Source: Paenarthrobacter sp. DKR-5 (GTDB lineage Bacteria > Actinomycetota > Actinomycetes > Actinomycetales > Micrococcaceae). Taken from it: DNA of 64,000 nucleotides. A program made the position numbers and the translations under genes. The notes under the pieces are model-generated. The model had not been told where the DNA came from and made no database searches. It saw nothing but the letters and a program-made list of their open reading frames with translations. The stretch lies in NCBI RefSeq assembly GCF_018531425.1, contig NZ_JAHBOI010000008.1, forward strand, positions 62,001-126,000. Direction: 5' to 3'. This document shows, in pieces, positions 1 through 64,000 of the stretch; position 1 is the stretch's first letter, and each line of letters opens with the position of its first letter.

Positions 1-1
1 T

Positions 2-331
2 TCCCTCGATGGCAGCAACAACAGCGTGCTGCTGCGCACCTCGCAGGGGAAGTTCCTGGAGGCGTTCCCCCGGCAGTACCACGGCAACATTTCCCCGGCG
101 ACGGGCATCGGCCTGCTGTACGACGAGCAGGACCCGATTGTTGATGCGGCTTCGGCCAAGCGCGGCTGGCACCGCCTGCTGCCGAAGAACCCGTTCTACG
201 AATACGATCTCCAAGGCGTGGGGCATGCCAGTCCCGAGTACCACTCGCCGGAGTACCAGACAGGCCTGACGATCATCCAGGACCAGCTTGATCCGCCGCC
301 GAACAAGCAGCCGAAGCCCAGGTACTTCTAA
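2..331 (+). CDS. C-terminal part of an unidentified protein (hydrolase-like end)
   Basis: The frame is open from the first bases of the window and stops at TAA ending at 331, so only the last 109 or so residues are visible and the true start lies upstream. The tail reads through a segment with DEQDPIV followed about 40 residues later by GVGHA, an Asp/His spacing that resembles the end of an alpha/beta-hydrolase; this is only a resemblance. The last residues are proline- and lysine-rich. I do not recognise the family and no upstream context is available. Confidence 0.6.
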   Translation, partial: SLDGSNNSVLLRTSQGKFLEAFPRQYHGNISPATGIGLLYDEQDPIVDAASAKRGWHRLLPKNPFYEYDLQGVGHASPEYHSPEYQTGLTIIQDQLDPPPNKQPKPRYF

Positions 332-414
332 GGGCGGCTCCCGCGAGGGCGGGCTTTCACGACGGCGGGCTTTCGGCCTATTCCTGCCGGCTTTTGCAGG
401 TTCTAAGCTGAATC

Positions 415-1083
415 ATGGCAACTGGTCAGCTCACCCTGCCCGAGGAACTGATGCTCCTTTCCCTGCACCGGGAGACAGGGAAGAAGCGCATTGATGCTCA
501 GACTCTGCACCTGATCCTGGCCGGCGCCGTACTGGTGGAGCTCGCACTGGAAGGTGCCATCGAGATCCACGACGACCACGTGCAGGCCAGTGGTACCGCC
601 TCGGACACCGCGTATCCCACCCACTTGCTGCGCATTTCCGACGAGCACAAGCCCCGCCGCGCGCAGTGGTGGGTGGAGCACTTCCAGAACCGGAGCCAGG
701 CTGAGGACCTCTGCCGCAGGCTCGTGCACAAGGGGATCCTCAAGGAGACCGATTCAACCGTGCTCGGTTTCATTCACGTCCACCGGTTCCCCGAATCGGA
801 GCACGACGCCGACGCCGAGATCCGCAGCCGCCTGCAGCGGGCATTGGCGGGAACTGAGACCGGGGGCGCCGCGCCGGGGCCCGACGACAGGACGACCGCC
901 CTCATAGCACTTGCGGAGGCCGGCGACCTTCTGCGCAAAATCATTCCGGACGCCCCGAAGGGACGGGTGAACCAGATCGTCGCAGGTCCGTGGCAGTCCC
1001 CTTCGGCCAGAGCTGCGGTTGAAGCGGTTGCCGCTGCCGTCTCCACCGCGCTCGTCGTGGTGTACATGGGCGGGGGCAGCTAG
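415..1083 (+). CDS. GPP34 (GOLPH3/VPS74-like) family protein
   Basis: A 222-residue protein whose N-terminus (LTLPEELMLLSLH, then a hydrophobic helix with LAGAVLVELALEG) is the hallmark of the GPP34 fold known from yeast Vps74 and animal GOLPH3, which bind phosphoinositides at the Golgi. Actinobacteria carry many soluble homologues whose role is not established. The length fits the family. A hydrophobic segment at the extreme C-terminus (VEAVAAAVSTALVVVYMG) could associate with membrane. It is a single gene, followed by the convergent secreted-protein gene only 30 bases away. The family call is confident, the function unknown. Confidence 0.85.
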   Translation: MATGQLTLPEELMLLSLHRETGKKRIDAQTLHLILAGAVLVELALEGAIEIHDDHVQASGTASDTAYPTHLLRISDEHKPRRAQWWVEHFQNRSQAEDLCRRLVHKGILKETDSTVLGFIHVHRFPESEHDADAEIRSRLQRALAGTETGGAAPGPDDRTTALIALAEAGDLLRKIIPDAPKGRVNQIVAGPWQSPSARAAVEAVAAAVSTALVVVYMGGGS

Positions 1084-1113
1084 CGGGTTGCCGCAGGCAC
1101 GAAGGACGGCCGC

Positions 1114-2010
1114 CTAACAGCCCGCGCCGTGCGGGTTCTGGAGACAGTTGTCCGCATAGTTACGGGTGACCGACCGCCACACGCTGATTGATACGGGAGG
1201 GGTGGAAAATTCCCCCGTCCCCGGGATAGGCAGCTCAGGGCCACCGTTGACAGAGTATGTGCCTTGGAAATAGGTCGTGGCAGTAACCGAGAAATCGCCC
1301 GTGGCGCCGTATGCGTGACTAGTGTTTGTTTTCTCACCCCAGCGGTTCTGCGGGAGTGACCCTCCGGAAGAGGCAACTGGGCCAAGAGAAGAGCCGTCTC
1401 CGTAGTTCCATTTGTACTCCACCGGAACCGCATGAACATGAACCTTCTGCCCCAGCAGTTGGATGTCAAAGTCTTGGGTGACTGCGTCGATGAAAAAGTT
1501 CGTTTGTGCTCCCCTGAGGGTGTGAGGGCTGGGCTGGGCGCTGAGGCGCCCGGGTCGAAGAGGCAGCTCTCGAAAGGCGTGTTCGATGACCGCAGCGATT
1601 TCTGCCATGACGTCTCGAGGTTTTGCTGAATATACGCAAGAGGTTCCGCCGAGAGGCAGCCAACTCGGAGGATCGAAAGCCTTGGGAGACCGGAACCATT
1701 GCACAGGTCGGCCATTCTCCGCTGCCGGGCAGTCGTATTTAGCTAGGCATGCCTTGTCGAAATCATTGAGCTTTACCAGACACAACAATTCAAACTTGTA
1801 GTTGTCCGGATCTTCAGCGCCGGCTGCTGGCGAACTTCCCCACAACCCACTGGTTGGATCTTGTACCCAGGTTTCCACCTCCGCACCATGCGAGCTCCAA
1901 CTTCCCTTGCTCCCGTCCGCTGCGGCGATGGGCGTGCCCAAAACCATTGAGAAAATGAGTAACACCAGACAGAAGAAACCGCGCAAACCTTGAGAGGATC
2001 TGTTCATCAT
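1114..2010 (-). CDS. Secreted protein with PKD-like domain
   Basis: 298 residues if started at the ATG at 2010, which overlaps the upstream lipoprotein stop as ATGA; an in-frame extension of 12 residues upstream lies inside that gene and is less likely. Residues about 7-33 form a signal peptide (hydrophobic FFCLVLLIFSMVLG, then AAA-D cleavage region). Residues about 190-255 contain YKWNYGDGSSL and TSHAYGATGDFSVTATTY, the characteristic core of a PKD (Ig-like) fold. Several cysteines, including two in the last 12 residues, could form disulfides outside the cell. Base composition looks less GC-rich than the neighbours. It is probably co-translated with the lipoprotein. Function unknown, likely envelope-associated. 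Confidence 0.8.
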   Translation of the reverse strand: MMNRSSQGLRGFFCLVLLIFSMVLGTPIAAADGSKGSWSSHGAEVETWVQDPTSGLWGSSPAAGAEDPDNYKFELLCLVKLNDFDKACLAKYDCPAAENGRPVQWFRSPKAFDPPSWLPLGGTSCVYSAKPRDVMAEIAAVIEHAFRELPLRPGRLSAQPSPHTLRGAQTNFFIDAVTQDFDIQLLGQKVHVHAVPVEYKWNYGDGSSLGPVASSGGSLPQNRWGEKTNTSHAYGATGDFSVTATTYFQGTYSVNGGPELPIPGTGEFSTPPVSISVWRSVTRNYADNCLQNPHGAGC

Positions 2011-2672
2011 CCACCGCGGACGTGTTCCACGAGCTCGGCGTGCCATCGCCCAGTTGAATATTGGGCGACCATGATGTCCGTGATGTATTCGCTCTGAGGA
2101 TTGCTCTCGTCCAGAGTTCCGTTGTGCCGGTAATACAAAAGCGCATGCTGTCTGGTTTGAACAATCACCTGATAGCCCCCGGCAGAAGTCTCAGCGAATC
2201 GGCTCTGCGCACCGGCCACGTCGAACCTGCCTCCGGCCGTCCACCCTCCCTTGCTATACCAACTTTCGACAACCGACTTTGCACGGTTACAGGGCGCGCA
2301 GTTTGCGCCAGTTATATCGGCCAAAGGTACGAAGTCCCCCGATTCGTAGGCATATCCGAACACGCTGTACCAGTACCGGGCGAACGCTTCCAGCCCTTGT
2401 TTGCTCTTCTCATCAGCGAGCGGCGGCTTCACCGGCAGGGGCACGTTCTGTGCGGGCCCCTTGGCGTCTGCGGGACGGTACTTCGGCGACGCAGCCGCCG
2501 TCGGCGTCGGCGACGGGCTCGATGACGCGGGGGAACTTGCGGATGGACCGGGCGGACTTGGCTCCGCGGCTGGCGCCCCGGAGCATCCCGCCAGCAACAG
2601 GACCCCCGCCGAGACGGCGCCCGCGCGCAACAGCGCGGGCCATCCGAAGAAAAACCATCGTGAAGATGCCAC
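2007..2672 (-). CDS. DUF6318-type lipoprotein
   Basis: 221 residues with a lipoprotein signal: charged start, hydrophobic stretch, lipobox LLAGC with the lipidated Cys near residue 30. A Ser/Pro/Ala-rich linker (about 31-70) follows, then a folded domain with GLEAFARYWYSVFGYAYESGD and a CAPC motif (CxxC). This arrangement matches the DUF6318 lipoproteins common in Arthrobacter, which resemble Streptomyces lipoproteins with a similar FARYWY motif. The gene is the first of a two-gene unit, with its stop overlapping the start of the PKD-domain protein by ATGA, which suggests the two products act together on the outer face of the membrane. The role is unknown. Confidence 0.82.
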   Translation of the reverse strand: MASSRWFFFGWPALLRAGAVSAGVLLLAGCSGAPAAEPSPPGPSASSPASSSPSPTPTAAASPKYRPADAKGPAQNVPLPVKPPLADEKSKQGLEAFARYWYSVFGYAYESGDFVPLADITGANCAPCNRAKSVVESWYSKGGWTAGGRFDVAGAQSRFAETSAGGYQVIVQTRQHALLYYRHNGTLDESNPQSEYITDIMVAQYSTGRWHAELVEHVRGG

Positions 2673-2813
2673 GATTTCCCCCTGTTTCGCTCATCCCCCG
2701 AACGATAGATGGCTGTCAGCGTAACCCAAGCAAACTCCCAGCAACAGGGTTATCAACACCCGCAAACCGCCCTGCCCCCGCAGGCCACGCCTCGGCAAAG
2801 CTACGCTTAAACC

Positions 2814-3272
2814 ATGGCTGACTCCCTCACCCCCGAGGCGCGCAGCCGCAACATGTCCAGGATCCGCGGCAAGAACACCAAACCCGAACTGCTCGTCCGC
2901 CGGCTGATCCACGCCGCCGGCTACCGGTACCGGCTGCACGACAAGAAGCTCCCCGGCCGGCCTGACCTGGTGTTCGCCGGCCGCCACAAGGTGATCTTCG
3001 TCAACGGCTGCTTCTGGCACCTTCACGACTGCAAGGCCGGCCAGCACCACCCGCAGACAAACGCCGACTTCTGGCTCCAAAAGCGCGAACGCACCGCCGC
3101 CCGGGACGCCGACCAGCGCCGGAAACTGGAGGACGGCGGGTGGAGCGTCCTCACGCTTTGGGAATGCGAACTGCGGAACGAGGAGGCGCTCATGGCGGAA
3201 GTCCGGACGTTCCTCGGCGACGCCCGCGCGCACTCCGCGGCCGACGTCGTGCCTCCTGCTCCGGAACAATAG
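2814..3272 (+). CDS. vsr: Very short patch repair (Vsr) endonuclease
   Basis: 152 residues, the usual Vsr length. Vsr nicks next to T:G mismatches that arise when 5-methylcytosine deaminates. The sequence starts with the typical RSRNMSRIRGKNTKPEL motif, continues with RLHDKKLPGRPDLVF (the catalytic Asp of the PD fold) and FVNGCFWH (metal and active-site region), then the WECELR tail motif. Vsr genes usually sit beside a Dcm-type cytosine methyltransferase, but none is encoded on either side here, so this copy is an orphan, possibly left from a restriction-modification system or serving general repair. Transcribed alone. Confidence 0.9.
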   Translation: MADSLTPEARSRNMSRIRGKNTKPELLVRRLIHAAGYRYRLHDKKLPGRPDLVFAGRHKVIFVNGCFWHLHDCKAGQHHPQTNADFWLQKRERTAARDADQRRKLEDGGWSVLTLWECELRNEEALMAEVRTFLGDARAHSAADVVPPAPEQ

Positions 3273-3327
3273 CCGCCCGCGCCGAGTTAGCCCCTGTGAA
3301 AGCAGACCATCCTTTGAAGGGAACGGC

Positions 3328-4272
3328 ATGACCGTTATTGGAACCTCCGACCTCACCATTTTCCCGCTCGCCCTCGGCGGCAACACCTTCGGCTGGACCT
3401 CGGACCAGGCCACCAGCGAGAGTGTGCTGGATGCCTTCACCGCCCGCGGCGGCAACTTCATCGACACCGCCGACGGCTACTCGGCATGGGCTCCCGGCCA
3501 CAAGGGCGGCGAGTCGGAAACGATCATCGGCGAGTGGACCACCTCCCGCGGCAACCGCGACGACGTCGTCATCGCCACCAAGGTCAGCACGCACCCGGAC
3601 TACCGGGGCCTCTCCGCCCGGAACATCGCCCAGGCCGCCGATGCCTCGCTCGAACGCCTCCGCACGGACCACATCGACCTCTACTACGCGCACTTCGACG
3701 ACGCGGAGACTCCCCTGATCGAAACGATTGCCGCCCTGGACTCCCTCGTCCAGCAAGGCAAGGTCCGTTACATCGGCATCTCGAACTACACCGCGGAGCG
3801 GATCAATGAGTGGATGTCGATTGTCGAGCGCAACGGTTTCGCAGCACCGGTGGCCCTGCAGCCGCACTACAACCTTGTGGAACGCCGGAACTTTGAGCAG
3901 ACGCTCGCTCCGGTGGCGGAGGACCACAAGCTCAGTGTTTTCCCGTACTTCTCCCTCGCCAGCGGCTTCCTGACCGGCAAGTACCGCACCGCCGCCGACC
4001 TTGAAGGGGCCGCCCGCAGCGGCGCCGCCGGCAACTACCTCAACGACGCCGGACTCCGCGTCATCGACGTGCTTTCCTCGGTCGCCGAAGCCCGCGGGGC
4101 ATCGTTGACGACGACGGCGCTCGCGTGGCTCCGGAGCAAGCCCACCGTTGCTGCGCCGCTGGCCAGCGTGAGCCGGGTGGAGCAGCTGGCGGACCTCTTC
4201 GCCGCCGTCGAACTGGACCTCACCGCGGAGGAAACCGCCGCCCTGGACTCCGCTTCGGAGTCCTTCGCCTGA
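3328..4272 (+). CDS. Aldo/keto reductase
   Basis: 314 residues, NAD(P)H-dependent aldo/keto reductase of the YhdN/IolS-type bacterial branch. The catalytic tetrad is visible in order: Asp and Tyr in FIDTADGYSAW, Lys in VVIATKVS, His in DLYYAHFDD. The C-terminal half carries VALQPHYNLVER and the cofactor-loop region ending in SVSRVEQL. The start follows GAAGGGAACGGC, a good ribosome binding site. The substrate cannot be told from the sequence. A strong intrinsic terminator lies 33 bases after the stop, so the gene is probably monocistronic. Confidence 0.9.
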   Translation: MTVIGTSDLTIFPLALGGNTFGWTSDQATSESVLDAFTARGGNFIDTADGYSAWAPGHKGGESETIIGEWTTSRGNRDDVVIATKVSTHPDYRGLSARNIAQAADASLERLRTDHIDLYYAHFDDAETPLIETIAALDSLVQQGKVRYIGISNYTAERINEWMSIVERNGFAAPVALQPHYNLVERRNFEQTLAPVAEDHKLSVFPYFSLASGFLTGKYRTAADLEGAARSGAAGNYLNDAGLRVIDVLSSVAEARGASLTTTALAWLRSKPTVAAPLASVSRVEQLADLFAAVELDLTAEETAALDSASESFA

Positions 4273-4304
4273 GGCCGCTTCCACCCAGTGGCAGAAGCCG
4301 CACG

Positions 4305-4338
4305 AAAGCGCTCCGCGGAACGTCCCGCGGAGCGCTTT
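4305..4338 (+). terminator. Intrinsic terminator after the aldo/keto reductase
   Basis: Perfect 14-bp inverted repeat, AAAGCGCTCCGCGG and its complement, separated by a 6-base loop. The right arm ends in a short T run (TTTTCC). It lies in the gap between the aldo/keto reductase and a small co-directional gene. Confidence 0.75.
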
Positions 4339-4391
4339 TCCGTTTCACGCGGATTAAAGCCCTTGAGCTGACTGCTCTAAGATTGCTTCCC

Positions 4392-4706
4392 ATGGACCTT
4401 CCCCAGAGCCCCGATGTCTCAGATCATGGCCCCACCCGGAAGCAGGTCCGCCAGCGGGAGCCCCGCCGTTCCGCCGGAGCGCCTGATGCGCCCGGCACGC
4501 CCTCGCCCGCGGCTCCGGCCGTGGAACGCCGGCGCCGGCGCGAGCGCCCGGCGGTCCCCGTCCCCCAGCCCAGCTCGGGACCTGTGCTGGTCCACACCAT
4601 CCGGCTCTCGGAGACCGTCACGGCCGAGCTCGCTCTTCCTGACAAGCTCTCGGTAGCGGACGCCGAACGCATCGCCAGCGTCGTCCTGGCCCTCGCCGCG
4701 GACTGA
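4392..4706 (+). CDS. Small basic hypothetical protein
   Basis: 104 residues from the ATG at 4392; the frame is open further upstream but that part overlaps the aldo/keto reductase and the terminator. The first 60 residues are low-complexity, rich in Pro, Arg and Ala, likely disordered. The last 40 (VLVHTIRLSETVTAELALPDKLSVADAERIASVVLALA) look like a short folded beta-strand/helix unit of the kind found in actinobacterial small proteins with a C-terminal domain. No function is assigned. High GC at third positions supports coding. Confidence 0.55.
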   Translation: MDLPQSPDVSDHGPTRKQVRQREPRRSAGAPDAPGTPSPAAPAVERRRRRERPAVPVPQPSSGPVLVHTIRLSETVTAELALPDKLSVADAERIASVVLALAAD

Positions 4707-4808
4707 CTCCCGGCCGCCGGCCCCGCCTTCGGCTTCCAGCCGTTAAACGATCCGACAGCAGGACCCTGCCCTTGCGGACGGTATCCTGCTGCCGGTTCCT
4801 TGTTTTGT

Positions 4809-6917
4809 CTAGAGCGCGGCGTCGGGGCCGAAAGCATCACTGCCGGACACGTCGTCCTGGCGGTGGCTGCGCAGGCTGTGCGTGGCGAGGTAGTGCGCCG
4901 CGGCCTCCTGCATCTCGCGTTCCTTCGCCAGCTTCTCCTTCAGCGCCTTCAGTTCCGCGGCAGTCTCTGCCTGCCGGGCGGCGATGTCGTTCTGGCGCTC
5001 GGCTTGTTCCTGGACCGCCGCCAGCGCCCGGCTGAGCTGCAGCTGCTGCTGGGCGAGGGTGTGCTGGGTAGCCTGGATCAGTTCGACCACGTCCCTGCGT
5101 CGGTCGGACAGCGGCTGCGGCCGAGTCAACCGCTCCGCGTCCCGCTCAACGTGGGGCCGCTCGGCGTCGGCGGCCGCCTCTGCCGCGGCGAGCACCGAAG
5201 AGCGCTTCTGCACGCCACCGAAGGACGGTGCGGGCTCCACGGCATGCGGAGCGCCCACCACAGGAGCCGGCTCGACGTGCGATTCGCGGCTGAGCACCTC
5301 GGCGAACTCGCGGTCGATGTCATCCTCCGGGGAAATTTCCTTCGGAGCTTCCTTCATTTCCACGGTGCGGCGCAGGGCCACTTCCTTGATGGCCAGGACG
5401 GAGAGCAGCGCGACCACGCCGATGATGGCGGAAATCGTGAAGATCAGGGCGGTGGCGTCACCGTAGGCGGCGCGCATGATGTCGCGGATCGGCTGCGGCA
5501 GGTCCGTGAGGTCCAGCGACGCACCGGCACTCGAACCGGCCGGAACCCGGATGTGGGCTTTCGCAAAGCCGGCAGTCGCCAGGTCGGTGACCCGGTTGCC
5601 CAGCACGGCACCCAGAACCGCGACGCCGATCGCGCCACCGAAGGAGCGGAAGAACGCTACAGAGGCGCTGGCGGAACCGATGTCGGAGGCCTTCACCGTG
5701 TTCTGCACGGCGAGAACCAGGTTCTGCAGCATCATGCCCAGGCCGAGGCCGAGGATGAAGAAGTACACGCCGACCAGGGTCAGGTCCGTCTGGTGGTCCA
5801 TCGTGCCGGCGAGGCCGAGGCCGCCGATCAGCAGCACCGAACCGAAGATCAGGAACCGCTTCCACTTTCCGTACCGGCTGATGAGCTGGCCGGAAACGAC
5901 CGAGCCAAGCAGGTTGCCAACGATCATCGGCAGGGTCAGCAGGCCGGCCTCGGTCGGCGTGGCACCGCGGGCCACCTGGTAGTACTGGCCCAGGAAGGTC
6001 GAGGAGCCGAACATCGCGACACCGACGGCGACGGAGGCCAGGATGGCGAGCGCGGTGGTGCGCTGCGAGATGATCTTCAGCGGGATGATGGGGGCCTTGA
6101 CCTTGGACTCCACGAAGACCATCGCGGCGAGCAGGACGACGCCGCCGCCGACCATCACGGCGCTCTGCCAGGACCACCAGTCGTAGTAGTTGGCCTGGCC
6201 GGCGAAGGAAACCCAGATCAGCAGCAGGCTGACGCCGGAAGTGAGCAGCAGGGAGCCGAGCCAGTCGATGCTGGCGGGCCGGCGGACATGCTGGATCTTG
6301 AGCGTCTTCTGCAGCAGGATCAGGGCGACGACGGCGAGCGGCACGCAGACGTAGAAGGTCCAGCGCCAGCCCAGTGCACTGTCCACGATGAAGCCGCCCA
6401 GCAGCGGGCCGCCGGCGGTACCGACCGCCATCACGGCGCCCATGTAACCCGAGTAGCGGCCGCGCTCGCGCGGCGGGATCATGGTGCCGATGATCGCCTG
6501 GGCCAGCGCAGTGAGGCCGCCCATCGCGATGCCCTGGATGACGCGAGCCGTGAGCAGGAACGGGATGCTCTCGGACAGGCCTGCCATCACGGAGCCGGCG
6601 ACGAAGACGATGATGCTCAGCTGGACGAGCAGCTTCTTGTTGAACAGGTCCGCGAGCTTGCCCCAGATCGGGGTGGTTGCGGCGTTCGCCAGCAGCGCCG
6701 CGGTGATGACCCAGGCGTAGTCCGTCTGGGTGCCCTTCAGGTCCGACATGATGGTCGGCAGGGCGTTCGCGACGATGGTGCTGCTGAGGATTGCGGTGAA
6801 GAAGGCGGCAAGGAGACCCGTCAGCGCCTCCATGATTTGCCGGTGAGTCATCTGCTGCGGTTCCGCACTCGGTTCGTGCGGCCGCGGCGCAGTGCCGGTT
6901 GCTGCGTGGCTGGCCAT
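4809..6917 (-). CDS. DHA2-family (EmrB/QacA) MFS drug exporter with long C-terminal tail
   Basis: 702 residues. About 14 hydrophobic segments span residues 30-515, with DHA2 hallmarks: SSTIVANALPTI in the first helix region, GKLADLFNKK in loop 2-3, and GGPLLGGFIVD (motif C of drug:H+ antiporters) in helix 5. Such proteins export hydrophobic drugs with proton antiport. After the last helix there is an unusually long, soluble tail of about 190 residues, with heptad-like Ala/Glu/Gln-rich helices near the end, predicted coiled coil. The ATG at 6917 overlaps the MarR stop (TAATG), so the two are translated together and the MarR protein probably controls expression. Confidence 0.9.
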   Translation of the reverse strand: MASHAATGTAPRPHEPSAEPQQMTHRQIMEALTGLLAAFFTAILSSTIVANALPTIMSDLKGTQTDYAWVITAALLANAATTPIWGKLADLFNKKLLVQLSIIVFVAGSVMAGLSESIPFLLTARVIQGIAMGGLTALAQAIIGTMIPPRERGRYSGYMGAVMAVGTAGGPLLGGFIVDSALGWRWTFYVCVPLAVVALILLQKTLKIQHVRRPASIDWLGSLLLTSGVSLLLIWVSFAGQANYYDWWSWQSAVMVGGGVVLLAAMVFVESKVKAPIIPLKIISQRTTALAILASVAVGVAMFGSSTFLGQYYQVARGATPTEAGLLTLPMIVGNLLGSVVSGQLISRYGKWKRFLIFGSVLLIGGLGLAGTMDHQTDLTLVGVYFFILGLGLGMMLQNLVLAVQNTVKASDIGSASASVAFFRSFGGAIGVAVLGAVLGNRVTDLATAGFAKAHIRVPAGSSAGASLDLTDLPQPIRDIMRAAYGDATALIFTISAIIGVVALLSVLAIKEVALRRTVEMKEAPKEISPEDDIDREFAEVLSRESHVEPAPVVGAPHAVEPAPSFGGVQKRSSVLAAAEAAADAERPHVERDAERLTRPQPLSDRRRDVVELIQATQHTLAQQQLQLSRALAAVQEQAERQNDIAARQAETAAELKALKEKLAKEREMQEAAAHYLATHSLRSHRQDDVSGSDAFGPDAAL

Positions 6918-7417
6918 TAGTTTGCTCCTACTAGGGTGTCGTGCGTGTGTTCGTGGGGCGCTCCGGCCGCCTTCGCCCGGAAAGCGCTGTTCATCGTGCG
7001 GGACAGCCGCTCGATGACCAGCGCCGCGGCGTCGGCCTCTTCCTCGCTCCAGCCTTCAAGCGCCTGCTGGAGCAGTTCGGACCTGCGCTGTTCGGTGGCG
7101 AGCACCTGCTGCGCACCCTGGTCCGAGAGGCTGATCAGGTGCGCCCTCCGGTCTGCGGGATCGGGCCTGCGGACCACGAGGTCAAGTTCCTCGAGTTCGG
7201 CGATATGCCGGCTCAGTACCGAAGCGCCGACCCCGAGCCGGGAGGCGAGCTCGGTGGCCCGGCACTCCCCCGCGTCTCCGATGATCCGCAGGACGCCCTG
7301 CAGGGCGACCCCTGGGTCCGATGCTCTGAGGTTGGCTGTTGTCACGCAGCGCAGGACGCGCTGCAAAGCGAAAATCCGATCCACGAGGACCGCGGCGGTC
7401 TGTTTGCGGACTGACAT
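6917..7417 (-). CDS. MarR-family transcriptional regulator
   Basis: 166 residues from the ATG at 7417, preceded by GGAAAGAAG; a GTG five codons upstream is possible but lies on the ribosome binding site. The winged helix-turn-helix spans roughly residues 50-120, with CRATELASRLGVGASVLSRHI as recognition region and the wing motif RPDPADRRAHLISLSDQG, both typical of MarR. It is co-transcribed with the DHA2 exporter and most likely represses both genes, releasing on binding of a drug-like ligand. A palindrome just upstream is the candidate operator. Confidence 0.9.
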   Translation of the reverse strand: MSVRKQTAAVLVDRIFALQRVLRCVTTANLRASDPGVALQGVLRIIGDAGECRATELASRLGVGASVLSRHIAELEELDLVVRRPDPADRRAHLISLSDQGAQQVLATEQRRSELLQQALEGWSEEEADAAALVIERLSRTMNSAFRAKAAGAPHEHTHDTLVGAN

Positions 7418-7441
7418 GGTGCTTCTTTCCACATTGCTTGT

Positions 7442-7454
7442 TTGCCTCAGGCAA
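7442..7454. promoter_or_regulatory. Candidate MarR operator
   Basis: Perfect inverted repeat TTGCCT-C-AGGCAA, 25 bases upstream of the MarR start codon. Its size and position suit a MarR dimer acting on its own promoter. A degenerate TTGCTTTGGGAAA lies about 15 bases further upstream. Confidence 0.5.
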
Positions 7455-7554
7455 CGATATCACTATTTACTTGCTTTGGGAAACTAAGTGACGGAGTTCA
7501 CTGCCGGCCCCGCGCTTCGGTGACAGGCCCTGCGGGGACTGTTAGCTTGTCCCC

Positions 7555-7959
7555 ATGTCACGCGAAATCTTTGTGAACCTGCCCGTGAAGGACCTGGACG
7601 CGTCCATTACCTTCTTCACCCAGTTGGGCTTCGAGTTCAACCCGGCCTTCACCAACGAGAAGGCCACCTGCATGATCGTCGGCGACGGCATCTTCGTCAT
7701 GCTGCTGGTGCGGGACTTCTTCCAGACGTTCACCCGGAAACCGGTGGCGGAAGCAGCGAACGGGACCGAGGTGATCCTCGCCCTGTCCGCGGACAGTCGC
7801 GAAGAGGTCGACGAAATGGTGGCGAAGGCTCTGGCAGCCGGCGGGGCAGAATCGAACCCGGCCAGCGAGCAGCCCGGCATGTACGGCGGCAGCTTCCAGG
7901 ACCCGGACGGGCACCTGTGGGAAGTCATCTACATGGACCCCGCGGCGCTGGGCTCCTGA
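7555..7959 (+). CDS. VOC-family (glyoxalase/bleomycin resistance fold) protein
   Basis: 134 residues, a single VOC unit. It begins REIFVNLPVKDLDASITFFTQLGFEF, the standard opening strand and helix, and ends with GGSFQDPDGHLWEVIYMDP, where His and Glu are the usual metal ligands. This group (glyoxalase-like, often annotated as lactoylglutathione lyase relatives) binds a divalent metal, but the substrate of this member is unknown. It is divergent from the MarR gene across a 137-bp gap and convergent with the ThDP enzyme, with a palindromic repeat between the stops. Confidence 0.88.
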   Translation: MSREIFVNLPVKDLDASITFFTQLGFEFNPAFTNEKATCMIVGDGIFVMLLVRDFFQTFTRKPVAEAANGTEVILALSADSREEVDEMVAKALAAGGAESNPASEQPGMYGGSFQDPDGHLWEVIYMDPAALGS

Positions 7960-7984
7960 CCCCCTGAGGGCGCGGACGCGCGAG

Positions 7985-8033
7985 CGGCCAGTTGCGGCGG
8001 CTTCGAGCGTCGAGAAGCCGCCGCAACTGGCCG
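7985..8033. repeat. Dispersed intergenic palindrome, copy 1
   Basis: Two perfect 20-bp arms (CGGCCAGTTGCGGCGGCTTC and its complement, 7985-8004 and 8014-8033) around a 9-base loop. It lies between two convergent stop codons (7959 and 8052). It shares the GGCCAGTTGyGGCGG core with seven other copies in the window. No T run follows either arm. Confidence 0.85.
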
Positions 8034-8051
8034 TTCGGCCGAGGGAGGGCG

Positions 8052-9698
8052 TCAGAGGTGCGTCGGGGCGAACATCCGCAGCAGGGTTTCGACGACGACG
8101 ACGTTGGGTCCGTCCACTGCGAAGCTCTCGCGAAGCGCCTCGCCGACTTCCTCAGGTTTCGCGCGCCGCGCCGGGACCCCGAAGGACTCGGCCAGCCGGA
8201 CGAAGTCCGGACGCGCCAGCTCGGTGGCCGTGGCCTTGCCAAAAGCCCCGACCATGTATTCGCGGAGAATCCCGTAGCCGCCGTCATCGACGATCAGCCA
8301 GGTGACCGGCACGTTGTGCTGCTTGGCCGTCGCCAGCTCGGCAATGGAGTACATCGCCGAACCGTCCCCGGACACGGCAAGCACCCGGGCCGGGCGTCCG
8401 GCAGTTGCCAGGCCGACGGCGCCGCCGATCGCCCCCGGAAAGCCAAAGCCCAGGCCACCGGCGCCCTGCGCGGAGTGGAACGCGCCCTGCCGGGAGTCCC
8501 AGCAGCTCCAGGCCCAGTACGCGGAGATCGTCATGTCCCAGAACGTCTGCATCTCGTCCGGCACCGCGTCGCGGATGTCCGCCAGGAACCGGCGCTCCAG
8601 CTCCAGGCCCTGCCCGTCCAGGCGCTGCTGCACCTTGGCGAGGGTTTCCTTCACCAGCAGCTCCGCCTTCCCGTCCGGCACGCGGGGGCTGAGCGCGTCA
8701 TCGATCGCCCTGAGCGCCTGCCCGGCGTCGGCCCGGATGCCCAGCCCAGGCCGGTTCGACTCGAGGACGCGGGGTTCGGCGTCGATCTGGATGATGCGTC
8801 CGCGCGGCTCCATGGTGAAGTAATTGCTCGTGACCTCGCCCAGGGAGGAGCCGACCACGACGAGCACGTCGGCGTTCTCAAGCAGGTCGGTCACATAGCG
8901 GTCCTCCATCCAGGACTGCAGCGAGAGCTCGTGCGTCCAGGGGAAGGCGCCGTTGCCGCCGGGGGTGCAGACCACCGGAGCGCGCAGCTTCTCGGCGATC
9001 GAGAGCAGCGAAGCCTCCGCCTTCCCGCGCCGGGTGCCTCCGCCGGCAATGATGGCCGGGCGTTCGGCGGCGCTCAGCCAGCGGGCTGCTTCCTTGACCA
9101 GCTCCGTCCGCGGCGGGTTGTCGAAGGCCTGGGCCAGCGCATCCTCGACGGGCGGCACCATAATCGGGGCCAGCAGCACGTTCTGCGGGATCTCGATCCA
9201 GACAGGTCCCTGCGGCGAGGAGATGGCCTCGGTCCAGGCGTCCTGGATCGCCGACGGGATGCCGGAGGCATGCTGGATCAGACGCTGGCTCTTGGTTACG
9301 TTCGCCGCCGACGCCTTCTGGTCATCGAGCTGGTGCAGCATGCCCTTGCGCCGCGCCCCCAGACCCTCGAGCGGAATCTGGCTGGCGACGACGATCATCG
9401 GCACCCCGGTCGCGTAGGCTTCCTGCAGCCCGGCGAGCGAGGTGAGGGCCCCGGGGCCGGTCGAGAGGAACAGCACGCCGACCTCGCCGGTCGCCCGGGA
9501 GTAGCCGTCGGCTTCAAAGGCGGAGTTGTTTTCCACCCGGGAGGACACGAACTTGAGGTTTCCCCGGCCCATCGCGTCGAAGAGGCCGAGGGCGTGCTGG
9601 CCGGGGATGCCGAAAACGGTCTTGGCCCCCAGCGCCTCCAGGGTCTCGACGACGAGATCCCCGCCGTTGCGGACCCCGTCAGGCAGACGCTCGGTCAT
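8052..9698 (-). CDS. ThDP-dependent enzyme (acetolactate synthase-like; candidate 2-ketoarginine decarboxylase)
   Basis: 548 residues in the usual three domains of the acetolactate synthase superfamily: N-terminal pyrimidine-binding domain with [11 protein letters not shown] and the conserved Glu of [17 protein letters not shown] (about residue 56), a central Rossmann-like domain, and a C-terminal domain with the ThDP/Mg motif starting GDGSAMYS at about 444. The motif ends VDDGGYG instead of the common NN. Start ATG overlaps the ureohydrolase stop as ATGA, so the two form one operon. Pairing with an agmatinase-family enzyme suggests arginine catabolism by transamination: AruI-type decarboxylation of 5-guanidino-2-oxopentanoate. 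Carboxyethylarginine synthase of clavam pathways is a less likely alternative. True acetolactate synthase is unlikely without a small subunit. Confidence 0.8.
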
Positions 9699-10696
9699 CG
9701 CGCAGCGACCTCCGGGCGGGCGCCGTCGGCGAGCAGTGTGACCAGGTCGTAGGCGACGTGCGAGGCGGCCACGCCGGTGAGCTCAGCATGGTCGTAGGCG
9801 GGGGCGACCTCGACGACGTCGGCCCCGATGAGGTTCAGCCCGCGCAAGCCGCGCAGGATCTCCAGCAGTTCGCGGCTGGTGACACCGCCGGCTTCGGGGG
9901 TGCCGGTTCCCGGGGCATGGGCCGGGTCGAGCACGTCGATGTCCACCGACACGTACAGCGGTCTGTTGCCGATCCGGTCGCGCAGCTTGGCCACCACCTC
10001 GTCGACACCCTGGCGGAAGACGTCCGCGGAGGTGACGATGCCGAAACCGAACCGCCGGTCGTCCTCAAGGTCCTTGTGGCCGTACAGGGGGCCGCGGGTG
10101 CCGACATGTGAGATTGCCTCGGTGTCGAGGATGCCCTCCTCCACTGCTCGCCGGAAGGGGGTGCCGTGGGTGTATTCGGCCCCGAAGTAGGTGTCCCAGG
10201 TGTCCAGGTGCGCGTCGAAGTGCAGCATTGCCACGGGCCCTCCGGCGCGTTGGGCGGCGGCGCGCAGCAGCGGCAGGGCGATGGTGTGGTCCCCGCCGAG
10301 CGTGACCAGCCGGGCACCGCCAGCGGTGAGGTCCAGCGCGTTCTGCTGGATTGTTTCGAGGGCTTCGTTGATGTTGAAGGGGTTCACAGCCATGTCCCCC
10401 GCGTCGGCCACCTGGACGAGCTCGAAGGGCGAGAGGTCGAGCGCCGGATTGTAGGGGCGCAGCAGGCGGGAGGCTTCGCGGACGTGGTTGGCGCCGAAGC
10501 GCGCCCCCGGACGGTAGGAGACGCCCGAATCGAAAGGGACACCGACGACGGCGACGTCGGCCCGGTCCACTTGGTCCAGCCGCGGCAGCCGAGCGAACGT
10601 CGCCGCACCCGCGTACCGGGGGATCCGCGCCGAGTCGATCGGGCCGAGATTTCCGTTGGCTGACAGCCGAAGCTCTTCCATGAGCGCCCTCTCCAT
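9695..10696 (-). CDS. speB: Agmatinase-family ureohydrolase (agmatinase or guanidinobutyrase)
   Basis: 333 residues. The dinuclear manganese site is fully present: [15 protein letters not shown] and [19 protein letters not shown]. The enzyme removes urea from a guanidino compound. The family includes agmatinase, 4-guanidinobutyrase and guanidinopropionase, and sequence inspection alone does not separate them. The partner ThDP enzyme, translated from an ATGA overlap, would supply guanidinobutyraldehyde if it is an AruI-type decarboxylase, which favours guanidinobutyrase. A second Met five codons in is an alternative start. The gene is divergent from an APC permease that may import the substrate. 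Confidence 0.85.
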
Positions 10697-10894
10697 ACGT
10701 GGTTCAATGCTTTCGTCATCCTACCGCCAAGTTGCCTGGTATGCATCAAGTGTTTCTTTCCGGTCTTCGCGCAGGGTGTCTGAGAGGTGTGCCACAGCGG
10801 CGTAAAGGTTGCATAAACGGGCCGTGGGTGCCGCGCCGCGCGGTGCTAGCGTCGCACTCAAAGCGGCCGTTCCGGGCCGCTCGGAAAGGCGATC

Positions 10895-12871
10895 GTGACA
10901 ACCCTCAGCAGACCCCCGGCCGAACCGACGTCGGGCAAGAAACCGGGCATGGCGTCCTTCCGCAGCTGGCTTTTGGAGGGCCTGCAGGAGAACGTCGGCT
11001 CGCACCAGGGCCCGCACGGCGAGCGCGCCAGCCATGAGAAGAAGCACGCATGGGGGCAGGTCATGTGCCTGACCGGTGTGGACTACTTCTCCACCCTCGG
11101 CTACCAGCCGGCGATCGCCGCCCTGGCAGCCGGCGTCGTGTCACCGCTGGCCACGCTCGTCCTGGTCGCCGTCACCCTGATCGGGGCGCTGCCGGTGTAC
11201 CGCCGGGTGGCCGGCGAGAGCCACCGCGGAGAAGGCTCCATTGCCATGCTCGAACGCCTGATGCCCCGGTGGGGCGGCAAGCTTTTCGTGCTGGCGCTGC
11301 TGGGCTTCGCCGCGACCGACTTCATGATCACCATGACGCTCTCGGCAGCGGACGCCACCGCGCACCTGATCGAGAACCCGCTGGCGCCGGGCTGGCTGCA
11401 GGGCCAGAACGTGACCGTCACGCTGGTGCTGCTCGCTCTGCTGGCCGCCGTGTTCCTGCGCGGGTTCAAGGAGGCGATCGGCGTCGCCGTCGTCCTGGTG
11501 GTGCTGTATCTGGGTCTGAACGTGATCGTCGTGTCCGCAACCATCGTCGAGGCATTCAGCCACCCCGTCGCCGTCGGCAACTGGTGGCAGGCGCTGACCA
11601 CCTCCCACGGCAACCCGCTCATGGTGGTGGGCATCGCGCTGCTCGTGTTCCCGAAGCTGGCCCTGGGCCTGTCCGGCTTCGAGACCGGCGTCGCAGTGAT
11701 GCCGCAGATCCGAGGCCGTGCGGACGATACCGAGGAACGGCCGCTGGGCCGCATCCACGGCACGCGCCGGCTGCTGACGACGGCGGCGGTGATCATGAGC
11801 AGCTTCCTGATCACCTCGAGCTTCACCACCGTGGTGCTGATTCCGCAGCAGGAATTCGAGCCCGGCGGGCAAGCCAACGGCCGTGCGCTGGCCTATCTTG
11901 CGCACCAGTATCTTGGCCTGGGCTTCGGCACCGTGTACGACCTGAGCACCATCGCCATCCTGTGGTTCGCCGGCGCCTCCGCGATGGCCGGACTGCTGAA
12001 CCTGGTACCCCGCTACCTGCCGCGGTACGGCATGGCCCCGCAATGGACCAAGGCCATCCGCCCGCTGGTGCTTGTCTTCACCGTCATCGGCCTCCTGATC
12101 ACCGTCATCTTCAACGCCTCGGTGGACGCGCAGGGCGGCGCCTACGCCACCGGCGTGCTGGTACTCATGACCTCCGCGGCGGTCGCCGTCACCCTTTCCG
12201 CCCGGCGACGGCGGCAATCCGGCAGGACGCTGGGCTTCGGGGCCATTGCGCTCGTGTTCGTGTACACGACCATCGCAAACATCATCGAACGGCCCGAGGG
12301 CATCCGGATTGCGGCCATCTTCATCGTCGGCATCATCCTGATCTCCTTCCTCTCCCGGGTCCGCCGGTCCTTTGAACTGCGCGCCACCCGGATCCGGATG
12401 GACGAGACGGCCCTGGAGTTCGTCGCCGCCAACGAGAGCGGGCCGATCCAGATCATTGCCCACGAGCCGCTGCGGATGACGGCGCAGGCCTACAGCGACA
12501 AGCTAGCCTCCGCCATCGAGGTGAGCCACCTGCCCGTGGACGAGCAGGTGATGTTCCTCGAAGTGGTGGTGGACGACTCGTCTGACTTCGAGAGCGACCT
12601 GGAGATCCATGGCCTCACCCGGTACGGGCACCGGATCCTCGAGGTCCACGGGCCCGTGGTGCCGAACACGATCGCCTCGGTGCTGCTGCACATCCGCGAC
12701 GTCACCGGGCTCATGCCGCACATCTACTTCCGCTGGACGGAGGGCAACCCGATCACCAACCTGCTGAAGTTCCTCTTCTTCGGGGAGGGCGAGGTCGCCC
12801 CGGTTACCCGCGAAGTGCTGCGCGAAGCCGAGCCGGACGTCACCCAAAGGCCGTGGGTGCACGTCGGCTGA
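10895..12871 (+). CDS. APC-superfamily amino acid/amine permease
   Basis: 658 residues, starting with GTG after GGAAAGGCGATC. After a soluble N-terminal stretch (about 55 residues) there are 12 hydrophobic segments beginning [20 protein letters not shown], an APC-type first helix with the unwound Gly motif. A cytoplasmic C-terminal domain of about 160 residues follows the last helix (after [19 protein letters not shown]), longer than in typical transporters. Such proteins import amino acids or amines with cations. The gene is divergent from the ureohydrolase/ThDP operon with a 198-bp shared upstream region, so arginine or a related guanidino compound is a plausible substrate. Confidence 0.85.
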
Positions 12872-12938
12872 CCGCCCCCGCCCCCGCCCCGAACCTTGGG
12901 GCCTTGGGACCTTCGGGCCCTGGGCAGCCCTCTCCGGC

Positions 12939-13817
12939 TCAGCCGCGGCGGCAGGCGGCGGCCACGAAGCCATAAAGGCGCGTCTTCAGCAGCGGTGACG
13001 CCGGAACCAGCATCACGCCCTGAGTGCTGCCGGCCCGCACGGTGAACCGGAAGACGGTCCCGACCTTGTCCTCCGCCAGGGCGTGCGCGTCGCAGCGGGC
13101 AGGCACAATCCCCAGGTCAAGGGTGCGCGGCGGGCTGCTGCCGGCGACGCTCCACCCCACCGGCCACATACCGGCAGGTGAGAGCAGCGGCGTGGACGCA
13201 ATGTGCGTGACGGTGAACGACCCGTCTCCCCCGGCGGGTCGGATGCCAAGGTGAAGCCTGGCGGAGCCGCCGTCCGCTGAGACGGTGAGCTCATCGGTGA
13301 AGGCCACGGCGGCCACCGCCGCGACCGCACGGGCGACGCAGTCTTCGCTCCGGTTGCGGTCCAGCACATTGTGCGGGTCCGCGGCCGGCAACAGCAGTGT
13401 CTGCTGGCGCGCCCCGTCGCGAATCCGCACTTGCGCGGTCGCGGCCGTCGTCGTGGAAGCGCAGCGGCTGGCGGACAGTGCCAGCGGAAGGCTCAGGGTC
13501 TGGCCCGGCGGGATCTCGGCGCCTCCGGGATCCGGCGGCCACGTCATGGTGCCGTCGTTGCTGTCCGCCTCCAGCGACGCGGCGAGCACGGCCAGCGGTG
13601 AGGCGGCGGTGTTGGTGAGCTGTAGTTCGATAATCCGCTTGGTGTAGGTGTCCCGGAATTGCTCGACGGCGGCGGTCAGGGCCGGCGCAGGGCCGGGGGC
13701 CGTCGTCGTCGGCGCTGTGGGCGGGGCCGGGGTGCAGGCCGCGGCAAGCATGGCAGGGACCAGCAGGAGCAGAAACCGCCAGACCATTCGGCCGCGGCCG
13801 CGCGCGCCGTCAACCAT
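12939..13817 (-). CDS. Hypothetical lipoprotein
   Basis: 292 residues if started at the ATG at 13817; an alternative start ten codons later (13787) would also keep the signal. The signal peptide (MVWRFLLLLVPAMLAAAC) ends in a LAAAC lipobox, so the mature protein is expected to be lipid-anchored outside. A Pro/Thr/Ala linker is followed by two beta-rich halves, each with paired cysteines. No domain is recognised. The frame is open further upstream but without a convincing start. It is convergent with the APC permease gene. Confidence 0.75.
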   Translation of the reverse strand: MVDGARGRGRMVWRFLLLLVPAMLAAACTPAPPTAPTTTAPGPAPALTAAVEQFRDTYTKRIIELQLTNTAASPLAVLAASLEADSNDGTMTWPPDPGGAEIPPGQTLSLPLALSASRCASTTTAATAQVRIRDGARQQTLLLPAADPHNVLDRNRSEDCVARAVAAVAAVAFTDELTVSADGGSARLHLGIRPAGGDGSFTVTHIASTPLLSPAGMWPVGWSVAGSSPPRTLDLGIVPARCDAHALAEDKVGTVFRFTVRAGSTQGVMLVPASPLLKTRLYGFVAAACRRG

Positions 13818-13896
13818 GGCGGCAGTGTACGCCCGCGGGCGGTCGTTGGCGCCCGCCGCTTCCTCGGCGCCCTGGGGTGGCGCGTCCAATAAAGGG

Positions 13897-13925
13897 TTGT
13901 TGAGTGGGTGCCGCGCGCCTAGAGT
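13897..13925 (+). promoter_or_regulatory. Candidate promoter of the two-domain VOC gene
   Basis: TTGTTG (13897-13902) and TAGAGT (13920-13925) are separated by 17 bases, the spacing of a housekeeping sigma promoter, and lie 55 bases before the start codon at 13980. Confidence 0.4.
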
Positions 13926-13979
13926 CTGAGACGCAGGCACCACCCCTTTCCTTTCCCTTCAGAGTGACAGGAGCATCCC

Positions 13980-14753
13980 ATGCCCAAGCCTGACATCACG
14001 CCCGGCGCACCTTGCTGGATCGATCTCATGACCGCGGACCCGGACCGGGCCAAGGAGTTCTACGCCAGCCTCTTCGGTTGGACCTACGAAACGGGCGACG
14101 AGGAGAAATACGGGGGCTACATCATGGCCTTCAAGAACGGCGCCCCCGTGGCCGGCATCATGAAGAACGAACCGCAGTCCGGCTATCCGGATGTGTGGAC
14201 CACCTACCTGCGGGTCGAGGACATCGCCTCCACCGCGAACGCGGCCGTCACGCATGGGGGCCAGGTGTTCATGGGCCCGTTGGAAGTCCCCGAGCAGGGG
14301 CACATGGCAATGTTCGGCGACGCCGGCGGGGCGGCGGTCGGAGCGTGGCAGTTCGGCGCCCACACGGGCTTCCAGATCGCGGCGGAGCCCGGCTCCCCCG
14401 CCTGGTTCGAACTCCTCACCCGCGACTACGAGCCGAGCGTGCGCTTCTACCAGGACGTGTTCGGCTGGCAGACGAGCGTCATGAGCGACACCCCGGAGTT
14501 CCGCTACACCACACTCGGGTCCGGGGAGGCAGCGACGGCCGGAATCATGGACGCGTCGGGCTTCCTGCCCGAGGGCGTCCCTGCCAACTGGCAGGTCTAC
14601 TTCGCGGTGGAGAACGCCGACGCCACCATTGGCACCGCAACCTCCCTCGGCGCCCGGGTGCTGCAGGCAGCCGAAGACACGCCGTTCGGCCGGATGGCCA
14701 CCTTGGCGGATCCCACCGGCGCCGTCTTCAAGCTCACCCAGTCACGGCAATAG
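13980..14753 (+). CDS. Tandem VOC-domain protein (glyoxalase fold)
   Basis: 257 residues made of two VOC domains. The first (about 8-120) opens PGAPCWIDLMTADPDRAKEFYASLFGWTYE, the second (about 128-255) opens GSPAWFELLTRDYEPSVRFYQDVFGWQ and closes with ATLADPTGAVFKL. This two-domain layout and the motif FYxxLFGW are typical of CFP32/Rv0577-type actinobacterial proteins. The usual metal-binding residues are only partly present, so it may bind a ligand rather than catalyse. A ribosome binding site (GACAGGAGCATCCC) precedes the ATG. It stands alone, convergent with the XRE gene. Confidence 0.87.
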   Translation: MPKPDITPGAPCWIDLMTADPDRAKEFYASLFGWTYETGDEEKYGGYIMAFKNGAPVAGIMKNEPQSGYPDVWTTYLRVEDIASTANAAVTHGGQVFMGPLEVPEQGHMAMFGDAGGAAVGAWQFGAHTGFQIAAEPGSPAWFELLTRDYEPSVRFYQDVFGWQTSVMSDTPEFRYTTLGSGEAATAGIMDASGFLPEGVPANWQVYFAVENADATIGTATSLGARVLQAAEDTPFGRMATLADPTGAVFKLTQSRQ

Positions 14754-14807
14754 CGGTCGGCGGACCACCTGGCAGCCGCTGGAGGCGGTCTCGGCCCCTG
14801 AGCAGGA

Positions 14808-15383
14808 CTAGCCGGAGGCCGCCGGCACGAGGACCCAGAGCACAGTGACTTCCTCGTCGGTGGGGTTCACCCAGGTGTGCGGTTCGCGCCCGGGAAAGGA
14901 GAGCGTGTCCCCGGCGGCAAGCTCGTACTCGGCGTTCGTAAGGATCAGCCGCAGCCTGCCGCGGACAATGTGCAGCACGTCGACGTCGCAGTCCACCGCG
15001 TACATCTCCGACTCACCCTTGCCATGCGGAGCGATGGTCGCCTCAAGGATCTGCAGCCGCCGTTCGGACCGTGCCGTAACGAGGCGCTCAACAATGCCTT
15101 CGCCGCCGAGGGAGATGCGCGGGCCCTCCCCCGCCTTCGTGAGGTGAATCTCCGCGGCCGCGAACAGGTCGCCGACCGAGATCGACAGCACCTGGCAGAG
15201 CGTGACCAGCGACGCCACGCTGGGCGACGTCAGGTCCCGCTCAACGCGGCTGAGGAAACCCTTGGTCAGTCCGGTGGCATCGGCCACCTGCTCAATGGTC
15301 AGCCGTTGCGACTGCCGGGCGGCGCGGATCCGCGACCCGATGGCGACCGGCGCGTTGCTCGGCTCGACCGGCAGTGCCTTCAT
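14808..15383 (-). CDS. XRE-family regulator with C-terminal cupin
   Basis: 191 residues. Residues about 15-72 form an XRE helix-turn-helix (IGSRIRAARQSQRLTIEQVADATGL, then GFLSRVERDLTSPSVASL). Residues about 110-188 form a cupin (VLHIVRGRLRLIL, LSFPGREPHTWVNPTDEE) likely to sense a small ligand. This architecture is that of PuuR/SutR-like regulators, which often control amine, amino acid or drug-related genes. The divergent FUSC gene, whose start is 127 bases away, is the likeliest target besides itself. Confidence 0.88.
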   Translation of the reverse strand: MKALPVEPSNAPVAIGSRIRAARQSQRLTIEQVADATGLTKGFLSRVERDLTSPSVASLVTLCQVLSISVGDLFAAAEIHLTKAGEGPRISLGGEGIVERLVTARSERRLQILEATIAPHGKGESEMYAVDCDVDVLHIVRGRLRLILTNAEYELAAGDTLSFPGREPHTWVNPTDEEVTVLWVLVPAASG

Positions 15384-15509
15384 CCCACGTTCCTCCCGAT
15401 CAACCGGCCAGCCGGGCGGCGCCCGGCGTCTGTGCTACATCCTAGGGCTTCGCGGGAGCGCCGGGCCTCGGATAGGTCCCGCACAGGATGGAATGGGACA
15501 CTTGTCTGC

Positions 15510-16655
15510 ATGGCCACCAGCAGTAGGGCTGCCCGCTCTTCCCGTTCCACCCTTTCCACCCTCTCCACCGGCCGGGCAGCTTCGGCAGCCCGGAACAGCG
15601 TCCGCGCCGTGTTCGCCAAGATCCGGCTCGAGCTCGCCGCCAAGACGGCGCTCGCGGCCGGTCTCGCCTGGCTCATAGCGCCGCTGATGCCCGGGCCGGC
15701 AGCACACTATCCCTATTACGCGCCGCTGGGCGCCCTGGTCAGCATGTATCCGACCGTCGCGGACTCGGCCAAGCGCGGGATGCAAAGCCTCCTGGGGCTC
15801 ATCCTTGGCATCGGTGTCGCCTTCACGGTAGCGAGCTTCACCGGAGCGAGCGCCCTGGCGGTCGCCGCCGTCGTCGGCATCGGCGTCCTGATCGGCGGCC
15901 TCCCACGGATGGGCGCCGCCAGTGACTGGGTGCCGATGGCGGCCCTGTTCGTGCTGGTGATCGGAGGGAACCGCGCGGACAGCTTTTCGGCAGCCTATGT
16001 GCTGCAGATGGCGGTAGGCGTCGGCATCGGCTTCGCCGTGAACTGGCTGATCCTGCCGCCGCTGCACTTCCAGGCCGTGAGCGACGCGACCGGCCGCCAG
16101 CGCGAGGCGCTGTCGAACCAGCTCGACGACATCGCAGCCGCCATGACCGAATCCTGGCCTCCGGACCACGAGGACTGGGCCAGCCGGAGCGATCTGCTCT
16201 CCCAGACCGCCTCCGAGGTGCGCCAGGCGGTGCACCAGGCCGAACTAAGCGCGAAGGCCAACCCGCGCCGCCGCCGGCATCCGCGCGATCTCCAGGCCGA
16301 CGTCCGTGACCTGCGGGCCATCGAGCGCGTGACATTCCATGTGCGGGACATCACCGATGTCCTCTCCAGTGCCATCTGGGGCAAGAACACCGGCGCAACC
16401 GTGCCGCCGGAACTGACGGATGAGCTCTCCGCGGCGCTCAGTTCGAATGCGGAGCTGCTCCGCAACTGGGACAACCCGGAGGCGCTGGAGGGACTGATTG
16501 AAAAGGCCCAGGAAGCAGTGAACGAGTTGAGCGAGGCACTCCACAAGACGGCGTCGCTGGAATCCTCGGTGAACGCGACGGCGTCGGTGGCAATGAGCCT
16601 GCGCAGGATCGTGGGAGCGGTGCGGCTCCGGGCCGAGCAGGACCGCGACTCCTAA
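15510..16655 (+). CDS. FUSC/aromatic acid exporter-like membrane protein
   Basis: 381 residues from the ATG at 15510; the same frame is open far upstream but that part is antisense to the XRE gene. After a basic N-terminus, hydrophobic segments between about residues 45 and 175 form one six-helix FUSC-type unit (PLGALVSMYPTVADSAKRGMQSLLGLILGIG is the conserved start). The rest is soluble and largely helical, rich in Ala, Glu and Arg, as in the ArAE/YccS group. Members export aromatic acids or act in membrane stress. Only one transmembrane block is present, so it would function as an oligomer. Substrate unknown. Confidence 0.78.
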   Translation: MATSSRAARSSRSTLSTLSTGRAASAARNSVRAVFAKIRLELAAKTALAAGLAWLIAPLMPGPAAHYPYYAPLGALVSMYPTVADSAKRGMQSLLGLILGIGVAFTVASFTGASALAVAAVVGIGVLIGGLPRMGAASDWVPMAALFVLVIGGNRADSFSAAYVLQMAVGVGIGFAVNWLILPPLHFQAVSDATGRQREALSNQLDDIAAAMTESWPPDHEDWASRSDLLSQTASEVRQAVHQAELSAKANPRRRRHPRDLQADVRDLRAIERVTFHVRDITDVLSSAIWGKNTGATVPPELTDELSAALSSNAELLRNWDNPEALEGLIEKAQEAVNELSEALHKTASLESSVNATASVAMSLRRIVGAVRLRAEQDRDS

Positions 16656-16822
16656 CCGGCTGCCGACGCGTGCCGGCGTTGCCGGCAGCGTTACCGCGGG
16701 GCGGATTCTTAGGTAGGCCGAAACTTTCAGGGCAGGAGGACCGTCGCAAATTCGGCGGCGATTCCGCGTAGGGTGGGGGCGGCCAAAGGTGTCCGACTCA
16801 TCCGCACTACCCAGGAGATCCT

Positions 16823-17935
16823 GTGAGCACCCCCCGCCAGAACCCGGCTGCCTCGGGCCCCAGCAAGAGCGATCTGCGCCGCTGGCGCCAGTATCTTGCC
16901 GATGAACAGGCCGAGGCCGCCGTGTACCGCGATCTGGCCAGGCGCCGCAGCGGCGAAGAACGCGAGATCCTTCTCGCTCTCGCCGAGGCCGAAGGCCGCC
17001 ACGAGCAGCACTGGCGGACGCTTCTTGGGGACCAGGCCGGCAAGCCCGTGCGGGCGTCGTTCCGCAACCGCTTCCTGGGCCTGCTGGCCCGCCGGTTCGG
17101 CTCCGTCTTCGTGCTCGCACTTGCCCAGCGCGCCGAGGGCCGCTCCCCCTATTCCGATGACGCCGATGCCACGCCAACGATGGCGGCAGACGAACTGATC
17201 CACGAGGAGGTCGTCCGCGGGCTGGCCACGCGCGGCCGCAACCGGCTCTCGGGAACCTTCCGCGCAGCGGTCTTCGGCGCCAACGACGGCCTGGTCAGCA
17301 ACCTGTCCCTTGTCATGGGCATGGCGGCCAGCGGCGTCGGAACCCATGTGGTGCTGCTCAGCGGCATCGCCGGACTGCTCGCCGGCGCCCTCTCGATGGG
17401 CGCCGGTGAGTACGTCTCGGTCCGTTCCCAGCGGGAACTGCTCAATGCCTCCCGTCCGACCCAGGTCACACTCGAAGCGGCGCCGGTGCTGAACATCGAC
17501 GCCAACGAACTCGTCCTGGTCTACCGGGCCCGCGGCATGTCCCTGGCCGACGCCGAACACCGCGCCGCGGAACGGCTCGGCATCCACTCGTGCGACTGCG
17601 ACCCGAGCCTGTCCCTGCAGCCCGAAGCCGAGCACCAGGTGGACCAGCATGAGGCAGTCGGCACGGGCTGGAACGCTGCGCTCTCGAGCTTCTGTTTCTT
17701 CGCCTCCGGCGCCCTGGTGCCGGTGCTGCCCTACCTGTTCGGGTTGGCCGGCGTGACGGCGCTCCTGGTCAGCGCCGCGCTGGTGGGCCTGGCGCTGCTG
17801 GGCACCGGCGCCGTCGTCGGCCTGCTCTCCGGGGCCGGCCCGCTCAGGCGCGCGCTGCGGCAGCTGGGGATCGGCTTCGGAGCCGCCGCGGCAACCTACC
17901 TGCTCGGGCTGCTGTTCGGCGCAACGCTCGGTTAG
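16823..17935 (+). CDS. Ferritin-like/VIT1 fusion, iron or manganese transporter
   Basis: 370 residues, GTG start after CAGGAG. Residues about 15-125 are a rubrerythrin/ferritin-like helical domain with E-x6-Y and EAEGRHEQHW metal-binding helices. Residues about 140-370 are a VIT1/CCC1 membrane domain starting GTFRAAVFGANDGLVSNLSLVMG, with five hydrophobic segments and the SMGAGEYVSVRSQRE metal-binding turn. Plant and yeast homologues move Fe2+ or Mn2+ out of the cytosol; bacterial fusions of this kind (MbfA-like) export iron. It is transcribed alone, about 165 bases before the inositol regulator. Confidence 0.88.
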   Translation: MSTPRQNPAASGPSKSDLRRWRQYLADEQAEAAVYRDLARRRSGEEREILLALAEAEGRHEQHWRTLLGDQAGKPVRASFRNRFLGLLARRFGSVFVLALAQRAEGRSPYSDDADATPTMAADELIHEEVVRGLATRGRNRLSGTFRAAVFGANDGLVSNLSLVMGMAASGVGTHVVLLSGIAGLLAGALSMGAGEYVSVRSQRELLNASRPTQVTLEAAPVLNIDANELVLVYRARGMSLADAEHRAAERLGIHSCDCDPSLSLQPEAEHQVDQHEAVGTGWNAALSSFCFFASGALVPVLPYLFGLAGVTALLVSAALVGLALLGTGAVVGLLSGAGPLRRALRQLGIGFGAAAATYLLGLLFGATLG

Positions 17936-18001
17936 GGGCGACGCCGGCGCCACGCTCCGCGGAGGACCGCCGGGCGCGTGCCGTGCGGAGCCTGGCGTCC
18001 C

Positions 18002-18030
18002 TTGGGGACACCGTCCGGTCCTGCTATCAT
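18002..18030 (+). promoter_or_regulatory. Candidate promoter of the inositol GntR-iolB unit
   Basis: TATCAT (18025-18030) is a good -10 element. A weak -35 (TTGGGG, 18002-18007) lies 17 bases upstream. The large operator palindrome begins at the next base, covering the expected transcription start. Confidence 0.4.
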
Positions 18031-18062
18031 CCTGATATGTCCTAACAAGCGGACATATCAGG
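18031..18062. promoter_or_regulatory. Operator palindrome of the inositol GntR regulator
   Basis: Perfect 12-bp inverted repeat: CCTGATATGTCC (18031-18042), 8-base spacer, GGACATATCAGG (18051-18062). It contains TGTCCTAACA, which fits the KGWCHTRACA motif I recall for the Corynebacterium glutamicum inositol regulator IolR. Position directly after a -10 element suggests autorepression. Confidence 0.7.
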
Positions 18063-18101
18063 GTCCCGCCGCTGCGGCGGCCGAGCACAAGGGAGAGCTC
18101 A

Positions 18102-18842
18102 GTGGCATCCCAGTTGAATTTGAGCATCGACCGATCATCACCGGTGCCGCTGTACCACCAGGTTGTCCAGGGCATCGAAGCGGCCATCCATAATGGAACC
18201 CTTGCGCCGGGCAGCCGGCTGGACAACGAGATTGATCTGGCCGCCAAGCTGAACCTCTCCCGGCCGACTATGCGCAAAGCCATGGACGAGCTCGTGCGCG
18301 CCGGGCTGCTGGTCCGCAAGCGCGGGGTGGGAACCCAGGTGGTCGCCAGCCAGGTGCGCCGCTCACTCGAGCTCTCGTCCCTGTTCGACGACCTCGCCAG
18401 CCGGGGCAGCAAGCCCACCACGGAGGTGCTCAGCTTCGCTCACCGGGAAGCGGACGCATCGACCCGTGAGGCGTTGAACCTGCCCGCAGGGGCGAGCGTC
18501 TACCACTTCGTGCGGCTGCGCAAGGTGGACGGCAAGCCGCTGGCCCTGATGGAGAACTGGGTCCGCGACGACATCACTGAGATCACCGAATCGGCCCTGC
18601 GCACCCGCGGCATGTACGACATCCTCCGCTCCGGCGGAGTGAACTTCCGGCTCGCGAACCAGCGCATCGGCGCCGTGGTCGCCAACGAATACCAAGCCCC
18701 GCTGCTGGAGACCCCGGTAGGGGCGGCGCTGGTGACCATGGAACGCACCGCCGTCGACGACACCGGCCGGATGGTGGAGACGGGCCACCACGTCTACCGG
18801 GCGGACTCCTACTCCTTCGAAATGACCTTGGTCCAGCGCTGA
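18102..18842 (+). CDS. iolR: GntR-family (HutC/UTRA) regulator, probable inositol repressor
   Basis: 246 residues. The N-terminal winged helix (about 12-80) has VPLYHQVVQGIEAAIHNGTLAPGSRL and the recognition region SRPTMRKAMDELVRAGLLVRKRGVGT. The C-terminal UTRA domain (about 95-240) binds the effector. The start at 18102 is a GTG preceded by GGGAGAGCTCA. It is followed after 39 bases by iolB, so it most likely controls inositol catabolism, repressing without inositol. The large palindrome upstream is the presumed autoregulatory site. Gene symbol given by context. Confidence 0.85.
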   Translation: MASQLNLSIDRSSPVPLYHQVVQGIEAAIHNGTLAPGSRLDNEIDLAAKLNLSRPTMRKAMDELVRAGLLVRKRGVGTQVVASQVRRSLELSSLFDDLASRGSKPTTEVLSFAHREADASTREALNLPAGASVYHFVRLRKVDGKPLALMENWVRDDITEITESALRTRGMYDILRSGGVNFRLANQRIGAVVANEYQAPLLETPVGAALVTMERTAVDDTGRMVETGHHVYRADSYSFEMTLVQR

Positions 18843-18881
18843 CGCCTCGCGCTGGAGCCTCTGCAACGGAAAGGCACCTCC

Positions 18882-19775
18882 ATGGCCAACTGGGTCTACC
18901 CCCTCGGCACGGCAAGCGACGGACCGTGGGACGTCTCGCTCGGCACCGCGGATTCCGCGACCGCCGTTGAGGGCTGGAAGCATACCGGCATCAAAGTGGC
19001 CACGCTCGGGCCGGGGCAGAGTGTCACGCTGCCGGCCGCCGAGGAGGAACGGATCGTGGTGCCGCTCAACGGGTCCTTCGACGCGACCGTGGGCGGCGCT
19101 GATTACGCGCTGCACGGGCGCGCATCCGTCTTCGCCGGCCCCGCCGACGTGCTGTACACCGGCGTCCGCACCGAACTGACGGTTTCCTCCGATGACGGCG
19201 GCCGGGTTGCCATTGCGACGGCGCCGGCCTCCGCCTCCTACCCGACCCGGCTCATCCCGGCCGCGGAAACGCCGGTCGAGCTGCGCGGGGCCGGCAACTG
19301 CTCTCGGCAGGTGCACAACTTCGGCACGCCCGCCGCCCTGGAGGCGGACCGGTTCATCGTCTGCGAGGTACTGACCCCCGCCGGAAACTGGTCCTCCTAC
19401 CCGCCGCACAAGCACGACGTGGAGCAGGAGGGCGAAACCGCGCTCGAGGAGATTTACTACTTCGAGACGCGTGTCGCCGAGGGCTCCCCGGCGCCCGACG
19501 ATGCCGACGCCGTCGGCTATCAGCGCGTGTACGCCTCAGATGAGCGGCCGATCGACGTCGCCGCGGAGGTCCGCACCGGCGACGTCGTGCTCGTACCGTA
19601 CGGCTGGCACGGCCCCGCCATGGCCGCCCCGGGCTACGACCTCTACTACCTGAACGTGATGGCGGGCCCGGGACCGGTCCGGGACTGGCTGATCAGCGAC
19701 GACCCGCACCATGGCTGGATCCGGCGGACCTGGGAGGGCCAGGACGTGGACCCGCGCCTCCCGTTCGGCGCCTAG
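18882..19775 (+). CDS. iolB: 5-deoxy-glucuronate isomerase
   Basis: 297 residues, the normal IolB size, a bicupin. It converts 5-deoxy-D-glucuronate to 5-dehydro-2-deoxy-D-gluconate in the myo-inositol pathway. The metal site is visible in SSYPPHKHD (His residues) and later EEIYYFE, with GWHGPAMAAPGYDLYYLNVMAG in the second cupin. The ATG follows GGAAAGGCACCTCC. It sits behind the GntR regulator but is separated from the other iol genes, which lie 7-16 kb away on the opposite strand beyond the transketolase block. Confidence 0.95.
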   Translation: MANWVYPLGTASDGPWDVSLGTADSATAVEGWKHTGIKVATLGPGQSVTLPAAEEERIVVPLNGSFDATVGGADYALHGRASVFAGPADVLYTGVRTELTVSSDDGGRVAIATAPASASYPTRLIPAAETPVELRGAGNCSRQVHNFGTPAALEADRFIVCEVLTPAGNWSSYPPHKHDVEQEGETALEEIYYFETRVAEGSPAPDDADAVGYQRVYASDERPIDVAAEVRTGDVVLVPYGWHGPAMAAPGYDLYYLNVMAGPGPVRDWLISDDPHHGWIRRTWEGQDVDPRLPFGA

Positions 19776-19873
19776 GACCCCTCCCGCCTTTCCGGCCCCG
19801 GCTGCTCACGCGGCTCGGGGCCGGACCTGTTCCCGGCTCTCCCCCGGTCCGGCAGTATCCGCGCCCTCCCCGC

Positions 19874-19930
19874 CGAACGGCCAGCAGCGGCCGCTTCGCG
19901 CGCCCTGAGCCCGCCGTTGGCGGCCGTTCG
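19874..19930. repeat. Dispersed intergenic palindrome, copy 2 (degenerate)
   Basis: Outer 9-bp arms CGAACGGCC (19874-19882) and GGCCGTTCG (19922-19930) are perfect. The inner parts (AGCAGCGGC and CCGCCGTTGGC) pair only partly. It lies in the 241-bp gap between iolB and the alpha/beta-hydrolase gene; nothing else is apparent in this gap. Confidence 0.65.
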
Positions 19931-20016
19931 CGCATGTCCTTGCAGCCTCCTGAGTCGGACCAGAAGCGGGTTGAAGCGGCGGCGCTTTTTGTCCTGTTCG
20001 CCCCTACGATTAAGCA

Positions 20017-20787
20017 ATGGAGCGGACAAGGGCGGTCCTGCTGCCCGGAAGCGTGCTTCCGGCGGACCTCGCGTACTCGGAGCTGGTGAAGTCCCTCGGG
20101 CCGCACATTGATGCGGCCCTCAAGGACCTTGAGGTCTACGCCGGCCCGGAACCTCCGGAGGACTACACCCTGGACACCGAGGTTGAGGGACTGCGACGGT
20201 TCGCGGACGAAAGAGGGTGGGACTCCTTCCACCTGGTCGGGTACTCCGGCGGCGGAGCGTCGGCCTTGGCCTTCACCGCCAAGCACCCCGACCGGGTCCT
20301 GAGCCTGGCCCTGCTGGAGCCCGCGTGGGCTGGAAGCTGGGACTGGACCCCGGAGCACCGGCACCTGTGGCGCGAATACGACCAGCTTCAGTCGGCACCC
20401 CGGGATGAGTTCATGAAGAACTTCATCAGGCTCGGCGTCAAGGAAGGTGTGAAGGTGGCCCCGGTCGGGACGGCGGCCGAATCCACGGAGCCGCCGGCCT
20501 GGATGGATAAACGGCCCGCCGGCATCCTCGCCTTGCTGAACACGTTCAAGACCTACGACCTGAACCGCAGTGCCCTCGCCGCCTACGACCGCCCGGTGTA
20601 TTTCGCCCTCGGCGGCCTGAGCAATCCGCATGACTACGCCGCGATCGCGGAGGTCCTGATCGAAGTCTTCCCCGACTTCCAGCTGGAGGTGTTCGAAGAG
20701 CGGCACCATTTCGACCCGCCGCACCGGGTTGAGCCGGACCGGGTCGCCGCATCGCTCAAGGCGCTCTGGAAGCGGGCCGCCGGCTAA
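20017..20787 (+). CDS. Alpha/beta-hydrolase
   Basis: 256 residues. The nucleophile elbow GYSGGGASAL (Ser around residue 76) is a GxSxG motif. The acidic and His residues are expected around FALGGLSNP and ERHHFDPPH, the latter giving the catalytic His. An unusually long stretch separates the elbow and the cap (WDWTPEHRHLWREYDQL). Substrate unknown. It is placed between the inositol genes and the transketolase block, without evidence that it belongs to either. Confidence 0.85.
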   Translation: MERTRAVLLPGSVLPADLAYSELVKSLGPHIDAALKDLEVYAGPEPPEDYTLDTEVEGLRRFADERGWDSFHLVGYSGGGASALAFTAKHPDRVLSLALLEPAWAGSWDWTPEHRHLWREYDQLQSAPRDEFMKNFIRLGVKEGVKVAPVGTAAESTEPPAWMDKRPAGILALLNTFKTYDLNRSALAAYDRPVYFALGGLSNPHDYAAIAEVLIEVFPDFQLEVFEERHHFDPPHRVEPDRVAASLKALWKRAAG

Positions 20788-20806
20788 GCACCGTCGGCAG
20801 AATGGC

Positions 20807-21466
20807 TCAGCCCACGAGGTTCTGCGCGGCGCCGCTCATGTGGGCCCTGATCGTCTCGGCTGCCTTGGCCTTGTCCCCGGTCTCAATCGCATCCACGATG
20901 TCCGCGTGCCGCTTCACGTCCATGTTGCGCACTGCCCGTTCCAGTCCGGCGAACATAATGGACATCCTGATGTTCCCCTCCAGCGACTGCCACGAGTGCA
21001 GCAAAGTCTCGTTGCCGGTCAGGCGGCACAAGGTGCGGTGGAAATTCAGGTCCGCTTCGATCCGGGGCTCGAGGCCGTCCCGTTCGGCGTCGTCCATCGC
21101 GGCGATCGCGCCGTGCAGGGCCGCGATAACGCCGGCCCGGTCCGCGAGCTCGCAGAGCTGCGCGGCGGCCAATGACTCCAGCGCGGCACGGACAGCGAAA
21201 ATGTCCCTGATCTCCTTGGCATCCAGATGCCGCACCGACAGCCGCCCGCGCGGGCCCGCAGCGATCAGCCCCTCCTGCTGGAGCTGCCGCATCGCTTCGC
21301 GCAGGGTTCCGCGGCTGATCTGCAGGCTTTCGGACAGCTCGGTTTCGACCAGGTGGGTTCCCGGCGCCAGCTCGCCCGTGGTGATGGCGCGCCGCAGGGC
21401 GGCCAGGGCCTGCTGGCGCAGGCTCGTCTTCTCGAGTCCGGCGAGGGAGAGAGTTTCAGCGGCCAT
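20807..21466 (-). CDS. GntR-family (FCD) regulator of the transketolase block
   Basis: 219 residues from the ATG at 21466; the open frame continues upstream as an antisense shadow. The winged helix (about 12-75) contains ALAALRRAITTGELAPGTHLVETELSE and SRGTLREAMRQLQQEGLI. The FCD effector domain (about 85-215) shows the usual metal-binding pattern with D-x3-H (ADLNFHRTLCRLTGN) and later His residues. It lies at the end of the tkt-MHS gene run. Copies of one operator motif precede it, the MHS gene and the divergent isomerase gene, so it probably controls all of them. Confidence 0.88.
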   Translation of the reverse strand: MAAETLSLAGLEKTSLRQQALAALRRAITTGELAPGTHLVETELSESLQISRGTLREAMRQLQQEGLIAAGPRGRLSVRHLDAKEIRDIFAVRAALESLAAAQLCELADRAGVIAALHGAIAAMDDAERDGLEPRIEADLNFHRTLCRLTGNETLLHSWQSLEGNIRMSIMFAGLERAVRNMDVKRHADIVDAIETGDKAKAAETIRAHMSGAAQNLVG

Positions 21467-21490
21467 GGGTGCTGTCCTTGGAATCTGCGC

Positions 21491-21506
21491 GACTGTCAAC
21501 AGTTGG
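21491..21506. promoter_or_regulatory. Candidate operator before the FCD regulator
   Basis: GACTGTCAACAGTTGG, read on the minus strand as CCAACTGTTGACAGTC, shares ACTGTTGACAGTC with the site at 24942-24960. It is 25 bases upstream of the regulator start codon. Confidence 0.55.
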
Positions 21507-21542
21507 TCTGTCGACACTGATGCTACCCTCTCCCCCGCGGAA

Positions 21543-22538
21543 TCAACCGAGTTCGGCGAGCGTCCGCGCCACGATGCGGGCCGTCGAAAGCCCGTACCGC
21601 TCGTGTAGGGTCGGCAGCGCTCCGGCATCGAGGAAGGCATCGGGCAAGGCGATCGGCACGATCCGCTTCCCGAGGCCCGCGCGGACCACGGCCGAGGCGA
21701 CGGTCTCGAAAAGACCGCCCACCTCCGTGTGGTTCTCCAGGGTGATGACGAGCCGGTCGGTGTCCACCTCGCCCAGCACTGTCGCGGCGTCGAACGGCTT
21801 GATCGTGGGGGTGTGCACAACGGCAACGTCCACTGAGTGCCTGGCGAGTTCCTTGGCCGCGTCGAGGGCCCGCATGGTCATCAGGCCGCTGGAGACGAAG
21901 ACGACGTCGGCACCCCCGCGCAGGACCTTGGCCTTGCCCAGCTCGAAGCTGTAGTCGTACTCGTCGAGAACCGTCGGCACGTTCCCCCGCAGGAGGCGCA
22001 GGTAGGTCGGCCCGTCGCTGGCGGCCAGCTGGGGAACAGCCTGCTCGATGTCGACCGAATCGCAGGGGTCCACGATGGTCAGGTTGGGCATGCCGCGGAA
22101 GATGGCCATGTCCTCGGTGGCCTGGTGGCTGGGTCCGTACCCTGTGGTGAGGCCAGGCAGGCCGCCGACGATGTTGACGTTCAGGTTCGGTTCCGCGATG
22201 TCGAGGCAGAGGAAGTCGTAGGCGCGCCGCGCCGCGAAGACCGAGTAGGTGGAAGCAAACGGCACGAGCCCGGTCTCCGCCATTCCGGCCGCAGCACCGA
22301 ACAGCAGCTGCTCGGCCATTCCCATCTGGAAGAACCGCTCGGGGAAGGCCTGGGCGAAGACATGCATGTCGGTGTACTTGCCCAGGTCCGCCGTGAGCCC
22401 GACGATGTTCTCGTTCTCCCGGGCGGCCTTGACCAGGGCGTGTCCAAAGGGTGCCGGCGTCGTTTTCTGGCCCGGGTCAGCGAACGACGCGATCATGGCC
22501 GAGGTCTTCAGCCGGGGCGTGGTCGGTGCGGCGGTCAT
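21543..22538 (-). CDS. Transketolase, C-terminal subunit
   Basis: 331 residues from the ATG at 22538, which overlaps the stop of the N-terminal subunit as ATGA. It holds the pyrimidine-binding and C-terminal domains: the catalytic Glu in FFQMGMAEQLLFG, the YSVFAARRAYDFL helix and a C-terminal domain with LVITLENHTEVGGL. Split transketolases act as heterotetramers and move a two-carbon ketol unit between sugars. In known examples (apulose 4-phosphate, sulfofructose or modified sugars) they serve specific catabolic pathways rather than the pentose phosphate route. The substrate here is not known. Confidence 0.9.
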   Translation of the reverse strand: MTAAPTTPRLKTSAMIASFADPGQKTTPAPFGHALVKAARENENIVGLTADLGKYTDMHVFAQAFPERFFQMGMAEQLLFGAAAGMAETGLVPFASTYSVFAARRAYDFLCLDIAEPNLNVNIVGGLPGLTTGYGPSHQATEDMAIFRGMPNLTIVDPCDSVDIEQAVPQLAASDGPTYLRLLRGNVPTVLDEYDYSFELGKAKVLRGGADVVFVSSGLMTMRALDAAKELARHSVDVAVVHTPTIKPFDAATVLGEVDTDRLVITLENHTEVGGLFETVASAVVRAGLGKRIVPIALPDAFLDAGALPTLHERYGLSTARIVARTLAELG

Positions 22539-23428
22539 TTGCCTTCTCCTTCGTATCCGTTGGTCAGCTGCTCCCGGCAGATCTGCCATTCGTGCTCTTC
22601 AATCCGCATGAAGTGGGCCTTCTCCCGCGTTTCGAGCAGCGGGACACCGCGGCCGATCCGGGTATCGCACAGGATGACGGCGGGCCGTCCTTCCAAGCCC
22701 GCCTCGGCGGCGACGGCGTCGAAGGCGCTCAGGAGCGCGCCCACGTCGTTCCCCTCCACCCGTTGAACGTGCCAGCCGCAGGCGGCCCACTTGTCCGCCA
22801 CCGGCTCGGTCCGCAGCACGCTGTCGGTGCGCCCGTCGGCCTGCAGCGCGTTGATGTCCACGAGTGCGGTCAGGTTGCCCAGCTGGTGGTGGTGCGCGCC
22901 CATCGCCGCTTCCCAGGTGGAACCTTCGTCGAGCTCGCCGTCGGAGAGAAAGTTGATGACGCGCGACGCAGAGTTGCGGTGCCGCAGGCCCAGTGCCATG
23001 CCTACGGCGATGGTCAGCCCGTGGCCCAGCGAGCCGCCGGAGATTTCCATCCCCGGGGTGTAGGTCGACATCCCCGACATCGGCAGCCGTGAATCGTCCG
23101 ACCCGTAGGTTTCCAGCTCCGCTTCGGGAATGATGCCCGCCTCGGCGAGGGCGGCGTAGTGCCCGATGGCGTAGTGCCCGGTCGACAGCAGGAACCTGTC
23201 CCGGCCCTCCCAGTGAGGATCCTCCGGCCGGTAGGTCAACTGGTCGGCGTACACGGCGGCAAACATGTCCGCGGCGCCCAGGGCCTGGCCGACATAGCCC
23301 TGGCCCTGTACCTCTCCCATGTTCAGTGCGGAGTGGCGGATGCGGTAGGCGGCTGCCTCCACCCTGCGGCGCCGCTCCTCGAAGCTGCCGCCCCGGACCG
23401 GGGTCTGTTCTGTAGTCGTCGTCGTCAA
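22535..23428 (-). CDS. Transketolase, N-terminal subunit
   Basis: 297 residues if translation starts at TTG (23428), which follows GGAG by six bases; the frame is open further upstream without a better start. It is the ThDP-binding subunit: GHYAIGHYAALAEAG, SGGSLGHGLTIAVGMALG, then FLSDGELDEGSTWEAAMGA with GDG-like SDGE and N in LVDINALQADG. Two subunits form the active centre together, and they overlap by ATGA. Downstream of the MHS transporter with a 44-base gap, so probably one operon. Confidence 0.88.
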   Translation of the reverse strand: MTTTTTEQTPVRGGSFEERRRRVEAAAYRIRHSALNMGEVQGQGYVGQALGAADMFAAVYADQLTYRPEDPHWEGRDRFLLSTGHYAIGHYAALAEAGIIPEAELETYGSDDSRLPMSGMSTYTPGMEISGGSLGHGLTIAVGMALGLRHRNSASRVINFLSDGELDEGSTWEAAMGAHHHQLGNLTALVDINALQADGRTDSVLRTEPVADKWAACGWHVQRVEGNDVGALLSAFDAVAAEAGLEGRPAVILCDTRIGRGVPLLETREKAHFMRIEEHEWQICREQLTNGYEGEGK

Positions 23429-23472
23429 CGTTTTCTCCAATTGGTGTGCGTTTGCGTGCTGTTGGCGGGGGC

Positions 23473-24810
23473 TCAGGCCGGGATATCGACCGGGGCGGAA
23501 GCGGTGGCTTCGTGCGCCAGCCGGCGTTCGGCCGGTCCCCAGGTTTCCTTCGTCGCGAGGGCGGCCCAGAGGCCGATGAGCGCGTAGGCCGCAAAGAGCA
23601 GCGCCGGCCCCATCCATCCCAGCGCGATGAACAGCAAGGTGGTGATGAACGGGGTGAACCCGGAGACCATTGCGGAGATCTGGTAGGCCAGCGAGGCGCC
23701 GGACGCCCGGGTGTTGGCGCGGAAGAGCTCAGGGAACCATGCTCCCTGGGCGCCGGCCAGCGAGTTCTGGCACACGGCGTACGAGATCACGATGGTGGCA
23801 ATGATGAAGAAGAACAGGCCCGTGTTGACCAGCAGGAACATCGGCACGGCGAACAGCGCCGCAAAGGCGCAGGACCAGATGTAGACGGGCCGTCGGCCGA
23901 TCCGGTCGGTCAGTGCACCCCACGACGTGGTGGCGACGATGCCGATGGCCGAGGCGATGCACAGTGCCACCAGGGTCTGCGTCTTGTCAGCGAGGTGGGT
24001 GCTGTTCAGGTAGGAAATCATGTAGGTGATGGACACGGCGTAACCGGCGGTTTCAGCGATGCGCAGGCCGATGCCGCGCACGATGTTGCGCCAGTCGCTG
24101 CGGATGACGGCGGCGATCGGGGCCTCGGAAATGGTCCCTCGTTCCTTGACCTCTTCGAAGACGGGGGACTCGGGGACCTTGGAGCGGATGATCAGGCCGA
24201 CAATCACGAGCAGGATGCTGGCGAGGAACGGAATGCGCCAGGCCCACTCGTTGCCGAGCTGCACGCTGAAAAGGAAGACGAGGTTGGCCAGCAGCAGCCC
24301 GACCGGGAAGCCGGCCTGGACAATGCCGGTGAACTTGCCCTTGGCCTTCCAAGGAGCGTGTTCGTAGCTCATCAGAATGGCGCCGCCCCACTCTGCGCCG
24401 AAGGCCAGGCCCTGCACGATGCGCACGGTGACCAGAAGCGCGGGAGCCAGCAGGCCGACGGCCGCGTAGGTGGGCAGCAGGCCGATGGCGAAGGTTGCCA
24501 GCCCCATCAGGATCAGCGATGCGACCAGCACCGGCTTGCGCCCCACTTTGTCGCCGAGGTGGCCGCCGATGATGCCGCCCAAAGGCCTGGCCGCGAATCC
24601 CACGCCCAGCGTCGCGAAGGAAGCGAGGGTGCCGGTGACCGGATCGCTGCCGGGAAAGAAGGCGTGCCCGAAGTAGAGAGCCGCGGCGGTACCGAATCCA
24701 ATGAAGTCGTAAGTTTCGATGACAGCGCCGACGCTGGAACCGATGGCCACTCGGCGAGCATCCGGAGTTCCGTGCACAGGGCCGCGGAGCTGAAGAGCCT
24801 CATTGCTCAT
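23473..24810 (-). CDS. MHS-family MFS transporter
   Basis: 445 residues, 12 transmembrane helices. Opening GSSVGAVIETYDFIGFGTAAALYF and the motif GGHLGDKVGRKPVLV mark the metabolite:H+ symporter branch (KgtP, ShiA, ProP relatives), which imports organic acids and polyols with protons. The central loop has the sequence RSKVPESPVFEEVKERG, typical for the family. Start after AAAGGGATTC. It is the first gene of the block transketolase N, C and GntR and is divergent from the isomerase/SDR pair; its substrate should be the compound that pathway degrades. Confidence 0.9.
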   Translation of the reverse strand: MSNEALQLRGPVHGTPDARRVAIGSSVGAVIETYDFIGFGTAAALYFGHAFFPGSDPVTGTLASFATLGVGFAARPLGGIIGGHLGDKVGRKPVLVASLILMGLATFAIGLLPTYAAVGLLAPALLVTVRIVQGLAFGAEWGGAILMSYEHAPWKAKGKFTGIVQAGFPVGLLLANLVFLFSVQLGNEWAWRIPFLASILLVIVGLIIRSKVPESPVFEEVKERGTISEAPIAAVIRSDWRNIVRGIGLRIAETAGYAVSITYMISYLNSTHLADKTQTLVALCIASAIGIVATTSWGALTDRIGRRPVYIWSCAFAALFAVPMFLLVNTGLFFFIIATIVISYAVCQNSLAGAQGAWFPELFRANTRASGASLAYQISAMVSGFTPFITTLLFIALGWMGPALLFAAYALIGLWAALATKETWGPAERRLAHEATASAPVDIPA

Positions 24811-24858
24811 GATGAATCCCTTTCAAGCAGGTGTCGGACGGCGGACGGGCCGTCTCAC

Positions 24859-24873
24859 TGTTGACAGTCAACA
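24859..24873. promoter_or_regulatory. Operator site 1 in the divergent region
   Basis: Perfect palindrome TGTTGAC-A-GTCAACA, 48 bases upstream of the MHS start. Same motif family as the sites at 24911, 24942 and 21491. Confidence 0.7.
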
Positions 24874-24910
24874 GGCTGTGCCAAACAGTGTGATGGAAAC
24901 CACTCAGCAA

Positions 24911-24925
24911 TGTCAACAGTCAACA
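24911..24925. promoter_or_regulatory. Operator site 2 in the divergent region
   Basis: TGTCAACAGTCAACA, two overlapping half-sites (GTCAACA) spaced by one helical part of the motif. It overlaps a minus-strand TTGACA that could be the -35 for the MHS transporter gene. Confidence 0.6.
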
Positions 24926-24941
24926 AAAACGGTAAAACTGG

Positions 24942-24960
24942 TTGACTGTTGACAGTCGAC
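24942..24960. promoter_or_regulatory. Operator site 3 overlapping the isomerase promoter
   Basis: TTGACTGTTGACAGTCGAC contains the inverted repeat GACTGT-TG-ACAGTC. Its TTGACT/TTGACA can serve as -35 with TAACGT (24966-24971) as -10 for the gene at 25014, so binding would block RNA polymerase. Confidence 0.6.
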
Positions 24961-25013
24961 GTTTGTAACGTGGTGCCCCTCACATATTTTCCACCGGACG
25001 AGGACCGACGACG

Positions 25014-25838
25014 ATGTTCCACCCCCGGCTTGGATGCTCTTCCATCAGCTTCCGCCACCAAGACCTGCCGACCGCACTGAGGACCATCGAGGACCTAACC
25101 TTCGCCGAGATCGACCTCGGGGCACTCCCCGGTGTCTGCGACCACGTGCCTTTCGTGCTGGATGCAGCCGCGGTGCGGGAGGTGGCCGCCGTCGTCCGCG
25201 CCTCGGGCCTGACCGTGCGGTCCGTCAACGGCGACGTTGGCGACCTGAATCTCCCACTGGATCCGGCCGGCTCCGCTGCCCGGAGCGCCCACCTGGACCG
25301 CTTGCTTGAACTGGCGGCCGCTGTCGGAGCCCGCGCCCTGGTCCTGCCCTGCGGAGCGCTGGCCCGCGATCCGGCCGGCCCGCTCGGCGCCGACCTCGAT
25401 GCGGTGGCCGGCCAGCTCGCTGCAGCCGCCCAGCGGGGCGAGGCCTTCGGGGTGCAGCTTTGGACCGAGTCCCTGCACTTCCACCGGCTCTGCTGGAACC
25501 TTGAACGTGCCGCCATGCTGGCGGACCGTCTGGCCGGCACCGGTGTTGGCCACGTGATGGACTTCAGCCACATTGTGGCCTCCGGGGCCGACCCGCGGGA
25601 CTTCGTTCGCCTGATTGGCAGCAACATCCGCCACGTCCATCTGCGCGACGCCGTGCCCGGGAACATCAACCTCAGCATCGGCAACGGCGCTGTGGACTTC
25701 CCGGCAGGCCTGCGCGCGCTGGCTGACGCCGGCTACGCGGGTCACTTTTCCATGGAACTCGAGACCCGCGACCTCAGCCACGAGGAACGCCCCGCGGCGG
25801 CGGCCAAAGCGGCCAGTTTCGTTACCGACTTCATCTAA
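25014..25838 (+). CDS. Sugar isomerase/epimerase, TIM-barrel (AP endonuclease 2-like)
   Basis: 274 residues, xylose isomerase-like TIM barrel family as in IolE/IolI, hydroxypyruvate isomerase and tagatose 3-epimerase. Metal ligands are likely E in VQLWTESLHF, D/H in VMDFSHIV, H in IRHVHLRDAV and the E in SMELETRD. The protein may interconvert aldose/ketose or epimerise a ketose for the transketolase of the same block. Divergent from the MHS transporter with the shared operator region; SDR follows after 30 bases. Confidence 0.87.
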   Translation: MFHPRLGCSSISFRHQDLPTALRTIEDLTFAEIDLGALPGVCDHVPFVLDAAAVREVAAVVRASGLTVRSVNGDVGDLNLPLDPAGSAARSAHLDRLLELAAAVGARALVLPCGALARDPAGPLGADLDAVAGQLAAAAQRGEAFGVQLWTESLHFHRLCWNLERAAMLADRLAGTGVGHVMDFSHIVASGADPRDFVRLIGSNIRHVHLRDAVPGNINLSIGNGAVDFPAGLRALADAGYAGHFSMELETRDLSHEERPAAAAKAASFVTDFI

Positions 25839-25868
25839 CCCGTCCCCCAATCCCGCAAGGAGAACCCC

Positions 25869-26642
25869 ATGCCAGTCCCCCAGCGCACCGCCGTCATCAC
25901 CGGAGCCACCTCCGAGCGAGGCATCGGCGTCGCCACTGCCCGCCGCTACGCCACCGAGGGGTGGGCCGTCGTCATCCTCGACCTCGACGGCGAGAAGTCG
26001 GCCAAGGTGGCTGCCGAGATCGGGAACGAATTCACCGTCCCCGCGTTCGGCTTCGAGGTCGACGTCACCGACGAGCAATCGGTGGCGCGCGCAGCAGAAG
26101 CCGTCGGCGCCGAGGTCACGGCGGGGAACCTGCCCGCTGTCGGCGCCTTGGCCAACATTGCCGGAATCACCTCCCCCGTCCCGTTCCTCGAGACCAGCCT
26201 CGAACTCTGGAACAAGGTGATGGCCGTGAACGCGACCGGCACCTACCTGGTGACAAAGGCGTTCCTGCCGGCAATGATCGAGAGCGGCTGGGGCCGGATC
26301 GTGACCATGTCCTCCGTCTCGGCCCAGCGCGGCGGCGGCGTCTTTGGCAAAGTGCCCTATTCGGCCGCCAAGGCAGCCATCCTCGGCTTCACCAAGGCAC
26401 TGGCCCGGGAACTGGGTGACAGCGGCGTGACCATCAACGCCGTCACCCCCGGCGCCGTCGACACGAACATCCGGGTGGGCAGCACCGACGAGCAGGAAGC
26501 GGCGATCGCGGCCGGCATCCCGCTCGGACGCACCGCCACAACGGAGGAAATCGCCTCGGTCATCACCTTCCTGTCCTCCGACGCCGCCTCGTACCTCACC
26601 GGCACGACGATCGACATCAACGGCGGAAGCCACATGCACTAA
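25869..26642 (+). CDS. Short-chain dehydrogenase/reductase
   Basis: 257 residues, classical SDR. N-terminal TGATSERGIG binds NAD(P); the LANIAGI loop and the Ser-Tyr-Lys triad (SSVSAQRGGGVFGKVPYSAAKAA) are in place. The start follows AAGGAG. It is cotranscribed with the TIM-barrel isomerase. It shares long motifs, including SAQRGGG, with the SDRs at 40827 and 51730, so the three are paralogues. It probably oxidises a polyol or sugar in the transketolase pathway. Confidence 0.9.
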   Translation: MPVPQRTAVITGATSERGIGVATARRYATEGWAVVILDLDGEKSAKVAAEIGNEFTVPAFGFEVDVTDEQSVARAAEAVGAEVTAGNLPAVGALANIAGITSPVPFLETSLELWNKVMAVNATGTYLVTKAFLPAMIESGWGRIVTMSSVSAQRGGGVFGKVPYSAAKAAILGFTKALARELGDSGVTINAVTPGAVDTNIRVGSTDEQEAAIAAGIPLGRTATTEEIASVITFLSSDAASYLTGTTIDINGGSHMH

Positions 26643-26658
26643 GCACGCTCAGGGCAGG

Positions 26659-26717
26659 CGAAAGGCCAGTGGTGGCGGGCTCGCGACCGGGGAGCCCGCC
26701 ACCACTGGCCTTTCGCG
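26659..26717. repeat. Dispersed intergenic palindrome, copy 3
   Basis: Perfect 25-bp arms (26659-26683 and 26693-26717; outer GCGAAAGGCCAGTGGTGGCG) with a 9-base loop, between the convergent SDR and iolT stop codons (26642 and 26735). Best preserved copy together with copies 7 and 8. Confidence 0.88.
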
Positions 26718-26734
26718 CAGCCGCGCCGCGTGGT

Positions 26735-28165
26735 TCAGCGCGCGTCCGCAGGCTCCGGCTGGCGCGTCCCGACGGGTACCTGCTTGAAATGCCCCTCCAG
26801 CTCCTCCAGGCTCAGACCGCGCGTCTCGGGCACGTACCTGCGCACGAACAGGATGGCCAGCACGCCGAGGACCACGAACACGAAGAAGGTGTTGGAGATG
26901 CCTGTCGCGGCGAGCAGCTGCGGGAAGCTGAAGCCGACGAGGAAGTTCACGATCCACAGCACAAAAGCGGAGATGCCCATGCCCAGCCCGCGCAGCTTCA
27001 GCGGGAAGATCTCCGAGAGCATCAGCCACGTGACCGGCGAAATCACTCCCTGCTGGAACGCCAGGAAGGTCACCGTGAGCGACAGGATCACAAAGCCGCG
27101 CGCTGTGCCTTCGGGCAGGATGAGCGAGAAGAGACCTATCAGCAGCAGCGCCGACGTCGTGCCGATCTGGCCGGTGATCAGCATCGGCCGGCGGCCGACC
27201 CTGCCGAGCAGCCAGATGCCCACGAAGGTTGCCAGCACGGAGATGACGCCGTTGGCGATGTTGGCCACCAGCGCGGTCCCGGTGCCGAATCCGGCCTGGG
27301 TGAGGATCTGCGTGCCGTAATACATGATCGAATTCACGCCGGTGATCTGCTGCACGACGGCGAGGCCGAGGCCGACGACGAAGACGCGTCGCAGCCACGG
27401 GGTCCGCAGGTCCCGCCAGGAACCCATCCGGGCCTTGTAATCCTCGACGGCGAGCGCCTTGACCTCGTCGAATTCCTTGCGGGCGTCCTCCTGGGAGCGG
27501 ACTTTCTGCAGCACCGCCAGCGTCTCGCCGAAACTGCCCATCGAGGCGAGCCAGCGCGGGGACTCAGGCATCGCCAGCATGCCGAACCAGAGCGCGATGG
27601 CGGGAAGTGTGGCGATCACCAGCATCCACCGCCACACTCCGGCGCTCTCTCCCCAGGTGTTGCCGATGATCGCGTTGAACACGAAAGCCATCAGCTGGCC
27701 GGAGACGATCATCAGCTCGTTCTGGGTGACGATACGGCCGCGGCGCGCGGTCGGTGACATCTCGGCCAGGTACACCGGAACGATCACTGACGCTCCGCCG
27801 ACCGCCAGGCCGAGAACGAAGCGCGCCGCGACCATCACCGCCGTCCCCGGCGCCAGGGTGCAGCCAAGGGTGCCGGCGAGGAAGATCACAGCCAGCGCGA
27901 GGAGCATCTTCCGCCGGCCGTTGCGGTCCGCCAGCCGGCCCCCGCTGAAGGCGCCGATCGCGGCGCCGAACAGCAGGGACGACGTGACCAGAGCCTCCGT
28001 CAGCGGGGTGAGGCCCAGGTCGTGCTGCATGTACGGCAGCGCGCCGTTGATGACGCCGGTGTCGTAACCGAACAGCAGGCCGCCGAAGGTGGACACGAGG
28101 GTGACGGTGCGCAGTGCGCGGGCGTGCTTCCCCTGTTTCGCCGGTTTCGCTGTCGGTTCCGTCAT
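26735..28165 (-). CDS. iolT: Sugar-porter MFS transporter, probable myo-inositol permease
   Basis: 476 residues, 12 helices. Sugar-porter signatures: TFGGLLFGYDTGVINGALPYM, the GGRLADRNGRRKML loop, PESPRWL, FLAFQQGVISPVTWLMLSEIFP, and PETRGLSLEELE at the C-terminus. It imports myo-inositol with protons by context, since it directly follows the iolG-iolE-mmsA-iolD-iolC run on the same strand. The chosen ATG follows GAGAAGGCAGGCGC. A second well-placed start in another frame lies 94 bases upstream and may be a relic or a leader. Confidence 0.88.
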   Translation of the reverse strand: MTEPTAKPAKQGKHARALRTVTLVSTFGGLLFGYDTGVINGALPYMQHDLGLTPLTEALVTSSLLFGAAIGAFSGGRLADRNGRRKMLLALAVIFLAGTLGCTLAPGTAVMVAARFVLGLAVGGASVIVPVYLAEMSPTARRGRIVTQNELMIVSGQLMAFVFNAIIGNTWGESAGVWRWMLVIATLPAIALWFGMLAMPESPRWLASMGSFGETLAVLQKVRSQEDARKEFDEVKALAVEDYKARMGSWRDLRTPWLRRVFVVGLGLAVVQQITGVNSIMYYGTQILTQAGFGTGTALVANIANGVISVLATFVGIWLLGRVGRRPMLITGQIGTTSALLLIGLFSLILPEGTARGFVILSLTVTFLAFQQGVISPVTWLMLSEIFPLKLRGLGMGISAFVLWIVNFLVGFSFPQLLAATGISNTFFVFVVLGVLAILFVRRYVPETRGLSLEELEGHFKQVPVGTRQPEPADAR

Positions 28166-28169
28166 GCGC

Positions 28170-28259
28170 CTGCCTTCTCGATATGCCGGTTGATGTCTCG
28201 AGCTGGTAGCGGGAGGTGTCCTCCGCGGTCTCGTTTTCGGCGAAGACGCTCGAGACCAT
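28170..28259 (-). other. Unassigned upstream reading frame before iolT
   Basis: ATG at 28259 follows AGGGAGGATACC, a strong ribosome binding site. The frame begins MVSSVFAENETAEDTSRYQL, has GC-rich third positions, and runs into iolT in another reading frame. It may be a leader, or the original N-terminus of iolT separated by a frameshift. I see no domain. Confidence 0.35.
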
Positions 28260-28301
28260 AACGGTATCCTCCCTGGCGGGCGACAACCGGTCGGGGAAAG
28301 G

Positions 28302-29315
28302 TCAGGTGTAGAGGGCCGGCTTGGCGTTCAGCTGGACTTTGACCTTCTCGCCGGATTTCTGCGCTTCGACGCCGGCTTCGCAGCAGGCGGCGGTCGCGTA
28401 GCCGTCCCAGGCGGTGGGGCCGCCGATTTCGCCCTTGCGGGCGGCGTCGGCCCAGGCCTGGACCTCGACGTCGTAGGCGGTGCCGAAGCGCTCGATGAAG
28501 CCGGGGGTAACCTCCCCTCCCCAGCGGCCGGCGCGCCGGATGTACGGGCCCGAGTCACCGCCGATGTTCACGATGCCCTCTTCGAAGGACGCCTGCGTGG
28601 CCACTTCGTAGCCGAACTGCGCGTTCACGTAGATCTCCACGTCGGCCAGGATCCCTGAGGCCGTCTCGATCAGCACGTGCTGCGGGTCGTGCTGGCCTTC
28701 GGGGGCGTTCCTGGTGGCCTTGCCGAGGCGGACCTGCACCGTGGTGATCTCCTCACCGGTGAGGAAGCGGATTACGTCGAACTCGTGCACCACCGAGTCG
28801 GTGATCAGCATCTCGTTGGTGAAGCCGGGAGGCGTGTCCGGGTTGCGGTGGGCGCAGTGCAGCATCAGCAGCTCCCCCATGTCGCCGCCGGAGATCAGCG
28901 CGCCGAGCCTGGCGTAGTCGGCGTCGTACCGGCGCATGAAGCCCACCTGAATGCGCTTGTGGCCCAGCTTCTGCTCGGCTTCGACGACCTTCCAGGCCGA
29001 GGCGGCGTCCGGGGTGAGCGGCTTTTCGCACAGGATTGGCAGGTCCTTCTCGAGCGCCTTGTAGAGGATGTCCTCGTGCAGGAACCCCGGCGTTGCGATC
29101 AGGACCGCGTTGATGTCGTCGCGGGCGAGCGCCTCGTCAGCGCTGGTGAGGGCGACGGCGTCCTCGATTCCGGCGATGGCGGCCTGCGCGCGGGCAAGGT
29201 CGACGTCGACGACGGCGCCCACCTCGGCTCCATGGATGCGGGTGTGGAGGCGCTGGACGTGGTCCGCGCCCATCCGTCCGGCGCCGATGACTGCGACGCG
29301 AAGGGAGTCAGACAT
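28302..29315 (-). CDS. iolG: Gfo/Idh/MocA oxidoreductase, probable inositol 2-dehydrogenase
   Basis: 337 residues from the ATG at 29315, preceded by AGAGGACCCC; upstream in-frame sequence is repeat DNA. N-terminal Rossmann fold with VAVIGAGRMGADHVQRLH, then LCEKPLTPDA (the conserved EKP Lys) and DSVVHEFDVIRFL with the catalytic Asp/His pair. It oxidises myo-inositol (or scyllo-inositol) to 2-keto-myo-inositol with NAD+. It is placed between iolE and iolT. Confidence 0.9.
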   Translation of the reverse strand: MSDSLRVAVIGAGRMGADHVQRLHTRIHGAEVGAVVDVDLARAQAAIAGIEDAVALTSADEALARDDINAVLIATPGFLHEDILYKALEKDLPILCEKPLTPDAASAWKVVEAEQKLGHKRIQVGFMRRYDADYARLGALISGGDMGELLMLHCAHRNPDTPPGFTNEMLITDSVVHEFDVIRFLTGEEITTVQVRLGKATRNAPEGQHDPQHVLIETASGILADVEIYVNAQFGYEVATQASFEEGIVNIGGDSGPYIRRAGRWGGEVTPGFIERFGTAYDVEVQAWADAARKGEIGGPTAWDGYATAACCEAGVEAQKSGEKVKVQLNAKPALYT

Positions 29316-29367
29316 GGGGTCCTCTTTCTGGGTCAGGAATTCCGGGTTGGTGGGTCGGCGGCTGTGG

Positions 29368-29469
29368 CGCCGGAGGGAAGGGGCGCCGGAGGGAAGGGAC
29401 GCCGGAGGGAAGGGACGGTTCCCGGGGTCGGCGGGCATCTATGGGCAGGAACCGCCCCTTCCCTCCGGC
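29368..29469. repeat. Three 16-bp direct repeats plus inverted copy
   Basis: CGCCGGAGGGAAGGG(G/A) occurs three times in tandem (29368-29383, 29384-29399, 29400-29415). The third copy extends into a 22-bp arm (29401-29422) that is complementary, with one mismatch, to 29448-29469. The structure fills the gap between iolE and iolG and could be a processing or attenuation hairpin. Confidence 0.8.
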
Positions 29470-29471
29470 AT

Positions 29472-30407
29472 CTAGGAAACGCGCGTCCGCGAGCCGCAGG
29501 AGAGCAGGTAGTTCACGGTCCGTTTGGCGATCGGCATCGGAACGTCGAACGCCACCGGGTACATGTCCTGCTCCACGATGCCGAAGACCGGCCGGTTCAG
29601 CGCCTCGACGGCTTTGATCACCGCACGCAGGTCCGGCAGCCCGTTCGGCGGCTCCGTCATGACGCCGGCCAGGTTCGCCGCCGCCCAGGTCATGTTCTCC
29701 TCGTTGACTTTCCTGAGCACCTCGGGGTTGATCTGCTTCAGGTGCAGGTAGCCGATGCGCTCGGGGAACTTGCGGATCAGGTCCAGGCTGGAAGCACCGC
29801 AGTACTCGGCGTGGCCGGTGTCCAGGCACAGGTTGAGGAACGCCGGGTCCGTCTCGGCCAGCAGGTGTTCGATGTCGCGCTGGGCCCCGACGTGTGAGTC
29901 TGCATGCGAATGGAACTGCTGGTGCAGCCCGTACTCCTCCAGCAGCACCTTGCCCAGCCGGTTGTGCCCGGCGAACAGGTCACCCCACTGGGCGCCGGTG
30001 AGCTCGCCGCTCTCCACGGCTTCGCCGGTGACGTCGTCGCGCCACATCGCCGGGATGACGACGATGTGCTCGCCGCCCATCGCCGCGGTGAGTTCGGCGA
30101 CCTTGCGGGCCGGCTCCCAGGCGGTCTCCCACTCGTCGATCCCCCGGTGGAAAGCCGTAAAGACGGTGCCGGCGGTGACCTTGAGGTCGCGCTGCTTGAG
30201 TTCCTCGGCCAGCCGGGACGGGTCGGTCGGCAGGTAGCCGTAGGGGCCGAGTTCGATCCACTTGTAGCCGGACTCGGCGACCTCGTCGAGGAAGCGTTCC
30301 CACGGGGTCTGCTTGGGATCATCCGCGAACCAGACGCCCCACGAGTCGGGAGCTGTGCCGATGATCAGCTTGTTTTCTACGTCGGTCATGACAGCGTTGG
30401 CTCTCAT
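29472..30407 (-). CDS. iolE: Inosose dehydratase-like TIM-barrel enzyme
   Basis: 311 residues from the ATG at 30407 (AAAGGACGACGA upstream); a start six codons later is also possible. The N-terminal GTAPDSWGVWF is the signature of 2-keto-myo-inositol dehydratase (IolE), and NLCLDTGHAEYCG plus YLHLKQINPEV supply metal ligands. It removes water from 2-keto-myo-inositol to give 3D-trihydroxycyclohexane-1,2-dione. The symbol is given by motif and location; the related IolH cannot be excluded. It is followed by the repeat array and iolG. Confidence 0.85.
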   Translation of the reverse strand: MRANAVMTDVENKLIIGTAPDSWGVWFADDPKQTPWERFLDEVAESGYKWIELGPYGYLPTDPSRLAEELKQRDLKVTAGTVFTAFHRGIDEWETAWEPARKVAELTAAMGGEHIVVIPAMWRDDVTGEAVESGELTGAQWGDLFAGHNRLGKVLLEEYGLHQQFHSHADSHVGAQRDIEHLLAETDPAFLNLCLDTGHAEYCGASSLDLIRKFPERIGYLHLKQINPEVLRKVNEENMTWAAANLAGVMTEPPNGLPDLRAVIKAVEALNRPVFGIVEQDMYPVAFDVPMPIAKRTVNYLLSCGSRTRVS

Positions 30408-30422
30408 TCGTCGTCGTCCTTT

Positions 30423-30489
30423 CCCCGCGAACGGCCAGTTGTGGCGGCGTCGCGGCGCTCCAGGTCGCCGTTGGCGGCCGTTCGCGGGG
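30423..30489. repeat. Dispersed intergenic palindrome, copy 4 (degenerate)
   Basis: Outer 14-bp arms CCCCGCGAACGGCC and complement (30423-30436, 30476-30489) are perfect; the inner segment GTTGTGGCGGC pairs imperfectly with CGCCGTTGG. It lies between the mmsA stop and the iolE start on the same strand, inside the iol gene run. Confidence 0.7.
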
Positions 30490-30501
30490 AAGGGACCGGG
30501 G

Positions 30502-32016
30502 CTAGTTGGACGGGAAGTTGTACGAGGCGCCGGACGCGTGGGTCGGTTCGGGCCAGCGGGAGGTGACGACCTTGCCGCGGGTGTAGAAGGAGACGCCTTC
30601 CTCACCGTAGATGTGCTTGTCGCCGAACAGCGAGGACTTCCACCCGCCGAACGAGTGGTAGGCCACGGGAACCGGGATCGGCACGTTGACGCCGATCATC
30701 CCCACCGTCACGGAGCGCTGGAACTTCCGGGCCGCCGCACCCGAGGAGGTGAAGATGGCGGTGCCGTTGCCGTACGGGTTGGCGTTGATCAGCTTGATCC
30801 CCTCGTCCAGGTCCGCGACGCGGACGACGGCGAGCACGGGTCCGAAGATCTCCTCGGAGTAGGCGCTCATCTCGGTCCTGACGTGGTCGATCACGGTCGG
30901 CCCGACCCAGAAGCCGTCCTCGTGGCCCTCCACGACCAGGTCGCGGCCGTCGACGACGAGCGCGGCACCGGCGTCGGCCGCCTCGCTGACGATCTTCACG
31001 ATCCGGGACTTCGACGCCGGGGTGATCACCGGGCCCATTTCGGCGTCCGCCTCGGTGCCGTTGGCGACCTTGACCGCTTCGGCGCGCTGCTGCACCTTCT
31101 TCACCAGTTCATCCGCGGCCTCGCCGACGGCGACCGCGACCGAGATGGCCATGCAGCGTTCGCCGGCGGATCCGAAGGCGGCGGCGGCGAGGTGGTCCGC
31201 GGCGTTGTCCAGGTCCGCGTCCGGCAGGATGATCGCGTGGTTCTTGGCGCCGCCGAGGGCCTGGACCCGCTTGCCGTGGGCGGTGGCCGTCTCGTGGACG
31301 TATTTGGCGATCGGGGTTGAGCCGACGAAGGAAATGCCGTCGATGTCCGGGTGGGTCAGCAGCCCGTCCACGGTCTCCTTGTCCCCGTGCAGCACCTGGA
31401 AGACGCCGTCCGGAAGGCCTGCCTGCTTCCACAGCTTGGCCAGCAGGATCGAGGCGGACGGGTCCCGCTCCGAGGGCTTGAGGATGAAGGCGTTGCCGGT
31501 GGCGATGGCCATGGGCGCCATCCACAGCGGCACCATCACCGGGAAGTTGAACGGCGTGATGCCGGCGACCACGCCGAGCGGCTGGCGGAAGGAGAAGACG
31601 TCAATGCCGGTGGAGGCCTGGTCCGAATAGTCGCCCTTGAGCAGCTGCGGGATGCCGCACGCAAACTCGACGACCTCGAGGCCGCGGCCGATTTCACCCT
31701 TCGCGTCCGAGAGGACCTTGCCGTGCTCGGCGGTGATCAGGGCGGCCAGCTCATCCACGTGCGCCGCAACGAGCTCACGGAACTTGAAGAGGACGGCGGT
31801 GCGCTTGGCGAGCGAGATGTCGTTCCAGACATTGGCGGCCTTGCGGGCGGCGGCGACGGCGGTTTCGAGGTCCTCGCGGTTCGCCAGCCGCAGCTCGCCG
31901 CTGACGGCGCCGGTCGCCGGGTTGAAGACCTGCTGGGTGCGGTCGCCCTTGCCCGCGGTCTCCTCGCCGTTGAGGAAGTGGTTGATGGTGGTGGTCGCGG
32001 TTGCGGTGGTGGTCAT
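30502..32016 (-). CDS. mmsA: CoA-acylating methylmalonate-semialdehyde dehydrogenase
   Basis: 504 residues from the ATG at 32016 (AAAGGAAATTCGGCA). Aldehyde dehydrogenase fold with the NAD loop, FGSAGERCMAISVAV carrying the catalytic Cys, and the MmsA/IolA-type sequence GVVAGITPFNFPVMVPLWM. It turns malonate semialdehyde into acetyl-CoA at the end of inositol breakdown, and may also act on methylmalonate semialdehyde from valine. Its position between iolD and iolE suits IolA. Confidence 0.93.
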   Translation of the reverse strand: MTTTATATTTINHFLNGEETAGKGDRTQQVFNPATGAVSGELRLANREDLETAVAAARKAANVWNDISLAKRTAVLFKFRELVAAHVDELAALITAEHGKVLSDAKGEIGRGLEVVEFACGIPQLLKGDYSDQASTGIDVFSFRQPLGVVAGITPFNFPVMVPLWMAPMAIATGNAFILKPSERDPSASILLAKLWKQAGLPDGVFQVLHGDKETVDGLLTHPDIDGISFVGSTPIAKYVHETATAHGKRVQALGGAKNHAIILPDADLDNAADHLAAAAFGSAGERCMAISVAVAVGEAADELVKKVQQRAEAVKVANGTEADAEMGPVITPASKSRIVKIVSEAADAGAALVVDGRDLVVEGHEDGFWVGPTVIDHVRTEMSAYSEEIFGPVLAVVRVADLDEGIKLINANPYGNGTAIFTSSGAAARKFQRSVTVGMIGVNVPIPVPVAYHSFGGWKSSLFGDKHIYGEEGVSFYTRGKVVTSRWPEPTHASGASYNFPSN

Positions 32017-32084
32017 TGCCGAATTTCCTTTTGATCGCGGTGGTTGATCGTGGTGTTGCCGGCCGTGCGGGACCGGCGGAAGAC

Positions 32085-34010
32085 CTAGCCCAGCAGGGGC
32101 CGTTGCCGGCTCTTGTGGTCGGTGTAGGTGGCAAACGCCGTCCTGGTGGAGTCCAGTTCGGAAACCTGGGAGACGGGCACGTCCCACCAGGATTCGGAGC
32201 CGGGCGCGTCCAGCAGCGGATCGGATTCGATGTGGATCAGGATCGGGCCGCTGCCTTCAGGGGCCGCCTTCGCTTCCTTCAGGGCCGCCTCGAGGCCGGC
32301 GATGGCTCCGGTGCCGGGCTCGATCCGGATCACCTTCACGCCGAGGCTCTCGGCGTTGGTGGCCAGGTCGATCGGCAGCGTCTCGCCGTCGTCGAAGCTG
32401 TGCCGGTCCTCGTCCAACTGCCGGTACTTGGTGCCGAAGCGCTGCGAGCCGAGGGACTCGGAGAGGGCGCCAATGGAGGCATAGCCGTGGTTCTGGATCA
32501 GGACGACGACCAGCTTGATGCGTTCGGCGACGGCAGTCACCAGCTCAGTGTGCATCATCAGGTAGGAGCCGTCACCGACCATGACGACGACGTCGCGCTC
32601 CTCCCCGGCGTGCAGCACGGCGCGCTTGACGCCCAGCCCGCCGGGGATCTCGTAGCCCATGCAGGAGTAGGCATATTCGACGTGGTAGCCGAACGGGTCC
32701 CGGACCCGCCACATTTTGTGCAGGTCCCCGGGCAGCGAACCGGCGGCGCAGACCACGACGTCCTTCGCATCCATGGACCGGTTGGTTGCGCCGATGATTT
32801 CGTTCTGCGAGGGCAGCGGGGTGTGGCGGGTGTCGAAAGCATCGTCGACGATCGCGTTCCAGCGCCGCTTCTCGGCCTCGACGGCCTGCTCAAGGTCCGC
32901 GCCGGCACGGTAGCCGCCGAGCGCCTGGGCCAGTTTGACCAAGGCCTTGCGGGCGTCGGCGACGATCGGCAGCGACGATCCGTGCTTGTAGGCGTCCAGG
33001 GCCGCGACGTTGATGTTCACGAACTTCACGTCCGGGTTCTGGAAGGCCGTGCGGGACGCCGTCGTGAAGTCCTCGTAGCGCGTGCCGATGCCGATGATCA
33101 GGTCCGCCTCCGCGGCGAGCGCGTTGGCCGCCGTCGTGCCGGTGGAACCGATGGCGCCGAGGGAGAACGGGTGGTCCCACGGCAGCACTCCGACGCCCGC
33201 CTGGGTGTTGCCGACCGGGATGCCGGTGGCCTCGGCGAACGCTGCGAGCTCTGCCTCGGCGAACGCGTAGAGCACACCGCCTCCGGCGATGATCAGCGGG
33301 CGCCTGGCGGCCCGGATCGCCTGCGCGGCCCGGCGGATGTCCTCGTCTTCGGGCTCCGGCCGGCGGATCCGCCACTCGCGCGGGGTCAGGAACTCCGCCG
33401 GAACGTCCATGGCTTCGGCCTGCACGTCCTGCGGCAGCGAGATGGTGACGGCGCCGGTCTCCGCCGGGTCGGTGAGCACGCGGAGGCCGTTCAGCAGCGC
33501 CGAGTAGAGCTGCTCGGGCCGGGAAACCCTGTCGAAGAACCGCGAGAGCGGCCGGAAGGCGTCGTTGACGGTCACGTCGTAGGCGTCCGGGCGTTCCAGC
33601 TGCTGCAGGACGGGGTCCGCCGCGCGGGTGGCGAAGGTGTCGCTGGGGAAGAGCAGCGCAGGCAGCCGGTTGGTGGTGGCCAGCGCGGCGCCGGTGAGCA
33701 GGTTCGTCGAGCCCGGGCCGATCGACGTCGTGACGGCGTAGGTGGCCCGGCGGCGGGTGTGCCGGGCGTAGCCGACCGCCTGGTGTGCCTGGGCCTGCTC
33801 GTTGCGGCCCTGGTAGTAGGGCATCAGCGACGGGTCGGTGCTCTGGTACTGCTTCAGGGCCTGCCCGACGCCGGCGACGTTGCCGTGGCCGAAGATGCCG
33901 AACATGGCCGGGATCAGCCGTTCCCGGTAGTCGCCGTCGACGGTGTACTGGTTGGCGAGGAACTCGACGACGGCCTGTGCGACGGTCATCCGGCGGATTG
34001 CTGGTGCCAT
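32085..34010 (-). CDS. iolD: 3D-(3,5/4)-trihydroxycyclohexane-1,2-dione hydrolase
   Basis: 641 residues, the IolD length. ThDP-dependent: N-terminal VVEFLANQYT and IFGHGNVAGVGQAL, the TSIGPGSTNLLTGAALA segment, and the C-terminal cofactor motif with MVGDGSYLMM...QNHGYASIG. It opens the ring of the dione to 5-deoxy-glucuronate. The start at 34010 follows GGAG; a Met seven residues in is a weaker option. It follows the aldolase gene by 5 bases. Confidence 0.95.
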   Translation of the reverse strand: MAPAIRRMTVAQAVVEFLANQYTVDGDYRERLIPAMFGIFGHGNVAGVGQALKQYQSTDPSLMPYYQGRNEQAQAHQAVGYARHTRRRATYAVTTSIGPGSTNLLTGAALATTNRLPALLFPSDTFATRAADPVLQQLERPDAYDVTVNDAFRPLSRFFDRVSRPEQLYSALLNGLRVLTDPAETGAVTISLPQDVQAEAMDVPAEFLTPREWRIRRPEPEDEDIRRAAQAIRAARRPLIIAGGGVLYAFAEAELAAFAEATGIPVGNTQAGVGVLPWDHPFSLGAIGSTGTTAANALAAEADLIIGIGTRYEDFTTASRTAFQNPDVKFVNINVAALDAYKHGSSLPIVADARKALVKLAQALGGYRAGADLEQAVEAEKRRWNAIVDDAFDTRHTPLPSQNEIIGATNRSMDAKDVVVCAAGSLPGDLHKMWRVRDPFGYHVEYAYSCMGYEIPGGLGVKRAVLHAGEERDVVVMVGDGSYLMMHTELVTAVAERIKLVVVLIQNHGYASIGALSESLGSQRFGTKYRQLDEDRHSFDDGETLPIDLATNAESLGVKVIRIEPGTGAIAGLEAALKEAKAAPEGSGPILIHIESDPLLDAPGSESWWDVPVSQVSELDSTRTAFATYTDHKSRQRPLLG

Positions 34011-34015
34011 GGGGC

Positions 34016-34960
34016 TTACTCCGATGCTTCCTGAGCGACGTTGCTCTTCAACAGGGTGGCGGCGGTGGCTACGGCCGCAGCCACGTCGCCGTCCTTGGGG
34101 TACAACAGGGTGCGTCCGACGGTGAGGCCGCGGACGCCGGGCAGGGCCAGGGCCGACTGCCAGCTGGCGAACATCTCATCCTGCGAGCTGTCCGGGTCTC
34201 CGCCCAGCAACACGGTGGGCATGGTGGTTGCCGCCAGCACGCGTTCCATGTCCTTGACCACCGGCAGCTTCATCCAGGTGTAGGCGCTGGTGGAGCCCAG
34301 GCCGGAGGCGATGGCCACGGACTTGATCACCGCGTCCGTGCTCAAGTCGTTGCGGACCTTGCCGTTCTCCCAGACGGAGAGGAACGGCTCGACCATGGCC
34401 ACCAGGCCGCGCTTGGCGAGGCTGTCGATGGCGTGCGCAGTCGCTTCCAGTGTGGCCGCCGTCGCCGGGTCGCCGAGGCAGATGCGGGTGAGCATCTTCC
34501 CGCCGTCGGCGCCGAGCGCCTGCAGCGCCGCGGCGGTGTGGCCGGTGAAGCGGTCATCGAACTCGTGTACGGAGCCGGCCAGGCCTCCGCGGTTCATCGA
34601 ACCGAAGATCAGCTTGCCGTCGAGTGCGCCGAGCAGCAGCAGGTCATCGAGCACGTCCGGGGAGGCGAGGATGCCGTCGACGGCGGGGTTCGCAAGGGCG
34701 GTCCGCAGCCGGTCGAGCAGGTCCCGCCGGTCCGCCATCGCCGTCGGGTCCCCGCCGGCAGCGAGCGCGCCGCGGGCCGGGTGGTCGGCGGCGACAATGA
34801 AGTTCTGCCGGGCGGCCTTCACGCCGGGATGGCGGCGGCGGTTCTGCGCCGCGCGGGCCACGGCGGCCGGGTCCTCCAGTCGCATGGTACTCAGAGGCTC
34901 GTAGCGGCGCGGGTCCGCCGGATCGACGTCCAGGGGGGCCTCGGTCTGCAGTTCAGTCAT
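34016..34960 (-). CDS. Cgl0159-family TIM-barrel aldolase
   Basis: 314 residues from the ATG at 34960, overlapping the iolC stop by 8 bases. It belongs to the DeoC/LacD-type (beta/alpha)8 group found in actinobacterial inositol clusters (Cgl0159 type). The Lys for a Schiff base probably sits in AYTWMKLPVVKDM, followed by TVLLGGDPD. It likely cleaves 2-deoxy-5-keto-D-gluconate 6-phosphate to DHAP and malonate semialdehyde, replacing class II IolJ, which is absent here. The function is by context. Confidence 0.82.
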   Translation of the reverse strand: MTELQTEAPLDVDPADPRRYEPLSTMRLEDPAAVARAAQNRRRHPGVKAARQNFIVAADHPARGALAAGGDPTAMADRRDLLDRLRTALANPAVDGILASPDVLDDLLLLGALDGKLIFGSMNRGGLAGSVHEFDDRFTGHTAAALQALGADGGKMLTRICLGDPATAATLEATAHAIDSLAKRGLVAMVEPFLSVWENGKVRNDLSTDAVIKSVAIASGLGSTSAYTWMKLPVVKDMERVLAATTMPTVLLGGDPDSSQDEMFASWQSALALPGVRGLTVGRTLLYPKDGDVAAAVATAATLLKSNVAQEASE

Positions 34961-35933
34961 GGGGAACGGTCCTTCCGCGTTCGGCGAGCAGGCTCTTGAC
35001 CTCGTCGGGCGTCGGCATCGCATCGGCGCAGGAGAGGCGGGAGGCGACGATGGCCCCCGCGGCGTTGGCGTAGTCCAGCACCTGCTGCAGCGGCCAGCCC
35101 GAGAGCAGGCCGTGCACGAAGGCTCCGCCGAACGAGTCGCCGGCACCCAGGCCGTTGACGGTCTCCACCGTCACCGGCGCGGACACCACACGTTCGGTGG
35201 CGGTCTTGGCCATGACCCCCTCGTGGCCAAGCTTGACGACGGCGATCTTCACTCCCGCGGCGAGCAGCCGGTCCGCCTGCTCGTCCGGCGTGCCCTCGCC
35301 CACGGCGACGGCGCACTCCTTGTCGTTGCCGATCGCGACCGTCACGTGCGGGAGGATGCTCTGCACCTCGGCCCGCGCGCCTTCCTCGGTCTCCCAGAAC
35401 ATCGGGCGGTAGTCCAGATCCACGATGGTGTGCTGGCCCGCGCCGAGCTCGGTGCGGGGACGGGCCTCGAGTGCCGCGTGGTGCGCCGAGCGGCTGGGTT
35501 CCTGGCAGAGGCCGGTCACGGTGAACCAGAAGATGGTCGCGTCCTTGATCGCGGCCCGGTCCAGCTCCTCCGGCTGGATCTGCAGGTCCGGCGCCGTGGG
35601 CGTGCGGTAGAAGTAGAGAGGGAAGTCATGCGGCGGCTTGATCGCACAGAAGGTCACCGGCGTCGGCCATTCCTTGACGGGTGAGACGAACTGGTCATCC
35701 ACGCCGAACTTGCGCAGCTCGCGGTGCAGGTAGTTGCCGAACGGGTCATCTCCGGTGCGGGTGATCACGGCCGTGCGCCGGCCGTGCCGTGCAGCAGCCA
35801 CGGCAACGTTGGACGGTGAGCCTCCGAGGTACTTGCCGAAGGTGGTGACGTCCTCCAGGTCGACCCCGATGTCGTTCGGGTAGATGTCGACACTGATGCG
35901 CCCGATGGTCAGCAGATCGTGTGAAGCGGTCAT
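34953..35933 (-). CDS. iolC: 5-dehydro-2-deoxygluconokinase
   Basis: 326 residues from the ATG at 35933 (GGAAGGTCAAGG); an upstream in-frame extension has no support. PfkB-type kinase: GRISVDIYPNDIG, LGGSPSNVAVAAARHG and the ATP/anion-hole motif NGLGAGDSFGGAFVHGLL. It phosphorylates 2-deoxy-5-keto-D-gluconate at C6. First gene of the iolC-aldolase-iolD-mmsA-iolE-iolG-iolT run, with the candidate promoter in the 196-bp gap upstream. Confidence 0.93.
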   Translation of the reverse strand: MTASHDLLTIGRISVDIYPNDIGVDLEDVTTFGKYLGGSPSNVAVAAARHGRRTAVITRTGDDPFGNYLHRELRKFGVDDQFVSPVKEWPTPVTFCAIKPPHDFPLYFYRTPTAPDLQIQPEELDRAAIKDATIFWFTVTGLCQEPSRSAHHAALEARPRTELGAGQHTIVDLDYRPMFWETEEGARAEVQSILPHVTVAIGNDKECAVAVGEGTPDEQADRLLAAGVKIAVVKLGHEGVMAKTATERVVSAPVTVETVNGLGAGDSFGGAFVHGLLSGWPLQQVLDYANAAGAIVASRLSCADAMPTPDEVKSLLAERGRTVPHD

Positions 35934-36052
35934 CCTTGACCTTCCTTTTTCATTGCCCGCCCGTGCCGGCGCTGGGCCGTCCGGAGCGGGAAATCTGGTC
36001 GTCATGTGCCGGTGTGAGCCCGCCCACATGCATTACTTTGCCTCAAGAACCA

Positions 36053-36062
36053 TGTCCTGTCA
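36053..36062. promoter_or_regulatory. Weak IolR-like half-site upstream of iolC
   Basis: TGTCCTGTCA differs by one base from the TGTCCTRACA motif seen at 18038 and 36555. It lies 120 bases before the iolC start, in a region that should contain its promoter. Confidence 0.3.
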
Positions 36063-36129
36063 AAGTTTTGTAAGCACATGCTGACATTGACCGGACGGTC
36101 GGTGCCGGCGTTGCCGCCGGCGGGCGGGA

Positions 36130-36534
36130 TCACGCCGCGGGAACAGCCAGCTCGCCTGTGACATACTGGGCCCGGCCAAAGCCAAAGGACCAGTCCCCTG
36201 CCCCGTTTTCGACGTAGCCGATAAACACATCCGAGCCCTCGACGCCCGCCTCGGCAAGCCGGCCGGCGATCCGCTCGAACAGTTCGGTTTTGGCCTCCTG
36301 CGACCGGCCGGCCTGCGTGAAGATCTGGATCATGACCACGCCGGAGGACCGCTCGAATCCGAGCCCGGCATCCTGGGCCAGCAGCTGCCCGGGCGCATGC
36401 TCGGTGATGATATGGAACAGGTCGCGCTGCGGAATGCCGTAGACCTCCAGAATGGCGCTGTGGATGCCCTCGCTGATGCACTCCAGCTGTGCAGGGGTGC
36501 GTCCGGCGTTGACATCAATTCGAACCAGGGGCAT
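36130..36534 (-). CDS. Tautomerase-superfamily protein
   Basis: 134 residues from the ATG at 36534 so that the protein begins MPLVRIDVN and, after Met removal, exposes the catalytic Pro1 that defines this superfamily. A longer frame lies upstream but would bury the proline. The length matches malonate-semialdehyde decarboxylase/cis-CaaD-type members rather than the 62-residue 4-oxalocrotonate tautomerases. Since inositol breakdown makes malonate semialdehyde and an IolR-like site lies upstream, it may act in that pathway. The start follows GAAGGATGAACTC. Confidence 0.82.
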   Translation of the reverse strand: MPLVRIDVNAGRTPAQLECISEGIHSAILEVYGIPQRDLFHIITEHAPGQLLAQDAGLGFERSSGVVMIQIFTQAGRSQEAKTELFERIAGRLAEAGVEGSDVFIGYVENGAGDWSFGFGRAQYVTGELAVPAA

Positions 36535-36554
36535 GAGTTCATCCTTCGGTGGTT

Positions 36555-36564
36555 TGTCCTGACA
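36555..36564. promoter_or_regulatory. IolR-like site upstream of the tautomerase gene
   Basis: TGTCCTGACA fits KGWCHTRACA and matches the TGTCCTAACA in the GntR operator with one change. GGACA follows 17 bases later in inverted orientation. It is 20 bases upstream of the start codon. Confidence 0.45.
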
Positions 36565-36666
36565 TACTATCAAATCGGACATGCGTGGACAAGCCCCTTC
36601 TGGCGTCCCGGTGCCGCGGGCGGCAGCTGCGGCCGCTCCGGTGCGGGCGGCGGAGCATGCGGACGC

Positions 36667-36723
36667 ACGAGAGGCCAGCAGCGGCGGGCTTCCGTGAGGA
36701 AAGCCCGCCGCTACTGGCCTCTC
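36667..36723. repeat. Dispersed intergenic palindrome, copy 5
   Basis: Two 24-bp arms (36667-36690, 36700-36723; outer CGAGAGGCCAG) with one mismatched pair and a 9-base loop. It lies next to a G-rich run and 12 bases from the left end of the IS110 element. Confidence 0.82.
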
Positions 36724-36751
36724 GGCGGGGGGGGTGCCTCTATGGTTTTCG

Positions 36752-37951
36752 TCAAGCGGCTGAAGGTTGTCGTGGTTCGTATAAGGTGCCGTCTCTGAGC
36801 ATGGCGTAGAGGGTGTCGCATCGGCGACGGGCGAGTGCGATGAGAGCCTGGTTGTGGCGTTTGCCCTCGGTTCGTTTCCTGTCGTAGTAGGCCCTCGACA
36901 GAGGATCCTTCAAGGCGGCGAACGCGGAGAGGAACAGGGCTCGCTTGAGAATCTTGTTTCCTTTCCGGGATGGGTGGTCACCGCGGATGGAGGACCCTGA
37001 TCGCCAGGTCACCGGTGCCAGGCCTGCGTAGGAGGCCAGGTGCCCTGCAGAGGCGAAGTCTTTGCCGACGATCTCGGTGAGGATCCGTGCTGCGGTCCTG
37101 ACGCCGACCGCCGGCAGAGACGTCAGGACCGGGTGAAGAGGGTGGGCCTCCACGAGGGCTTCGACCTGGGTGAAGACGGTGTCCCGGGACTCGCGGATGT
37201 CGGCGAGCATCCGGGCCAGTTGGGGCAGCACGATCGTGGCCGCGTTGGTCCCTACGACGGTGACTGTTTGCTGGTCCAGGGCTTCGATGATCTCCCCGGC
37301 AAGGCGCTTACCCATCCGGGGTGCAAGTTTTGTCAGCCGGGTTTCGATGCGGCGCCGGCCCGCGTGGCGCAAGGCTTCGGGGGTCGGCCAGGTCCGCAGC
37401 AGATCCAACACTGCCGGGTGGTCCAGTCGCGGGCCAAGGACACGCTCCAGTGCCGGGTGGATCTGGGTGAGCAGGCCGCGGATCCGGTTCGAGGTTGCGG
37501 TGGCCTGTTTGGCCAAGTCGTCGTCGAAGCCGCAGAGCATGGTCAGCTCGGCGAGTTGTTCGTCGGCGATCTGGATGGAGCGCAGCGTGTGGGGCATGGT
37601 CCGGGCCGCTTCGGCGATGATGAACGCGTCCCGGGCATCGGTTTTCGCCTCGCCCGGGTGCAGGTCGGCGATCCGGCGCATCGCCAGTCCGGGCAGGTAT
37701 CCGACCGTGACGCCGGCGGCTTGGGCAACGGCGACGGGGAGTGCACCGATCGTGGCCGGCTGGTCAACGACGAGCAGGATGGTGCCATGCTTGTTCAAAG
37801 AGTCGAGGATCTCGCGCAGCCTGGCCTCGTCGTTAGGCAAGGCCTTGTCGAAGAGCTTCTTCCCGGCCCGGTCCACTGCAACGGCGTGGTGTTCGCCCTT
37901 GCCGACATCCAAGCCGACGAAGACATCAGTGCTTTCGTGGTTTCCGATCAC
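36752..37951 (-). CDS. IS110-family transposase
   Basis: 399 residues, full length for the family. N-terminal DEDD nuclease domain with VGLDVGKGEHHAVAV (first Asp), LLVVDQPA and KTDARDAFIIAE; C-terminal Transposase_20 domain with LTSLPAVGVRTAARILTEIVG and SYAGLAPVTWRSGSSIRG, carrying the serine used for catalysis. Starts at GTG (37951) after GGGAGG. No frameshift. IS110 enzymes use an RNA encoded by the element to choose target and donor sites. Confidence 0.93.
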   Translation of the reverse strand: MIGNHESTDVFVGLDVGKGEHHAVAVDRAGKKLFDKALPNDEARLREILDSLNKHGTILLVVDQPATIGALPVAVAQAAGVTVGYLPGLAMRRIADLHPGEAKTDARDAFIIAEAARTMPHTLRSIQIADEQLAELTMLCGFDDDLAKQATATSNRIRGLLTQIHPALERVLGPRLDHPAVLDLLRTWPTPEALRHAGRRRIETRLTKLAPRMGKRLAGEIIEALDQQTVTVVGTNAATIVLPQLARMLADIRESRDTVFTQVEALVEAHPLHPVLTSLPAVGVRTAARILTEIVGKDFASAGHLASYAGLAPVTWRSGSSIRGDHPSRKGNKILKRALFLSAFAALKDPLSRAYYDRKRTEGKRHNQALIALARRRCDTLYAMLRDGTLYEPRQPSAA

Positions 37952-38056
37952 CTGTACCTCCCAGTCGCAGCAGTTGATACCAGTGCTGGACTGTCCGCGG
38001 TGTCAGAGCCCGGCATCCACGTTACGCACGACGATCCCAAACTGTCCTGCCTCTAT
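37952..38056 (-). ncRNA. Candidate bridge RNA of the IS110 element
   Basis: The non-coding stretch between the inferred element end and the transposase start, on the transposase strand. IS110 elements encode their targeting RNA in this position. GGACAGT occurs twice in it, once next to the end repeat. At about 105 bases it is short for a bridge RNA, so its boundaries and structure are not proven. Confidence 0.3.
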
Positions 38057-38235
38057 TAGCGGTCTCTCCGGCACCTACCGGACCCCGGTGACAACACCCC
38101 CCGGATCATTGACGACTGGGGGCGGCAATCATGCCGGGGCCGGCAGGCCAGCACACCCACATCCTGCAACAGAAACGGGCTACGAAAAAGGTAACGGGGG
38201 CGGCGGGGGGTGTGGCGACGCGAAGCGCCCCCGGG

Positions 38236-39021
38236 CTACGGCCGCAGGACCTTGGCCCGGGCGACGGCCTCGTCCAGCACGACACCCAGGTTCCCGGCGT
38301 CGTGCGCGAACCGGCCCAGGAACAGTCCGTCCGCTTCCGGCAGCCGCGGGAGCAGTCCGGGCCCCGCGCTGCCGCCATAGATGATCGGGCAGGCGGACCC
38401 GAGTTCCTCCCGCAGCAGCGCGGTCACGGCGTTGACATAGTCCGGGGCGGCCGGTTCCGCCGCGCCGATCGCCCAGACCGGCTCGTAGGCGAGCACGAGC
38501 CGCGGCAGCAGGGAATCGTCACCGCCCGTGGCCGTGCGCACCTGCTCCAGGCAGAAGGCCGCCGCGGCTTCATGGCCCAGCGTGCTCGTCTCCCCGATGC
38601 ACAGCAGCGGGGTGAGACCGGCGTTGACGGCGGCCCGGACCTTGCGCGCGACGACAAGGTCGTCCTCCCCGAAGAACCGGCGGCGCTCCGCATGCCCGAT
38701 CTCGACCAGCGACACCCCCAGTTCGGCGAGCATCCCCGGGCTCACTTCCCCGGTGAACGGGCCGTCCGCCCACGAACAGTTCTGGGCGCCGAGGGTCACC
38801 GGTGAACCTTCCAGGATCCTCCCGGCCGCCTCGAGCACCGGGAAGGACGGGATCACGAAGACCTGCACGGGGCTCTCCTCCCCCAGTGCGGGGCGGGCGT
38901 CGACGACGGCGCGCACCTGCGAGAGCCAGCGCAGGCTCGCCTGGTAGCCCAGGTACATCTTGGTGCTGACACCGATGAAGACGGTGCCGGGTGCCGTCGG
39001 GGCGGGGGTGGGCGCGTTCAT
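38236..39021 (-). CDS. Triosephosphate isomerase-like isomerase (LerI/EryH type)
   Basis: 261 residues with the triosephosphate isomerase fold: Lys in GVSTKMYLG (usual TPI has NWKM), His in VEIGHAERRRFFGE, Glu in AYEPVWAIG and a phosphate-binding YGGSAGPG loop. The altered first motif and the operon with a DhaKL-type kinase and an RpiB-type isomerase suggest L-erythrulose 1-phosphate isomerase rather than glycolytic TPI. Last gene of a minus-strand run starting at 45845. Confidence 0.85.
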   Translation of the reverse strand: MNAPTPAPTAPGTVFIGVSTKMYLGYQASLRWLSQVRAVVDARPALGEESPVQVFVIPSFPVLEAAGRILEGSPVTLGAQNCSWADGPFTGEVSPGMLAELGVSLVEIGHAERRRFFGEDDLVVARKVRAAVNAGLTPLLCIGETSTLGHEAAAAFCLEQVRTATGGDDSLLPRLVLAYEPVWAIGAAEPAAPDYVNAVTALLREELGSACPIIYGGSAGPGLLPRLPEADGLFLGRFAHDAGNLGVVLDEAVARAKVLRP

Positions 39022-39163
39022 TCGTGGTCCTGCTGATTCTCGGTTTGCGGGTCAATTGCACAAGCGGGGGTGCCGCCGCAGTCTTCACTGCAGCGGCACC
39101 CGTGCCTGGGCTGCGCCGGTCCCCCGCGGAGCGCGGGACCGGCAGCAGCGGGTCGGATCCAGA

Positions 39164-40507
39164 CTAGTCGTCCAGCAGGGCGTCCGCCTTGTTCGTGAAC
39201 GCCTTGGTCCCGGCCATCATGACCGCGGCAAGGAACGGCAGCACGCCGAGCGCATAGATGCCCGCGGTGCTGGTCGCCGACCCGCTGAGGTCATTCACCC
39301 AGGTCCGCAGCAGCGGTGCCACGAAACCACCCAGGTTGCCCAGCGAGTTGATCAGGCCGATGCCGGCTGCGGCGGCGCTGCCGGTGAGGAACGCCGTCGG
39401 GTAGGACCAGGAGATCGGGCCAATCGCCAGGAAGCTGGATACCGCGAGGGTGATGAAGATGATTCCCAGCGCCGGCAGGTGGTTCGTGCCGGCCCACGCG
39501 GAGCCGAAGATGCACAGGCCCGTGGAGACGAACAGCCAGGTGCCCCAGATCCGGCGGCGGACGACGGTGGAGGCCGCCTTGCCGACGTAGTAGCAGACGA
39601 ACAGGCCCACGAGCCACGGGATGGCCGCCAACAGGCCCACGACGAGCCCGACCTTCTGGCCGGTCAGCTGTGCCACCTGCTGCGGCAGGTAGAACGTGAC
39701 ACCGTAGACCGCGATCTGCAGGCAGAAGTAGATCACCGTGAAGTACCAGACCTTGCCGTTGCGCATCGCGGAGAACACGCCGGTGGGGCCGGACTCAACG
39801 CGCGCGACGTCTTCGATTTCCATGACCTGGGTCAGGGCAGCCTTCTCCTCGACGGAGAGGAACTTGGCCTGTTGCGGGCTGTTGATCAGGACGAACAGTG
39901 CGACGATGCCGGCGACGACCGCCATCATGCCCTCAACGAAGAACATGACCTGCCATCCGCGGAAGGCGGAGCCGGCGTCACCGACGTTGATGAGCCAGCC
40001 CGAGATCGGGGCCCCGATCAGCTGGGAGAACGGCTGGGCGAGGTAGAAGATCGCGAACATCTGCACGCGGACCTTGTTGGGGAACCATTCGGCGAGGAAC
40101 ATGATCACGCCGGGAAAGAGCCCCGCTTCGGTCACCCCGAGCAGGAAGCGCATGAACACGAAGGACGTGTCGCCGCCGATGAAGGCGAAGCAGGCCTCGA
40201 CAATGCCCCAGGTGATGGCGATGCGCGCGAGCCACACCTTGGCTCCGACCTTCTTGAGCGCCAGGTTGCTGGGGATCTCGAACAGGGCGTACCCGATGAA
40301 GAAGATGCCCGCGCCGAGGGCGAACGCACCTGCGGAGATACCGCGGTCCGTGTGCAGCGCGCTTTCGGCAAAGCCCACGTTCGTGCGGTCGAGGAATGCC
40401 ACGACGTAGAGGATGACCAGCATCGGCAAGAGCCTGCGCGAGGCCTTGGAGATGGCTGACTTCAGAACCGGTGTTGCCAGCAGTTCCTGAGGGGTTACAA
40501 CAGACAC
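39164..40507 (-). CDS. ACS-family MFS transporter
   Basis: 447 residues, 12 helices, GTG start after AAGGAGG. Hallmarks of the anion:cation symporter family: FLDRTNVGFAESAL, AGIFFIGYALFEIPSN, GLFPGVIMFLAEWFP and GLINSLGNLGGFVAPLL. Usual substrates are organic acids or polyol-derived compounds. A close paralogue lies at 52557, also next to an SDR. It probably imports a tetritol, tetrulose or acid for this operon. Confidence 0.88.
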   Translation of the reverse strand: MSVVTPQELLATPVLKSAISKASRRLLPMLVILYVVAFLDRTNVGFAESALHTDRGISAGAFALGAGIFFIGYALFEIPSNLALKKVGAKVWLARIAITWGIVEACFAFIGGDTSFVFMRFLLGVTEAGLFPGVIMFLAEWFPNKVRVQMFAIFYLAQPFSQLIGAPISGWLINVGDAGSAFRGWQVMFFVEGMMAVVAGIVALFVLINSPQQAKFLSVEEKAALTQVMEIEDVARVESGPTGVFSAMRNGKVWYFTVIYFCLQIAVYGVTFYLPQQVAQLTGQKVGLVVGLLAAIPWLVGLFVCYYVGKAASTVVRRRIWGTWLFVSTGLCIFGSAWAGTNHLPALGIIFITLAVSSFLAIGPISWSYPTAFLTGSAAAAGIGLINSLGNLGGFVAPLLRTWVNDLSGSATSTAGIYALGVLPFLAAVMMAGTKAFTNKADALLDD

Positions 40508-40637
40508 GAACTCGCCTCCTTGGGAGTTTCATGAAGGGATGCCCAATGGCATCAGAGTGGTCCGCACGCCGCCGACGGCGCACGGGCAAAGCCGGTGCCC
40601 GCCAACGGTGCCGGGAACCTTCGGATGTCCCGCCGGC

Positions 40638-40748
40638 TCAGCCGAACAGCATCAGGCCTGCGCCGACGAGACAGATGATTACGCCTACGGTGAGGTAGAT
40701 GATCCTTTCCCTGGTCCATTTCCCGGACCTGGGGGTCAATCCGGCCAC
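40638..40748 (-). CDS. 36-residue single-span membrane protein
   Basis: A GTG at 40748 stands six bases after AAGGAG. The frame reads VAGLTPRSGKWTRERIIYLT and ends in a hydrophobic span to LFG, TGA at 40638. It has a basic N-terminal part followed by about 20 hydrophobic residues, so it should be an inner-membrane peptide with N-terminus in. It lies between the SDR and MFS genes of the tetritol operon on the same strand, suggesting it assists the transporter. Too short to be reported by common gene finders. Confidence 0.6.
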   Translation of the reverse strand: MAGLTPRSGKWTRERIIYLTVGVIICLVGAGLMLFG

Positions 40749-40826
40749 AGCGGGCTCCTTCGATGGGTGCGGTGCTCCGCGGACCGTGGGGCCCGCGGAG
40801 CAGGGATGGCGCCGTCGCGGCCGCCG

Positions 40827-41594
40827 TCAGTGCATGTACAGGCCGCCGTCGACGTTGAGCGTCTGGCCGGAGATGTAGCCGGCGTCCTCGCTGATCAGGA
40901 AGTGGATCGCGGCGGCGATGTCGCGGGTGCTGCCCACTCGGTTCACGACCAGGTCCTTGACCAGCTCGTCCTTGCGCTCCTCGCTGAGCGTGCCGCCCAT
41001 GATGTCCGTGTCGATGGGCCCGGGCGAGATCGCGTTGACAGTGATGTCGTACTCGCCCAGCTCACGGGCCGTGGCACGGGTCAGGCCGATCACGCCGGCC
41101 TTCGCCACCGAGTACGGTGTCTTGCTGAACGTGCCGCCGCCACGCTGCGCGGAGACCGAGGAGATGTTCACGATCCGCCCGATGCGGTGCTTGACCATCG
41201 TCTCGGCGACGCGGCGGGTGGCGTAGTGCACCCCGTTCAGGTTGATGTTCAGCACGCGGTCCCACTCGGCCGGCTCGAGCTCCAGGTAGGGCACCGGGGA
41301 GCTGACGCCTGCCACGTTCGCCAGCGCGACGATCTGGGGCAGTTCGGCTTCGAGTTCGTCGATCGCGGCGCGCACGGACTCTTCGCTGGCGACGTTGGCG
41401 CCCACGCCGTGGGCCTTGACCCCGTGCCTGCCGGCGATTTCCTTGGCGACAGCCTTGCTGGCCGCGTCGTCGAGGTCGATGACGCCGATGTTCCAGCCGC
41501 GCTCGGCAAGGAAGTCGGCGGTGGCGCGGCCGATGCCGCGCTCGGAGACGGCGCCGGTGACGATGGCGGTGCGCTCGGAGGGAAATGCAGTCAT
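40827..41594 (-). CDS. Short-chain dehydrogenase/reductase (tetritol operon)
   Basis: 255 residues from the ATG at 41594; the upstream in-frame extension overlaps the next gene in antisense-like sequence. TGAVSERGIG binds NAD(P), LANVAGV, and Ser-Tyr-Lys in ISSVSAQRGGGTFSKTPYSVAKAG are present. The C-terminus ends in GGLYMH, nearly the same as the paralogue at 25869. It probably oxidises a tetritol to a tetrulose, or reduces the reverse, feeding the kinase. Confidence 0.9.
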   Translation of the reverse strand: MTAFPSERTAIVTGAVSERGIGRATADFLAERGWNIGVIDLDDAASKAVAKEIAGRHGVKAHGVGANVASEESVRAAIDELEAELPQIVALANVAGVSSPVPYLELEPAEWDRVLNINLNGVHYATRRVAETMVKHRIGRIVNISSVSAQRGGGTFSKTPYSVAKAGVIGLTRATARELGEYDITVNAISPGPIDTDIMGGTLSEERKDELVKDLVVNRVGSTRDIAAAIHFLISEDAGYISGQTLNVDGGLYMH

Positions 41595-41625
41595 GGTGAT
41601 TCCTTCGGGAGGTTGCTGTCCGGTG

Positions 41626-42579
41626 CTACTGGATCGGGGCGGGCCCGAGGTCCTCGAGCAGCTTCTGCATGGCCACGTACGCCTTGTTCCGGTACGCGAC
41701 GAGCTCGGGGGTGCGGTCCGCCGGGACGTTGAGGAAGCCGGAGCCGGTCTTGGTGCCGAGCTGGCCGGCGTCGACCTTCTCCTGCAGGATCGCCGGGGTG
41801 GCGAAGCGCTCCGGGAAGCCGGTCTGCAGGGACTTGTAGCAGAACGCGTACACATCCAGCCCGGCCATGTCGGCGATCGCGAACGGGCCGAAGAACGGCA
41901 GCCGGAAGCCGAACGTGGTGCGCACCAGGGTGTCCACGTCCTCGGCGGTGGCGATCCCTTCCTCGACCACCTGGGCGGCTTCGTGGAAGAGCGCGTACTG
42001 CAGGCGGTTCAGCACGAATCCGGTCACGTCCTTGACGGTGGCGGTTTCCTTGCCGGTCTCGCCGACGACGGCGCGCGCCGCCTCGATGGTCTGTTCCGAC
42101 GTGCCCTCGTGGGGGATGACTTCCACGCCCGGAATGAAGGGCGCAGGGTTGGAGAAGTGCACGCCGAGGAACCGCTCCGGGTTGCTGACGGCTTCGGCCA
42201 GCTTCGCGATGGAGATCGTGGAGGTGTTCGAACCGATGATGGCGTCCGGGCGGGCGGCGGCGCTGATCCGGGACAGCGTGGCGTGCTTGATCTCCAGGAC
42301 CTCGGGAACGGCCTCTTCGATGTATTCCGCGTCGACGACGGCTTCCTCAATGTCCTTGGCCGGCCACAGGTTTTCCTTCAGCCGGTCGGTGGCGTCGGCC
42401 GGGAACAGGCCGGCGGCGACGAAGTCGTCGGATTCCTTCAGCAGCCGGTCGTAGTTGCTCTGGGCGATCTCTGCGGAGACATCGGCCAGGGCCACACGGG
42501 CGCCCGCGAGGGCGAGGACCTGGGCGATGCCGCCGCCCATGTAGCCGGAGCCGACGACGGCGATGTTGCGGTGGGTCAT
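41626..42579 (-). CDS. 3-hydroxyacyl-CoA dehydrogenase-family protein
   Basis: 317 residues. Rossmann fold [48 protein letters not shown] and the C-terminal helical domain with [21 protein letters not shown]. Family members act on 3-hydroxyacyl-CoA, but some (lambda-crystallin, L-gulonate 3-dehydrogenase) act on sugar acids. In this operon of four-carbon sugars, a hydroxy acid is more likely than a CoA ester. ATG overlaps the stop of the RpiB-type gene by ATGA. Confidence 0.85.
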
Positions 42580-43070
42580 TTGCTTTCAGTTCCTTCCAGG
42601 GCTCCCTCGTAGGAGCAGATGGCGTCCACCTTGGCGGCGGAGGCGCTGGTCTCGTCGAAGCGGTAGTCGAGCCACTCCTTGACGAGCTTCTTGGCCAGTT
42701 CCAGGCCGATGACGCGCTGGCCCATCGTGAGCACCTGCGCGTTGTTGGAGAGCACGGAGCGCTCCACCGAGTAGCTGTCATGCGCCGTCACGGCGCGGAT
42801 GCCGGGCACCTTGTTGGCCGAGATGGCTACGCCCAGGCCGGTGCCGCAGATCAGCAGGGCGCGGTCCGCCTCGCCGGCTGCGACCTTGCGGGCAGCGGCG
42901 ACGGCCAGGTGCGGGTAGGCAGTGGTGTCATCCGGGCCGACGCCGACGTCCTCGACCGAGGCGACGCGCGGGTCCGCCTCGAGCAGCTCGCGCAGCGCGT
43001 TCTTGTACTCCACGCCGGCTTCGTCGTTGCCGACGACGATGCGCCAGCCCTGCTGGGGGGTGTTGCTCAT
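42576..43070 (-). CDS. RpiB/LacAB-family sugar-phosphate isomerase
   Basis: 164 residues, the size of RpiB proteins. [21 protein letters not shown] contains the active-site Cys and the anion-hole Gly, and [14 protein letters not shown] is the family's second signature. By analogy with DerI/EryI it would turn D-erythrulose 4-phosphate into D-erythrose 4-phosphate. ATG overlaps the kinase stop by ATGA, and the stop overlaps the dehydrogenase start in the same way. Confidence 0.9.
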
Positions 43071-44803
43071 GATCGTTCTCCTGATGTGTTGGCAAAAGTC
43101 TCAACGTAGGCCGCCACGCCGTCGGCGATCAGGCCGAAGGACACAGCGCCGGGATCCGGGTGGCCAAGGCTCTTCTCGGCCAGCGGCCGGGCCCGGCCCT
43201 TCTTCGGGCTCAGCTCCGCCGTCGCCTCAGCGGCCGTCGCAGCCGCCGCCGCCGCAGCGCGCAGGCTCTCGGCCACGCTCGCCCCGCTGTCGAGGGCGCC
43301 GGTGAATTCCGCGGTGAAGGGCAGCAGGGCGTCGACCATCGTCTTGTCTCCGGCTTCGGCCTTGCCCAGTCCGATGATGGCGTCGCGGAGCGCTTCCACC
43401 GCTGCGGCGGCGTCCGCCCCGGTGTAGCTCTCCTTGTTGCCGAGGGTGCGCCCGACGGCGGTGACGGCGGCGCCCCAGAGGGCCCCGGAGGTTCCGCCGG
43501 CCCGCTCGGCCCACTGTTCGCCTGCCGCGGCGAGCACTTCCTCGAGTCCTGCTCCGGCTGCGTGGCTCTTCTCGGCAGCGGCGACGGCGGCGTCCACTCC
43601 GCGGCGCATGCCGATGCCGTGGTCGCCGTCGCCCGCGATGGCGTCGAGCTTGCCGAGCGCTTCTTCGTGTTCGACGACGACGGCCTGCGCCACCTTCAGC
43701 GCCCCGACCGCCGTGCCCGCGAGGCCGGTGGAAGCGGCGCTGGCCGCCAGGACCGGCGCGCTCTCCTGCTCGGTCAGCTCCGAGAGGTTGCGGGCCGGGC
43801 GGGTGGCGAGGTTGCCCTTGCGGAAGGCCGGCGTGTCGGCCGGGGCTGCCCAGAAGCGCTCGAGTTCCTCGTCCAGCCAGAACAACGTCAGGGACAGTCC
43901 GGACATGTCCAGGCTCGTGACCAGCTCGCCGCACTCGGGCTCGATGATCTCAAGGCCGGCATCGGCGAGGAGCTTCTCGATCTTGCCGAAGAGCAGGAAC
44001 AGTTCGTCGTACTTGACGGTGCCGAGGCCGTTGAGGATCGGCACGACGCGGGTGCCGGCGGCGTCGGGCTTGTCCTTGAGCAGGCCGCCGACGAGCAGTT
44101 GCGCGAGTTCGCTGGCGGTGGGGAGCGGCTGCTCGGAGATTCCCGGTTCGCCGTGGATTCCGAGCCCGACCGACATCATGCCTTCGGGGACGGTGAAGAG
44201 CGGTTCCCCGGCGCCCGGGAGGGTGCAGCCGGCGAAGGCGACGCCCAGCGAGCGGGTGTGGTGGTTGGCCTTGATCGCCAAGCGCTCCACCTCGTCCAGG
44301 TCCAGCCCGGCGTCGGCTGCCGCTCCGGCGACCTTGAACACCGTCAGGTCCCCGGCGATGCCGCGGCGCTTCTCGATTTCCTCGAGCGGGGCGCTGGCGA
44401 TGTCGTCGGTGACCAGGACGGTCCGGGTCGGGATGCCTTCGGCGTTGAGCTTCTCCTGCGCCTGGCCGAAGTGCAGCACGTCCCCGGCATAGTTGCCGTA
44501 GCTGAGCAGCACGCCGCCGCCGGCCGAGGAGGCTTTGGCGACGCGGTAGACCTGGCCCGCGGACGGCGAGGCGAACATGTTGCCGCAGGCACTGCCCGCT
44601 GCAAGCCCGGACCCCACCAGCCCGGCGAAGGCCGGGTAGTGGCCCGAGCCGCCGCCAATCACCAGGGCGACCTGGCCGGCGGGCGTCTCGGTGGAGCGGA
44701 CCACTCCGCCGTCGACACGGGCCACATACTGGCGGTTGGCGGCGACGAAACCGTCGAGTGCTTCGTCGGCGAACGCTGCAGGGTCATCAAATATCTTGGT
44801 CAT
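43067..44803 (-). CDS. DhaK-DhaL fusion kinase (L-erythrulose/dihydroxyacetone kinase type)
   Basis: 578 residues from the ATG at 44803 (CGAGGAATC upstream). DhaK domain about 1-330 with [15 protein letters not shown] and GLGIHGEPG, where His binds the ketose covalently. DhaL domain about 385-578 with [15 protein letters not shown], whose Asp residues bind Mg-ATP, and [12 protein letters not shown]. Such ATP-dependent kinases phosphorylate dihydroxyacetone, and related members act on L-erythrulose; the neighbours favour the latter. Confidence 0.9.
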
Positions 44804-44843
44804 GATTCCTCGTTGAACCGTAGGGATCGGGGGTGCGGCAGGA

Positions 44844-45845
44844 TTAGTTGGCCGCTGCGGGGACCGCCGGCTTCTGCCGCCCCTGGGCGACCTGGCTGGT
44901 GCCCAGGGCATAGCCCTCGCGCTTGGGCAGCACGTGCCGGCGCAGGTATTCCTGGTTGGACGCTGTCACGCTGAGTCCGTCGCCGCCGTAGTGTTCGGTG
45001 CACAGGATGCCCTGGAACCCGACGGAGAGGGCGAACTGGAACGCCTCGCGGTAGTTGATCAGGCCGGATTCCATCGGGGCCGGCATGGCGACGTACTGGC
45101 CGCGGGCCCGGTCCTCGTCGCGGATGTAGTTCTTCACGTGCCAGTAGTTGGAGTACGGCAGGGTCTTGTGGACCATCTCGCGCCAGTCCTCGATCGGCCG
45201 GTGCAGGCGGATCAGGTTGCCCAGGTCCGGGTTCAGGCCGACGTTGGGCAGGTCGATGTCCTGGACCATCCGGACCGAGGAGTCGGCGGTCCCGATGTAG
45301 GTGTCCTCGTACATCTCGAGGGACACGAGCAGGCCGAGCTCGGCTGCGTGCCGGCCGACCTCGCGGATGCGGGTGACGGCGTTGTTCCAGGTTTCCTTGT
45401 CGCCGACCGGGTCCTTGTGGCCCTCGACGGTCCAGAACCAGACCTGCTGCTGCTGCTCGGGGGTCAGGGCCTGGTGCAGACCGATGGAGACGACCTCGCA
45501 GCCGAGCTGCGCTGCGGCCTCGAGGGTGCGGTGCGTGTAGGCAAGGTTCTCCTGCCAGTTCCCTTCCTCGATCACGCTGCGGCGGATCGCTGAAATCGCC
45601 GGCAGGCCGATGCCGGCGGCTGCGGCGGCGGCCTTCAGCTCGTCGAGGCGGGCGGGGGACAGATCGCCGGGGCGGACCCAGCTGTCCGTCAGGTCGGCAT
45701 TCGCGAAGCCGGCGTCAGCCACTTCCTGGAAGACCTGCTGCCATTCGCCGGCGTCGGCGTCCTGGACCGAGGTCCCGTCCGGACGCGTGCCGGGGAACTG
45801 CAGCAGCGCGGCGGTGATGGGCCAGTTATCGGCGGTGTACGACAT
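44844..45845 (-). CDS. TIM-barrel sugar isomerase/epimerase
   Basis: 333 residues from the ATG at 45845, which lies five bases after GGAG; an in-frame GTG two codons earlier is possible. Xylose isomerase-like TIM barrel, with E in VSLEMYEDTYIG, NLIRLH, YWHVKNYI and CTEHYGGDG as probable metal ligands. First gene of the tetritol operon, with an operator palindrome 27 bases upstream. It may epimerise or isomerise a tetrulose. Confidence 0.87.
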   Translation of the reverse strand: MSYTADNWPITAALLQFPGTRPDGTSVQDADAGEWQQVFQEVADAGFANADLTDSWVRPGDLSPARLDELKAAAAAAGIGLPAISAIRRSVIEEGNWQENLAYTHRTLEAAAQLGCEVVSIGLHQALTPEQQQQVWFWTVEGHKDPVGDKETWNNAVTRIREVGRHAAELGLLVSLEMYEDTYIGTADSSVRMVQDIDLPNVGLNPDLGNLIRLHRPIEDWREMVHKTLPYSNYWHVKNYIRDEDRARGQYVAMPAPMESGLINYREAFQFALSVGFQGILCTEHYGGDGLSVTASNQEYLRRHVLPKREGYALGTSQVAQGRQKPAVPAAAN

Positions 45846-45871
45846 TGTCACTCCAAATCTTCAATCACATT

Positions 45872-45887
45872 TCCTATAGGATCTACG
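45872..45887. promoter_or_regulatory. Operator of the tetritol-block GntR, site 1
   Basis: TCCTATAGGATCTACG contains the perfect palindrome TCCTATAGGA, 27 bases upstream of the isomerase gene's ATG. The 14-base core CTATAGGATCTACG recurs exactly at 49155. Confidence 0.7.
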
Positions 45888-45919
45888 CTTGAAGGGCTGG
45901 TTGTCAAGAGGGTGGCTGC

Positions 45920-45976
45920 CGAACGGCCACTTGTGGCGGCCCCGCGCCCGGCGGGGCCACCGCAGCTGGCCGCTCG
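45920..45976. repeat. Dispersed intergenic palindrome, copy 6 (degenerate)
   Basis: 26-bp arms (45920-45945 and 45951-45976), five positions differ, some allowing G-T pairs. Arms open CGAACGGCCAC and end GCTGGCCGCTCG. It lies between the operator of the tetritol operon and the GntR stop. Confidence 0.65.
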
Positions 45977-46019
45977 CGCGGGGCGAACGCCGCTCAGCCC
46001 CTGCGACCCGCCAGCGGAC

Positions 46020-46709
46020 CTAGCTGCGGACCTCGCTGTCGTGCTGCGAGCGCTGCTTCACGCCCTCGATGTGCTCGATCATCTTCTCCCTCGCCAGTTC
46101 CGCGTCGCCGGCTTCGAAGGCCTTGAGAATCTCGGTGTGCTCCGCGATCGCGAAGTCCGCGTCCGTCACGCCGAGGCCGCCGAAGAAGCGGAACCGCTGG
46201 ACCTGTCCGCCCAGGGCGTTGTAGGCCGAGAGCAGGAACTGGTTGTCCGCATTTTCGGCAATCAGCCGGTGGAACCGTTCGTCGGCCTCCCAGTAGGCAC
46301 GGAACTCGGAGAAGGAGGGACCGCGCGGGGCGGATCTGAGGTCCTCGATGGCCTTGGCGAGCTCGGCGGTGAGCTTGGGATCGGCGTGGCTGCAGGCCAT
46401 GAAGGCGTTGGCCGGTTCGATCACCAGCCGGGCGTCCATCAGGTCCGCGAGCTCGTCCGGGGTGAACAGCGGGGCCACCCGGTAGCCGCGCAGCGCGGTC
46501 CGGCGGACCATTCCGGTGGACTCCAGGCGCGCGAGGGCCTCGCGCACCGGCGTCGGGGACACTTCCAGCTCGCGGGCCATCCCGTCGATGCTGACGGGCG
46601 TGCCGGCCTCGAGCCGGCCGTCCATCAGGGCCGCGAGGAGTTCTTCGTACACGTGGTCGGCGAGGACCTGCCTGCTGATGCCGCGGGAGGCCTGATCCTT
46701 GATTGCCAT
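46020..46709 (-). CDS. GntR-family (FCD) regulator of the tetritol block
   Basis: 229 residues. Winged helix (about 18-85) with VYEELLAALMDGRLEAGTPVSIDGMARELEVSPTPVREALARLE and the FCD domain (about 90-220) with the metal pattern D..H (YWEADERFHRLIAENADN). An operator-like sequence lies right on its ribosome binding site, and identical sites precede the isomerase operon and the MFS gene. It therefore probably regulates itself and both transcription units. Last gene of a unit MFS, hydroxyacid dehydrogenase, GntR. Confidence 0.9.
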   Translation of the reverse strand: MAIKDQASRGISRQVLADHVYEELLAALMDGRLEAGTPVSIDGMARELEVSPTPVREALARLESTGMVRRTALRGYRVAPLFTPDELADLMDARLVIEPANAFMACSHADPKLTAELAKAIEDLRSAPRGPSFSEFRAYWEADERFHRLIAENADNQFLLSAYNALGGQVQRFRFFGGLGVTDADFAIAEHTEILKAFEAGDAELAREKMIEHIEGVKQRSQHDSEVRS

Positions 46710-46724
46710 GTAGGAATCCTATAG
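46710..46724. promoter_or_regulatory. Operator-like site overlapping the GntR ribosome binding site
   Basis: Read on the minus strand: CTATAGGATTCCTAC directly before the ATG. It matches CTATAGGATCTAC with one inserted base, and its AGGA also serves as the ribosome binding site; the preceding gene's stop codon lies inside it. Confidence 0.55.
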
Positions 46725-47768
46725 CCGCGCGGCGGCAGCGGCGGCCCCGGCTGTCTCCGCCCCGCGGACGCCGAACGCCGCCGGGTTGAGCAGGTTGCGG
46801 GGCCGGCGCCCGGCGGCGACGTCGAGGATCGCCTCGATGGCGCTGGCCGACACGTCCCGCGTGAAGTCAGCCGTCCAGCAGAGCGAGTGCGGCGAGAGCA
46901 CCACATTCTCCATGGAGAGCAGTTCGTCGTCGGGCAGGAGCGGCTCCGGGTCGAACACGTCCAGGCCCGCACCGGCGATCCGCCCCTGCCGCAGGGCGGT
47001 GCGCAGTGCATCGGTGTCCACCAGGGGGCCGCGGCCGATGTTGACGAGGAAGGCGGACGGCTTCATGAGGGCCAGTTCCCGGCGGCCAATGAGCTTCTCA
47101 GTTTCCGGGGTCAGCGCCGCGCACAGCACCACGTAGTCCGATGCTGCCAACAGCTCGTTGAGGCCGGTCAGCTCCACCCCCAGCTCGCGGGCCTGGGGAT
47201 GCGCGCCGCTGCGGTTGTTCCCGAGCACGCGCAAACCCAGCGGCGCCGCCATCCGGGCCAGCTCGGCCCCCACGCTGCCGAATCCGACGATGCCGAGCGT
47301 GGCGCCGTCCAGCGAGGCGCCACGGAAGTGCTCCCGCTCCCCCCAGCGGGACGTCCGGGTCAGCCGGTCCTTGGCGAAGAGCTGGTGGGCGAGCGCCAGC
47401 ATGAGGGTCAGGCCGGCAGCGGCGAGCGGTTTGCGCACCGCCGCCGGCGTGTTGGTGACGAGGACGCCGGCGCGGGTGCACGCGTCGAGGTCGATCGTGT
47501 CGTAGCCGGCACCGAACCGGGCCACCAGCCGAAGATCCGGCGCCGCGGCAAGCGTCTCCTCGCCGAAGTGGATGTGGCCGAGCGAGAGCACGGCATCCAC
47601 CCCTTCGAGGTGCTCCGCGGGAATCGGGTCCTCGTAGCTTGGCAGGACATGCCAGTCGATGCCTGCCTCGCTCAGCCGTCCCAGGCCGAGGTCCCCGTGG
47701 ATCGAGCTGCCGTCCGCGCGGACGGCGTCGGCGGTGATGGCGACGCGGAACGGTGCCGGCGTGCTCAT
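46719..47768 (-). CDS. D-isomer-specific 2-hydroxyacid dehydrogenase
   Basis: 349 residues. NAD-binding domain with LGIVGFGSVGAELARMAAPLG, catalytic Arg in NIGRGPLVDTDAL, Glu in FDPEPLLPDD and His in LSPHSLCW. The N-terminal domain has a gap of typical CtBP/D-3-phosphoglycerate dehydrogenase type. It reduces or oxidises a 2-keto acid with NAD. The start overlaps the MFS stop by ATGA; the stop TAG lies inside the GntR operator-like site. The substrate is likely a tetronate or related acid. Confidence 0.88.
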   Translation of the reverse strand: MSTPAPFRVAITADAVRADGSSIHGDLGLGRLSEAGIDWHVLPSYEDPIPAEHLEGVDAVLSLGHIHFGEETLAAAPDLRLVARFGAGYDTIDLDACTRAGVLVTNTPAAVRKPLAAAGLTLMLALAHQLFAKDRLTRTSRWGEREHFRGASLDGATLGIVGFGSVGAELARMAAPLGLRVLGNNRSGAHPQARELGVELTGLNELLAASDYVVLCAALTPETEKLIGRRELALMKPSAFLVNIGRGPLVDTDALRTALRQGRIAGAGLDVFDPEPLLPDDELLSMENVVLSPHSLCWTADFTRDVSASAIEAILDVAAGRRPRNLLNPAAFGVRGAETAGAAAAAARL

Positions 47769-49093
47769 GCTCCGATGACCTCCTCCGTGCGGCCTGCACC
47801 GATCGGGCGGCGCACGAGGGCCACGTAGGCGACGGCGGCCAGAGCCGCGATCACGCCGCCGAGGACGAAGGAAGGCGTGTAGGAGCCCGTCGCGTCAGCA
47901 ATCATGCCCGCGATCAGCGGCGAGAAGGCCCCGCCGAAGTAGCCGCCGAAGTTCATGATGGCGCCGACGCTGGCGACCTGCTTGGTGTCAACGATGTCGC
48001 CCGGCATCGCCCAGGCTGCCGAGGTCATCGTGGCAATGCAGCCCATTGCCACGCTCAGGACCACCATCGAGAGGGTCAGGTCGGCAATGAAAGGCACCAG
48101 GCAGACCAGGACGCCGGAGGCGATCGAGGCGATCACCATCACGTGGCGCTTCGCGGCCAGCGGGCTGGTGCCGGGCCGGCGCGAGTACCGGGTGATGATG
48201 TAGCCGCCGGTGATGCCCATCACCGCGGCGACGAGATACGGCACGGCCGCCAGGAACCCGGTGTTGGCAATGCTGACGCCGCGTGCCTGCTGCAGATACA
48301 GCGGCAGGAAGACGATGAAGAGGTTCCAGATCCAGATGACGCAGAAGAACCCGGCCATCAGCCCCCAGACCTGACGGTGCTTGAAGAGACCGCCCCAGGA
48401 CGTGTTCACGCCCGAGACCGAGGTCCCGGCCCGGTCTCGCTGGATCATTTCGAACTCCTGCTGTCCCAGCCGGCGGTGCTCCTCCGGCGAGCGGTAGAAG
48501 ACAAAGAAGCCGATGGCGAGCAGGACGCCGAGCACGCCGAGGAAGACGAAGATGGCCTGCCAGCCGAAGGCGAGCAGGATGGCGGTCAGGATCGGCGGCG
48601 CGATGGCCGGTCCCCACTTGGAGCCGCTGTCCCAGACCGCCGTGGCCTGCGCGCGCTCGGCCCGCGGGAACCACTCGGCCGTGACCTTGGCCGACGCCGG
48701 GCTGTTGGGCGCTTCGGTGATGCCGAGCAGCGCCCGGAAGGTGATGAACTGCCACATTGTGGTGCCGATCGCCATCAGCGCGGTGGAGACGCTCCAAAGC
48801 CCGATGGCCAGGAAGTACATCCGGCGTGCACCGAGCTTGTCGATCAGCCACCCGGCGGGCAGCTGGCTGAACGCGTAGACCCAGGAGAACACTGTCCCCA
48901 GCAGGCCGATGTCCGTCTTGGTCAGCGCCAGTTGCTTGATCATCTCCGGAGCCGCGATCGCGATCGCACTGCGGTCCATGTAGTTGACGATGCCCGCAAG
49001 CAGCGCCCAGCCGAGGATCCACCAGCGCAGGTTCTTGATGATCCGCCGGCCGGTGGATTCCCTCGGTCCCGCTTGTACCGTTTCTGTTGCCAC
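47765..49093 (-). CDS. MFS transporter (ACS/D-galactonate type)
   Basis: 442 residues starting with GTG at 49093 after AGAGGGGTGT; the frame is open upstream without a start supported by a ribosome binding site. Twelve helices with NYMDRSAIAIAAPEMIKQL (ACS signature), GLLGTVFSWVYAFSQLPAGWLIDKLGARRM and GITEAPNSPASAKVTAEWFP. The relatives ExuT and DgoT import hexonates and tetronates. It is the first gene of the transporter-dehydrogenase-regulator unit, with the operator 60 bases upstream. Confidence 0.88.
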   Translation of the reverse strand: MATETVQAGPRESTGRRIIKNLRWWILGWALLAGIVNYMDRSAIAIAAPEMIKQLALTKTDIGLLGTVFSWVYAFSQLPAGWLIDKLGARRMYFLAIGLWSVSTALMAIGTTMWQFITFRALLGITEAPNSPASAKVTAEWFPRAERAQATAVWDSGSKWGPAIAPPILTAILLAFGWQAIFVFLGVLGVLLAIGFFVFYRSPEEHRRLGQQEFEMIQRDRAGTSVSGVNTSWGGLFKHRQVWGLMAGFFCVIWIWNLFIVFLPLYLQQARGVSIANTGFLAAVPYLVAAVMGITGGYIITRYSRRPGTSPLAAKRHVMVIASIASGVLVCLVPFIADLTLSMVVLSVAMGCIATMTSAAWAMPGDIVDTKQVASVGAIMNFGGYFGGAFSPLIAGMIADATGSYTPSFVLGGVIAALAAVAYVALVRRPIGAGRTEEVIGA

Positions 49094-49153
49094 AACACAC
49101 CCCTCTGTGTCTTCGACTGGATGGTCACCGTTGACCACCCGATAATCGAAGAC

Positions 49154-49168
49154 CCTATAGGATCTACG
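49154..49168. promoter_or_regulatory. Operator of the tetritol-block GntR, site 2
   Basis: CCTATAGGATCTACG, with palindrome CCTATAGG, 60 bases upstream of the MFS start. It is identical over 15 bases to the site at 45873. Confidence 0.7.
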
Positions 49169-49224
49169 AATTGCTGAGAAGGGTTTGGGTGAATCTTTTG
49201 CGTCCCGGGCTTCCCCGGACGCGC

Positions 49225-49279
49225 GAAAGGCCAGTTGTGGCGGGCTAACGCGAAGCGAGCCCGCCACAACTGGCCTTTC
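49225..49279. repeat. Dispersed intergenic palindrome, copy 7
   Basis: Perfect 22-bp arms (49225-49246, 49258-49279; outer GAAAGGCCAGTTGTGG) around an 11-base loop that itself can pair CGC/GCG. It lies between the dehydrogenase stop (49295) and the MFS upstream region. Confidence 0.88.
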
Positions 49280-49294
49280 AGCCGGCGGCAACCG

Positions 49295-50173
49295 TCAGGA
49301 GAGGTGCCCGCGCAGCACCTCGATCACGGAGGAATCGTCGCGGCGGCCGAACCCGGCGCGGCGACCGTTCAGGTAGAGCTGCTCGGCGGCGGCGGCCAGC
49401 GGCGCCGGGTAGGTGTTCTCCCGTGCGGCTTCCACCACCAGGCCCATGTCCTTGACGAAGATGTCCAGGGCGCTGCGGACCTCGGTGTTGGTTTCGTCCA
49501 CCATGCGGGCTCCGCGATCGTCGAGCATGAACGACGCCGCCGCCCCTGAGCGCAGCACCTCCCAAGTGGCCTTGGCCTCCAGGCCCAGCGCCTCGGCGAA
49601 AGCCAGGGCCTCCCCCGCCACCGCGATGTGCACGCCGCAGAGCAGCTGGTTGACCAGCTTCACCTTCTGCCCGTCGCCCACGTTCGGGCCGACGACCGGC
49701 GCCGAGCCGGCCATCGCGTCCAGCAGCGGACGGGCGACGCCCAGTGCGCGCTCGGACCCGCTGACCATCATGAGCAGGTCGCCGGTGGCGGCCCGGGCTG
49801 TGCCGCCGGAGACCGGCGCGTCCACCACCTCGACGTCGAATGCCTCCAGCCGCTGGGCCAGGGACACCACCGCGGCGGGTCCTACTGTCGCCATCAGCAG
49901 CACGACGGTCCCCGGCCGCAGGGACGCGGCCAGTTCGTCCGGGCCGAAGAGCACGGCATCGGCCTGCGCGGGCGTCGCGACCATGAGGGCGACGACGTCG
50001 GCCTCCGCCACGGCTTCCTTGGCCGTCGCCGCGGGCCTGAGCCCGTCCCGGGCAAGCGATTCCGCCCTGCCCTCGGCGACGTCGAACGCGCTGATCTGGT
50101 GCCCGGCGCCGGCGAGTACGACGGCCATCGGGCCGCCCATCGCCCCGAGTCCGATCCATCCAACCTTGGTCAT
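49295..50173 (-). CDS. 3-hydroxyisobutyrate-type dehydrogenase (LtnD-like)
   Basis: 292 residues. GWIGLGAMGGPMAVVLAGAG is the NAD(P) site, DAPVSGGTARAATGDLLMMVSG the substrate-binding loop, and VKLVNQLLCGVHIAVAGEAL holds the catalytic Lys. Related enzymes are L-threonate dehydrogenase (LtnD) and tartronate semialdehyde reductase. Translation overlaps the kinase stop by ATGA, which supports the tetronate pathway, in which LtnD oxidises L-threonate at C2. Confidence 0.87.
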   Translation of the reverse strand: MTKVGWIGLGAMGGPMAVVLAGAGHQISAFDVAEGRAESLARDGLRPAATAKEAVAEADVVALMVATPAQADAVLFGPDELAASLRPGTVVLLMATVGPAAVVSLAQRLEAFDVEVVDAPVSGGTARAATGDLLMMVSGSERALGVARPLLDAMAGSAPVVGPNVGDGQKVKLVNQLLCGVHIAVAGEALAFAEALGLEAKATWEVLRSGAAASFMLDDRGARMVDETNTEVRSALDIFVKDMGLVVEAARENTYPAPLAAAAEQLYLNGRRAGFGRRDDSSVIEVLRGHLS

Positions 50174-51669
50174 GAGGCAGTTTCCTTTCCAGCTGGGGCC
50201 GCGGAGTCCTTGCGGCCGCGGAACAGTTCAATGGTGTCAGCGAGGGCATTCTCATCCCCGACGTTGCCGGCGAAGACCACGTAGGGGATGCCCACCACGC
50301 CCTCGGCAGCCTCATCCGGCCGGAGCACGGAAACCATGCCCGGGAAAAGCTGGCCCAGGACTGTCGCCCGGCGGATGCCGAGGCCGCGGACGGCGACGTC
50401 GTGCGACGTGATCCCGCCCTTGGCGATCACCCAGGCCGGGCGGCCCGCCAACGCGCCGCGGACCACGTCGATCACCGCGGCAGAGACCGCCCGCGCGATT
50501 TCCAGGCTGCGGGCCGCGTCCTCGCCCTTCACCAGTGCGCGGGAGGTGTACAGCAGGACGTCGGCGCCGGCGAGGGCGTCAATGACCTTCGCGGTGGTCT
50601 CGGCGATGTGCCGCTCCCGCGTCGCGCCATTGATCAGCTCCGCGACCGAGAGCTCCACCTCGGTGACGCCGCCGCGTGCCTGCGCCGCCGCGACCTGGCG
50701 GCCGGTCTGCCCCACGTGGGAGCCGACGACAGCCAGTCCGTGGCCGGCAGGCCGGCCGCCCGGCCAGATGTCCGACGCCGCCAGCACCGGCCGCGGCTCG
50801 ATCCCCGCCAGCGCACGGACGAACGACGGTCCGGTACGGTGCAGGAACAGCTTGCCTTCGCGCTGCGCCTGCTGCAGGCCCAGCACCACCACCTCCAGGT
50901 CCGCGAACTCCGTCGCATTCACGACGATGACCTGCAGGTCCCGGGCTGAGCGCAGGATCTCGGCGACCCGCTCCTCTCCCCCGGTGCGGATGTCCCCCAG
51001 CCCGATGCTGAGCACGTCCGCGGCGGGGATGGTTCCGCCGCTTTTCTCCGCGACGAAGTCCTTCAGGTCGGAGGAGGAGTATCCGAAGGTCGCGTCCTTG
51101 GCGAACTCGGTCTCGCCTGCAGGCACGGCCTCGCCGCCCACCATCGCCCAGTGCACGTCCCCGGCGGTGAAGCGCCCGGCCTCGAAGAAGGCGGGCGTCA
51201 GCAGGACGCCGTCGTACCCGCGGCCGGTCACCTCGCGGCGGACGGCGTCCAACGCCCGGATCTCGGCGAGCACGTGGCCACGCAGGGTCGAGTCGCTGCG
51301 GCTGACCAGATCCAGCGGGGCGCCCAGGCGCTGCTCGAGTTCGAACAGCGCACGGCCGGCCGTCTGGTTGAGGGCGACGGCGTCCGCCTCGTCCAGGCTG
51401 CGGGTGTTGGTGAGGATGAAGCAGGTGGATTCGGGCTCTGCCAGGGCCGCCTCGTACTCGCCTGCGTCGAGGGCGGTGACGACGGAGACGCCGTGAACGG
51501 ACTGCGAGCCCGTCGGGTCGTCGTCGAGCACCGCGATGCGTCGCCCGGTCTCCGCGCGGTAGGCGCGGATCCGCTGCCGGGCATCCGGCAGGCGCAGCGG
51601 CGCGGGAGCCTGCCCGGGGCCGGCGGCCGCGCCAGGGCGGCCGCCGCTCTGCTGGGTTTCGTTGGTCAT
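50170..51669 (-). CDS. Four-carbon acid sugar kinase (OtnK/DtnK, DUF1537)
   Basis: 499 residues. N-terminal domain AVLDDDPTGSQSVHGVSVVT and SRSDSTLRGHVLAEIRALD; C-terminal domain with AKGGITSHDVAVRGLGIRRA and PYVVFAGNVGDENAL. These mark the two-domain tetronate kinases that phosphorylate 3-oxo-tetronate or D-threonate. The companion decarboxylase OtnC and isomerase OtnI are not adjacent. It is preceded by an SDR and MFS in the same direction. Confidence 0.9.
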   Translation of the reverse strand: MTNETQQSGGRPGAAAGPGQAPAPLRLPDARQRIRAYRAETGRRIAVLDDDPTGSQSVHGVSVVTALDAGEYEAALAEPESTCFILTNTRSLDEADAVALNQTAGRALFELEQRLGAPLDLVSRSDSTLRGHVLAEIRALDAVRREVTGRGYDGVLLTPAFFEAGRFTAGDVHWAMVGGEAVPAGETEFAKDATFGYSSSDLKDFVAEKSGGTIPAADVLSIGLGDIRTGGEERVAEILRSARDLQVIVVNATEFADLEVVVLGLQQAQREGKLFLHRTGPSFVRALAGIEPRPVLAASDIWPGGRPAGHGLAVVGSHVGQTGRQVAAAQARGGVTEVELSVAELINGATRERHIAETTAKVIDALAGADVLLYTSRALVKGEDAARSLEIARAVSAAVIDVVRGALAGRPAWVIAKGGITSHDVAVRGLGIRRATVLGQLFPGMVSVLRPDEAAEGVVGIPYVVFAGNVGDENALADTIELFRGRKDSAAPAGKETAS

Positions 51670-51729
51670 GCTGTGATTCCTTCCGAGTGCCGCCCGGCCC
51701 GGGGGCCGGGCGGCGCCGCGGTGCTTCGG

Positions 51730-52506
51730 TCAGGAGACCTGCAGGCCGCCGTTGATGTCGTACGTGGCGGCGGTGATGTAGCCGGCGTCCTCCCCGAGGA
51801 GGAACGCGATCAGCGCCGCCACCTCTTCGCGGGTGCCCACCCGGCCCATCATGATGCCTTCGCTCATGGCAGCCTTGCGTTCCTCGGTCAGGGTGCCGCC
51901 CATGATGTCGGTGTCGATCGGTCCCGGCGCGACGGCGTTGACCGTCACCCCGAATTCGCCGACTTCGCGGGCCAGTGCCCGGGTGAAGCCCAGGATGCCG
52001 GCCTTGGAGGCACTGTAGGCGACCTTGGAGTAGGTGCCGCCGCCGCGCTGCGCCGAGATGGAGGAGACGCTGACGATGCGGCCGAGCCGGCGCTCGATCA
52101 TGCCCTTCAGCACCCGCTGCGAGACCAGGTAGGTGCCGCGCATGTTGATGGCGAACACCTTGTCCCATTCCTCCACGGTGGTCTCCATGAAGGGCGTCGG
52201 GGAGCTGATGCCGGCCAGGTTGGCCAGGCCGACGATCGGAGGCAGGGATTCCTCGATCTCGGTGATCGCCCGGTCCACGGACGCTGCGTCGGACACGTCC
52301 GCGCCGACGCCGATCGCCTTGACGGCACGGTTGGCGCCGATTTCGGCGGCAGCCGCCCGTGCGTCCTCGGCGTTGATGTCCAGGATGGCGATGGCCCATC
52401 CCTGGCTGGCGAGGCGGTCCGCGGTGGCGCGGCCGATGCCGCGGGCGGAGGCTGCCCCGGTCAGGACGGCGGTGCGTTCGGCGGGGAACGGGGTTACTTC
52501 AGTCAT
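51730..52506 (-). CDS. Short-chain dehydrogenase/reductase (tetronate operon)
   Basis: 258 residues; the Ser-Tyr-Lys triad (SSISAQRGGGTYSKVAYSASKAG), SARGIG NAD(P)-binding motif and the C-terminal INGG are in place. It has more than one long stretch in common with the SDR at 40827, including PGPIDTDIMGGTL. Its likely role is oxidation of a tetrose or tetritol derivative to a ketone or acid. Confidence 0.9.
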   Translation of the reverse strand: MTEVTPFPAERTAVLTGAASARGIGRATADRLASQGWAIAILDINAEDARAAAAEIGANRAVKAIGVGADVSDAASVDRAITEIEESLPPIVGLANLAGISSPTPFMETTVEEWDKVFAINMRGTYLVSQRVLKGMIERRLGRIVSVSSISAQRGGGTYSKVAYSASKAGILGFTRALAREVGEFGVTVNAVAPGPIDTDIMGGTLTEERKAAMSEGIMMGRVGTREEVAALIAFLLGEDAGYITAATYDINGGLQVS

Positions 52507-52556
52507 GGGAGTACTTCCTTCTGGGATTCGGGTTCCGGGGTTCTGGCGTCCGGGCC

Positions 52557-53906
52557 CTAGTGGGTTTCAGCGACGGGAAGTGTCGCTCCGGGAGCGGAGA
52601 CGCCTTCCGGGCGCTTCCGGGCGTAGAGGTAGGTGGCCAGGGCGGTGATCGCAAGGCAGGCCGCCAGGAACACGAGGCCGGTCTGGCTGTTGCCCGTGGC
52701 GTCCTTGAGGATGCCGACGATGTACGGCGCGACGAAGCCGCCGAGGTTACCGAGGGAGTTCACCATCGCCAGGCCGGCCGCCGCAGCGGCGCCGGTCAGC
52801 GCGGCGGACGGCATGGCCAGGAAGGGTGCGATTGCGGCGTAAATGCCCATTGCGGAGATGGTCAGGAAGACCATGGCCAGCACGGCGTTGACCGGCAGCA
52901 GGAAGCCGGCGCCGAGCAGGCCGACGGCGGCCAGCACCATGGCCATGCTGGCGTGCCAGACACGGTTGCCGGTGCGGTCCGAGCGCTTGCTCCAGAAGTA
53001 GACGAAGACGGCCGCGATGGCGTAGGGGATGAAGACGATGAAGCCGACCTCGGTGGTATTGAACTTGCCGAGCGCCTTCACGATCGTCGGCAGCCACAGG
53101 CCCAGGCCGTAGATGCCGCAGACCAGCCCGAAGTACAGGGCCGAATACGCGATGGTGCGCGGGTCCTTCAGGCCCGCCAGGAAGTCGTGGTTGCCCGTCT
53201 TCTGCTTCTGGGCCAGTTCCTGGTCCATCGTGGTCGTGAGCCATTCACGCTCTTCCGGAGCCAGCCACTTGGCGTGCGACGGGCGGTCGGTCATGACGAA
53301 GGGTGTGATGATGCCCAGGATGATGGCGGGGATGCCTTCGAAGATGTAGAGCCACTGCCAGCCGTGCAGACCGGCAACGCCTTCCATGCCCAGCAGCAGG
53401 CCGGAGACCGGGGCGCCCAGGGCGTTGGAGATCGGCTGCGCCAGAATGAAGATGCCCAGCACTGTCACGCGCTGTGCGGCCGGGAACCAAAGGGTGAGGT
53501 AGAAGAGCACGGCGGGGAAGAAGCCGGCCTCGGCGGCGCCGAGCAGGAACCGGATGATGTAGAAGGTGGCCTCGCCGTTCACCAGGAACATCGCGGTGGC
53601 GAAGATGCCCCAGGTGATCAGGATCCGGGCGATCCATTTCCGGGCGCCGAACTTGTACATGCCGCCGTTGCTCGGGATCTCCAGCACGGCGTAGCCGAGG
53701 AAGAAGATGCCGGCGCCCAGGCCGTAGGCGGCTTCAGTGAGGCCGATGTCGCCCTGCATGCCGAGCTTGGCGAAGCCGACATTGTTGCGGTCCAGGTAGG
53801 CGACGAAGTAGAGCAGGACGATCAGCGGCATGAGCCGCCGGCGAACCTTGCGGAGGGTGGTCTCCCCCAGCGCGCTCAGCGGCCGGGCGACAGTCGAGGA
53901 GGTCAT
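52557..53906 (-). CDS. ACS-family MFS transporter (tetronate operon)
   Basis: 449 residues, 12 helices, paralogue of the transporter at 39164. AYLDRNNVGFAKLGM, AGIFFLGYAVLEIPSN, AGFFPAVLFYLTLWFP and AMVNSLGNLGGFVAPY are all matched. By context it imports a four-carbon acid sugar. First gene of the operon MFS-SDR-kinase-dehydrogenase, downstream of the regulator gene and its operator. Confidence 0.88.
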   Translation of the reverse strand: MTSSTVARPLSALGETTLRKVRRRLMPLIVLLYFVAYLDRNNVGFAKLGMQGDIGLTEAAYGLGAGIFFLGYAVLEIPSNGGMYKFGARKWIARILITWGIFATAMFLVNGEATFYIIRFLLGAAEAGFFPAVLFYLTLWFPAAQRVTVLGIFILAQPISNALGAPVSGLLLGMEGVAGLHGWQWLYIFEGIPAIILGIITPFVMTDRPSHAKWLAPEEREWLTTTMDQELAQKQKTGNHDFLAGLKDPRTIAYSALYFGLVCGIYGLGLWLPTIVKALGKFNTTEVGFIVFIPYAIAAVFVYFWSKRSDRTGNRVWHASMAMVLAAVGLLGAGFLLPVNAVLAMVFLTISAMGIYAAIAPFLAMPSAALTGAAAAAGLAMVNSLGNLGGFVAPYIVGILKDATGNSQTGLVFLAACLAITALATYLYARKRPEGVSAPGATLPVAETH

Positions 53907-54028
53907 CGCTGGCCTCCGTGGGTGGTGAGGGTGCCCAGGGTGGGGACGTGCGCGCGCATTAAGACTCCTTTGGCCAACGCGGGTGATGACGGGGCCGGGA
54001 GGCGTGAATTCCCGGCTAGGTGCGAACT

Positions 54029-54046
54029 ACATCAGATGTCTGATGT
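54029..54046. promoter_or_regulatory. Operator of the tetronate-block GntR
   Basis: ACATCAGA-TG-TCTGATGT, perfect 8-bp inverted repeat, about 120 bases upstream of the MFS start and 49 bases after the regulator stop. The shape is that of FadR/UxuR-type sites. Confidence 0.65.
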
Positions 54047-54094
54047 CTCGAATAGCGATGTTAGTCACAGGGACCTGCCGGCGTCAACCGGGGA

Positions 54095-54826
54095 TCAGAC
54101 TGCTGCCGCTCCGTCGCTCTGGGACGCCAGCAGGTAGTGCTCGTAGTCCTCGAAGGTCTGCTGGATGTGGGCGTCCATGGCCGAACGCGCAGCGCCGGGC
54201 TCGCCCGATGCGATGGCTGCCAGCACCAGCTTGTGGTGATGGATGGCGTGCCGCTGGACCTCGGGGAAAGCCGACGTCTCGCGGCGCATGGCGTACAGCA
54301 GAGTCGTCAACTGGCCCAGGAGTGCCGGCACGAAAGGGTTGCCGGAGGCCTGCAGCACCGTGTCGTGGAAGGCGATATCCGCCGCCGTGAGGGCCTCGAC
54401 GTCGGCGCTGTGGTGCGCTGATTCCATCGCGGTGATGCTCTGTTCCATCGCGGCCAGATCAGCGGGCTGGTGGCGGCTGGCGGCCAGTTCCGCCGCACCG
54501 GTCTCCACCATGCGGCGCACCTCGAGCAGGCGCAGGGCCACCTGGTCCGAGGCGACACCGCGTGAGGCTGCGCGCATGATGGCTTCCAGCCCGGTCCAGC
54601 GTTCCGGCGGGTTCACGAAGGTGCCCAGACCGCGCTTGACGTAGACGATGTTCTGCGCCTTCAGGACCTTCATCGCTTCGCGCGCCGTGAGCCGGCTGAC
54701 GGACGAATCCTTGGCGATGTCGGCCTCCGGCGGCAGCGCGTCGTCGGCCTTGATCTCCCCGCTGAGGATGTGTTCGAGGACCTTGTCGACGACGACGTCG
54801 ACCAGCGTCCGACGTGCCTCTGCCAT
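54095..54826 (-). CDS. FadR/GntR-family regulator of the tetronate block
   Basis: 243 residues. Winged helix (about 8-72) VVDKVLEHILSGEIKADDALPPEADIAKDSSVSRLTAREAM, FCD domain (about 80-230) with TAADIAFHDTVLQASGN as the ligand or metal region. It stands in front of the MFS-SDR-kinase-dehydrogenase operon in the same direction, with an operator palindrome in between. It probably represses that operon until a tetronate binds. Confidence 0.9.
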   Translation of the reverse strand: MAEARRTLVDVVVDKVLEHILSGEIKADDALPPEADIAKDSSVSRLTAREAMKVLKAQNIVYVKRGLGTFVNPPERWTGLEAIMRAASRGVASDQVALRLLEVRRMVETGAAELAASRHQPADLAAMEQSITAMESAHHSADVEALTAADIAFHDTVLQASGNPFVPALLGQLTTLLYAMRRETSAFPEVQRHAIHHHKLVLAAIASGEPGAARSAMDAHIQQTFEDYEHYLLASQSDGAAAV

Positions 54827-54922
54827 CGATGTTCCCCTTGTCCGGGCGCAGCCGAAGCGCCCTTGTCCTTCCTAGAACACTACTAGACCGCCGCCCGGGT
54901 TCCCGGCGCAGGAGGTAATACG

Positions 54923-54960
54923 ACGTCGGCCCGCCTTCCACAGGGAAGACGGGCCGACGT
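54923..54960 (-). terminator. Intrinsic terminator after sucD
   Basis: Hairpin with 11-bp perfect outer arms ACGTCGGCCCG/CGGGCCGACGT and pairing inner CTTCC/GGAAG interrupted by a mismatch. It lies 15 bases after the sucD stop. On the minus strand it is followed by TATTACC, with no long T run. Confidence 0.65.
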
Positions 54961-54975
54961 GGCGCAGGAGCAGGA

Positions 54976-55896
54976 TCAGAGGCCCGAGGGTTCCTCGTGC
55001 TCCGGGTAGACCTCGCGCAGCAGGTGGGCGGTCTCGGACGGCGTCTTGCCGACCTTCACGCCTGCGGCCTCGAGGGCCTCCTTCTTGGCCTGTGCGGTGC
55101 CTGCGGAGCCGGACACGATGGCGCCGGCGTGGCCCATGGTCTTGCCCTCGGGAGCGGTGAAGCCGGCCACGTAGCCGACGACCGGCTTGGTGACGTGGGC
55201 CTTGATGTAGTCGGCCGCGCGCTCTTCGGCGTCGCCGCCGATTTCGCCGATCATGACGATCGCCTTGGTCTCCGGGTCAGCTTCGAACGCCGCGAGTGCG
55301 TCGATGTGCGTAGTGCCGATGACCGGGTCGCCGCCGATGCCGATCGCGGAGGAGAAGCCCAGGTCGCGCAGTTCGTACATCATCTGGTAGGTCAGGGTGC
55401 CGGACTTGGAGACGAGGCCCACGCCGCCCTTGCCGGTGATGTTCGCCGGGGTGATGCCGACGAGCGACTCACCCGGGGTGATGATACCGGGGCAGTTCGG
55501 GCCGATGATGCGGGTGATCTGCTTGCCGTCGGCGTCGACCTTGGACTGGGCGAGGGCCCAGAATTCCGCCGAGTCCTGGACGGGCACACCCTCGGTGATG
55601 ACGACGACGAGGCCGATGCCGGCTTCGATCGCTTCCACCACGGCGTCCTTCGTAAAGGCCGGCGGGACGAAGACGATGGAGACGTCCGCGCCGGTCTCGG
55701 AGATGGCTTCCTTGACGGTGCCGAACACCGGCAGCGTCTTGCTGCCGTGGGTAACGGTGGTGCCGGCCTTGCGGGCGTTGACGCCGCCGACCACGTTGGT
55801 GCCGGCGTGCAGCATGCGGGCGGTGTGCTTGGAGCCTTCGCCGCCGGTGATGCCCTGGACGATGACCTTGGAGTCCTTGTTGATGAAGATAGACAT
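54976..55896 (-). CDS. sucD: Succinate-CoA ligase subunit alpha
   Basis: 306 residues. CoA-binding domain with [32 protein letters not shown], the ligase domain with [14 protein letters not shown] and the catalytic phosphohistidine in [12 protein letters not shown]. With SucC it converts succinyl-CoA to succinate in the TCA cycle while making a nucleoside triphosphate. It follows sucC by 18 bases; a terminator lies downstream. Confidence 0.96.
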
Positions 55897-55914
55897 GTTC
55901 TTTTTCCTCGATCC

Positions 55915-57078
55915 TTAGGCGTTCGCCAGCGCGGCGGCCTTGTCGGCGCCTTCGTCCATGCCGAGCGCCAGGGTGACCAGCGGGTGGTTGGCCTCGGCCA
56001 GGATGCGGCGGCCTTCGTCGACATTGTTGCCGTCGAGGCGGACCACGAGCGGCTTGGTGGCCTTCTCGCCCAGGATCTCCAGGGCCTTGACGATGCCGTT
56101 GGCGACGGCGTCGCAGGCGGTGATGCCGCCGAAGACGTTCACGAACACGCTCTTGACCTGCGCGTCGTTGAGGATGATGTCCAGGCCGTTGGCCATGACC
56201 TCGGCGGACGCTCCACCGCCAATGTCCAGGAAGTTGGCCGGCTTGACGTTGCCGTGCTTCTCGCCCGCGTAGGCGACGACGTCGAGGGTGGACATGACCA
56301 GTCCGGCGCCGTTGCCGATGATGCCGACTTCGCCGTCGAGCTTGACGTAGTTCAGGTCCAGCTCCTTGGCCTTGGCCTCGAGCGGGTCCGCGGCGTCCTT
56401 GTCCTCGAGCTGTGCGTGCTCGGGGTGGCGGAAGGAGGCGTTTTCGTCCAGGCTGACCTTGCCGTCGAGGGCGAGGATGTCACCGGCACCGGTCTTGACC
56501 AGCGGGTTGACCTCGACCAGCGTGGCGTCTTCACCCTTGAAGACGTCCCACAGCTTCAGGATGGCAGCGACGACCTTCTCACGCAGTTCCGGGGCGAACC
56601 CGGCGGTGTCGACAATTTCCTCGGCCTTGGCCTGGTCGATTCCGACGGCGGGGTCGACGGCGACGCGGGCGAGGGCCTCCGGGCGCTCAACGGCGAGCTG
56701 CTCGATTTCCATGCCGCCCTCAACCGAGCACATGGCCAGGTAGTTGCGGTTCGCGCGGTCCAGCAGCACGGAGAAGTAGAACTCCTCGGCGATGTCGGCG
56801 CCTTGCGCGATCATGACCCGGTGGACGGTGTGGCCCTTGATGTCCATCCCGAGGATGTTCCGGGCGTGCTCGAACGCCTCATCCGGGGTCTTCGCGACCT
56901 TGACGCCGCCGGCCTTTCCGCGGCCGCCAACCTTGACCTGGGCCTTGACGACGACGACGCCGCCAATCTTTTCGGCTGCTGCTTTTGCTTCTTCGGGAGT
57001 GTGCGCCACGATGCCGGCGAGCACGGGAACACCGTGCGCCTCAAACAGATCGCGCGCCTGATATTCAAACAGGTCCAC
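55915..57078 (-). CDS. sucC: Succinate-CoA ligase subunit beta
   Basis: 387 residues, GTG start after AAGGACGCGAACC. ATP-grasp fold: [40 protein letters not shown], the EVNPLV metal motif and the C-terminal [17 protein letters not shown]. It binds nucleotide and succinate. First gene of the sucCD operon, a housekeeping marker for this end of the window. No sugar-specific signal is seen in the 218-bp gap upstream. Confidence 0.96.
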
Positions 57079-57296
57079 GGTTCGCGTCCTTCTACTTCGA
57101 AGTAGTTTGTCTTCCAGTCCGGAGACTGCGGAGCACTCGGGGACTGATCGACACGAAGCCGGCCCGCCCAGTACCCCATGGGGAACTCTAGTCCAGCGGC
57201 GACAGGCGCCGTTCCCAGACTACAGGTTTAGTGAGGAAGGACACACGGCACCCCCGACCCGCGAAAGACAGGCCTTCGCGCACCGTAAGGGAGCCG

Positions 57297-57689
57297 TCAA
57301 CGGGCCCCGGTGCCGGAGTTCTGTTCGGCGTCCCGCTCGATCTGGCGGCGCTGGCGCTTGAGTTCCTCTTCGCCCTCGTCCTCCGCTCCGTAGAGCTTGG
57401 CGTTGCTCACCTGCAGCTCGCGCATGACGGCGTCGAGCTTCACATTCATCGCGGCAGTGTCCCGGTTCTGGGTGTTCTGGATGATGAACACCATCAGGAA
57501 CGTCACGATCGTGGTCCCCGTGTTGATGACCAGCTGCCAGGTGTCGGAGAACCCCAGGAAGAATCCGGAGACACCCCAGACCAGCAGGATGATGACGGCG
57601 GCCGAAAACACCCAGGCGTGCCCGAGGATTACTGACACGCGGCGGGTGAAGCGGTTGAAGACGTCGGGCCGCTCCTGTTCCTTGCCCAT
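57297..57689 (-). CDS. Low-affinity iron permease family protein
   Basis: 130 residues. Two hydrophobic segments around residues 25-48 (AWVFSAAVIILLVWGVSGFF) and 52-72 (LVINTGTTIVTFLMVFIIQ), then NTQNRDTAAMNVKLDAVM, a signature of the short bacterial Fet4-like family. The C-terminus is a charged helix. Whether these short forms transport iron is not established. It is followed on the same strand by no other gene; a small zinc-ribbon gene precedes it. Confidence 0.85.
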   Translation of the reverse strand: MGKEQERPDVFNRFTRRVSVILGHAWVFSAAVIILLVWGVSGFFLGFSDTWQLVINTGTTIVTFLMVFIIQNTQNRDTAAMNVKLDAVMRELQVSNAKLYGAEDEGEEELKRQRRQIERDAEQNSGTGAR

Positions 57690-57722
57690 GGCTGTTGACT
57701 CGCTACCGAAGTGCCGGGGCGG

Positions 57723-57989
57723 TCAGGAATACCAGAGCCAGCCGGGGGGCGCCCAGTCTCCCGGAACGTCGTGGCCACCAACTTCGCCGCACCGCGAGCA
57801 CACATAACTTGCCGAGGCGGGGCTGGTGCGCCGGCCCTGCGGATTGACCCTCAGCGGGACGTACTCCTCGTAAATGAGGAACGCGTCCGTACCGCAATGC
57901 CCGCACCGCGGGGTCGCCGCGGAGCGGATGGACTCGCCGGCAACGAGCGGTTTCTTTGCCGCCGGACGGCCGTGGACGGAAGCAGTCAT
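57723..57989 (-). CDS. Small zinc-ribbon-like hypothetical protein
   Basis: 88 residues with two CxxC pairs, CGHCGTDAF and [10 protein letters not shown], spaced by about 45 residues, so a single zinc ribbon is likely. The C-terminal motif [12 protein letters not shown] is aromatic. The protein is probably cytoplasmic. The gene is divergent from phosphoketolase and ends 33 bases before the start of the iron-permease-like gene. No function is recognised. Confidence 0.7.
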
Positions 57990-58133
57990 CGTCGATCACC
58001 ACCTGATTCTTGGTCGTGGAAGGCACGGTCCGCCACGGGCCCTGCTCTCCTCAGTACACTGATTATAAGCACACTGATGGTTAGTGGGCGCCTGTCTCTG
58101 GCCAACTTCCTGCACAACCGACAGACTGAACGG

Positions 58134-60576
58134 ATGCCAACAGATCGAAGTGACCCGAGCACGATCCCCACGGCCGCCGAGCCGGCCTCCCGCGCCCTTG
58201 ACGGGACCAACCTGAAGCTGGTTGATGCGTGGTGGCGGGCAGCGAACTACCTCTCCGTGGGCCAGATCTACCTGCGGGACAACCCGCTGCTGCGCCGCCC
58301 GCTGGAGGCGGGGGACGTCAAGGTCCGCCTGCTGGGCCATTGGGGCACCACACCCGGGCTGAACTTCATCTGGGCGCATCTGAACAGGCTGATCCGCGAG
58401 CAGGGCACGTCCATGCTCTTCGTGGCCGGCCCGGGCCACGGCGGCCCGGCCACGGTGGCCAACGCCTGGCTGGAGGGGACGTACTCCGAGGTGTTCTCGC
58501 ATGTGGGCGAGGACGAGGACGGGCTCAAGGAACTGTTCCGGCAGTTCTCCTTCCCGGGCGGCATTCCCAGCCACGCCGCCCCGGAAACCCCCGGATCCAT
58601 CAATGAAGGCGGGGAGCTGGGGTATTCACTGGCGCACGCCTTTGGCGCCGTCTTCGACAACCCGGACCTGGTCGCCGCCGTCGTGATCGGCGACGGGGAA
58701 GCCGAGACTGGCCCGCTCTCGGCCAGCTGGCAGTCGAGCACCTTCCTCGACCCTGCGCGCGACGGCGCCGTGCTGCCGATCCTGCACCTGAACGGGTACA
58801 AGATCGCGAACCCCACCGTGCTGGCCCGGATGCCCGAGAGCCGGCTGCGGAAGCTCCTCGAAGGCCACGGCTATGCCCCGCAGTTCGTCACTGTCGCCGA
58901 GCCGGCCGACACCGCCCGGGCGCACGAGGACATGGCCCGGGCTCTCGACGAGTGCCTGACCGAGATCCGGGCCATCCAGCTCAAGGCGCGCAGCGGCGGA
59001 GCGCCCGGTGCGGACGCCGGCGACGACGTGCCGCCGTGGCCGATGATCGTCCTGCGCTCCCCGAAGGGCTGGACCGGGCCGGCCATCGTGGACGGCCTGC
59101 AGGTGGAGGGCACCTGGCGCGCACACCAGGTGCCACTGGCCGAGGTGGCCACGAATGCCGAGCACCGCGAGCAGCTGCGCGGGTGGATGCACTCCTACCG
59201 GCCCGAGGAGCTGTTCGACGACGACGGCAGGCTCCGTGGCGAGGTGCGCGCGCATTCCCCGGCGGGGGACGCCCGGATGAGCGCCACCCCGTTCGCGAAC
59301 GGCGGCCGGCTGCTGCAGGACCTGCGGCTGCCCGCCTACGCGGACCACGCCGTCGACGTCGACCTGCCGGGCCGGGACCGGGTCAGTCCGATGCTGACGC
59401 TCGGCGGCTGGGTCCGGGACCTGATCCGGGCCAACCCCTCGAACTTCCGGTTGTTCGGCCCGGATGAGACGGCTTCCAACCGCCTGCAGGCGGTCTACGA
59501 GGTGACCGGCAAGGTGTGGGAGAGCTCCCTGCTGCCGGTGGATGAGCACCTGGCAAGGGCCGGCCGGGTGATGGAAGTCCTCAGCGAGCACCTGTGCCAG
59601 GGCTGGCTGGAGGGATACCTTCTCACCGGACGGCACGGCATCTTCAACTGTTACGAAGCCTTCGTGCACATCGTGGACTCCATGTTCAACCAGCACGCCA
59701 AGTGGTTGAAAGTCTCCCGCGCCCTGCCGTGGCGGATGCCGATCGCCTCCCTGAATTACGTGCTCTCCAGCCACGTCTGGCAGCAGGACCACAACGGTTT
59801 CTCGCACCAGGACCCGGGGTTCATCGACCATGTGGTGAACAAGAAGGCGGAAGTGATCCGGGTGTACCTGCCGCCGGACGCGAACACCCTGCTCGCGACG
59901 ATGGAGCATTGCCTGGCCTCCAAGGACCTGGTGAACGTCGTCATCGCGGGCAAACAGCCGTCGCCCGGCTGGCTGGGCCCGGACGAGGCAGCCGCGCATT
60001 GCGCCCGCGGCATCGGGCTCTTCGGCTTCGCCGGCAGCGAGGTCCCCGGGGAGGAGCCCGACGTCGTGATGGCCTGCGCCGGAGACGTCCCCACCGTGGA
60101 AACCGTGGCGGCAGCGGACCTGCTGCGGCGGCGCATCCCGGAGCTGAGGATCAGGGTGGTGAACGTCGTGGACCTGATGCGCCTGCATGGACCAGCAGGA
60201 GCACCCGCACGGCCTGTCAGGCCGCGACTTCGACGGGCTCTTCACGGCGGACAAGCCGGTCGTCTTCGCCTACCACGGCTACCCGTGGCTGATCCACCGG
60301 CTCACCTACCGGCGCACCAACCATGCCAACGTGCACGTGCGCGGCTACAAGGAGGAGGGGACGACCACCACGCCGTTCGACATGGCGATGGTGAACGATG
60401 TGGACCGTTACCGGCTCGCCATCGACGTGATCGACAGGGTGCCGGATTTGGCCGTGCGTTACGCCGGGCTGCGGCAGGAGCTGCAGGACCGACGGTTCGC
60501 GGCCCGGGCGCACACCCGCTCCCACGGCGAGGATCCGGAGGACATCCGCAGCTGGGTGCTGGAGCCGCTGCGCTAG
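58134..60576 (+). pseudogene. xfp: Phosphoketolase (Xfp) with a one-base frameshift
   Basis: The frame from ATG 58134 encodes the phosphoketolase hallmarks [70 protein letters not shown] and [19 protein letters not shown], ending in [11 protein letters not shown] near 60188. There an extra G (CATGGACC instead of CATGACC) moves the frame; the expected continuation, [21 protein letters not shown], is encoded in the next frame and stops at 60576. With one base removed, the protein would have 813 residues, normal for Xfp. It cleaves xylulose 5-phosphate or fructose 6-phosphate to acetyl phosphate. Real loss of function or a sequencing error cannot be told apart here. Confidence 0.9.
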
Positions 60577-60587
60577 GCAACGGTGTG

Positions 60588-60648
60588 GCCGAACGGCCGC
60601 TAACGGCGGGCTCCGCCCACGGAAACCCGCCGTTAGCGGCCGTTCGGC
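60588..60648. repeat. Dispersed intergenic palindrome, copy 8
   Basis: Perfect 23-bp arms (60588-60610, 60626-60648; outer GCCGAACGGCCGCTAACGGC) with a 15-base loop, between the convergent phosphoketolase and pcrA stop codons. Its inner core is GCTAACGGCGGG rather than GTTGTGGCGGG, so it is a subtype. Confidence 0.85.
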
Positions 60649-60654
60649 GCCGGT

Positions 60655-63030
60655 CTAGGCGATCTTGGTCAGCGGGGCGTAGCGCAGCAGCAGCCGCTTC
60701 TCGCCGGCGTCGAACTTCACCTTGGCCACCGTTTTGTCCCCGGCACCCTCCACCGACAGCACTGTCCCGTTGCCGAAGCTGGCGTGGTTCACCTTGTCCC
60801 CCACCGCCACCGAGATGACTTCCTTCTGCGGCTGCACCCGGCCGGCGACCGTCGCGCGGGGGGCGGTGGGAAGCGACGACGCCGTTCCGGCACCCCAGTA
60901 GGAGCCGCTGAACTTGTTGCCCCAGCTGTCCCCCGAGGTGATGAACGCCTTGCGGGCGGTCCCCTCGCGCTTCCAGTCGATCAGCTCGCCGGGAACCTCC
61001 TCGATGAACTGGCTCGCCGGGTTGTACTGCGACTGGCCCCAGAGGCTGCGCACCTCCGAGCGGGTCAGGTAAAGGCGCTTGCGGGCCCGGGTGAGCCCGA
61101 CATATGCCAGCCGCCGCTCCTCTGCCAGTTCGGCCGGGTCCGACGCGGACCGGGCGTGCGGGAAGATCCCATGCTCCAGGCCGGTCAGGAAGACCACCGG
61201 GAACTCCAGCCCCTTGGCCGTGTGCAGGGTCATCAGCGTCACGACGCCCTGGCGCTTCGCCTCGGCGACGGCCTCGGCCACATCCTCAGGCGCCTCCGGG
61301 ATCTGGTCCGCATCCGCCACCAGCGAGACCTGCTCGAGGAACTCCCGCAGCGAGCCCTCCGGGTTGTCGCGCTCGTACTCGCGCACCACCGCGACGAGCT
61401 CGGCCAGGTTTTCCACGCGGGATTCGTCCTGCGGGTCGTTGCTGGTCCGGAGGGCGGCCAGGTACCCGGTCTGTTCGAGCACGGCCTCCAGCGCGGCCGA
61501 GGCGCCCGAGCCGTCGGCGACGTCCTTGAGGTCGTCGATCAGCTTCACGAACCCGTTGACGGCGTTCAGCGACCGCGTGGCCATGGCAGGCGCGTTCTCG
61601 GCCTGCCGCAGCGCAGCCATGAAGGAGATCCGCTCCCGTTCCGCCAGCGCGGCCACGGCTCCCTCGGCGCGATCGCCGATGCCGCGCTTGGGCTCGTTGA
61701 GCACGCGGCGCAGGTTCACGTCGTCTTCCGGGTTGACCAGCACGCGCAGGTAGGCCAGCGCGTCCTTGATTTCCTTGCGTTCGTAGAACCGGGTGCCGCC
61801 GACCACCTTGTAGGGCAGGCCGACCCGCATCAGGATTTCCTCGATGGACCGGGACTGGGCGTTGGTCCGGTAGAAAATGGCGACGTCGCCGGGACGCAGG
61901 CCTTCGTCGTCCTGGAGTCTGTCGATTTCCTCGGCGATGAACCGCGCTTCCTCGTGTTCGTTCTCGCCCACGTAGCCGATGATCTTCTCGCCGTTGCCTT
62001 CCGCGGTCCAGAGCCGCTTCGCGGGGCGGTTGGGGTTGCGCGAGATCACCGCGTTGGCGGCGCTGAGGATGGTCTGCGTGGAGCGGTAGTTCTGCTCCAG
62101 CAAAATGGTCCGGGCGTTCGGGTAGTCCTTTTCGAACTCGACGATGTTACGCACGTCCGCGCCGCGGAACGCGTAGATGGACTGGTCCGAGTCCCCCACC
62201 ACTGTCAGCTCCGCGGGTTCGACGACGGCGCCGTCCGGTCCGGGCTCCCCGGCGACGCCGGTCAGTTCGCGCACCAGTGCGTACTGGGCGTGGTTGGTGT
62301 CCTGGTACTCGTCCACCAGGATGTGCCGGAAGCGCCGGCGGTAGTAGTCGGCCACGCCAGGGAAGGCGCGGAGCAGGAACACGGTCTGCGATATCAGGTC
62401 ATCGAAGTCCATCGCGTTGGCCTGGCGCATCCGCTGGGTGTATCCCTTGTACACCTCGGCCACGGCGGATTCGAACGGGTCGTTGTGGTTCGCTGACGCC
62501 GCGAAGGCGTCGTCGTCGATCAGCTCGTTCTTCAGCGAAGAAATCTTGTGCTGGATCGCCTTGGGCGCGAACTTCTTCGGGTCCAGGTCCAGGTTTTTGG
62601 CCACCATCGTGATCAGCCGCAGTGAATCCGCCGCGTCGTAGATCGAGAAGCTTGAGTTGAGGCCGACCGAGGATGCTTCGCGGCGCAGGATGCGCACGCA
62701 GGACGAGTGGAACGTGGAGATCCACATCCTGCCGGCAGGGTCCCCCACCAGCGCCTCGATCCGCTCGCGCATCTCCGCAGCGGCCTTGTTCGTGAACGTG
62801 ATGGCCAGGATCTGCCCGGGATGGGCCCGCTTGGTGGCCAGCAGGTAGGCAATGCGGTGGCTGAGCACCCTGGTCTTGCCGGACCCTGCCCCGGCCACGA
62901 TCAGCAGCGGGGAGCCGGCGTGCTTGACGGCCTCCTCCTGCTGCGGGTTCAGGCCGGACAGCAGCTCGCGCGCATCCAGAACCGGAACAGCGGGCTTGGG
63001 TGAGAGGTCCGTGTCAAAAAGGAAATCCAT
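60655..63030 (-). CDS. pcrA: ATP-dependent DNA helicase UvrD/PcrA
   Basis: 791 residues, superfamily 1 helicase. Motif I (Walker A) VAGAGSGKT, Ia [81 protein letters not shown] are all present, then a C-terminal [15 protein letters not shown] tudor-like tail, typical for PcrA. It unwinds DNA in repair, replication restart and plasmid replication. Expressed on its own, convergent with phosphoketolase. Confidence 0.95.
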
Positions 63031-63129
63031 GGTGCTTCCATTTTAGGCCGCGCCTCCGACGCCGGCCCACCAGCAACCGCGTGGGCGGTTGCTCGGGCGC
63101 CGGAGCGGGCGAGGCCGGATAATGGGTGC

Positions 63130-63828
63130 ATGTCCAAAACCCCGGCCCAGCGTGCCGCGAAGCACGGTCCCAACGCAGCATCCACGGCGTCCGGCGCCTC
63201 CGCGCGGGCCGGAACGTCCCGCCGGCCGGGCGCTCCGGCGAACCCCACGACGGCGCGGACGCCCGAGCAGGCGCGCGGCAACGCGAGCATGATCCTGATC
63301 GCCGCGGCGGTGGCGAGCGTCCTGCTGTACGCCTACGAGCTCTTCGTCGGCCTGCCCGAGCTTGCCGGACTGGCCGGCGGCCGCGCGATGCCAGAGACCT
63401 TGGTCTTCGGCTACGGCAGCGGCTACCTGCAGGACCTTCGGGCGGCAATGAACGAACCGGCACTGAATGTCTACCAGCATTTCCACAGCACGGCGGACAC
63501 GCTTTTCCCCCTGCTCTTCGCGTTCACCTGGCTGCTGCTGCTCAACCAGCTGCTACCTGCCGGACGGCTGCGCCTGGCGTTCTTCGTCCTGCCGGTGCTG
63601 TACGCCGCGGCGGACCTGGCCGAAAACGGTGTCCTGGACGCGGTGATGCGTTCGGCACCCTTCGACGCCGGGCTGGCCGGCACGGCATCGGTCCTCACCG
63701 TGCTCAAGTTCGCGCTGTTCGCGCTGTGCCTGCTCGCCGCGGCCGTTGCTCCGCTGCTGTCGCGGCGGCTCTCCCGGCGTGCCCGGGCCGCCGGTCCGGA
63801 AGGCGGCGCACCGGCGCGGAGCAGGTAA
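63130..63828 (+). CDS. Four-helix membrane protein of unknown function
   Basis: 232 residues. A disordered Ala/Pro/Arg-rich N-terminus of about 50 residues is followed by four hydrophobic segments (starting MILIAAAVASVLLYAYELFVG, LFPLLFAFTWLLLLNQLL, LAFFVLPVLYAAADLAENG, FALFALCLLAAAVAPLLS). Between helices 1 and 2 is a periplasmic loop with YGSGYLQDLRAAM. I know no family. Its start is 99 bases from the divergent pcrA start and tRNA-Arg follows. Confidence 0.75.
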   Translation: MSKTPAQRAAKHGPNAASTASGASARAGTSRRPGAPANPTTARTPEQARGNASMILIAAAVASVLLYAYELFVGLPELAGLAGGRAMPETLVFGYGSGYLQDLRAAMNEPALNVYQHFHSTADTLFPLLFAFTWLLLLNQLLPAGRLRLAFFVLPVLYAAADLAENGVLDAVMRSAPFDAGLAGTASVLTVLKFALFALCLLAAAVAPLLSRRLSRRARAAGPEGGAPARSR

Positions 63829-63857
63829 GCTGGTGGCTGTTGCTTCGGCAGCAGGAG

Positions 63858-63930
63858 CCCCCGTAGCTCAGTAGGATAGAGCGGCCCTCTCCTAAAGGGC
63901 AGGCCATCGGTTCGATTCCGGTCGGGGGCA
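63858..63930 (+). tRNA. tRNA-Arg (anticodon CCT)
   Basis: A 73-base cloverleaf. Acceptor stem GCCCCCG (63858-63864) pairs CGGGGGC (63923-63929) with discriminator A. D arm GCTCAGTAGGATAGAGC, anticodon stem GCCCT/AGGGC enclosing CTCCTAA (anticodon CCT), T arm with GGTTCGATTCC. The CCA end is not encoded. It reads AGG codons. Nothing recognisable follows it to the end of the window. Confidence 0.95.
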
Positions 63931-64000
63931 CTTGGAACGACTTCCTGTCCATCCCGTCAGGGACCTCTTCTGCTACCTCCGCGGAACGTGGCGCACTACG

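What the first reader, a model, noticed from the sequence alone, without database searches (positions are those of the whole stretch)
36667..38056. Intact IS110 element abutting a REP-like palindrome, with a short candidate bridge RNA
The transposase has all family motifs and no interruption. TGCCTCTAT with a CT core is found at both presumed ends, as expected from target and donor similarity. The left junction is 12 bases from palindrome copy 5. Elements of this group often use repeats as targets, so the family of palindromes may be its landing pads.
Basis: partly seen in the sequence, partly recalled or inferred. Interest (0 to 1): 0.6.

Follow-up and report, generated by a model that had tools for sequence, protein, structure and literature searches.

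The report
IS110 element guided to C-runs
This is an intact, RNA-guided jumping gene of the known IS110 family whose guide RNA aims it at runs of cytosine, so the nearby palindrome is a bystander; some of its close relatives have had their guides rewritten to hit repeats that are abundant in their own host.

Summary
An intact IS110-group insertion sequence is present, but its limits are 36735-38196 (1462 bp), not 36667-38056. Aligned copies show that the left end (transposase sense) lies 140 bp further out. The second TGCCTCTAT, taken for an end, is the left donor guide inside the bridge RNA (38048-38056). The leader of about 244 nt holds a covarying two-loop bridge RNA like that of IS621. Its donor guides match the element's own ends, and its target guides match a C-run. 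About 150 loci with related transposases, from Micrococcales to Burkholderiales, sit almost always in C-runs; two empty sites in related plasmids lie in C-runs; a tandem copy shows the predicted circle junction ATAGGGG-CA-CGTTACC. The palindromes are not the landing pads: hairpins lie near 8 of 108 junctions (4 of 101 controls), and the host's other palindromes lack C-runs. Where guides changed, targets changed with them: sister elements in strains MA-N2 and OY3WO11 hit a dispersed repeat, and one guide base follows the host's own version of it (ACGCTCGCTCAC or ACGCTCTCTCAC). The element is a 91% relative of ISArsp5. Known kind, well-supported mechanism, modest novelty.

The parts
36735..38196 (-). 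Complete IS110-group element (ISArsp5-like), 1462 bp, from CGTTACC (left end, 38196) to ATAGAGGCA (right end, 36735) in transposase sense
   Evidence: Abrupt loss of similarity at both ends in close relatives; full-length 91-92% matches to copies elsewhere
36752..37951 (-). Transposase (recombinase) gene, 399 aa, GTG start
   Evidence: PF01548 and PF02371; NF033542 above cut-off; no internal stop
37984..38153 (-). Bridge RNA scaffold: outer stem, target-binding loop, donor-binding loop
   Evidence: Consensus fold; 30 scaffold pairs 96.5% paired, 13 with double-sided changes
38119..38128 (-). Left target guide UUGCCGCC-CC (pairing may run on to 38117)
   Evidence: 8 contiguous matches (GCCGCCCC) to the left flank
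38095..38103 (-). Right target guide CGGGGGG-UG
   Evidence: Complement of [CA]CCCCCCG; right junction reads [CA]CCCCCCCCG
38048..38056 (-).
   Evidence: Identical to the right end; covaries with it across 113 copies
38018..38025 (-). Right donor guide GUAACG-UG
   Evidence: Complement of CA-CGTTAC at the RE-LE junction
36735..36743 (-). Right end, left donor sequence ATAGAGG-CA
   Evidence: Conserved in relatives up to this point
38190..38196 (-). Left end, right donor sequence CGTTACC
   Evidence: Conserved in relatives from this point
36750..36755 (-). TTGACG in the right end: proposed -35 box of the junction promoter of the circle
   Evidence: TTGAC[AG] 14-15 nt before the junction in 82 of 92 distinct copies, control 30/3020
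36727..36734 (.). Target C-run, right-end side (GGGGGGGG on +)
   Evidence: Sequence; relatives' junctions lie in C-runs
38197..38204 (.). Target, left-end side (GCCGCCCC on -)
   Evidence: Sequence; matches left target guide
36668..36724 (.). Host palindrome, intact, 10 bp outside the element; not part of it

Best explanation
A complete IS110-group insertion sequence of the ISArsp5 kind. The recombinase is expected to excise the element as a circle. The RE-LE junction of the circle (ATAGAGG-CA-CGTTACC) joins a -35 box in RE to a -10 region in LE and so transcribes the bridge RNA. The donor loop pairs with that junction; the target loop pairs with a C-run; recombination between CA and CG inserts the element without a clear duplication. 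The element landed in a run of about 12 Cs that happens to lie 10 bp from a host palindrome. Shown: boundaries, guide RNA fold, agreement of guides with ends and targets, and a circle-type junction and empty sites in relatives. Inferred: excision, transcription and activity of this particular copy.
For: Boundaries. Two-loop RNA with compensatory changes. Donor guide and right end agree exactly at the variable positions in 94% of 113 copies, 31% when shuffled. Target guides and flanks agree here and in relatives; right-guide/right-target match exceeds all 5000 shuffles, and retargeted guides sit at correspondingly changed sites. Tandem junction as predicted. Empty sites in C-runs. -35 box in 82/92 right ends. 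Recombinase domains shared with IS621 and ISCro4.
Against: No empty allele of this exact site was found; no RNA data; the element is single-copy in its genome, so recent movement is not shown. Occupied alleles at the two empty sites have longer C-runs than the empty ones (about 7 against 5, and about 10 against 5), so a small duplication or slippage cannot be excluded. The second catalytic acid is Asp in a DQP motif, not the Glu of IS621, though it is conserved in the relatives. Shuffles do not remove the relatedness of the copies.
Confidence: 0.92

Rival explanations
1. One reading: the element ends at 38056, has TGCCTCTAT at both ends with a CT core, and uses REP-like palindromes as landing pads.
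For: TGCCTCTAT occurs twice and the palindrome is 10 bp away. Some IS110 elements do target REPs (PMC1525189; PMC11208160).
Against: Similarity runs 140 bp past 38056. Copies with the same guides lie in C-runs. No enrichment of hairpins at junctions, and the host's palindromes lack C-runs.
Confidence: 0.03
2. The conserved leader is mainly a structured 5' UTR that regulates translation; the C/G arms of the first loop are simply a hairpin stem and not target guides.
For: The two arms are complementary to each other in most relatives, so their covariation alone could be structural.
Against: The arms also follow the flanking DNA in the retargeted copies (MA-N2, OY3WO11, Streptomyces), which a stem would not; the Streptomyces arms (CCCC and GAAAAG) are not complementary throughout; the donor loop matches the element's own ends.
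Confidence: 0.04
3. Same mechanism, but the core dinucleotide is the CG just right of the exchange point rather than the CA just left of it.
For: The right-guide base that tracks the target variant in MA-N2 and OY3WO11 lies in that dinucleotide; the following UG would then act as a handshake guide for the donor's CA (IS621 precedent, PMC11208158); several lineages have LDG AUAGAGGCACG.
Against: Four independent right ends carrying CC (L125, L025, L031, L055) and two left ends carrying CA (L128, L156) look like a CA/CC core settled either way; IS621 is cut just after its core, which fits CA.
Confidence: 0.35

Closest known systems
ISArsp5 (Arthrobacter sp. FB24 plasmid 1, NC_008537)
   Same: Whole element aligned, same ends, same donor guides, C-run target; 94% aa
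   Different: 90.8% nt identity: a sister element rather than the same one; its right end carries CC instead of CA
IS621 (IS110 group, bridge RNA)
   Same: Recombinase domains, upstream two-loop RNA, donor and target guides, -35 in RE for a junction promoter
   Different: Targets C-runs, not REP; donor junction CA|CG instead of a CT core shared by donor and target; second acid D in DQP
ISEc11 / ISXne4 (IS1111 group, seekRNA; PMC11187229)
   Same: RNA-guided target choice with natural reprogramming between close relatives
   Different: IS1111 members carry the RNA downstream of the transposase gene and have subterminal inverted repeats; here the RNA is upstream
ISPpu9, ISPpu10, ISPa11 (REP-targeting IS110 members; PMC1525189)
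   Same: Same family, site-specific
   Different: They are inserted inside REPs at a fixed position; this one lies beside an intact palindrome in a C-run

Membership tests
IS110 family | DEDD/RuvC-like N-terminal domain (PF01548) and C-terminal domain with a conserved serine (PF02371) | tested here: met
   Both Pfam domains above cut-off; NF033542 234 bits against a cut-off of 140; SGSS motif aligned with IS621
IS110 family | Catalytic D-E-D-D residues | tested here: inconclusive
   D15, D105 and D108 are in place; the second acid appears to be D63 (DQP) and not Glu; conserved in the aligned relatives
IS110 group (as against IS1111) | Long non-coding left end upstream of the gene, short right end, no long subterminal inverted repeats | tested here: met
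   About 244 nt upstream and 17 nt downstream of the gene
Bridge-RNA elements | Two-loop RNA whose loops match donor junction and target | tested here: met
Bridge-RNA elements | RNA expressed from a junction promoter and bound by the recombinase | not testable with these tools
   Only the -35 box was tested
Bridge-RNA elements | Circular intermediate | tested here: inconclusive
   Tandem RE-LE junction in relative L147; not seen in this genome
REP-targeting IS110 elements | Insertion inside a repetitive palindrome at a fixed position | tested here: not met
   Palindrome intact and 10 bp away; relatives are in C-runs
ISArsp5 (same named element) | About 95% nt or 98% aa identity (usual IS naming practice, recalled, not looked up) | tested here: not met
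   90.8% nt, 94% aa: a sister element

The most novel reading that the evidence does not exclude
This clade is a bridge-RNA lineage specialised on homopolymer C-runs that recombines although the donor and target core dinucleotides usually differ at one base, and it switches to host-specific dispersed repeats by small changes in the guide, so that the guide follows the host's own version of the repeat (C to A in the guide, G to T in the repeat).
Probability: 0.5. Interest if true: 0.55.

Novelty: new member of a known kind. Interest (0 to 1): 0.37.

Why it matters
It corrects the annotation of a programmable recombinase (true ends, full guide RNA, target rule) and replaces the palindrome idea. 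It also points to a natural experiment in which closely related bridge recombinases changed targets by changing guides. C-runs as default targets, and a CA/CC core mismatch, would widen the sequence space thought usable by bridge recombinases.

Tried and rejected
The window's own genus holds no second genome. Rfam gave only sub-threshold matches. Single-sequence folding was not informative (z -1.24). Neighbouring genes in relatives (tautomerase and triosephosphate isomerase) are separated by other genes, so they gave no empty allele of this exact site. Chromosomal flanks of L130 and L128 were not conserved up to the junction within their genus. The flank of the L022 copy gave no empty site. 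A first model with the core taken as the two bases before CGTTACC in both partners was revised after the retargeted copies and the tandem junction were read. One script failed, one structure string had the wrong length, two searches used a wrong handle. One palindrome pattern was too strict and found nothing. No structure prediction was run because sequence evidence settled the question.

Full report
Check of the observation. The window holds a 399-codon, uninterrupted IS110 transposase gene at 36752-37951 on the minus strand. It carries PF01548 and PF02371, passes NCBIfam NF033542 'IS110 family RNA-guided transposase', and its C-terminal domain aligns with IS621 and ISCro4, both of solved structure. 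The palindrome at 36668-36724 is real: 24-nt arms, 96% complementary. TGCCTCTAT is present twice. The boundaries given are not right.

True ends. Aligned in the sense of the transposase, the element and its close relatives (83-95% aa, from Arthrobacter genomes and plasmids) stay alike well past 38056, up to CGTTACCTTTTTCGTAGCCC (38196 downward), and then diverge at once. At the other end they share ATAGAGG-CA and diverge in a C-run. The unit is 36735-38196, 1462 bp, and matches the closest copies at 91-92% over its whole length. NCBI names the copy on the FB24 plasmid ISArsp5. The element is single-copy in its own genome.

What the second TGCCTCTAT is. The upstream region of about 244 nt folds, over 21 aligned relatives, into an outer stem and two successive loops. 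Thirty scaffold pairs are 96.5% paired, 13 of them change on both sides, and no shuffle of 500 reaches the covariation score; sliding the partners by one base destroys the signal. The second loop carries AUAGAGGCA (38048-38056), identical to the element's right end, and GUAACG-UG, complementary to CA-CGTTAC of the circle junction. Across 113 distinct copies whose right end was located without using the guide, guide and end agree exactly at the four variable positions in 94% of cases, against 31% when shuffled (maximum 49% in 5000). Shuffling does not remove relatedness, but the agreement spans several independent guide types. This is the left donor guide of a bridge RNA in the scheme of IS621 (PMC11208160). 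One relative, L147, holds a head-to-tail tandem whose junction reads ATAGGGG-CA-CGTTACC followed by a full left end, which is the predicted circle junction.

The target. The first loop carries UUGCCGCC-CC and CGGGGGG-UG. The left flank of this insertion is GCCGCC-CC and the right flank CCCCCCCCG. In about 150 loci with related transposases, from Micrococcaceae to Burkholderiales, the guides are nearly always C-run and G-run and the junctions lie in C-runs: of 126 right flanks counted, 102 begin with five or more Cs. In the window's genome G followed by eight Cs occurs once and its mirror form seven times, so long C-runs are rare there. Two empty sites were found in related plasmids: the FB24 copy against Paenarthrobacter AT5, and the Hiyo8 copy L021 against NicSoilB8. 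In both the uninterrupted sequence has a run of about five Cs at the insertion point. The occupied alleles have longer C-runs, so a tiny duplication or slippage cannot be excluded for this target type.

Natural retargeting. Sister elements in Arthrobacter strains MA-N2 and OY3WO11 (83-86% aa) have the left guide ACGCU and right guides GAGCG-UG and GAGAG-UG. Their rejoined flanks, such as AAACGCT|CGCTCACC and GGACGCT|CTCTCACTT, reproduce a repeat found nearby. Genome-wide, ACGCTCKCTCAC occurs 47 times in MA-N2, 46 of them with G, and 69 times in OY3WO11, 66 of them with T; the reversed control gives one and none. The single base that differs between the two right guides is the one that differs between the two hosts' repeats. 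The window's genome holds this motif once. Streptomyces relatives (L092, L094, L096, L099) carry GAAAAGG or GAAAAAG guides and lie at CCTTTT or CTTTTT. The overall match between right guide and right target exceeds all 5000 shuffles. Because the rejoined targets of this group restore the repeat, these insertions show no duplication.

Core. The exchange point lies between CA and CG of the donor junction. I favour CA as the donor core with CC or CT in the target: four independent right ends carry CC and two left ends carry CA, as expected if a mismatched core is settled either way. CG is not excluded. In either case donor and target usually differ at one core base, unlike the shared CT of IS621.

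Promoter. TTGAC[AG] lies 14-15 nt before the junction in 82 of 92 distinct right ends, against 30 of 3020 control stretches. This fits a promoter with its -35 box in RE and its -10 in LE, complete only in the circle, as in IS621. That the circle forms and transcribes here is inferred.

The palindrome. Fourteen distinct members of the family were recovered from the genome; apart from the one beside the element, only one has even five Cs or Gs in a row within 25 nt. Hairpins with arms of 12 or more lie within 60 nt of 8 of 108 junctions (one an artefact of Ns, one the window itself), against 4 of 101 control stretches. The palindrome is intact and 10 bp from the junction. The adjacency is best read as coincidence in an intergenic region.

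Verdict. An ordinary but well-preserved member of a known family, with corrected boundaries, a complete bridge RNA and a target rule that replaces the palindrome idea. The most interesting observation is in the relatives: guides that follow host-specific repeat variants. Natural reprogramming between close insertion sequences is already reported for ISEc11 and ISXne4 (PMC11187229), so the novelty is modest.

Noticed in passing
genomes of L026 (G462, Arthrobacter sp. MA-N2) and L028 (G463, Arthrobacter sp. OY3WO11): A dispersed, often tandem (about 32-bp period) intergenic repeat with the motif ACGCTCKCTCAC, 47 and 69 exact copies, nearly fixed for G in one genome and T in the other. What it is for is unknown.
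   Followed up: partly
window 7981-8037, 26658-26716, 36668-36724, 49225-49279, 60588-60648: REP-like palindrome family, consensus about GAACGGCCAGTTGTGGCGGGCT, loop 9-15 nt; at least 14 distinct copies in the genome. Not linked to this element.
   Followed up: partly
L147 (G349:C3): Head-to-tail tandem of a related IS110 element showing the circle-type junction ATAGGGG-CA-CGTTACC.
   Followed up: yes
L025 / L131 (Arthrobacter sp. 260): The right target guide is expanded to a run of about 13 Gs, perhaps by slippage in the guide itself.
   Followed up: no
window 24857-24956: Cluster of GTCAAC/GTTGAC inverted repeats (TGTCAACAGTCAAC / GTTGACTGTTGACA), possibly an operator.
   Followed up: no
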